From IMG/VR virus record IMGVR_UViG_3300025652_000536, positions 1 through 24,254 of that record: a stretch of DNA of 24,254 nucleotides, one strand, 5' to 3'. Each line of letters starts with the position of its first letter. Position 1 is the stretch's first letter. The notes under the pieces are model-generated. The model was not told the DNA's origin, searched no databases, and saw only the letters and a list, made by a program, of their open reading frames with translations. A program made the position numbers and the translations under genes. Shown piece by piece: positions 1 through 24,254 of this stretch. This DNA is from a virus.

Positions 1-241
1 GTTTATAACCATCAATAGGAGTAATATCAACAATTGTTATAATATTATCTATATCTGACACTAAAGTTTGCTTATTGTCAACGTCATTTACAATGTCAGT
101 GTAAACCATCCACCCTTTAGAATCATATAGGTTATTTATAGAAGCCTTTAATGAGTTTAGATCATCTGCAATTACTTTGTTAATTTCTGGCAAAGGGTTA
201 ATTATGCTGTCTACTTTATCGGTAAATGTAATTCTAGCCAT
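1..241 (-). CDS. phage structural protein, N-terminal fragment
   Basis: The reading frame opens with ATG at 241 and runs off the left edge, giving the first 80 residues only. The stop of the upstream connector gene overlaps this start (TAATG-type coupling), so it belongs to the same late operon. The N-terminus (MARITFTDKVDSI, then INKVIADDLNSLKASINNLYD) resembles the opening of structural or tail proteins of Bacteroidetes phages, which often begin with a T-F-x-x-K-V stretch followed by an 'INK-x-T/I-A-D-D-x-N' segment; this is recalled resemblance, not a search. The visible part is hydrophilic with no signal peptide or membrane segment. Exact role unknown; the C-terminus lies outside the window. 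Confidence 0.6.
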   Translation of the reverse strand, partial: MARITFTDKVDSIINPLPEINKVIADDLNSLKASINNLYDSKGWMVYTDIVNDVDNKQTLVSDIDNIITIVDITPIDGYK

Positions 242-642
242 TAGATTGTAAATTGAAGTGTTGGTTGTAAAGTATTTGATACTGTTACTGTAGGAGGAGT
301 TACGACAACTTCTTGATTTGTTTTAATCAAAGTTACTATCCACTCTTTTTTATTCCGTTCATCATTCAGGAAAACCCCATTAATCTCATGCAAAATATCC
401 CTATAAAGAACTTGCTGAGTTTGATCCGGTTGAAATCCTGACCTCCATTGAATACCCATTACATAGGTATTAGGTAATTTAAGCTGTAAAGACTCGATTG
501 AATTACTTGCTTTGGATTGAATCATTCTTGCTGAGGTTGTAAGCTCCACAACTTGATTAGGAATAAAGCCACCGTAACCATCTGGACTTTGCCCATTAGT
601 AATAAATGAAACCCGTTCTGTATATTTTCCAAAGTTTATCAT
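241..642 (-). CDS. head-tail joining / head closure protein
   Basis: 133 residues, within the size range of phage head-tail joining proteins (Phage_H_T_join / SPP1 gp16-like). The N-terminal INFGKYTERVSF segment followed by 'DGYGGF' and a run of beta-strand-like sequence is typical of these small beta-barrel adaptors, which sit between connector and tail and close the filled head. The last ~20 residues are a Thr/Val-rich tail. The gene overlaps the connector start upstream by 4 nt (ATGA-type) and overlaps the next structural gene downstream. Order capsid - connector - joining protein agrees with HK97-type phages. Assignment rests on size, order and motif resemblance. Confidence 0.65.
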   Translation of the reverse strand: MINFGKYTERVSFITNGQSPDGYGGFIPNQVVELTTSARMIQSKASNSIESLQLKLPNTYVMGIQWRSGFQPDQTQQVLYRDILHEINGVFLNDERNKKEWIVTLIKTNQEVVVTPPTVTVSNTLQPTLQFTI

Positions 643-1103
643 ACGAAGTAATCTTCTCTGAATTTCAATTCATCAACTAGACTCATGTTCATGGTTGCAT
701 TTACAGCCTCTTCCATGCTGTTTTGCCTGTATGCAAATCCTGTCGCTATCCTTTTAAGCATAGCAGTTTTTAAGCGAATAGGCAAAGGATTAGCCACATT
801 GAACCCTGCTGAATATTGATAGTCGGTTGTGGTATCTAGGCTTTCATCAGCCCAAACAACATCCTCGATATACGGCCCCCAAGGGAATATCCTTTCATCC
901 TTTGAGTTATTTTGAATCTGAATAGTTCTGACCGTGTAGCATTGGCCCGAGGCTGATTCACTTGCTTCTATAGCACTTGGAATAAGGAAATCAGCTATAA
1001 GGCTGTCAAAATCTGAATAGTCGATTTGCATCCATATTTTAGCCTCTTGCAGGGTTATTGGTTCGGTAACCGTTCCAAGTCTTGTTATTCTGAGTTGTGG
1101 CAT
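639..1103 (-). CDS. head-tail connector protein (gp6/Phage_connect_1-like)
   Basis: 154 residues. The N-terminus 'VTEPITLQEAKIWMQID' followed by 'DSLIADFLIPSAIEASESASGQ' is the hallmark of the phage connector family (HK97 gp6 / SPP1 gp15-like): 'EP-x-T/S-L-x-E-A-K' leading into a helical 'D-x-x-I-x-x-x-I-x-x-A' stretch. These proteins form a ring under the portal. The middle holds a predicted beta region and the C-terminus a helical segment (LKTAMLKRIATGFAYR), also typical. The start ATG overlaps the stop of a 46-aa gene upstream in a TAATG arrangement, so translation is probably coupled. It acts in the virion neck. Confidence 0.8.
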   Translation of the reverse strand: MPQLRITRLGTVTEPITLQEAKIWMQIDYSDFDSLIADFLIPSAIEASESASGQCYTVRTIQIQNNSKDERIFPWGPYIEDVVWADESLDTTTDYQYSAGFNVANPLPIRLKTAMLKRIATGFAYRQNSMEEAVNATMNMSLVDELKFREDYFV

Positions 1104-1243
1104 TACTTAGTATTGTAATGAGTTGATGAGATTTTTGTCCATATCGCTATTCCTTTCATAACCAATTCGGCATCTTTAACGCCTCCAAAGGATAGTATTT
1201 CATCCTTTTTAAATGGTGGATAGTCATTGATTAGCTTTATCAT
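1103..1243 (-). CDS. small hypothetical protein (46 aa)
   Basis: A short open frame starting ATG at 1243 (MIKLINDYPPFKKDEILSF) and ending in TAA that overlaps the connector ATG in a TAATG junction, the same coupling used elsewhere in this late operon. It fills the gap between the glycosyltransferase gene (ends 1264) and the connector. The protein is charged, has no membrane segment, and matches no family I recognise. The tight junction and lack of another gene here make it likely to be translated, but at this length chance remains possible. Confidence 0.5.
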   Translation of the reverse strand: MIKLINDYPPFKKDEILSFGGVKDAELVMKGIAIWTKISSTHYNTK

Positions 1244-1263
1244 GCTGACAATTTACAAAAAAA

Positions 1264-2493
1264 TCATTTCAAATGGCTTTTTTCATCAAATGGATTTTTA
1301 TCGCTCCATGCCCTGTATAGGTGAAAAACATAAAGATTGTCCATTATACCAATTTTTAGCCCTTTAGCCCTTACTTTCTGATTGAATATCGTATCAAATG
1401 CAATGTGGTTTTCTTCAAAGCCTCCTACCTCCTTCCAAGTGGATTTTTTAAAAGCCATAAAGCAGCCCGCTACACCTAATTGTTTTAAATCCGTTATCCC
1501 TGGATCCTCATACTTTTCTGATTGAGCTATCTTAATATGATTTTTAATATTCATATCCTCAGAAAACGTGTTATTGTGGCATTGGTGCATTCCTCTAAGC
1601 CTATTTGTAAAGCATCCAATCAGCCCAAACCTTGATCCATGCAAAGCCAAAGACTTATAGATTCTTTCGCCCCAATCAGGAGTAAGATAGGTAATATCTC
1701 CATCTTGTAATACGATCCAAGTATCATCCTCCCACTTTTCGCAAAACTCATTTAAAGCCCTTCCAATGTTCTTATTAATACTGAAAGGATTTGAATAGAC
1801 AATCTTTAAAGGTATCACATAACCGCCTTGATTTTTTTGCATAAAAAGATTTGCAGAATGATTGCCTAGCAACTTGAAATATGAGTACATTACAACCCGT
1901 TTAATCGAATTGATCTTAGTTCCTGTCATGTAACTAGCATACGGAAAAGTTAATTGATCTCGATGGCTGTATTGATTCAATGCTTTTGCCCAAACCAACT
2001 CCAACCGCTTCACTTCATCTGACTTATCCCGAATTAAAACCCCATTAGCCCAAAGGCCAAAATCAACCCGACACCCTGATTCCTTTACAAATTTAATCGT
2101 TCTTTCTACTGATTCCCTTGTATCTTTTCCTAGCTTGATAATCTTTTCACCCTCAGATATTATGTCTTGCCTCTCATTATGGATGCAGGTTAAAACACCT
2201 CCTTTGTAATAGGTATCAATAAACTGATTAGCATCTGAAATTTGCTGAAAGTTGCCATCAAAGTAAATGGTTAAATCGTATCCATCAGTATATTTATGGG
2301 AAAGGATTTTGATTAACCTTTGTTGCTTATAGTTGTTTTGCTCTTTTGGAATGACCTTAATTTTCCATCCTAAAGCCTTTAGATTTGGATTATCTGTGAA
2401 AAGAATATAATCCCAACCAGGGCTATTCCTTGTTGATTTAGGAACATCATAATCATTTGTGATTACTGAATAGATTAACTTTTTGTTAGCCAT
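1264..2493 (-). CDS. two-domain glycosyltransferase (DUF616-like + GT-A family 2-like)
   Basis: 409 residues in two parts. The N-terminal ~200 residues look like a DUF616-type glycosyltransferase domain: 'KLIYSVITNDYD' opening, 'WDYILFTDN', 'KILSHKY' and 'DLTIYFDGNFQ', with 'HRDQLTFPYA' further on. From about 230 onward a GT-A/family-2-like domain follows, with 'IVLQDGDITYLTPDW' (DGD in place of the usual DxD), and 'GVAGCFMAFKKSTWKEVGGF', the acceptor-site stretch common in family 2 enzymes. The likely role is sugar transfer to a surface polymer or virion protein; donor and acceptor are unknown. The start overlaps the methyltransferase stop by 19 nt, so the two are probably co-translated. No membrane segment is visible. 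Confidence 0.75.
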   Translation of the reverse strand: MANKKLIYSVITNDYDVPKSTRNSPGWDYILFTDNPNLKALGWKIKVIPKEQNNYKQQRLIKILSHKYTDGYDLTIYFDGNFQQISDANQFIDTYYKGGVLTCIHNERQDIISEGEKIIKLGKDTRESVERTIKFVKESGCRVDFGLWANGVLIRDKSDEVKRLELVWAKALNQYSHRDQLTFPYASYMTGTKINSIKRVVMYSYFKLLGNHSANLFMQKNQGGYVIPLKIVYSNPFSINKNIGRALNEFCEKWEDDTWIVLQDGDITYLTPDWGERIYKSLALHGSRFGLIGCFTNRLRGMHQCHNNTFSEDMNIKNHIKIAQSEKYEDPGITDLKQLGVAGCFMAFKKSTWKEVGGFEENHIAFDTIFNQKVRAKGLKIGIMDNLYVFHLYRAWSDKNPFDEKSHLK

Positions 2494-3023
2494 CCTTCAT
2501 TTTCTTTGTAATCTTCAAAGGTTGTTTCCATATCCACAAATCCTAATTCTAGTTTATGCCTTGACTTACGGATTATTCCCAGCCCATATTCGTCATCCCA
2601 ATAGTCTAGCTTTAACTTAGTATTGATTTTAAGGCCATTCCAAGCCCTCCATACATCTCCAGTCCATACCGTTTGAATCCTTGGCACTTGTTGCATTTGA
2701 AACGTGTGTGGCTTAATATCATGGATCAAAATCATACCGCCTTTATTCAGGAAATTCCAAGAGTTTACAATATCTCGTTCTACTTGGTCGGCATGGTGTA
2801 GGCTATCAATGAAAATAAGGTCAAAGGTATCTTGGCAATGCTCAAAGAAAGTGTCTGAGTCAAGAGTTCCAATGTCTTTTCCACTTACAGCCGGATCAAT
2901 TCCAATTTTGGTCTGAACATCAACCCCTTTAAAATTATTCCCATCACCTAACCCAATTTCCAAGTAGCTTGAAAATCCATTTGCTTTGATTAGCCCGTTT
3001 ATGTATTCAGTTCTTTTGTTCAT
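2475..3023 (-). CDS. class I SAM-dependent methyltransferase (Methyltransf_24-like)
   Basis: 182 residues with the small Rossmann-type methyltransferase pattern: motif I 'YLEIGLGDGNNF' at about residue 20, the acidic end of strand 2 at 'IGIDPA', then 'FDLIFIDSLHHADQVERDI' (motif IV/post-IV, with the His-rich 'D-x-x-H' loop) and 'LNKGGMILIHDI'. This set is typical of Methyltransf_24 proteins, often encoded next to glycosyltransferases where they methylate sugars or small acceptors. It lies 5 nt after a 108-aa unknown gene and overlaps the glycosyltransferase gene downstream. Substrate inferred only from context. Confidence 0.8.
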   Translation of the reverse strand: MNKRTEYINGLIKANGFSSYLEIGLGDGNNFKGVDVQTKIGIDPAVSGKDIGTLDSDTFFEHCQDTFDLIFIDSLHHADQVERDIVNSWNFLNKGGMILIHDIKPHTFQMQQVPRIQTVWTGDVWRAWNGLKINTKLKLDYWDDEYGLGIIRKSRHKLELGFVDMETTFEDYKENEGWLTKS

Positions 3024-3028
3024 AGATT

Positions 3029-3355
3029 TTAGTTTTCTGATTCAATTACCTTTAATTCTCCTAAATCCCACGCTTTAATAATCTCTATTATTTCCTTAAA
3101 TGAAGTTTCATCTGATGCTTTTTCCAATAATGATTCAAATAAATTAATCAGATCAAAGAAAACTAATTGTTCATCTTCAGTAAACATCACATGGGCCTGT
3201 TTACTAACCCTTTCAAAATTAGCCTTTAAATTTTTAAGCTTCAAATGCAATGATGGATCATAAACTTTGAGCATACTTGTATTTTCGTATTGACTTAACA
3301 TGATTTCAGACATTGAGCAAAAAAGTAAGTATGCTATTGCTTGTTTGTTTTTCAT
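3029..3355 (-). CDS. hypothetical protein (108 aa), helical
   Basis: Not recognised. The 108 residues are mostly amphipathic helix with many Leu, Lys and Glu and few Gly/Pro; the first ~20 residues (KQAIAYLLFCSMSEIML) are moderately hydrophobic but too interrupted by polar residues for a confident membrane segment. The ATG at 3355 overlaps the TGA of the small gene upstream (ATGA), and the gene ends 5 nt before the methyltransferase start, placing it firmly in the accessory operon 1103-4150. Confidence 0.6.
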   Translation of the reverse strand: MKNKQAIAYLLFCSMSEIMLSQYENTSMLKVYDPSLHLKLKNLKANFERVSKQAHVMFTEDEQLVFFDLINLFESLLEKASDETSFKEIIEIIKAWDLGELKVIESEN

Positions 3356-3519
3356 AGCTTTTCAAGTATTGATTCTAAATGATTTTTAAACTCGCTTGCA
3401 GTTAATCCATTCGGTAACTGAATTTCAAAGTCCTTAGCCCTTTCATTAGGCTTTGAATAGACTCCGATAGCTGAAAACCCCGTAGTGTTGGGGATAAGTC
3501 GCTTAATCTTGTATTTCAT
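3352..3519 (-). CDS. small hypothetical protein (55 aa)
   Basis: A short frame with ATG at 3519 (MKYKIKRLIPNTTGFSAIGV) ending in TGA that overlaps the start of the 108-aa gene by 4 nt. Its start lies 17 nt inside the end of the 215-aa gene, so all three are packed without gaps. The composition is basic at the N-terminus with a helical C-terminus (ASEFKNHLESILEKL). No family recognised. Tight coupling on both sides is the main support. Confidence 0.55.
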   Translation of the reverse strand: MKYKIKRLIPNTTGFSAIGVYSKPNERAKDFEIQLPNGLTASEFKNHLESILEKL

Positions 3520-4150
3520 TGTTGAGGTATTTTTCGAGTTGGGAGGTTAGGAATTGACCGCTTTTATTAGCATTATTAACCTCATTAAAATTAGTTACCT
3601 TAAATTGATAAGTAGGGCTAATTGATAAAGTTTCATGTATTAATTCAACCTCAATCCTTTTCGGGAGCTTGGTAGCCCATTTGCCTTGTTGGTAGATAAA
3701 AATGCCCCATATATAAAAAGAGTCATCTGATTTATGGTAATGATAATTATCTAATCCAAAATCAGGACTTGATCCATTATAGCCTACAGTATTTACAAAA
3801 CTATCCCCCTCCTTAATCTCCCCGTACCTTTCAAAGGCTTCTTTCTTGAGATGATCGACGTATGCTTGTTCGGTTGATTTTTTGAATAATTGCTTTCCAA
3901 ATGAGAAATCAAAGCCAATTAATTGAACGTAATTTCTATATATCGATGTAATTTTATACAACCTACCCATCTTCAATTCTGGTGTATCGAAAGCAATATC
4001 AACACATTCAGCAAACTCCACCCCTTCCCAAATGTCTTTTGGCTTAATATGGATTAGTGTTCCGTTATCGTCGCTCTCTCTATAGGTTGAAATCTCAAAC
4101 CCTTCTTTTTCACAAATAGCCTTTAGCCGTTCAAAATCATCTTGTTTCAT
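3503..4150 (-). CDS. hypothetical protein (215 aa)
   Basis: Not recognised. The protein starts with a helical segment (DDFERLKAICEKEGFEIS) and continues as an aromatic-rich, probably beta-rich protein with Trp/Tyr clusters (DNYHYHKSDDSFYIWGIFIY). There is no signal peptide or membrane segment. It is the first gene of the accessory operon below the capsid terminator. The ATG at 4150 directly follows the leader CTTAACCAAAAAACT, and a promoter-like CATATTTT lies at 4170-4177, so it may start its own transcript covering the methyltransferase and glycosyltransferase genes. Confidence 0.6.
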   Translation of the reverse strand: MKQDDFERLKAICEKEGFEISTYRESDDNGTLIHIKPKDIWEGVEFAECVDIAFDTPELKMGRLYKITSIYRNYVQLIGFDFSFGKQLFKKSTEQAYVDHLKKEAFERYGEIKEGDSFVNTVGYNGSSPDFGLDNYHYHKSDDSFYIWGIFIYQQGKWATKLPKRIEVELIHETLSISPTYQFKVTNFNEVNNANKSGQFLTSQLEKYLNNEIQD

Positions 4151-4165
4151 AGTTTTTTGGTTAAG
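4151..4165. repeat. left arm of inverted repeat flanking the tRNA-like region
   Basis: AGTTTTTTGGTTAAG on the plus strand; its reverse complement recurs at 4543-4556 with one A fewer. The arms enclose about 380 bp containing the tRNA-like gene and the capsid terminator. This arm is also the 5' leader of the gene starting at 4150, and the motif resembles other gene leaders in the window, so the pairing may be a coincidence of leader use. Confidence 0.4.
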
Positions 4166-4169
4166 TGTT

Positions 4170-4177
4170 AAAATATG
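4170..4177 (-). promoter_or_regulatory. possible promoter -7 element and hairpin upstream of accessory operon
   Basis: On the minus strand CATATTTT sits about 20 nt upstream of the ATG at 4150, within a TAGCATATTT string shared with the promoter of the protease gene (6511-6520). A perfect 6-bp hairpin (TGCTAG, 6-nt loop, CTAGCA) at 4176-4193 overlaps its upstream edge and could be an operator. No clear TTG is seen at the -33 position, so this is tentative. Confidence 0.3.
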
Positions 4178-4318
4178 CTAGTCTTTCCTAGCAGTCACCA
4201 TTTAGTTTGCTTAGTGTTAGACTATACTGGTTTAGCCTCTATAAACTATCTAAGCTTAGCCTGACTGCATTTAAATAACACCTGTGTCAGTTTTCCTTAT
4301 CGTGTTAATCATGCTATG

Positions 4319-4441
4319 TAATCGGGACAGGACTCGAACCTGTAAGATTAATTTATTGACTTATTAGCCCTTAACGGTGCTTATCATTTATGCCCTATCT
4401 ATTAGGGAAGTCTCAGTGTCTACCAATTCCGCCACCCGATT
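4319..4441 (-). tRNA. tRNA-Leu-like gene with oversized anticodon/variable region
   Basis: Read on the minus strand, both ends form a class II tRNA: a perfect 7-bp acceptor stem (AATCGGG with CCCGATT), then TG and a leucine-type D arm (GCGGAATTGGTAGAC), and at the 3' side a T arm with 5-bp stem ACAGG/CCTGT and loop TTCGAGT, then discriminator A. CCA is not encoded. The segment between D arm and T arm is about 35-40 nt longer than in a normal tRNA-Leu (total 123 nt against ~85). After the expected anticodon-stem start TGAGACTT no complementary 3' strand follows in the right place; instead there is a CCCTA/TAGGG hairpin and other sequence. I could not assign an anticodon. It may contain an insertion, be degenerate, or be a tRNA-like RNA. 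The rest of the CDS-free stretch 4151-4559 holds the inverted repeat arms, promoters and terminator listed separately. Confidence 0.5.
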
Positions 4442-4448
4442 GATTTAC

Positions 4449-4478
4449 CAAATAAAGGAATAATTCAGATAAATTCAA
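4449..4478 (-). promoter_or_regulatory. promoter of the tRNA-like gene
   Basis: On the minus strand TTG (4478-4476) is followed after exactly 19 nt by TTTATTTG (4456-4449), one mismatch from the Bacteroidetes -7 consensus TAnnTTTG. Transcription would begin within a few bases of the tRNA 5' end at 4441. It lies just past the capsid-operon terminator, which would explain how the RNA gene is expressed separately. Confidence 0.5.
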
Positions 4479-4497
4479 AATCTTGTATTAATTTGTT

Positions 4498-4533
4498 TAT
4501 AAAAAAAGCCCTAAAGAATATCTCTAGGGCTTT
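4498..4533 (-). terminator. rho-independent terminator after the capsid gene
   Basis: A perfect 9-bp stem, AAAGCCCTA at 4505-4513 with TAGGGCTTT at 4525-4533 and an 11-nt loop, is followed on the minus strand by a run of seven T. It lies 27 nt past the capsid stop and should end the capsid transcript before the tRNA-like gene and accessory block. Confidence 0.85.
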
Positions 4534-4542
4534 ACCATTTAA

Positions 4543-4556
4543 CTTAACCAAAAACT
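4543..4556. repeat. right arm of inverted repeat flanking the tRNA-like region
   Basis: CTTAACCAAAAACT on the plus strand, the reverse complement of 4151-4165 apart from one A. It sits between the capsid stop and the terminator and points into the capsid gene, so it cannot be a normal gene leader in this orientation. Confidence 0.4.
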
Positions 4557-4559
4557 ACT

Positions 4560-5816
4560 TTACGTTGTTTCCAAGATCGCTTTAGCAGCAGCCATTGTAC
4601 CTTTAACCAATACCGGAGTATCATTTGCAGACACGAACTGAACAAGTCTTTGCTCCATCAAGATTGTTTTTCTGTTGTTGATGAAATCATTTCCATCCAA
4701 TCCGATTTGCAATCTCATTCCCTGTCTGAATCGTACGTTTACCGCTGACAAGTCACCACCAATGAAATCATTACCTCCAAGTGATGCATTTGTACCGATC
4801 AATCTGACACCCCATGCAGATACATTACCCTGAGCATCTACCAAAACACCCTGTGGGAGGATATAATGATTGTCAGTTGCTTTTGTAGATAGCATTTCAT
4901 GGATAACACCATTCTTAACGAAGATAGCGTTTACAATTCCATTAGCTTCTTTCACCTGAGCAATGATTGCATTGATAACATCCCAAGAAGTAGCATTGTC
5001 AACTGCTCCAGGCAAGGTAGTTCCTCCTGTAAATGCACTTGCATACTCAGTAAGACCTTTCAAATTGTCTCCTGTATTGTCACCTGAAAACAACTGATTT
5101 TCAGTTACAATATCGGCTCGCTTCATCATATTCGTCTGAATATAAGAAACCAACTGAGGCAAATCTTCCAAGAACTCGGTAGTTACTTTACCGTAAACAG
5201 CAATCTTTTTAGCTACTGCATTTCTTTCTTCATATCGAACTGATAGCTGAGTTTTGGTATCACCTTCACCAATGAATATAGGCGTACCCTGCTCGTCTAA
5301 TTCTTCAATCCACATAGCGTAAGGCTTAGAGATTGTTCCCGTGCTTACGTTCTGCAAATAGGTTAGTACTCGCTTTCTGATTGAAGAGATAATACCTGTA
5401 TTCTCAGTAAGTGAATATTGAGATGCAGATCCAACCGCTTCAATAGTGTTGAAATCTCCAATCGTTACCGCTGCTTTCAAGTCAAAGAATAATGGGCCTT
5501 CTTGTCTACCACCGTTATCAATGATAGCTTTAATTTCAGCTCCTTTTTCCTTGAATTGCTCCTCAAGTTCTACAATCCAGTTTTTAGCCTTTACTTCTGA
5601 CCTTGTAGGCATTTTCTTCAGATCAATGGCAAGTGTATCCAATTGCTTCTGCATCACCTCCATTTGATCTTTTGTAGCCTTCTCAGATAAGAGAATTTCT
5701 TGAGCCTTTGCAAACGCTTCATTAGCCTTTGCGATTGCATCGGAAGCATCTTTCTTGATTGCTTCGCCTGCTGACTTAATCAATAGATCAAGTTCTGTTT
5801 TTAATTCGTTTTCCAT
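4560..5816 (-). CDS. major capsid protein, HK97 fold
   Basis: 418 residues, normal for HK97-type capsid precursors. The first ~100 residues are a Lys/Glu/Ala-rich coiled coil (delta/scaffold domain, removed by the prohead protease in this family), ending around 'IIDNGGRQEGPLFFDLKAA'. The rest is the shell domain: 'SLTENTGIISSIRKRVLTYL' (N-arm and early helix), the 'EERNAVAKKIAVYGKVTTEFLEDLPQLVSYIQTNMMKRADIVTENQLFSGDNTG' spine-helix region (written here in order from about residue 195), and 'RQGMRLQIGLDGNDFINNRKTILMEQRLVQFV' near the C-terminus, characteristic of Phage_capsid (PF05065). It follows the protease gene with a 16-nt overlap and is closed by a strong terminator. Confidence 0.93.
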   Translation of the reverse strand: MENELKTELDLLIKSAGEAIKKDASDAIAKANEAFAKAQEILLSEKATKDQMEVMQKQLDTLAIDLKKMPTRSEVKAKNWIVELEEQFKEKGAEIKAIIDNGGRQEGPLFFDLKAAVTIGDFNTIEAVGSASQYSLTENTGIISSIRKRVLTYLQNVSTGTISKPYAMWIEELDEQGTPIFIGEGDTKTQLSVRYEERNAVAKKIAVYGKVTTEFLEDLPQLVSYIQTNMMKRADIVTENQLFSGDNTGDNLKGLTEYASAFTGGTTLPGAVDNATSWDVINAIIAQVKEANGIVNAIFVKNGVIHEMLSTKATDNHYILPQGVLVDAQGNVSAWGVRLIGTNASLGGNDFIGGDLSAVNVRFRQGMRLQIGLDGNDFINNRKTILMEQRLVQFVSANDTPVLVKGTMAAAKAILETT

Positions 5817-6493
5817 GTTTCCAATGAGTTTTTTAAATGTTCGATTAGTTGTCTATTCTGATCGGCTTCTAGTTCTTTGGAAGTGTTCTTAAACGGCTTC
5901 AAAATTTCCTGAAGTGATTTAACGTGATTTTCAAGTTTTATTAGGGTATCATCCGTGCAAGTTGAAACCCTTAAATATTTTTCTAGTTTTCCCATGTAAG
6001 CAATTGCCTCTTCTGGGTCTGTGAAATCTTTTAATTCAATCTTGCTAGTGTTAGGATTCATACCAAGAAAACGAATTGCAGAAACTTCTAAAAGCATTGA
6101 TTCCTTTAAAATGTTAGCCTTTCTGCTCGAATCAAACATTTCTTTAATCGGGACATATCCGTATGAATGTTGATTTATAATGCCTGAATCAACCATTTTG
6201 ACAAAATCAACTCCATCGTTATGCGTTCCTGACTTCATCTCATATCCTGCCTCTTCGTGATTTTCCCAAACATCAGTTAAAATGCCTGGCACATTTTTCT
6301 TGTCATGGTCTAAAAGGAACTTAATTAGTTTTGATGATTTTGGCCCACGTTCATTAATTGACTTGGAAAAAACCCCAAATTCTGATATATCACCTCCTAA
6401 GTCCTTAACATTATGCTTGGCAAAAACCCCCGATACAATACCCTGTTTCAGATCAACGTCTTTAAATCCAATATCGACACCTTTAGTTAGCAT
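5801..6493 (-). CDS. HK97-family prohead protease
   Basis: 230 residues. Recognisable herpes/HK97 prohead serine protease motifs: 'VSGVFAKHNVKDLGGD' near the start, 'LIKFLLDHDKKNVPG' (the His of LL-x-H-D is the catalytic His in this family), 'GIINQHSYGYVP' (catalytic Ser in the S-x-G context) and 'MLLEVSAIRFLGMNPNT' (E-V-S strand). The last ~70 residues form a helical, charged tail beyond the protease fold. It should cut the delta domain from the capsid precursor. The start is ATG at 6493, about 14 nt downstream of a predicted transcription start; the end overlaps the capsid gene by 16 nt. Confidence 0.9.
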   Translation of the reverse strand: MLTKGVDIGFKDVDLKQGIVSGVFAKHNVKDLGGDISEFGVFSKSINERGPKSSKLIKFLLDHDKKNVPGILTDVWENHEEAGYEMKSGTHNDGVDFVKMVDSGIINQHSYGYVPIKEMFDSSRKANILKESMLLEVSAIRFLGMNPNTSKIELKDFTDPEEAIAYMGKLEKYLRVSTCTDDTLIKLENHVKSLQEILKPFKNTSKELEADQNRQLIEHLKNSLETWKTN

Positions 6494-6510
6494 TTGTTTA
6501 TTCGTTTAGC

Positions 6511-6541
6511 CAAATATGCTAATAAAAAAAATGATTTACAA
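6511..6541 (-). promoter_or_regulatory. late promoter for protease-capsid genes
   Basis: On the minus strand TTG (6541-6539), 20 nt, then CATATTTG (6518-6511), one mismatch from TAnnTTTG. The -7 element ends 18 nt before the ATG at 6493, the same spacing as at the portal and TerS genes. It is needed because the plus-strand gene 6596-7408 separates these genes from the upstream late genes. Confidence 0.6.
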
Positions 6542-6561
6542 AAAATAAATGTTTTACATAC

Positions 6562-6592
6562 TTTATAAATCCATTTTTTAGAATTAGATTTG
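6562..6592 (+). promoter_or_regulatory. promoter of the PP-loop gene, possibly leaderless
   Basis: TAGATTTG at 6585-6592 matches TAnnTTTG exactly; a weaker -33 element (TTT at 6562-6564) lies 20 nt upstream. With the usual 3-5 nt from this element to the start of transcription, the transcript would begin at or very near the A of the ATG at 6596. The 15-nt string GAATTAGATTTGACT recurs, with one extra C, at the YopX-gene promoter (9633-9648). Confidence 0.5.
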
Positions 6593-6595
6593 ACT

Positions 6596-7408
6596 ATGAA
6601 AACAATCAACTCTTTAAGCGGTGGTAAAACCTCTTCATATATGGCAGTTCATTACCCTACTGATTTTAATATTTTTTCATTAGTAAGAACTGAGTCTGAA
6701 TATTGCAGATCAAAAGACAAAAATCTTATAAAATACGTAAGTGATAAAATAGGCATAGATTTCATTGCAACTGCTGAAAGTGATAAAACTCTTTACGTTG
6801 TTCGTGATTTGGAGCAGTTGATAGGCAAAGAAATACTTTGGGTATCAGGAGATTCATTTGAAAAGGTTATTGAAAAACGGAAGGCATTACCCAATATGAT
6901 GTGGAGGTTTTGCACTACTGAAATGAAAATGAAACCTATTTTTGAGTATTGCCAAAATGAAATAAAAGAGATTGTTCAGATGCAAATTGGTTTCCGGTAT
7001 GATGAAAAGGAAAGGGCTAATAGAGAAAATACTACTTTCAAGGCTGTTGTAGGTCAAAGTGAAAATGGAAGAAACAAATGGGATGAAATCTATTGGAGGG
7101 AATTAAGCTATCCAATGATTGATGATAAAAAAACACATCCAACTATTTCAAAGTGGGCTAATGATTCAGGTTTAATTTTTCCAAACGATTCAAATTGTGT
7201 TGGTTGTTTTTGGAAACCATTTCAGCAACTTAGAAAGAATTGGGAAGATGAACCTTTAAAAATGAGATGGTTTTCTGAAATGGAAACCAAAATGAATAGA
7301 TCATTTAAAAAGGAAATGAATTACAAAAAGGTTAAAAAAATAGGCATTCAGCAGGATTTTAATTTTGGTACTGGCTCAGGATGTCAGGCAGGATTTTGTA
7401 CAGATTAA
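6596..7408 (+). CDS. PP-loop ATPase, phage PAPS-reductase-like protein with Cys clusters
   Basis: 270 residues from the ATG at 6596; an earlier TTG in frame at 6590 lies inside the promoter and is not used. The P-loop 'LSGGKTSSY' (SGGKTS at 8-13) is the PP-loop of the PAPS reductase/ATP sulfurylase-like superfamily, which activates substrates by adenylation. Other features: 'WRFCTTEMKMKP' (C106, the CT-x-x-x-K pattern), 'IGFRYDEKERA' (132-142), and a C-x-x-C at 201-204 with further Cys at 263 and 268, a set that could bind an iron-sulfur cluster as in DndC-type and tRNA-thiolation enzymes. True PAPS reductases are shorter and end differently, so sulfate reduction is doubtful. The gene is a plus-strand moron inside the minus late operon and ends 2 nt from the convergent minor-head gene. 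Confidence 0.82.
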   Translation: MKTINSLSGGKTSSYMAVHYPTDFNIFSLVRTESEYCRSKDKNLIKYVSDKIGIDFIATAESDKTLYVVRDLEQLIGKEILWVSGDSFEKVIEKRKALPNMMWRFCTTEMKMKPIFEYCQNEIKEIVQMQIGFRYDEKERANRENTTFKAVVGQSENGRNKWDEIYWRELSYPMIDDKKTHPTISKWANDSGLIFPNDSNCVGCFWKPFQQLRKNWEDEPLKMRWFSEMETKMNRSFKKEMNYKKVKKIGIQQDFNFGTGSGCQAGFCTD

Positions 7409-7410
7409 GT

Positions 7411-8166
7411 CTAAAAAGCATCAGGATAGTACCGCCTAACATAACTTTCTTGCATGAAAACAATCGTACACCTGCAATTAATAGTCTGAGATGCGCCTCC
7501 ATTTGGATCACCTGGTTTAGTCATTCCACCGCCTAAAGGGAACAAATTACCCTTTTGAATTGGTGGTTGACTATCCCAATACAAATGCTCAGTCCTTGGC
7601 TCTTTAGCTGATCCATGAATCCACTTCTTCCATAAAGATACGCCTGTCTGAGCCTCCCAATCATCTGCACTTCTTTCCTTGCCCATGTTATTAGCTCGAG
7701 TTCCTTCTGTCTTGGCAATGGCTAAGGCCCTAGCTTTACTTGGAATGATGGTCTGCAATTCTTCTGCAATCTCAAAGGTCTGCAATCCTATTTCAAGCCC
7801 TGTTGCTAAAACCTTCTGAATCTGATTTAGGGTATTTGCATTGACATCCGCAATCAACCATCCAAGGTTATCCAATACCCAAACCCTAATCCATTCCTTC
7901 CAAGTGTTAAGGAAGAACCCATCAGGCACAAATGCCTTTTCCTGTAATGGGTTCTGAACTCTGATCTGATTGTATTCGCGTTTGGCTGAATCCACGAAAA
8001 CAAATTGATAGTATTCAATATAAGCCCTAATCATGGGCTGAGGATCAAAATCTATTTTTGCCTGTTCCTTTAATGCCCTTGTGAATAGCTTAATCCCTAC
8101 TCGCTCATATTGAGCCATTAGGCGTAAATTCTTAACTCGGACATTTAAAAGGTTTATTCTTCGCAT
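7411..8166 (-). CDS. phage minor head protein, Mu F-like
   Basis: 251 residues. The C-terminal half carries the Phage_Mu_F pattern: 'RALAIAKTEGTRANNMGKERSA' (A-x-T-E-x-x-R/N helix), 'KWIHGSAKEPRTEH' (W-x-x-x-x-D/E-x-R-T-x-H), and 'TINCRCTIVF' (the conserved N-C-R-C end of the domain). The N-terminal half is helical and less conserved. Proteins of this family sit at the portal side of the head (Mu gpF, SPP1 gp7) and are encoded directly after the portal, as here: its ATG overlaps the portal stop by one base. A basic stretch at the start (MRRINLLNVRVKNLR) may be involved in capsid targeting. Confidence 0.85.
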   Translation of the reverse strand: MRRINLLNVRVKNLRLMAQYERVGIKLFTRALKEQAKIDFDPQPMIRAYIEYYQFVFVDSAKREYNQIRVQNPLQEKAFVPDGFFLNTWKEWIRVWVLDNLGWLIADVNANTLNQIQKVLATGLEIGLQTFEIAEELQTIIPSKARALAIAKTEGTRANNMGKERSADDWEAQTGVSLWKKWIHGSAKEPRTEHLYWDSQPPIQKGNLFPLGGGMTKPGDPNGGASQTINCRCTIVFMQESYVRRYYPDAF

Positions 8167-9548
8167 TACGGCTGAAAATCTTGAAAGTCGGGATTAATTC
8201 CACCTAAGAGCTGATCGCTAGCAGGAACCATATTAGACCCAATCCAATGCGCCTCTAATTCAGGCTTATCTTTGTTTTCTTCCCATCCTGCCATTACTCG
8301 CAATTCATTACCAGTAAAAGCATAAGACTTACCATAGGTTTCAAATAGAAGCTTTAAATCAGGCTGAAGTTCTGCATAAGTGGTGGTATCAAAATCAATA
8401 ATGTATTGATTTCCGAATCTGCTTTGAATCCACTCGGTTAGCTTTTCTTCAAAGTGCTGTAATTGTGGAACCACAACATCCGTAACAAGACCTTTCTGAG
8501 CGTGCTTAAAGTTCTGATCGGTTGCGTTAGGGACAAATAAAGCAGGAGATATGCCCCAAAGACCGCAAAGTTTTTCATCGTCATACTTCATTGAGTTTAT
8601 AATGTCCAAAGATACCGGACTAAGCCCGATTGAATCGTATTTCAAAGGAATTGAGCTTGTAATCACTCTATTTCTGTTCTCTGATCCGTTTATGCGTTCA
8701 TCTACTCTTTGATCTATCTTAGCCCTTTGCTCTGGATTAGGCCATAGGTCAGGGTTTTGGAGGTTAGGAGAAATGATACCCTTTGCACCTTCATTTTGCA
8801 TAGCTTTATAACCTGCCGTTAAAGATTCGGAATTCTTTTGCATGAACTTCAACCCTGCCAATAAAGGACTTTGCCCCCTTAGCTGAGTTCCTTGAACATC
8901 CCAAACCAGATTAGGCATTTTGATATGCAATACCTCTTCTTGTGGTATGTGGATAGTCTGATCTCCAATAGCTAATTTGTAGCCCTGAACAGGCTTGAAC
9001 ATATCTCCTTGGATTATCTCCACGTAATTGGAAGGCATCACCCAAAGTTCCTGAAACTTGCCTGCATTCACTCCCATATCAGGAGCAAAGCCATAGATAA
9101 AAACTTCGCCTGTGGTATTGTACCAAATCGAAATATTATCTAAAAATTCCTTCCAAGTCTGATATGGATTTGGGTTTTTCATTAGCTTCAATACTGGATC
9201 TGAATCTACTACCAAATCCAATTCCTTTTTATAAATTTTAGCCTGCGCCCTTACCAGATCATCAGTTGATCTTTTCTTTTCCTTATAGCTTTTAGCATTT
9301 TTAGACTCTTTGAACACTTGCAATTCACATCCCTTTGACTTGTCGGCAATCTTACGAATGATGCTGTAAACCATTGCATTACCCCTGTACCCCTCATTGA
9401 TAAAAGTGTCTTGCTTGCCATCATACCAGATTATAGCATTGTTGTTTGATAAGCCGTAAATAATGCGATTGAGTAGGTTTTCATCCCTTACAGGACTGTT
9501 TAAAAAAGATTGACCGCCATTGAATATGTTTTTTAGCCTTTGAATCAT
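8166..9548 (-). CDS. phage portal protein, HK97 family
   Basis: 460 residues, usual for HK97-type portals. Family features: 'YRGNAMVYSIIRKIADKSKGCEL' near residue 50 (the 'N-x-x-V-x-x-x-I-x-x-I-A' opening), 'NPNPYQTWKEFLDNISIWYNTTGEVFIYGF', 'VMPSNYVEI', 'IPQEEVLHIKMPN', 'GQSPLLAGLKFM', and 'KLCGLWGISPALFVP' further on. Listed in order, each segment is a familiar landmark of Phage_portal (PF04860). It forms the dodecameric DNA channel at one vertex. A promoter-like TATATTTG lies just upstream, so the gene probably starts its own late transcript despite the YopX moron between it and the terminase. Confidence 0.93.
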   Translation of the reverse strand: MIQRLKNIFNGGQSFLNSPVRDENLLNRIIYGLSNNNAIIWYDGKQDTFINEGYRGNAMVYSIIRKIADKSKGCELQVFKESKNAKSYKEKKRSTDDLVRAQAKIYKKELDLVVDSDPVLKLMKNPNPYQTWKEFLDNISIWYNTTGEVFIYGFAPDMGVNAGKFQELWVMPSNYVEIIQGDMFKPVQGYKLAIGDQTIHIPQEEVLHIKMPNLVWDVQGTQLRGQSPLLAGLKFMQKNSESLTAGYKAMQNEGAKGIISPNLQNPDLWPNPEQRAKIDQRVDERINGSENRNRVITSSIPLKYDSIGLSPVSLDIINSMKYDDEKLCGLWGISPALFVPNATDQNFKHAQKGLVTDVVVPQLQHFEEKLTEWIQSRFGNQYIIDFDTTTYAELQPDLKLLFETYGKSYAFTGNELRVMAGWEENKDKPELEAHWIGSNMVPASDQLLGGINPDFQDFQP

Positions 9549-9565
9549 TGCAAGTACGTTTTAGA

Positions 9566-9573
9566 CAAATATA
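9566..9573 (-). promoter_or_regulatory. late promoter of the portal gene
   Basis: TATATTTG on the minus strand matches the Bacteroidetes -7 consensus exactly and ends 18 nt before the ATG at 9548. The -33 region is T-rich without a clear TTG. Confidence 0.5.
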
Positions 9574-9614
9574 CGTTTTTAATAAAAAAAAATGATATTT
9601 TTTAGTAGTGGGAA

Positions 9615-9644
9615 TTGATAATCTAAAAAAATGAATTAGATTTC
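9615..9644 (+). promoter_or_regulatory. promoter of the YopX-family gene
   Basis: TTG at 9615-9617, exactly 19 nt, then TAGATTTC at 9637-9644, one mismatch from TAnnTTTG. The surrounding GAATTAGATTTCGACT is nearly the same as at the PP-loop gene promoter (6581-6595). The leader contains ATAACCAAAACT and an AAGGAA ribosome-binding-like site before the ATG at 9674. Confidence 0.6.
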
Positions 9645-9673
9645 GACTGATTTATAACCAAAACTACAAGGAA

Positions 9674-10099
9674 ATGAGAGAGATACTATTTAGAGGAAAG
9701 GATAAAAACGGAAAATGGGAATACGGATTTTTAAGCTATGCCTCGCAAGAAGAAATATATTACATTGGTGTAACTGAATTACTGACTCCTGTTGATCCAA
9801 ATACAGTCGGCCAATTTACTGGACTTCTCGACAAAAACGGAGAGAAGATATTTGAAGGGGATGTTATTAATGTCAATGTAGGGCATGAAAGCAGAAAAAA
9901 TGATAATTTTTTAGTTTTATTTAGGCTTGGATGCGCTTCTATTTGGCTTGGTAATTCAGAAACCCCTGTAAGTTTTGCTTGCTATCAAGACCAAATTTGG
10001 TATAACATAGGTCGATCATTTGAAAATAATATTGAACAATACATTGAAGTAATTGGAAATGTTTACGACAATCCCGATCTATTTAAAATTAAAAATTAA
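9674..10099 (+). CDS. YopX-family protein
   Basis: 141 residues, typical of the YopX family (PF09643). The opening 'REILFRGKDKNGKWEYGFLSY', the central 'VDPNTVGQFTGLLDKNGEKIFEGDVI' and the closing 'VIGNVYDNPDLF' are the conserved landmarks of this phage-borne beta-rich family, whose function is unknown. The gene is in plus orientation between the portal and terminase genes of the minus late operon, with its own promoter and its own terminator: a complete moron unit. AAGGAA 5 nt upstream supports this start. Confidence 0.9.
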   Translation: MREILFRGKDKNGKWEYGFLSYASQEEIYYIGVTELLTPVDPNTVGQFTGLLDKNGEKIFEGDVINVNVGHESRKNDNFLVLFRLGCASIWLGNSETPVSFACYQDQIWYNIGRSFENNIEQYIEVIGNVYDNPDLFKIKN

Positions 10100-10144
10100 A
10101 TTAAGGCATTCATAAGTAGATAAATTGGGTTTAGATTGTTGATT

Positions 10145-10175
10145 AAGCCTCTGGGATATTCTCGGAGGCTTTTTT
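10145..10175 (+). terminator. terminator of the YopX-family gene
   Basis: AAGCCTC at 10145-10151 pairs with GAGGCTT at 10165-10171, the stem extending inward with a G-T and two more pairs, followed by a run of six or more T on the plus strand. It lies 46 nt after the YopX stop and just touches the stop of the opposing 60-aa gene. Confidence 0.85.
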
Positions 10176-10356
10176 ATTGGTCAAGCCAATAGAGAAACCC
10201 TAAAAGACTAATTAGATAGCATCCACGCCCGTAAATCTCCCAATGGGTAGGATTAAGGCTTAGAAAGATAAAAGCGAATAGAAGCCATAAAAAGACAACC
10301 GCAAACAGGATTTGAAATATGACCTTAGCCAATTCATTTTTAAGTAATTTTTTCAT
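10174..10356 (-). CDS. small membrane protein (60 aa)
   Basis: A short protein with two hydrophobic segments, roughly residues 11-33 (VIFQILFAVVFLWLLFAFIF) and 44-57 (YLISLLGFLYWL), and a basic N-terminus (MKKLLKNELAK), suggesting an inner-membrane peptide. The ATG overlaps the TerL stop (ATGA), so translation is coupled to the terminase. No family recognised; holin-like or superinfection-related roles are possible but unsupported. It is the last minus gene before the YopX moron. Confidence 0.6.
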   Translation of the reverse strand: MKKLLKNELAKVIFQILFAVVFLWLLFAFIFLSLNPTHWEIYGRGCYLISLLGFLYWLDQ

Positions 10357-11570
10357 ATCGAAAATTCAAAGTTAGAACCTAGCATTAAATCTGTAAAGCC
10401 CCAAACCATAGCATCAACCCTATCAGGACTCTTGCCTTTTTCTGGATCAAAGGAAATCATTTGAGATTCCAAGATAGGGAATAATCCAAAGTGATAAATT
10501 TTGCTTTGCTCATAAAGCGAATAGATAGGTTCAGCCCTGACATATTTGCCCTTGGTTGCCGTTACTAGCTTAACTCTATGCTTTGCGCCTGATGCCCTCA
10601 AAACACTTTCTACCATGTCACCTCCTTGGTTCTTTTCAGCTACTATGCAATCAGCTCCCCACCGTTCAAAGGCTTTGACCGCAACCATGCCCCATTCATT
10701 AGGGCTAAACTTGCCTGACAAATCTTCTAATACATAGCCATTCCCGTTCGCATCCTTTCCACATACCACAATACCTGTTTCATCTGATTCGAGATTAGCA
10801 GTTATAGCCGGGTCAATAGCAACCACTATTCGGGTTAATATCGGTTTATTCGTTACCCTTGACCTTTCAATTATCTGTCTATTCCATAGCAAGCCCTCAG
10901 CATCATCAAGCCATTTGCCTAAAAATAAGTGTTCGTATCGGTGGAGGTTTTCAGACTTAACCCGTTCGGCTTGCTGAATAAATGAATCTGAAAGGTTTTG
11001 AATATTATCCTGGTATGTGGTATGAATGTAAGTGCATTCATGCTTATGGTTGTGAACATACCTTTCATAAACCCAATGAGATTTAAAAGCAGGGTTCATT
11101 ATTAAAAGCACTCGGTTTGGAATGTTCTTAGCCCTTACCGATAGGTCAATTCGATCAAATACATCTTCATCTATTAATTCCTCAGCCTCTTCCACCACAA
11201 AGGTAGTAACGCCTGAAATTGACTTTAGATTGGCTGTTGCTGTTCCTTGGCTTGTTTTGATACCTCGGAATAGAATCTTTGATCCTGTTTTTAAATTGAT
11301 AATCTCATTTTGGGTAATCTCAAAATCCGATACCCTATTAAGCATTTCAATCTTTTCAATAAATTCCGGAATGATGGAAATATTCGCACTTGTCAAAGTC
11401 CATCTAGTAAATAGAATTACATGATTAGGATCATAGGTAAGATTAAGCAGGAATATTGCCACGTGAAAAGACTTAGCAGAACCCCTTCCACCTGTTAGAA
11501 TAAAATACCTAGTCTTAGGTGGATTGATGAATAAAGGCTTGTATTGGCTAAGTAGTTTAATCTCATTCAT
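10353..11570 (-). CDS. terL: terminase large subunit
   Basis: 405 residues with both terminase domains. ATPase: Walker A 'LTGGRGSAKS' (27-34 GGRGSAKS), Walker B 'TTFVVEEAEEL' (acidic pair about 127-128), and the coupling region around 'LLIMNP' (155-160). Nuclease (RNase H-like): 'VVAIDPAITANLESDETGIVV' with D253 as first acidic residue, 'IVAEKNQGGDMV' (E312), and 'GKSPDRVDAMVWGFTDL' with acidic residues at 383-386. It powers DNA packaging through the portal and cuts the concatemer. It overlaps the TerS stop by 8 nt. This is a PBSX/Terminase_3-like subfamily judged by the 'F-x-L-x-G-G-R-G-S-x-K-S' P-loop. Confidence 0.95.
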   Translation of the reverse strand: MNEIKLLSQYKPLFINPPKTRYFILTGGRGSAKSFHVAIFLLNLTYDPNHVILFTRWTLTSANISIIPEFIEKIEMLNRVSDFEITQNEIINLKTGSKILFRGIKTSQGTATANLKSISGVTTFVVEEAEELIDEDVFDRIDLSVRAKNIPNRVLLIMNPAFKSHWVYERYVHNHKHECTYIHTTYQDNIQNLSDSFIQQAERVKSENLHRYEHLFLGKWLDDAEGLLWNRQIIERSRVTNKPILTRIVVAIDPAITANLESDETGIVVCGKDANGNGYVLEDLSGKFSPNEWGMVAVKAFERWGADCIVAEKNQGGDMVESVLRASGAKHRVKLVTATKGKYVRAEPIYSLYEQSKIYHFGLFPILESQMISFDPEKGKSPDRVDAMVWGFTDLMLGSNFEFSI

Positions 11571-11907
11571 TTTCCCAAATAATTGGAGGACTTACCAGTT
11601 CTTTGTCATTTGTGGTAATATCGGTTCTATCCTTCCATCCCATGTTTTTCAATGCGAAAATTACACCCGTTGGATTGTTGTCGTAAATAGCCCTTTCCTC
11701 ATAAATTGATTCAACTTTTGCAGTCGCTTTTTTTATTATGTCGAAAAACTCATCCCTTTCCTTGTAGTTATAAAGCGTTTGTCTGTCTATTTCAAGGAAT
11801 ACCGCTAACCCTGATAAAGTTGGTCTTTCAGTTGAATTGAAGTAATCTGCAATCAAATCAGATAACTCAATCGGGTCTTTCCATATCATTGGTCTTCCTC
11901 CTGCCAT
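11563..11907 (-). CDS. terS: terminase small subunit
   Basis: 114 residues directly upstream of TerL and overlapping it by 8 nt. The N-terminus 'MAGGRPMIWKDPIELSDLIADYF' followed by 'RPTLSGLAVFLEIDRQTLYNYKERDEFFDIIKKA' is the helix-turn-helix of small terminase subunits, which recognise the packaging site; the remainder 'ERAIYDNNPTGVIFALKNMGWKDR' is the oligomerisation and C-terminal part common to this subfamily. It is the first gene of the minus late module and has a promoter-like TATTTTTG 17 nt upstream of its ATG. Confidence 0.85.
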   Translation of the reverse strand: MAGGRPMIWKDPIELSDLIADYFNSTERPTLSGLAVFLEIDRQTLYNYKERDEFFDIIKKATAKVESIYEERAIYDNNPTGVIFALKNMGWKDRTDITTNDKELVSPPIIWENE

Positions 11908-11923
11908 AGTTTCTATCGTTTCT

Positions 11924-11931
11924 CAAAAATA
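11924..11931 (-). promoter_or_regulatory. late promoter of terS
   Basis: TATTTTTG on the minus strand fits TAnnTTTG and ends 17 nt upstream of the terS ATG, the same geometry as at the portal and protease genes. No clear -33 TTG is seen at 19-21 nt. Confidence 0.4.
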
Positions 11932-11962
11932 CAAAATATTTAACTTTTTTTCTATTGCCATA

Positions 11963-11993
11963 TTGTTAATACCAAAAAAGGTATTTATATTGC
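11963..11993 (+). promoter_or_regulatory. early promoter with internal palindromic operator
   Basis: TTG at 11963-11965, 20 nt, then TATATTGC at 11986-11993, close to the Bacteroidetes -7 element. The whole spacer is occupied by a perfect inverted repeat, AATACC (11968-11973), six A, GGTATT (11980-11985). A protein bound there would cover the polymerase site, so this looks like the regulated promoter of the early operon starting at 12023. Confidence 0.65.
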
Positions 11994-12022
11994 GTAAGAT
12001 TTAAACCAAAAACTTCAAAACC

Positions 12023-12130
12023 ATGAAAAATCTAAAAATCACATTCTCGGAAATCATTGTAACTATAATCGCCTTATTAATTGTAGTCTTTGGGATTTAC
12101 TTTTCAGCTCAAGGTCTTTACATCTACTAA
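12023..12130 (+). CDS. small single-pass membrane peptide (35 aa)
   Basis: First open frame after the early promoter, with leader AAACCAAAAACTTC and ATG at 12023 (MKNLKITFSEII). Residues about 10-28 (IIVTIIALLIVVFGIYF) form one clear membrane helix after a short basic N-terminus. Only one base separates its stop from the next ATG. No family recognised; position as first early product suggests a host-takeover or superinfection peptide, an inference from position only. Confidence 0.55.
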   Translation: MKNLKITFSEIIVTIIALLIVVFGIYFSAQGLYIY

Positions 12131-12131
12131 G

Positions 12132-12278
12132 ATGTGGAGGCTTACTGAATTCTTAATCATAATAGGGCTATTTACTAGCATCCTATTCTTTCACAAGCAT
12201 ATCATAGCTTTTGTGATGGTTTCCTTCATCTTCACTTTACTTGACATTCAAAAAACTATCAAAAGAAATGGACACTAA
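12132..12278 (+). CDS. small membrane protein (48 aa)
   Basis: ATG at 12132 (MWRLTEFLIIIG) is preferred over a start at 12090, which would lie inside the upstream peptide gene. Two hydrophobic stretches, about residues 5-16 (TEFLIIIGLFTSILFF) and 20-37 (IIAFVMVSFIFTLL), suggest a two-helix hairpin in the inner membrane with a basic C-terminus (KTIKRNGH). The stop overlaps the next gene by 11 nt. Not recognised. Confidence 0.55.
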   Translation: MWRLTEFLIIIGLFTSILFFHKHIIAFVMVSFIFTLLDIQKTIKRNGH

Positions 12279-12525
12279 GACAATAATTTTAGACTCATTC
12301 GAGCATAACGGCAAAGAATACCAAGCCGAAGCATCAGTAACCTATTCCATTAATGTTGAGGATGGAGATTTGGACACCCCTTCTAGTTCAGAAATAGACA
12401 TTGAGGGAGTTGAAATCTGGGAGCTAAATGTTTACCGACCTGCCTTTAATGATTGGGTAGAATGCAATCAATCATCAATTGCTAAAGCAGTAATTGAGCA
12501 TATTAAAAACAATTTTGAAATCTAA
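12268..12525 (+). CDS. hypothetical protein (85 aa), acidic
   Basis: The ATG at 12268 (MDTKTIILDSFEHNG) follows AAAAGAA and is preferred over the in-frame TTG at 12241. The protein is acidic and beta-like in its first half (YQAEASVTYSINVEDGDLD) with 'VEIWELNVY' and an Asp/Glu-rich turn, followed by a helix (SIAKAVIEHIKNNF). It somewhat resembles small phage proteins of unknown function that accompany recombination genes. No firm family. Confidence 0.6.
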   Translation: MDTKTIILDSFEHNGKEYQAEASVTYSINVEDGDLDTPSSSEIDIEGVEIWELNVYRPAFNDWVECNQSSIAKAVIEHIKNNFEI

Positions 12526-12528
12526 CTT

Positions 12529-12819
12529 ATGAAAATCACAATCACAAAATCAATTAATGAAAAACTTGAAATACCACCTTATTTCACGATTGACAAAAGC
12601 TACTACATGCTAGTAGATGAGAATAAGGCTTATGTAAGGATAACCAATTTCGAATTGAATTCCGTTTTATGGCTATTCCCTCAAATCAATATGCAACCTA
12701 TTTCAGCTCTAACCTATGAGATTAGCGAAATGAAATACCCGATTGTACCAATATCGGAGGCTGCTTTTAAAAACGAGTATTTAAGAACTTCTTTGAACAT
12801 TGAAAAAATATGTAACTAA
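12529..12819 (+). CDS. hypothetical protein (96 aa)
   Basis: Starts 3 nt after the preceding stop and ends by sharing one base with the ERF start (TAATG), so it is part of the same operon. The sequence (KITITKSINEKLEIPPYF...) alternates hydrophobic and charged residues, suggesting beta structure, with aromatic residues and no membrane segment. Not recognised. Confidence 0.6.
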   Translation: MKITITKSINEKLEIPPYFTIDKSYYMLVDENKAYVRITNFELNSVLWLFPQINMQPISALTYEISEMKYPIVPISEAAFKNEYLRTSLNIEKICN

Positions 12820-13415
12820 TGGAACGCACTGAAACAATTCAAAACCTTACCAAATCTTTAGCCTTATTCCATGTGAAAGTAGGTAAGATTAAAAAGGATG
12901 CTTCTAACCCTTTCTTTAAATCAAGCTATGCAAGTTTGAGCCATATTCTAGAAGAGATTGGAACGCCATTGCAAGAATCGGGATTGGTTATTAGCCAATT
13001 TCCGGATGGAGAAGGATTGGTAACAATGCTAATTCATGCCGAATCAGGTGAATATATTTCATCTAATTATGTGATGCCTGTATCTAAGCAAAATGATCCA
13101 CAGGCTTTAGGTTCTGCTATTTCCTATGCTAGAAGATATGCAGTCACTTCAATCCTTAGCCTTAATGTTTCAGATGATGATGCAGAAGGAGCAATGAAAA
13201 GAGGTGCAGCAAACCCTAAGCAAACCAAACCACCTTACCAACCAAAAGCAGATCAGCCAGAAGATAATAGACCTTGGTTAAACAAAGGCGAACAGTTAGA
13301 TAAGGCAATGGAATACCTAAGAACAGGTCAAGGCTCAATTGAGGTAATCAAAAAGAAGTACAAAATCTCAAAAGAAATTCAAGCATCATTAGACCAAGTA
13401 ATCGAAAAACTATGA
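12819..13415 (+). CDS. erf: ERF-family single-strand annealing protein
   Basis: 198 residues. The family region covers about 1-125: 'LTKSLALFHVKVGKIKKDASNPFFKSSYASL' (the 'N-P-F-F/H-K-S-x-Y-A-x-L' hallmark of ERF/PF04404), 'LQESGLVISQ', and 'DPQALGSAISYARRYAVTSILSL' with the conserved 'G-S-A-x-(S/T)-Y-A-R-R-Y' and 'DDDAEGA'. ERF proteins anneal complementary strands during phage recombination. A Pro/Lys-rich linker (about 135-155) leads to a short C-terminal helix domain. It overlaps the Gp157 gene by 4 nt, the usual pairing in phages. Confidence 0.93.
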   Translation: MERTETIQNLTKSLALFHVKVGKIKKDASNPFFKSSYASLSHILEEIGTPLQESGLVISQFPDGEGLVTMLIHAESGEYISSNYVMPVSKQNDPQALGSAISYARRYAVTSILSLNVSDDDAEGAMKRGAANPKQTKPPYQPKADQPEDNRPWLNKGEQLDKAMEYLRTGQGSIEVIKKKYKISKEIQASLDQVIEKL

Positions 13416-13903
13416 AATCACTATTTGAAATATCCCAAAAAGCATATGATTTAGCATCTTTTCTAGAAGATGGGGAATTTACCCCTGAAATGGAAACAGC
13501 CTTAGCAATCAATCAAGAAGAATTGCAAAAGAAGGCTTTAAACTATGCCTATGTAATCAAATCATTTGAATCGGATGTAGATGCCATTGATAATGAGGTA
13601 AAGCGATTACAAGCCATGAAAACGGCAAAGAACAACGCTTTGAACAGAATGAAAGATACCATTAGCCATGCCATGCAGATTTACGGCATTGATAAGGTTG
13701 AAAGTCCTACCCTAAAACTGAGCTTTAGAAAGTCTTATCCAGTGGAAATCCAATTCCCTGAAATGATTAATTCAAAGTTTAAGAGAATCAAGATTACCGA
13801 AACCGAAACCATTGATAAAATTGCCATCAAGAAAGCAATTGATGCAGGCGAAACGGTTGAAGGTGCAGTAGTCAATGTAAACTATAACCTTCAAATAAAG
13901 TGA
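13412..13903 (+). CDS. siphovirus Gp157 family protein
   Basis: 163 residues, standard for Gp157 (PF05565). Landmarks: 'SLFEISQKAYDLASFLEDGEFTPEME', a long central coiled coil (about 35-95) with 'VDAIDNEVKRLQAMKTAKNNALNRMKDTI', then 'SPTLKLSFRKSYPVEI' and 'DKIAIKKAIDAGETVEGA'. The family is linked to phage recombination/replication and was reported in connection with host resistance in Streptococcus phages; the mechanism is unclear. It starts on ATGA overlapping the ERF stop. Confidence 0.9.
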   Translation: MKSLFEISQKAYDLASFLEDGEFTPEMETALAINQEELQKKALNYAYVIKSFESDVDAIDNEVKRLQAMKTAKNNALNRMKDTISHAMQIYGIDKVESPTLKLSFRKSYPVEIQFPEMINSKFKRIKITETETIDKIAIKKAIDAGETVEGAVVNVNYNLQIK

Positions 13904-14133
13904 TAAGCAAAATCATAGGGCTTTTAAGAGAAGGGAAAAGACCAAAAGAAATCCGGCAAAACTTAAAAGTTCCTATGGCTTTGATTCAGCAAGTCAGGCG
14001 AGAAAACGGATATTTAAAGCCTTACCTCCTTACACTTTGCGTAATATGTGGAGCAAAGAAAAAATCCAATCTATTTTGTGGATTCCATTATTACAGATAC
14101 ACTAAATCAAAAAAATACACTAACCAAAAATAA
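13900..14133 (+). CDS. HTH plus zinc-binding small protein
   Basis: 77 residues from a GTG start overlapping the Gp157 stop (GTGA). Residues about 1-35 (ISKIIGLLREGKRPKEIRQNL, then 'VPMALIQQVRRENG') form a helix-turn-helix of the kind seen in phage DNA-binding proteins. The second half has C47-x-x-C50 and C60-x-x-H63 (CVICG...FCGFH), a likely single zinc site, and a basic tail. Probably a DNA-binding regulator or replication accessory; target unknown. Confidence 0.65.
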   Translation: MISKIIGLLREGKRPKEIRQNLKVPMALIQQVRRENGYLKPYLLTLCVICGAKKKSNLFCGFHYYRYTKSKKYTNQK

Positions 14134-14135
14134 CT

Positions 14136-14348
14136 ATGAAAGCATATTGGGAAGATTTACAAGAAATGGAATTACACGTTTATGTAAACAATCAAGAAAG
14201 ATTAGCCTTTGCCTTTGAAGCAGGTAAGCCATTATTTGAGGCTGATTTAAAGCAGGCTCAAGAGATCCAAATGTGGATTAATCGCAAAGTTTCCGAAATG
14301 GAAGAAACTCAAAGAAATAAATTACCAATCTGGAAAAGAATATTTTAA
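14136..14348 (+). CDS. hypothetical protein (70 aa)
   Basis: Begins 2 nt after the previous stop and ends 2 nt before the next start. The sequence is hydrophilic and helical (FEADLKQAQEIQMWINRKVSEMEE) with a basic aromatic end (KLPIWKRIF). No recognised family. Confidence 0.6.
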   Translation: MKAYWEDLQEMELHVYVNNQERLAFAFEAGKPLFEADLKQAQEIQMWINRKVSEMEETQRNKLPIWKRIF

Positions 14349-14350
14349 TC

Positions 14351-14734
14351 ATGGAAAGAACTAGCCAAAAACGTGCGCAAAACCTCGGACTATCTAAGAA
14401 TAAAAAAATCTTAGCTGAAATTGAAAAGAGTTACCGGAACAGCGAGCCTATCAATGATATTGCATTGAAATTACAGCTAACCCCTAGCCAAGTTAGCAGG
14501 ATTGTTTACAAGGTCTTAAAATGCCCTAAGTCAGGAAGGAACAGCAACCAGGGAAGGCCAAAAAGTAACTGGAAACCTGAGCTAACCGAATATCAGAAAG
14601 ATAGGATTCATCAATTAGCCCTGTTTGATTACACGGCAAGAGAAATATCAGAAGATACGGGAGTCGCTGTCAAGTCAGTAAAATGGACTATTGAAAGCCT
14701 TAATTTGGCTGAGAACTTAGTAGAATTGGATTAA
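14351..14734 (+). CDS. double HTH DNA-binding protein, probable phage regulator
   Basis: 127 residues with two helix-turn-helix units. The first is about 20-50 (KILAEIEKSYRNSEPINDIALKL, then TPSQVSRIVYKVL), and the second about 80-118 (LTEYQKDRIHQLALFDYTAREI, then 'SEDTGVAVKSVKWTIESL'). A basic, Asn/Gly-rich linker joins them. This arrangement resembles sigma-like or antiterminator-like phage regulators. It is the last gene before the structured leader at 14755-14849, so it could act on that element or on the palindromic early operator; both are inferences. Confidence 0.6.
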   Translation: MERTSQKRAQNLGLSKNKKILAEIEKSYRNSEPINDIALKLQLTPSQVSRIVYKVLKCPKSGRNSNQGRPKSNWKPELTEYQKDRIHQLALFDYTAREISEDTGVAVKSVKWTIESLNLAENLVELD

Positions 14735-14741
14735 TAATTCT

Positions 14742-14749
14742 TATATTTG
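14742..14749 (+). promoter_or_regulatory. promoter -7 element for the structured RNA / replication genes
   Basis: TATATTTG matches TAnnTTTG exactly, 8 nt after the stop at 14734. No good TTG stands at 19-21 nt (one is present at 13 nt), so strength is uncertain. Predicted start near 14753. Confidence 0.45.
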
Positions 14750-14754
14750 GATGT

Positions 14755-14849
14755 ATGTAAGTAAGTTTTAGAGGTAGGAGTCTAAGACTTATTTAAAAAG
14801 GTTTACACAACCTTAGCCCGATTAGCTCCTACCCTAGTCGGGCTTTTTT
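14755..14849 (+). ncRNA. structured leader or small RNA with possible attenuator
   Basis: The stretch between the promoter element and the terminator has no open frame and several exact pairings: AGTC/GACT at 14779-14789; AAGGTT/AACCTT at 14798-14814; and GGTAGGAG (14773-14780), which is exactly complementary to CTCCTACC, the eight-base loop of the terminator hairpin (14826-14833). The last pairing would compete with or stack on the terminator. It may be a stand-alone small RNA or a leader that lets transcription into the DUF6291-like gene be controlled. Confidence 0.45.
14815..14849 (+). terminator. strong terminator upstream of the replication gene
   Basis: An 11-bp stem, AGCCCGATTAG (14815-14825) with CTAGTCGGGCT (14834-14844), including one G-T pair, an 8-nt loop, and six T at 14844-14849. 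It lies only 12 nt before the ATG at 14861, so it either ends the upstream operon or works as an attenuator for the genes that follow. Confidence 0.85.
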
Positions 14850-14860
14850 ATTTTACAGCT

Positions 14861-15469
14861 ATGGAAGGAAAAAGATCATTTTTATTGTATTGCGATTTAA
14901 TGGAGATAGTCCATGATCTAACTGATGAAGAGGCTGGACAACTTATCAAAATGGTTGTTGATTATGTCAATGATAAAAATCCAATAACAGAAAATAGAAT
15001 TTTATCTCTTGCATTTAGGCCCATAAAAAACTCTTTGAAGTCAGATTTAAAGAAATGGGAAAGCATAAAGGAAAAAAGAGCTGAAACAGGAAGGTTAGGA
15101 GGCCTAGCAAAAGCTAGCAAAAGTAAGCAAGTGCTACCAAATGCTAAGCAAAACCTAGCAAATCTACCTGTAAGTGTTAGTGTAAGTGAGAATGTAAGTG
15201 ATATTATAGAAAACCATAATGAAATTTTTAGAAAGCTATGGAATAGTGATGGATGGATTGAACCCCTTTGCATTAAATGGAAATGCGAAAAGAAAGACTT
15301 TCTCAATCACTTGAATGGATTTAGAATAGACTGCATCTCAAAGGATGAAATCAAGGAATCTGAAAAGGATGCTAAAAGTCATTTTGTTAATTGGGTCAAT
15401 AAAGGGAATCTAGTACCAGTAGAAGAAAAAAAATATACCAAATCAGAAATAGAAAATAATTGGTGGTAA
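14861..15469 (+). CDS. DUF6291-like phage replication protein
   Basis: 202 residues. The N-terminal ~95 residues (KRSFLLYCDLMEIVHDLTDEEAGQLIKMVVDY, then 'AFRPIKNSLKSDLKKWESIKEKR') are the DUF6291 pattern found next to helicase genes in Bacteroidetes phages, and 'RAETGRLGGLAKASK' is the usual follow-on. Residues about 110-140 are a low-complexity linker (NAKQNLANLPVSVSVSENVSD). The C-terminal part (FRKLWNSDGWIEPLCIKWK, DFLNHLNGFRIDC) is a small helical domain with aromatic residues. It probably initiates replication or loads the next-gene ATPase; the linker-coding DNA holds iteron-like repeats. It ends with a TAATG junction to the next gene. Confidence 0.7.
   Translation: MEGKRSFLLYCDLMEIVHDLTDEEAGQLIKMVVDYVNDKNPITENRILSLAFRPIKNSLKSDLKKWESIKEKRAETGRLGGLAKASKSKQVLPNAKQNLANLPVSVSVSENVSDIIENHNEIFRKLWNSDGWIEPLCIKWKCEKKDFLNHLNGFRIDCISKDEIKESEKDAKSHFVNWVNKGNLVPVEEKKYTKSEIENNWW
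15104..15200 (+). repeat. iteron-like repeats within the replication gene (candidate origin)
   Basis: Two tandem families. CTAGCAA or close variants begin at 15104, 15114, 15124, 15134, 15144 and 15155, close to one helical turn apart. GTAAGTG occurs exactly at 15170, 15182 and 15194, 12 bp apart. They encode the low-complexity linker, and both the helical phasing and position inside an initiator-like gene resemble lambda-type origins. Confidence 0.5.
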
Positions 15470-15783
15470 TGAAATTAAAAGAAATAAAAAAAGTCAATAG
15501 GGCATCTGATGACATTTGGAAGCTATTGAGGATGTCAGTTAATACTAAAAATTGGGCCTTACTTGAAAAGAATCTTAATAGGCTGCATTCCCTACAAGGA
15601 TATTATTGTGAACTGCTCACAAATCAATCCTCACTAATAAGGGTTTTAGAATCGGATAATAAATATCTAAGTCAAAGGGAAAGCGAACTAGAAAACGAAA
15701 ATATTATTCTTATTTGTAAAGATAAGGGATATGAATACCAAACTTTAAAAGACAGGCTAGATGAGCTATTCAAAGAAGGATAA
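15469..15783 (+). CDS. coiled-coil hypothetical protein (104 aa)
   Basis: The ATG at 15469 shares a base with the preceding stop (TAATG) and is preferred over the in-frame TTG at 15460. After a basic N-terminus (MKLKEIKKVNRA) the protein is helical throughout, with a likely coiled coil in the second half (SDNKYLSQRESELENENIIL). It overlaps the ATPase gene by 23 nt. Possibly an accessory or loader protein for that ATPase, judged by position only. Confidence 0.6.
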   Translation: MKLKEIKKVNRASDDIWKLLRMSVNTKNWALLEKNLNRLHSLQGYYCELLTNQSSLIRVLESDNKYLSQRESELENENIILICKDKGYEYQTLKDRLDELFKEG

Positions 15784-16840
15784 AAAAGATTTTGACCTAG
15801 ATTTTTGTGAGTCATCAATCAAAACTTTTGCAGGCCAAAGAGACTCAATGTTAAAAGCCTTTAGGAAGGGCAAAGAACCTGGATCAAAGACCTATGTAAG
15901 GGATTTAGACTCAGTAGAGATAAAAGGATTCAAAAATAAACTATGGTCTTGGAGAATGGGAGAATTTAACCTTTGGACTGGGTACAATAATGAAGGGAAA
16001 AGCCAATTCCTGATTTTCCTTTGTGTTTTAAAAGCTATTAAAGAAGGATGGAAGTTTGCGTTTTTTAGTCCTGAAAACTATCCACCTGATGAATTTTTTG
16101 ATGACATTATCCATACGATAACTGGAAAAAGCACAGATAAGAATTATAAAAACTTTGACTTGAGTGAAAAAGAATATTTGGATGCTTTTGATTTAGTTAA
16201 AGATAATTTCTTTTTTGTTTACCCTGAAAAAGACGGTCATCCAGATTTTAGAGTAGAACAAATTGAAGCTGTATTTGAGTATTTGGTATGGGAAAAAGGC
16301 GTTAAGGCTGTGATAATTGATCCATATATTAAGATTAGGCATGAAATGATGCCTGGAGAGCCTGAGCATTTGTATGCATCCCGTTTTATGATGGATAGGA
16401 TAAATTTTACTCGAAAAAATAATGTAAGCTATCATCTAGTAATGCACCAAACCACGCCAAGAAAAGAAAAAGATGGGAACTATCCTCCACCAAGCCTTTA
16501 CCAGATCAAAGGAGGTGGAACCTTTGCAGACAGTACCGATAATGTGATTTCAGTATGGAGGCCAATTAGAGGAACTGACCCTAGTGATACAACCGTAATT
16601 ATCAAGTCTGATAAGATCAAGAAACAAAAGCTAGTTGGAATCCCCCATGAGGTAGAAATAGACTTTAACAGAAAGAAAAACCGATATACTGGAAAAGATG
16701 GATTCGATTACTTTGATGGAGCAACCCAAAAGCAGGAAGAAAAACCGACTGAAAAAGTGTACCGACCTGATAAATTTGAAAACAATGGATCATCTGATTT
16801 TGACTTTCCGAATAGAGAAGAAAATAAATTACCCTTTTGA
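15761..16840 (+). CDS. RecA/DnaB-like replicative ATPase
   Basis: 359 residues. Walker A at 74-81 (GYNNEGKS, in 'FNLWTGYNNEGKSQFLIF'), Walker B at 184-188 (VIIDP in 'VKAVIIDPYIKI'), 'FAFFSPENYPPDEF' (the H1a-like glutamate segment of DnaB-type helicases), 'HLVMHQTTP' (H3-like), and 'IKGGGTFADSTDNVISVWR' (H4-like with the conserved A-D and R). These mark a hexameric RecA-fold helicase core as in DnaB or the C-terminal half of Twinkle/gp4, without a recognisable primase part: the N-terminal 60 residues are too short. The last ~50 residues are a charged, probably disordered tail. It likely drives the phage fork together with the DUF6291-like protein. Confidence 0.85.
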   Translation: MSYSKKDKKDFDLDFCESSIKTFAGQRDSMLKAFRKGKEPGSKTYVRDLDSVEIKGFKNKLWSWRMGEFNLWTGYNNEGKSQFLIFLCVLKAIKEGWKFAFFSPENYPPDEFFDDIIHTITGKSTDKNYKNFDLSEKEYLDAFDLVKDNFFFVYPEKDGHPDFRVEQIEAVFEYLVWEKGVKAVIIDPYIKIRHEMMPGEPEHLYASRFMMDRINFTRKNNVSYHLVMHQTTPRKEKDGNYPPPSLYQIKGGGTFADSTDNVISVWRPIRGTDPSDTTVIIKSDKIKKQKLVGIPHEVEIDFNRKKNRYTGKDGFDYFDGATQKQEEKPTEKVYRPDKFENNGSSDFDFPNREENKLPF

Positions 16841-16841
16841 G

Positions 16842-16873
16842 TTGTTTTAATTCAAAAAAAAGTATTACATTTA
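16842..16873 (+). promoter_or_regulatory. promoter of the PP-loop/EctC-like/ParB cassette
   Basis: TTG at 16842-16844, 21 nt, then TACATTTA at 16866-16873, one mismatch from TAnnTTTG. It starts just after the ATPase stop and is followed by ACACTTAACCAAAT and the ATG at 16895. This indicates that the cassette can be transcribed on its own. Confidence 0.6.
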
Positions 16874-16894
16874 TACACTTAACCAAATAAAAAC

Positions 16895-18205
16895 ATGGAA
16901 AGAATATATTTTGAAAACAAAAGCACTTATGATGCTGCAAACGAAAGAATAGAGTTTATTTTTGAAAATTTCGATAAGATTTATCTTAGTTTTTCAGGAG
17001 GTAAAGACTCTGGTGTAATGCTAAATCTTGTTATTGATTACATGAAAAAAAACAAAATCAAGGATAAAATAGGTGTTATGATTATGGACAATGAAGCCAA
17101 TTATAAGCTATCAACAAAGTTTATGCTTGAAATATTGGATGAAAATAGAGAATACTTGGATATTTTTTGGTGTTGTTTGCCAATAACTTTACCATGTACC
17201 GTTTCAAGCTACATGACCGAATGGCAATGCTTTGGGAATAGAGATAGATCTAAATGGATTAATGAGGTTCCTGACAGAGATTATGTTGTAACATGGGAAA
17301 ATAGGATTGAAAAGTATAAGATGGACTTTTTTGAAGAGGATATGAATTATGATGAATTTTGGAATAAGTTCGGAGATTGGTATGGTCAGGGTAAAAGAAC
17401 TGCTTGTTTGATTGGAATTAGAACGGCTGAATCTTTAAATAGATTTAGGGCTATAATGAATGAAAGAAAGCAGACTTTAAAAGGGCAAATGTGGACTAAG
17501 AAAAACACAAAGTATGTTTATAATTGCTATCCGATTTACGATATGACTACTGATGACGTCTGGGTAGCAAACGCAAAGTTTGGATGGAAATACAACGAGC
17601 TTTATGATTTATTTTACATGGCAGGTGTTTCGGTTTATAAAATGAGGGTTGCCTCTCCTTTCATGTCAGAATCTAAATCCTCGCTAAATATGTATAGAGT
17701 TATTGACCCAGATATATGGGTTAAGCTTTGTGGTCGTGTTCAGGGAGCTAATTTTGTGGCTACTTATGGAAAACAATTAAATTACCACAGCTTCAAATTA
17801 CCTCAAGGTCATACATGGAAATCTTTTACCAAATTTCTTTTAGATACATTACCTGATGAAGTTTCCGAAAATTTTAAGATGCGTTTTGCTCAATCTCTTA
17901 GATATTGGTCAAGAGTAGGGCGCGGAGTCTCAGACGAATTAATTGAAGACCTTAAAAAAAACAATATTGACTTTATTATTGGCGAAAAAACAAAGCATGG
18001 AAACAAAGATAAATATTGTGTACGTATGCTACCTCCAGATCATTTAGATATGTTAAGAACCCATAACAGCACAATAACATCTTGGAAAAGATTTGCAATG
18101 ACTATCCTTAAAAACGATCACACTTGCAAGTATATGGGATTAGCCCCGACTCAAGAGCAAGCAAAAAGACAAAGAGAAATAATGGAAAAGTATAAGAACA
18201 TTTAA
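16895..18205 (+). CDS. ibrA-like: IbrA/YbdN-like PP-loop protein (PAPS reductase family, DUF3440)
   Basis: 436 residues, matching the usual length of the IbrA/YbdN group. SGGKDS at 34-39 is the PP-loop; 'LIGIRTAESLNRFRAI' (172-187) is the conserved 'G-I-R-x-x-E-S' adenylate-binding stretch; 'CYPIYDMTTDDVW' (211-223) is another family landmark. The C-terminal DUF3440 part ends with 'SWKRFAMTILKNDHTCKYMG' (396-415). There are Cys at 93, 94, 101, 112, 171 and 211, but no clear C-x-x-C pair for a cluster. In E. coli the relatives act with ParB-like partners (IbrB/YbdM) as prophage-linked regulators; the chemistry is unknown. It is followed 10 nt later by the EctC-like gene. Confidence 0.88.
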   Translation: MERIYFENKSTYDAANERIEFIFENFDKIYLSFSGGKDSGVMLNLVIDYMKKNKIKDKIGVMIMDNEANYKLSTKFMLEILDENREYLDIFWCCLPITLPCTVSSYMTEWQCFGNRDRSKWINEVPDRDYVVTWENRIEKYKMDFFEEDMNYDEFWNKFGDWYGQGKRTACLIGIRTAESLNRFRAIMNERKQTLKGQMWTKKNTKYVYNCYPIYDMTTDDVWVANAKFGWKYNELYDLFYMAGVSVYKMRVASPFMSESKSSLNMYRVIDPDIWVKLCGRVQGANFVATYGKQLNYHSFKLPQGHTWKSFTKFLLDTLPDEVSENFKMRFAQSLRYWSRVGRGVSDELIEDLKKNNIDFIIGEKTKHGNKDKYCVRMLPPDHLDMLRTHNSTITSWKRFAMTILKNDHTCKYMGLAPTQEQAKRQREIMEKYKNI

Positions 18206-18215
18206 CCAAAAACTT

Positions 18216-18590
18216 ATGAAAATTATAAGAGGAAATGAATTAGAAGGAACAAATCGAGACGTTTTATTTACAGGAGGTAACTCACTAAGAATGTTAGTTC
18301 GAGATGATAATATGGGTTTTGGAGTTTGTAAAACTCATGTAAGAAAAGGTGGCCCATATCATTGGCATTATAAAAACCATTTAGAGTCTTGCTACTGCAT
18401 TAAAGGACATGGGTACTTGACTAACTTAGAAACAGGTTTAAAAATACTTATAAGCCCTGACACAATGTATGTTCTAGATAAGAATGATGATCACACATTT
18501 GAGGCTTTAACAGACGTAATTTTAATATCAATTTTCAATCCTCCATTGGTAGGGAATGAATCACACGATAAAAACGGAAACTATAAATAA
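18216..18590 (+). CDS. ectC-like: ectoine synthase-like cupin (EctC family)
   Basis: 124 residues, against about 130 in true ectoine synthases. The correspondence is end to end: 'MGFGVCKTHVRKGGPYHWHYKNHLESCYCIKGHGYL' covers the core (written as 33-68), followed by 'LETGLKILISPDTMYVLDKNDDH' and 'FNPPLVGNESHDKNGNYK', all standing where the EctC family has its signatures. From what I recall of the Paenibacillus lautus enzyme, the iron ligands are Glu57, Tyr85 and His93; here E57, Y85 and H93 are present at the same numbers. Y52 and F107 are also kept. Some recalled substrate-pocket positions differ: G21 (Trp), C38 (Asn) and S105 (Cys), while R25 and T40 remain. EctC closes the ectoine ring from N-acetyl-diaminobutyrate; here ectA and ectB are absent, so the substrate may be different. 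Confidence 0.85.
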   Translation: MKIIRGNELEGTNRDVLFTGGNSLRMLVRDDNMGFGVCKTHVRKGGPYHWHYKNHLESCYCIKGHGYLTNLETGLKILISPDTMYVLDKNDDHTFEALTDVILISIFNPPLVGNESHDKNGNYK

Positions 18591-18597
18591 AAAAGAA

Positions 18598-19119
18598 ATG
18601 GAAAATTTTAAATCACCAGTTTACAATGTAATAGGCGTACCATTAGAAATGATTCACGCCAATGAGTACAATCCAAACAGAGTAGCTCCACCTGAAATGG
18701 CTTTGCTTGAAACTTCGATTTGGGAAGATGGATATACTCAGCCTGTAGTTTGTTTTTACGATAAGGAAAAAAACAAATACATAGTAGTTGATGGGTTTCA
18801 CAGGTATAGCATTCTTAAAAATTCACAACGAATATTTGAACGTGAAAAAGGGATTCTGCCAATAGTTGTAATAGACAAAGAAATTGGAGATCGGATGGCT
18901 TCTACTATTAGACACAATAGAGCAAGAGGAACCCACAATATTGAACTAATGTCAAGTATTGTTTCAGAACTTATTGAAATGGGAAAAGGTGATGCATGGA
19001 TTTGTAAGCATATTGGAATGTCTTCAGACGAGCTTTTAAGACTTAAGCAAATAACAGGTCTTGCTAGTTTATTTCTTAATAAGTCATTTGCTCAGGCATG
19101 GGAGCCAGTAGAGGAATAA
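18598..19119 (+). CDS. ibrB-like: IbrB/YbdM-like ParB/sulfiredoxin-fold protein
   Basis: 173 residues from the ATG at 18598, which follows AAAAGAA and lies 7 nt after the EctC-like stop; an in-frame ATG at 18556 would overlap that gene. The ParB/Srx fold is marked by 'VIGVPLEMIHANEYNPNRV' (11-29), 'YTQPVVCFYD' (46-55), 'YIVVDGFHRYSIL' (61-73, the D-G-x-H-R motif), and 'ASTIRHNRARGTH' (101-113). Residues about 115-155 form a helical HTH-like part (WICKHIGMSSDELLRLKQI). Relatives pair with IbrA-type proteins. The fold can bind nucleotides and has ATPase or nuclease activity in some members; which applies is unknown. Confidence 0.88.
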   Translation: MENFKSPVYNVIGVPLEMIHANEYNPNRVAPPEMALLETSIWEDGYTQPVVCFYDKEKNKYIVVDGFHRYSILKNSQRIFEREKGILPIVVIDKEIGDRMASTIRHNRARGTHNIELMSSIVSELIEMGKGDAWICKHIGMSSDELLRLKQITGLASLFLNKSFAQAWEPVEE

Positions 19120-19658
19120 AACAAATATACCACCCATACTCTAAATGGGAGTGTGGTAAAAATGGAATGTGGGAGGATGTTTTAGGAGTTAAATCAGAGA
19201 AATTAATTGATTTAGCTACTAGATTTACATCTAACCACGTTCTGTATGGAGAAGCAATGAGAAAAGTTATTTACACTTGGAAATATTCTTGTGAAAACTT
19301 TTTGACAGATAAGAACATAAATAGAAAAGCTTGGTTAGGTCATGCAGCTTGCAGTTTAGAGCATAATTTACCAGAGAATATTGTTCGTATTGCATGGAAA
19401 AAATTAACAGAAGATGAAAGGTCAAAAGCAAATTTACAAGCTGAAAAGTATATCAAAGAATGGGAGCAAAATTATTTATATAAGTTAAATACTACTCAAT
19501 TAGATTTATTTGATGAAAACAAAAATAAAGAAATATCTAAAAAGCTGGGAAAGAAAGTGTTATTCAAAAGGAATTCCAGACGAATTACCATCTTTCGTGG
19601 AAAGAAAAACAAACCAACCTTCATACAAGAAGGTAGTTATGACAATACTAAAAAATGA
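19098..19658 (+). CDS. phage protein associated with PP-loop/ParB cassettes, putative clamp-binding motif
   Basis: 186 residues; the ATG overlaps the ParB-like stop by 22 nt and no later good start precedes the conserved part. The core 'YHPYSKWECGKNGMWEDV', 'YGEAMRKVIYTWKYSCENFLTDKNINRKAWLGHAACSLEH' (in order) and 'LTEDERSKANLQAEKYIKEWEQ' resembles an unnamed phage family I recall beside PAPS-reductase/ParB genes. It then has 'TTQLDLFDE' at about 136-144; QLDLF fits the bacterial sliding-clamp-binding consensus QL(S/D)LF. The last ~40 residues are basic and low in family character, and the other frame over the same DNA encodes the conserved start of the next gene, so this tail may be unimportant or the result of a frameshift. 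Confidence 0.65.
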   Translation: MGASRGIKQIYHPYSKWECGKNGMWEDVLGVKSEKLIDLATRFTSNHVLYGEAMRKVIYTWKYSCENFLTDKNINRKAWLGHAACSLEHNLPENIVRIAWKKLTEDERSKANLQAEKYIKEWEQNYLYKLNTTQLDLFDENKNKEISKKLGKKVLFKRNSRRITIFRGKKNKPTFIQEGSYDNTKK

Positions 19659-19776
19659 TTATGCTTTAAAAACATTGGGAAAAAATCCTCCTAAAAGTCA
19701 AATTTATCATGATATTAAAAGAGCTGAACTTATTAAAAATGGAAAAATTAAAGTCATTCAAAAAAGACTGTTTTAG
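19513..19776 (+). CDS. stand-alone DUF3440 C-terminal-like protein (87 aa)
   Basis: ATG at 19513 (an in-frame TTG directly precedes it). 'YLKSWERKCYSKGIPDELPSF' (about 9-29) followed by 'PSYKKVVMTILKNDYALKTLG' matches the C-terminal part of DUF3440 proteins and is directly comparable with 'SWKRFAMTILKNDHTCKYMG' in the IbrA-like protein of this same cassette. Short stand-alone versions are known to me from phages. It overlaps the previous gene by 146 nt in the +1 frame, unusually long. Either it is separately translated, or a frameshift joins it to that gene. Confidence 0.65.
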   Translation: MKTKIKKYLKSWERKCYSKGIPDELPSFVERKTNQPSYKKVVMTILKNDYALKTLGKNPPKSQIYHDIKRAELIKNGKIKVIQKRLF

Positions 19777-19851
19777 ACTAAAAAAATATACAATAAAAAA
19801 TTATTTAATTTTTGGGCTAATTATTTCAAAATCAAAAACACTAATCTAACC

Positions 19852-20064
19852 ATGAGCAAAGCAAGCGAAATAGAAAACCACATCCTAAGAGGGGAAAGCA
19901 TCACAGGTATATTAGCCTTGGATCTATACGGAGTTTACCGGCTATCAAGCGTTATCAATAGGCTCCGGAATAAAGGGATAGAGATTGAAACTATGATGAT
20001 TCAGAAAGACGATGGCACTCAGTATGCCAAATACATTTTACCAATTCACGCAAGAAAACTATGA
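19852..20064 (+). CDS. HTH/winged-helix protein (70 aa)
   Basis: After a 75-nt gap, the gene starts with 'MSKASEIENHILRGESITGILALDLYGVYRLSSVINRLRNKGIEIET' (read in order), the pattern of the small phage helix-turn-helix domain (HTH_55-like), with the recognition helix around 'YRLSSVINRLRNKG' and a short wing ('YAKYIL') at the end. The leader CTAATCTAACC directly precedes the ATG. It probably binds DNA; the target is unknown. The end overlaps the next gene by 4 nt. Confidence 0.75.
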   Translation: MSKASEIENHILRGESITGILALDLYGVYRLSSVINRLRNKGIEIETMMIQKDDGTQYAKYILPIHARKL

Positions 20065-20222
20065 ACGACTTAATTGAACAACTCAAATGGGCTTTAATCC
20101 AAGCTGAAAAATACGAAACTGGTGATAAAGCTATGGAATACGCTTATAAGTATGGTTTGCTAACAGGCTCCATAAAAAGAGCTTTAATTGAACTAGAATA
20201 TTTAAACCTCAAGAAATCATGA
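20061..20222 (+). CDS. small helical hypothetical protein (53 aa)
   Basis: ATG at 20061 overlaps the stop of the HTH gene (ATGA), and the TGA overlaps the start of the next gene in the same way. MNDLIEQLKWALIQAEKYET and the following residues are helical and charged. Not recognised; the double coupling supports translation. Confidence 0.55.
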   Translation: MNDLIEQLKWALIQAEKYETGDKAMEYAYKYGLLTGSIKRALIELEYLNLKKS

Positions 20223-20398
20223 TGAAACTCCAAAAATTTTCAGATGCTCAGAATAAATGGATAGACAAAGGAGAGTTTATGTCTGCATCAGATGCGATGC
20301 ACTACGCAAGCGACTATGGGAGAGATTTTCCTTATGACTATCGGGTTATTGATAGCAAGGGAAGGCCTGTTCAAACAACTAGACCTGACAAGCCCTAA
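20219..20398 (+). CDS. small hypothetical protein (59 aa)
   Basis: ATGATG at 20219; the first overlaps the preceding TGA. The stop TAA shares a base with the RusA ATG. The protein (MMKLQKFSDAQNKWIDKGEF, then an aromatic DYGRDFPYDYRVID segment and a basic end) has no recognised family. Coupling on both sides supports it. Confidence 0.55.
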   Translation: MMKLQKFSDAQNKWIDKGEFMSASDAMHYASDYGRDFPYDYRVIDSKGRPVQTTRPDKP

Positions 20399-20739
20399 TG
20401 CAAATAGAACTCCATCATAAGCCTTTAAGCGTTAATGAAGCATGGCAAGGTAGGCGATTCAAAACAGATGCTTACAAGGCATTCGAAACGCTTATCTTGC
20501 TATCCTTACCTAAGCTGAAGGATCCGATTCCTGACATGATTAGAATTGAGTTTCATTTCGGGTTTAGCTCTAGGAATGCAGACGTTGATAATCCTGTAAA
20601 ACCTATCTTGGATATTCTGCAGAAAAAGTACAAATTCAATGACCGGGATGTATGGGAGATTACAAGCAGGAAAAGCATAGTGAAAAAGGGAAATCAATTT
20701 ATCACTATTGGCATTTATCCCTATTTGCCTTTTGATTGA
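20398..20739 (+). CDS. rusA: RusA-family Holliday junction resolvase
   Basis: 113 residues, typical for RusA. The catalytic acidic cluster is in 'NADVDNPVKPILDIL' (D62, D64, D72) and 'FNDRDVWEI' (D82, D84), and a basic 'RKSIVKKG' follows, matching the D-x-D-N...D...D-D/D-x-D and Lys pattern of PF05866. The N-terminal strands 'IELHHKPLSVNEAWQGRRF' also fit. It resolves recombination or replication junctions, fitting with ERF and the helicase-like ATPase. Confidence 0.92.
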   Translation: MQIELHHKPLSVNEAWQGRRFKTDAYKAFETLILLSLPKLKDPIPDMIRIEFHFGFSSRNADVDNPVKPILDILQKKYKFNDRDVWEITSRKSIVKKGNQFITIGIYPYLPFD

Positions 20740-20752
20740 TTTTAACACCAAA

Positions 20753-20788
20753 ATAATAGCCGTTTTAATGGATATTATTGGCTGTTAT
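20753..20788 (+). repeat. imperfect inverted repeat after rusA
   Basis: ATAATAGCC (20753-20761) and GGCTGTTAT (20780-20788) can pair over nine positions including one G-T, with an 18-nt loop. There is no T-run, so it is not a good terminator. It could be a weak mRNA structure or a binding site in the 110-nt gap before 20850. Confidence 0.3.
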
Positions 20789-20849
20789 AATCAGGCAAAC
20801 CAATCTTAAATACCACATTTGGAATAATCCAAAAAAAAGCCTTAATTTT

Positions 20850-21098
20850 ATGAAAGCAAAGCAAAAGATCAAAAATCCATACGAACTAAATTATCGACTA
20901 AAAAATAAATTAGGAAATTGGGGCAACTGGATATCAGGTAAAGGTGAATTTGATGAAATTAAAACCGTTCAAAGTCAGATTAAAACGATTAGAATGGCTC
21001 ACAGATGCCCTATTGAAATTGAGTTTAAAATGGATGGATCGCTTTTAGATTATTTAGGTAACGAAATAGGCAAAACAATAGTATATGAAACTAGATGA
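20850..21098 (+). CDS. hypothetical protein (82 aa)
   Basis: The ATG at 20850 (MKAKQKIKNPYELNYRLKNK) is preferred; an upstream in-frame start at 20778 would add a stretch unlike a protein beginning. The protein is basic at the N-terminus, with 'GNWGNWISGKGEFDEIKTVQ' in the middle and a beta-like end (IEIEFKMDGSLLDYLG). Not recognised. It overlaps the next gene by 14 nt. Confidence 0.55.
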   Translation: MKAKQKIKNPYELNYRLKNKLGNWGNWISGKGEFDEIKTVQSQIKTIRMAHRCPIEIEFKMDGSLLDYLGNEIGKTIVYETR

Positions 21099-21306
21099 GA
21101 AATTCCAAGAGTCGGCAAATGAATTGAAAACAGTATTGAAATTCAGTAACGTATTCTCAGAGGATTATTACAGATTTAAGATTTTAGGAAAAGAAGTGAA
21201 CGGGCAAAGATTTCCGGATCTGTCTGAGATCGAAGTTTCAAAGATTAAGCTAGACATTGACCGATTGAAGAAAACAATCAATCACTTTGAAAAGCATTTT
21301 AAATAA
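21085..21306 (+). CDS. hypothetical protein (73 aa), last early gene
   Basis: A helical, charged protein (MKLDEKFQESANELKTVLKF) ending in 'SKIKLDIDRLKKTINHFEKHF'. It has no membrane part and no recognised family. It overlaps the preceding gene by 14 nt and is the last plus gene before the convergent lysis module; the first strong terminator downstream is at 21492-21522. Confidence 0.55.
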   Translation: MKLDEKFQESANELKTVLKFSNVFSEDYYRFKILGKEVNGQRFPDLSEIEVSKIKLDIDRLKKTINHFEKHFK

Positions 21307-21380
21307 ACCTTAATCAAACCTATATATTAACAATTTTGAATTTGAAGCATATTGATTCTACCTCCAACGAAATTAAAAAA

Positions 21381-21905
21381 CTAATTTCCTAACTTGTAAC
21401 CAAACTGAATAGAGTTATTTGTTATTCCGAAAAGGTATTTGTTTTTAATCAGAGTAACACCAACAGAAGGAGTAAGTTGTTGATTCACCCCAGCCGTTAG
21501 GAATATTCCTGACGGCTTTTTTATGATCGTTGTGGTATTGGTGATTGTGTTGGTAATCGTTGGTATCTGAAAATCGTTTACAATATTCATTTTTATCACT
21601 TCTCCCAAAACTTCTCCGCTTACAGTAGTATTTCCATAAAGAAAAGGTTTAGAGGTCTTAAAAGCGTTTATTTTAGCCTCATAAGATTCTGCAAAGATTG
21701 TATCTCTTAAGTATTTGGTTTTGATTTCTGTTCGCAATACATGAACTGTATCATAAACCTGAACAAATACCGAATCAGTCTTGTATTCTGTCTTAGTAAT
21801 TACCTTGGCTACATCATTGCCATTTTGCCAATTAAAAAGTAGATAGCCTCCAATAAGACCTAGTAAAAATATGATGGCAAATAGCAGTGCTTTATTCATT
21901 ACCAC
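21381..21905 (-). CDS. membrane-anchored protein of the lysis module
   Basis: 174 residues. A membrane helix at about 5-24 (ALLFAIIFLLGLIGGYLLF) follows a short basic start; the rest is a Thr/Val-rich, probably periplasmic region with 'ITNTITNTTTIIKKPSGIFL' and a beta-like C-terminus (LTAGVNQQLTPSVGVTL). Placement after the endolysin suggests a spanin-like or envelope role, but the coiled-coil typical of inner-membrane spanins is not evident. The start overlaps the endolysin stop by 7 nt. Its coding sequence contains the terminator of the opposing early operon. Confidence 0.6.
   Translation of the reverse strand: MVMNKALLFAIIFLLGLIGGYLLFNWQNGNDVAKVITKTEYKTDSVFVQVYDTVHVLRTEIKTKYLRDTIFAESYEAKINAFKTSKPFLYGNTTVSGEVLGEVIKMNIVNDFQIPTITNTITNTTTIIKKPSGIFLTAGVNQQLTPSVGVTLIKNKYLFGITNNSIQFGYKLGN
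21492..21522 (+). terminator. terminator of the early operon, inside the opposing gene
   Basis: AGCCGTTAGGAA (21492-21503) pairs fully with TTCCTGACGGCT (21506-21517), one G-T included, followed by a run of six T. It faces the plus strand, 186 nt after the last early stop, and lies wholly within the minus-strand gene 21381-21905. Confidence 0.8.
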
Positions 21906-22270
21906 CTAGCAAAATGACCACGAATATCATAATGGACAAACGTATCATAGGCATGAAGTCCACCTATTGCCATTTCCCCTCTTCCCTGGAGTAATTCAAT
22001 TGCATCAAAAACTTGTCTTGGTGTATATCCATCGACTACAATATCGGCTGCATTTCCTAATACGTGTTGACTATTTTTAGCACCTCCAATTTTCACATTA
22101 TGTTCAGGCGAACGATAACCGGAATTTATTTTTATTGGCTTACCTAAATATGCCCTAAGCACTTGTAAATTCTGGGCCACTTTTTCGAGTTGGTAGATTA
22201 CTGATTCAGGTGCTTTTGATCCATCATTTGAATCAAATTCTGATAAGCTAAAGTTTTCTGTTAACCGCAT
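21899..22270 (-). CDS. M15-family peptidase endolysin
   Basis: 123 residues, the size of single-domain Peptidase_M15_3 (PF08291) enzymes. The start 'MRLTENFSLSEFDSNDGS' is the usual family opening. Zinc ligands are visible as H69, D76 and H113 in 'GGAKNSQHVLGNAADIVVDG' and 'TFVHYDIRGHFARW', with 'INSGYRSPEHN' before. These enzymes cleave D-amino-acid bonds in peptidoglycan. There is no signal peptide, so export would need a holin; two small membrane proteins are encoded just upstream. Confidence 0.92.
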   Translation of the reverse strand: MRLTENFSLSEFDSNDGSKAPESVIYQLEKVAQNLQVLRAYLGKPIKINSGYRSPEHNVKIGGAKNSQHVLGNAADIVVDGYTPRQVFDAIELLQGRGEMAIGGLHAYDTFVHYDIRGHFARW

Positions 22271-22323
22271 ATATGATCTATTAAAGTTTTACAATTTCCA
22301 ACGCAAACCCTAAGAACGCATTT

Positions 22324-22476
22324 TTAAATTATAAGCTGTGATATTATAGTTTTAAGCAAATCAAAAAAAGCCAACAAAGCCTCTTCTGGCAAAAGAAAAG
22401 CAGCCAACATCCCTAGTGCCATTAGAAAAACCGCCCAGACAGAATACCGTTTTATTTTTTTCTTATCCTCTTCCAT
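22324..22476 (-). CDS. small membrane protein, holin-like (50 aa)
   Basis: ATG at 22476 (MEEDKKKIKRYSVWAVFLMA); a basic N-terminus is followed by one membrane helix (about 13-30, VWAVFLMALGMLAAFLL) and a hydrophobic second helix (LLAFFDLLKTIISQLII). The gene overlaps the preceding holin-like gene by 25 nt and precedes the endolysin. Charge distribution and position suggest a holin or antiholin, not proven by a motif. Confidence 0.5.
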   Translation of the reverse strand: MEEDKKKIKRYSVWAVFLMALGMLAAFLLPEEALLAFFDLLKTIISQLII

Positions 22477-22661
22477 ATCGCTTTTATGTCCTTTAGAAAG
22501 TATTCCGATTTCTTAATCTGATCCCAAGTTTTAATAATAATTCCGGCCAAGGTCGCAAATAAAATTAATAGTTTAAGAGCCTCATTCATATCAATGATGG
22601 ATACTATGGCCCCTGCTGCCCCGAGTCCTAATATCCAGTCAAACGGTGGTATGTGATTCAT
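22452..22661 (-). CDS. holin-like membrane protein (69 aa)
   Basis: Two hydrophobic segments at about 8-25 (DWILGLGAAGAIVSII) and 28-43 (ALKLLILFATLAGIII), followed by a strongly basic tail (KSEYFLKDIKAIWKRIRKK). Two helices, a short turn and a charged C-terminus are the layout of class II holins. It lies between the tail-associated and endolysin genes. Function inferred from topology and position. Confidence 0.6.
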   Translation of the reverse strand: MNHIPPFDWILGLGAAGAIVSIIDMNEALKLLILFATLAGIIIKTWDQIKKSEYFLKDIKAIWKRIRKK

Positions 22662-22662
22662 T

Positions 22663-23127
22663 TTAATAAAGTTTTGAGGCGTTAATAAAGAATTGATCTA
22701 AAGCGGCTTGACTCATCCCAATAGTTGGTGCAAGTCTATTTAGTATTGGGCTTGTTCTTTCCCATTCAGTAGCAGATTCCCAATAAATTTTTTCAGATCT
22801 GCCTGATTGGTTTATCATTTCCTCGATTTGATCTATCAGCCCCATTTGAACGAGTAGTAATTTCCCTTGAAGCTGAGAGATTTTGACTGGCACATTTCTA
22901 TCTCGAAGTTCATCCTCAGTGAGTTCCAGTATTTGGTATTCAACCGTTGCCATACCATTCGATTCAGTAACTCCAATCTTCTCTATTTTCTGAGTTTCAC
23001 TGGAATATCCAGGTGCGATATCGATATATATTAACCAGCCATTTTCAAGTATTTTCTCCTGCGTTGGATTGATTACCGATTCGATTAATGGGCTTGAAGT
23101 TATTATTCCTTTTTTGTAGTATGTCAT
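22663..23127 (-). CDS. tail-fibre-associated protein
   Basis: 154 residues. The C-terminal part ('GLIDQIEEMINQSGRSEKIYWESATEWERTSPIL', in order, then 'LAPTIGMSQAALDQFF') has the helical pattern of XkdW-like or small tail-fibre accessory proteins that follow fibre genes in many phages. The N-terminal part is beta-like (GWLIYIDIAPG). It overlaps the fibre gene upstream by 4 nt and is followed 1 nt later by the holin-like gene. Likely virion or assembly factor; no catalytic motif. Confidence 0.55.
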   Translation of the reverse strand: MTYYKKGIITSSPLIESVINPTQEKILENGWLIYIDIAPGYSSETQKIEKIGVTESNGMATVEYQILELTEDELRDRNVPVKISQLQGKLLLVQMGLIDQIEEMINQSGRSEKIYWESATEWERTSPILNRLAPTIGMSQAALDQFFINASKLY

Positions 23128-23933
23128 ACTTGTCTTCCTAATATTGTTTGAAATTGCTGGACGATAGAATAAAAAATACTTATTTCTGATTCTGTCAATC
23201 CAGTTGAAATACTTGCAAATGATGCTGTTTGATTAATTGGTGTTGCAAGATTTCCATGAATATGAATAGGTATAGTGTTTATAGTACCAGTATTATTATT
23301 GGTATTTTGAACTTTTAATACCCCATTATGAAAAACTTTAAGGCTATTTGCGCTTATTCTTGATCCTGTAATCAATCCGTTTTGAGGAATATTATTATAC
23401 GAAAAATTAGCAAATTGAAAATTTGATCCAAAATCAGCGGCAAGATTATAATTAGTCCTGTTAAAATACATGGAATAAGAAGAAATAGCTCCCACTGTTG
23501 ATCCCATTGACAGAAGCCCAGATGTGTTTGGAAGCATAAGTTTATTTGGAACGTAAAGGGACATTGATATATCATTTTGCATACCATTTTCCCATACTTG
23601 GAAATAAGTATTTCCTCTCCCACCAGAAGCTAATGGAGTGGATCCTGAAGAATTATGCAAAATACTACCCTGCCATAATACCCTATAAGCAATATCTAAA
23701 TCACGAGCATCTTTTAAATTCCATTTATGGGTAAAAGCAGTGCCTCCTACTAACGGGTATATTGCCTTAAATTTTGTCCATAAACTTTGCTTTTTCAATT
23801 CTATTACTAAATAATTGACAGCGTTGGTAATTACACCGCCCGTAATTCCAGAAGCCGTTAAAAATAAAACCGCATCAGGATCAATGCCTCCTTTTGCAGC
23901 CAACAAAATTTTTTGTATCAAATGTAAATTCAT
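23124..23933 (-). CDS. tail fibre / receptor-binding-type structural protein
   Basis: 269 residues. The opening 'DPDAVLFLTASGITGGVITNAVNYLVIELKKQSLWTKFKAIYPLVGGTAFTHKWNLKDARDLD' (in order) and the ending 'LTESEISIFYSIVQQFQTILGRQV' are landmarks of a large set of structural proteins in Bacteroidetes phages, whose variable middle is beta-rich, as here (YVPNKLMLPNTSGLLSMGST). A host-binding or fibre role is inferred from the location before the lysis genes and the variable centre. It overlaps both neighbours by 4 nt. Confidence 0.7.
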   Translation of the reverse strand: MNLHLIQKILLAAKGGIDPDAVLFLTASGITGGVITNAVNYLVIELKKQSLWTKFKAIYPLVGGTAFTHKWNLKDARDLDIAYRVLWQGSILHNSSGSTPLASGGRGNTYFQVWENGMQNDISMSLYVPNKLMLPNTSGLLSMGSTVGAISSYSMYFNRTNYNLAADFGSNFQFANFSYNNIPQNGLITGSRISANSLKVFHNGVLKVQNTNNNTGTINTIPIHIHGNLATPINQTASFASISTGLTESEISIFYSIVQQFQTILGRQV

Positions 23934-24254
23934 ATCTCGATGGCGTTTATAGACCCGTAGACAATCACTACACCTGAGCTATTAATTGAACAGGGTATAT
24001 CATAAAGTGTACCCGCTGGAGTTGGTGCCTCTCCGCTTGCGAATAAGGTTCCAACGGGAAATACAATCATCTGAATACCTGAGAATCGAAGGGTAAATCC
24101 TTTCTCACTTGTCAAATTTGGTAATCCTGTAAATGATAAAGTAACAGACCCAGTTAAAGTAGCTTTGATTAAAGTTCCGATATTCAAATCAATATCAACG
24201 GTTCCAGATATATCTCCCAAGTTTTGAATTAATACCGCATTGATTGAGTCGGCT
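23930..24254 (-). CDS. structural protein, C-terminal fragment
   Basis: The frame is open to the right edge, so the true start lies outside; an apparent TTG at 24220 is internal. The visible 107 residues (…DISGTVDIDLNIGTLIKATL…SVTLSFTGLP…) show the repeated 'G-T/S-x-x-(I/L)-D-(I/L)' and 'G-x-x-T-L-S-F' pattern of beta-rich C-terminal domains in Bacteroidetes phage virion proteins. It overlaps the next gene by 4 nt. Probably a tail or decoration protein. Confidence 0.6.
   Translation of the reverse strand, partial: ADSINAVLIQNLGDISGTVDIDLNIGTLIKATLTGSVTLSFTGLPNLTSEKGFTLRFSGIQMIVFPVGTLFASGEAPTPAGTLYDIPCSINSSGVVIVYGSINAIEI

Follow-up and report, generated by a model that had tools for sequence, protein, structure and literature searches.

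A recurrent phage gene cassette joins an ectoine synthase-like protein to IbrA- and IbrB-type genes and may modify DNA

IbrA and IbrB genes occur in hundreds of phage and plasmid records, and we found no paper that gives them a biochemical role. What, then, is the meaning of a viral locus in which a gene resembling ectoine synthase (EctC) lies between an IbrA-type gene and an IbrB-like gene? The locus was studied in a 24,254-nucleotide stretch of DNA (positions 1 to 24,254 of IMG/VR record IMGVR_UViG_3300025652_000536), referred to here as the window, and all coordinates follow its numbering. The initial annotation described five plus-strand genes at this site; all five are present, and the observation proved to be general beyond the window, the unit being carried by many bacterial viruses that are not related to one another. 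The same annotation placed the genes behind their own promoter, a proposal that found no support: a scan covering sites of the sigma-70 type showed no enrichment (14 sites vs 15.0 expected), with none in the 54-base gap 5' of the IbrA gene.

The first gene (16895-18205, plus strand) encodes an IbrA-type PP-loop ATPase of 436 amino acids that carries the motif SGGKDSG, a PAPS-reductase fold and DUF3440. The protein matches DUF3440 (198.9 bits) and PAPS_reduct in Pfam and phrog_2302 (340.9 bits) in PHROG, and the PP-loop is invariant across 149 IbrA relatives. Sequence matches of phage IbrA to the PDB were weak, with none for a single protein and a weak similarity to LarE for a profile, and fold comparison was therefore used instead. 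Alignments for structure prediction left out rows from annotated records. The AlphaFold2 model of residues 5-270 resembles PAPS/APS reductase, FAD synthase and CysD at Z scores of 13-15.7 and the tRNA enzymes TilS, NcsA and TtuA at 10-11.7, a predicted fold common to adenylating and thiolating enzymes.

IbrA/IbrB (YbdN/YbdM) pairs of phages, prophages and plasmids share with the window a DUF3440/PAPS-reductase IbrA adjoining a ParB-like IbrB, and pairs that lack EctC likewise carry relatives of the fourth gene of the window (g4) and sometimes of the fifth (g5). Annotations of this kind were found in phages of Streptococcus, Lactobacillus and Escherichia; the annotation of E. coli IbrAB has them co-activate the expression of prophage genes. 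The IbrA proteins of the EctC-bearing clade differ from the others in forming one branch of the IbrA tree, in having their own cysteines (C93, C101, C112 and C279), and in being accompanied nearly always by EctC and a separate g5. All 580 plasmid records with IbrA are less than 60% identical to the IbrA of the window.

The second gene (18216-18590, plus strand) encodes an EctC-clade cupin of 124 amino acids. It scores 131.9 bits against Ectoine_synth (PF06339) and 138.4 bits against the NCBIfam ectoine synthase model PRK13290, exceeding the cut-off of 128, and matches the ectoine synthase 5bxx in the PDB with an E value of 3e-24. The iron ligands E57, Y85 and H93, whose roles in EctC have been described (PMC6344544), are retained. 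Across 132 phage EctC the ligands are Glu-57 in 132, Tyr-84/85 in 132 and His-92/93 in 131, and R25, T40, Y52, E57, E115 and H117 are kept in all or nearly all. Trp-21 is conserved in 582 bacterial EctC, being invariant in 437 cluster proteins and kept in 145 orphans, and the W21A variant has 9.7% of its activity left (PMC6344544). The protein of the window has Gly at this position, as do 111 of the 132 phage EctC; ten have Phe and none has Trp, and no Trp occurs anywhere at positions 15-30 in 100 phage EctC. Phage EctC resemble the ectABC-operon and orphan proteins in scoring over the family cut-off and in keeping the iron ligands along with most of the substrate residues. Unlike them they form a separate clade (100/100), lack Trp-21, have newly invariant C59 and F95, are without EctA and EctB, and are often fused to ParB.

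The third gene encodes an IbrB-like protein of the ParB/Srx fold (plus strand, ending at 19119). Its reading frame is open from 18556, and ATG 18598 is the more likely start because relatives begin there. The protein matches phrog_2159 at 273 bits and PF02195 at 22 bits, below the cut-off of 26.3; the canonical ParB partition model TIGR00180 gives 18.7 bits vs a cut-off of 58.45. The motifs DGFHR and SxIRHNRARG show little or no variation among 131 clade relatives and 15 other proteins. A profile of the family matched ParB, Noc and SbnI chains of the PDB weakly; 8vd6, the top-ranked entry, was discounted, since the match is to an HTH-like repeat. ParB-fold proteins are able to bind DNA and NTPs (PMC12704722).

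The two small genes that complete the cassette overlap in different frames, the end of g4 running into g5. The g4 gene (19098-19658, plus strand), which is conserved in cassettes, encodes an apparently all-helical protein of 186 amino acids that has no Pfam family and whose AlphaFold2 model (pLDDT 87) found no PDB match at E <= 0.001. The g5 gene (about 19513-19776, plus strand) encodes a stand-alone DUF3440 C-terminal domain, matching positions 132-179 of that family (E 7.7e-5; 23 bits, slightly below the cut-off of 25). Both proteins are enriched in C-terminal motifs of the QLxLF clamp-binding type, which end 35 of 86 g5 proteins (0.35 expected) and 21 of 94 g4 proteins (0.32 expected), compared with 9 of 1833 neighbouring ORFs (5.2 expected). 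As matches to a consensus these clamp tails are putative, and in about half the loci none is recognisable. In the window itself g5 ends in QKRLF (19759-19773, plus strand), a weaker form, and the QLDLF of g4 (19497-19511, plus strand) is internal rather than C-terminal.

The linkage of EctC to this branch of IbrA is near-obligate. EctC lies beside 133 of 134 distinct phage IbrA of the window's clade vs 0 of 15 distinct full-length IbrA outside it; an earlier count on a smaller set of loci gave 103/104 vs 0/28. All five genes are found in 123 of the 134 loci and in none of the 15, the individual counts within the clade being 132 for ParB, 127 for g4 and 124 for g5. A search that began from EctC recovered IbrA in 78 of 80 loci, and the remaining two end at contig ends. 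The distribution of EctC over the IbrA tree requires two changes, as expected if the gene had been gained once and lost once. EctC and ParB form a single ORF in 45 of 131 loci, among them the annotated gp104 of the isolated Mycobacterium phage Gaia, in which the IbrA gene is gene 103. Because the same-strand set of five recurs in 123 of 134 distinct relatives and the fusion recurs also, the arrangement in the window is not due to chance. The initial annotation had singled out an IbrA, EctC and ParB trio; this is a real recurring unit, neither unique to one genome nor randomly joined by EctC, and ectA and ectB are present in 0 of 49 cassette-bearing records, some of which are fragments.

Cassettes of IbrA, ParB, g4 and g5 without EctC also exist, indicating that EctC is an add-on to that core. 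Distances among EctC and among g5 proteins correlate with those of IbrA (0.46 and 0.57, respectively), whereas ParB distances do not (r 0.08); ParB may therefore be exchanged freely, and we make no claim of strict co-inheritance for all five genes. The genes around cassettes, judged by sequence inspection, are mostly those of replication and recombination. A non-exhaustive pattern search of a genome collection of 84,980 species returned six IbrA relatives only, three of them with EctC, all in MAGs that hold no further EctC, a scarcity which suggests that the module is mainly viral. The sole viral-contig match to a bacterial EctC query was a cassette EctC (L002), but a one-sequence query is insensitive, and the result does not disprove ordinary ect operons in viral contigs.

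Three cassettes (L046, L148 and L185) carry a homologue of ectoine hydroxylase (EctD) between IbrA and EctC. These score 189, 173 and 285 bits, respectively, below the TIGR02408 equivalog cut-off of 336.5, and the L185 protein matches EctD in the PDB with an E value of 2e-76. All three agree with the 17-residue EctD signature, with the core WHSDFETWHxxDGMP, although in L185 the first residue, aligned to an EctD Phe, differs; the motif HSDFETWH occurs three times in IMG/VR, each time in one of these cassettes. Two of the three also encode a MycE-like O-methyltransferase, once as an EctC-methyltransferase-ParB fusion.

We tentatively favour, at somewhat less than even confidence, the explanation that the five gene products work together as a single enzyme system of the phage. 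This system would make a small cyclic, ectoine-like group and attach it to nucleic acid, with freshly replicated phage DNA the likeliest target. That the genes make or install a modified group had been suggested in the initial annotation, and this part gains support from the fusions, the EctD and O-methyltransferase add-ons and the clamp-type tails; the target, the order of steps, the precursor, the product and the benefit are inferences. The group would be a cyclic amidine. Adenylation with ATP by IbrA would activate the acceptor or precursor, ring closure on a precursor bearing an amide would fall to the EctC-like cupin, and the ParB/Srx protein would bind NTP and probably DNA; g4 and g5 would be partner subunits through which the complex docks on the beta sliding clamp. 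Hydroxylation of the ring by the EctD-like enzyme, and its O-methylation, would follow in some phages, and the benefit would probably be protection against host nucleases. A fuller version is possible but rather doubtful: that phage DNA is hypermodified with an ectoine-type ring, in some phages hydroxylated and O-methylated, by recruited EctC(-EctD) chemistry, and that an IbrA-ParB complex held on the clamp by g4 and g5 installs it at the replication fork. Several observations count against the favoured explanation: the clamp tails rest on a consensus and are missing from about half of the loci, and replication inhibitors and transposases are likewise among the proteins that bind the clamp; EctC has no EctA and EctB to supply its precursor; ParB distances are unlinked to those of IbrA; cassettes without EctC exist; and the EctD scores are sub-threshold.

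A different use has been proposed for an estuary viral ectoine synthase, namely that of an osmolyte gene (PMC13079714), and the EctC of the cassette could likewise be an auxiliary metabolic gene whose ectoine aids infected cells under salt stress. The above-threshold EctC score, the intact iron site and the three EctD homologues agree with this. Mycobacterium smegmatis, the host of Gaia, is itself an ectoine producer. Such a role is nonetheless unlikely, and indeed highly so, given cassette-bearing records without ectA or ectB, MAGs without another EctC, and an EctC so often fused to ParB and tied to IbrA; loss of Trp-21 from all 132 phage proteins points the same way. What the unit builds is more probably a chemical mark carried by viral DNA than a compound that protects against salt.

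Another possible role for g4 and g5 is to bind the sliding clamp and so take over or inhibit either host replication or a defence linked to the clamp, the enzymes modifying a protein or nucleotide to that end. The tails, the small helical g4 without a known fold and the setting among replication and recombination genes are compatible with such a takeover of the host, or with an anti-defence role, at the replisome; we think it unlikely, as it leaves the ring-forming, hydroxylating and O-methylating enzymes and the EctC-ParB fusions unexplained. The fold that IbrA shares with TilS, NcsA and TtuA would suit a PP-loop enzyme acting on tRNA, like TilS or NcsA, with EctC tailoring the added group, but the nearest folds are PAPS/APS reductase, FAD synthase and CysD, and the tails and replication-gene linkage point to DNA, making RNA modification quite improbable. 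Control of phage or host transcription, as for E. coli IbrAB, with EctC sensing or making a small ligand, would accord with the IbrA/IbrB annotations in phages of three host genera and with the potential of ParB-fold proteins to bind DNA and NTPs. The kept ATPase and iron sites and the added hydroxylase and O-methyltransferase suggest catalysis over sensing, and we regard a regulatory role as very unlikely.

Known systems offer parallels to DNA modification by the cassette. Phage DNA hypermodification pathways are likewise multi-enzyme phage modules, and the T4 alpha-glucosyltransferase reportedly binds the gp45 clamp, which would tie DNA modification to the sliding clamp as proposed here. We know of no phage DNA hypermodification pathway with EctC, EctD or IbrA chemistry. 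In DndC/SspD phosphorothioation with DndB or SspE, a PAPS-reductase-like enzyme has a ParB/Srx-superfamily partner, as in the cassette; the available portions of the sources name no counterpart to EctC, g4 or g5 (PMC11662687, PMC12839542). IbrA does not match at the level of DndC, scoring 23.7 bits against TIGR03183 (cut-off 290.4) and 29.5 bits against the DndC model in a PADLOC scan that covered the five cassette proteins.

The EctC cassette offers a chemical handle on IbrAB: at least one branch would handle a cyclic, ectoine-like group, with its machinery docked on the replication clamp. IbrAB function thereby becomes testable in phages that have been isolated on laboratory hosts, namely the Mycobacterium phages Gaia and Nebkiss and the Pseudoalteromonas phage XCL1123. 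The cassette also bears on the unexplained orphan EctC of bacteria, and genes called "ectoine synthase" or, for IbrA-type proteins, "PAPS reductase/cysH" in surveys of viral auxiliary metabolism can be parts of it.

The window, an IMG/VR virus record of 24,254 bases, carries head, portal and terminase genes of a tailed phage on the minus strand and replication and recombination genes (Erf, helicase and RusA) on the plus strand, as judged by profile matches. The initial annotation described five plus-strand genes in which an EctC-fold enzyme separates the halves of an IbrA/IbrB pair. These genes are present at 16895-19776 (+): IbrA (DUF3440), an EctC-like cupin, a ParB/Srx protein, and two small genes that we call g4 and g5. 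The annotation had placed them behind a promoter of their own; a scan did not support a sigma-70-like promoter there. The EctC scores above the curated cut-off of the ectoine-synthase family model, and g5 matches the DUF3440 C-terminal region as a separate copy, with distant similarity (29% over 68 residues) to the tail of E. coli-type IbrA. The core of IbrA, ParB, g4 and g5 is of the already known, uncharacterised IbrAB kind; no description of the link between EctC, IbrA and ParB was found in the literature searched. Elsewhere in the window, a PAPS-reductase-like second gene (phrog_424, 82 bits; 6590-7408, +), unlike that of the cassette, lies among the minus-strand head genes, and glycosyltransferase-like (phrog_26101) and methyltransferase-like (phrog_27561) genes adjoin at 1264-3023 (-).

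The trio of EctC, IbrA and ParB was also found by tblastn in Mycobacterium phages Gaia and Nebkiss and in Pseudoalteromonas phage XCL1123; in Gaia, EctC and ParB form a single 299-residue protein annotated "ectoine synthase/ParB multidomain protein". IMG/VR was searched with IbrA, g4 and EctC, and 84,980 species genomes with IbrA. Because the best 80 loci were taken per scan, the sample is tilted to close relatives. The matches listed include 134 distinct IbrA that belong to the same clade as the window's, hereafter the EctC clade. The initial annotation had proposed counting how often the trio co-occurs without ectA and ectB; when this was done, EctC accompanied IbrA in 133 of the 134 clade loci listed, and 49 cassette-bearing records contained no match to the ectA or ectB models. 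ParB is present in 132, g4 in 127 and g5 in 124 of the same 134 loci; all five genes occur in 123, in the window's order in 98, and on a single strand in every locus. Outside the clade EctC accompanies none of 15 distinct full-length IbrA; the figure was 0/28 in a previous count in which shorter IbrA of the E. coli type were included. When the search began from EctC, IbrA was found in 78 of the best 80 loci, contig ends cutting the other two. The EctC label requires two changes on a quick IbrA tree, which a single gain and a single loss would explain. Judged by sequence inspection alone, most genes flanking the cassette serve replication and recombination, and none is a further constant partner.

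Phage EctC form a fully supported clade apart from 11 bacterial EctC. Glu-57, Tyr-85, Arg-25, Thr-40, Tyr-52, Glu-115 and His-117 are invariant among 132 phage sequences and His-93 and His-55 nearly so; in the structure of the P. lautus enzyme, many of the kept residues bind the iron, the substrate or the product (PMC6344544). Trp-21 is absent from all 132, and none of 100 checked has a Trp anywhere at positions 15-30. This residue is reported to be present without exception in 437 ect-cluster proteins and to be kept, at times two positions off, in 145 orphans, and the W21A variant has 9.7% of its activity left (PMC6344544). Since the iron ligands are kept and Trp-21 is lost, the phage enzymes have probably retained the iron chemistry and changed the substrate pocket. 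Known EctC can also cyclise glutamine, slowly (PMC5924519), so a host amino acid is a possible precursor. A 2026 study interpreted one viral ectoine synthase as protecting against salt (PMC13079714).

In three cassettes (L046, L148 and L185), a gene for an ectoine-hydroxylase homologue lies between those for IbrA and EctC. The EctD model scores of these homologues (189, 173 and 285 bits, respectively) are all below the cut-off of 336, and all three contain WHSDFETWHxxDGMP. In a collection of 2.9 million contigs, just these three matched a degenerate DNA pattern encoding HSDFETWH, and a profile search agreed. L046 and L148 also carry an extra methyltransferase, closest to MycE (PDB 3ssm, a record titled "Methyltransferase") and demethylmacrocin O-methyltransferase; in L148, EctC, methyltransferase and ParB are a single 499-residue protein. 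Hydroxylation followed by O-methylation would be the natural reading of these additions. On the quick IbrA tree, L148 and L185 are sisters and L046 stands apart. L082, the sole member of the clade that lacks EctC, carries a 1-Cys peroxiredoxin instead (3868-4617), and L041 has a divergent EctC followed by a peroxiredoxin at 5519-6181. These are notable because ParB and sulfiredoxin share a fold.

The AlphaFold2 model of IbrA (pLDDT 84) matches the PAPS-reductase/FAD-synthase/CysD fold over residues 5-270 (Z 13-15.7), with TilS, NcsA, TtuA and GMP synthetase ranked lower. The PP-loop is invariant in IbrA relatives. Cys-93, -101, -112 and -279 are nearly invariant within the EctC clade and not outside it; the chemistry of IbrA may therefore also be different in that clade. 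DGxHR and SxIRHNRARG are kept in ParB. Members of the ParB superfamily are found in both the Dnd and the Ssp system (PMC11662687), and the ParB-like ATPase DpdB has a role in DNA base insertion (PMC12839542); the main text of a 2025 ParB-fold survey makes no mention of ectoine, cupin or PAPS. Several loci (L031, L037, L050, L061, L065, L071, L080 and others) have a more divergent ParB, with profile scores of 225-265 versus 330-370, and ParB distances do not track IbrA distances; exchange of ParB between cassettes is possible.

Sliding-clamp-type motifs such as QLKLF, QMEMF and QLQLW end 35 of 86 g5 proteins (0.35 in shuffles) and 21 of 94 g4 proteins (0.32 in shuffles), similar tails having been removed. 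Neighbouring ORFs carry them in 9 of 1,833 cases versus 5.2 expected, and no C-terminal motif of this type occurs in IbrA, ParB or EctC. In the window, QLDLF is internal in g4 and QKRLF is the end of g5. Judged from these motifs, the tails tie the system to DNA replication, and it is mainly for this reason that DNA is the preferred target. The gene set, its linkage, the fusions, the kept active sites, the lost Trp-21, the tailoring enzymes and the clamp-type tails are the observed basis of a scheme in which IbrA would adenylate the acceptor or precursor, ParB would supply NTP or DNA binding, the ring would end up on DNA and the mark would protect the phage.

Long-type IbrA and ParB occur without EctC on MAG contigs of Fibrimonadales (L228, L229) and Elusimicrobiota (L227). 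The Mycobacterium abscessus prophage prophiGD21-3 encodes a PAPS reductase and a cupin resembling cysteine dioxygenase (PMC8092301), and the orphan "group 1" EctC of that species belongs to a basal EctC-like group (PMC5924519); these may be the same cassette. Small GIY-YIG-like ORFs ([27 protein letters not shown]) interrupt the cassettes of L004 (6890-7264), L047, L084, L109 and L208, lying between their genes, and a larger one separates EctC and ParB in L003.
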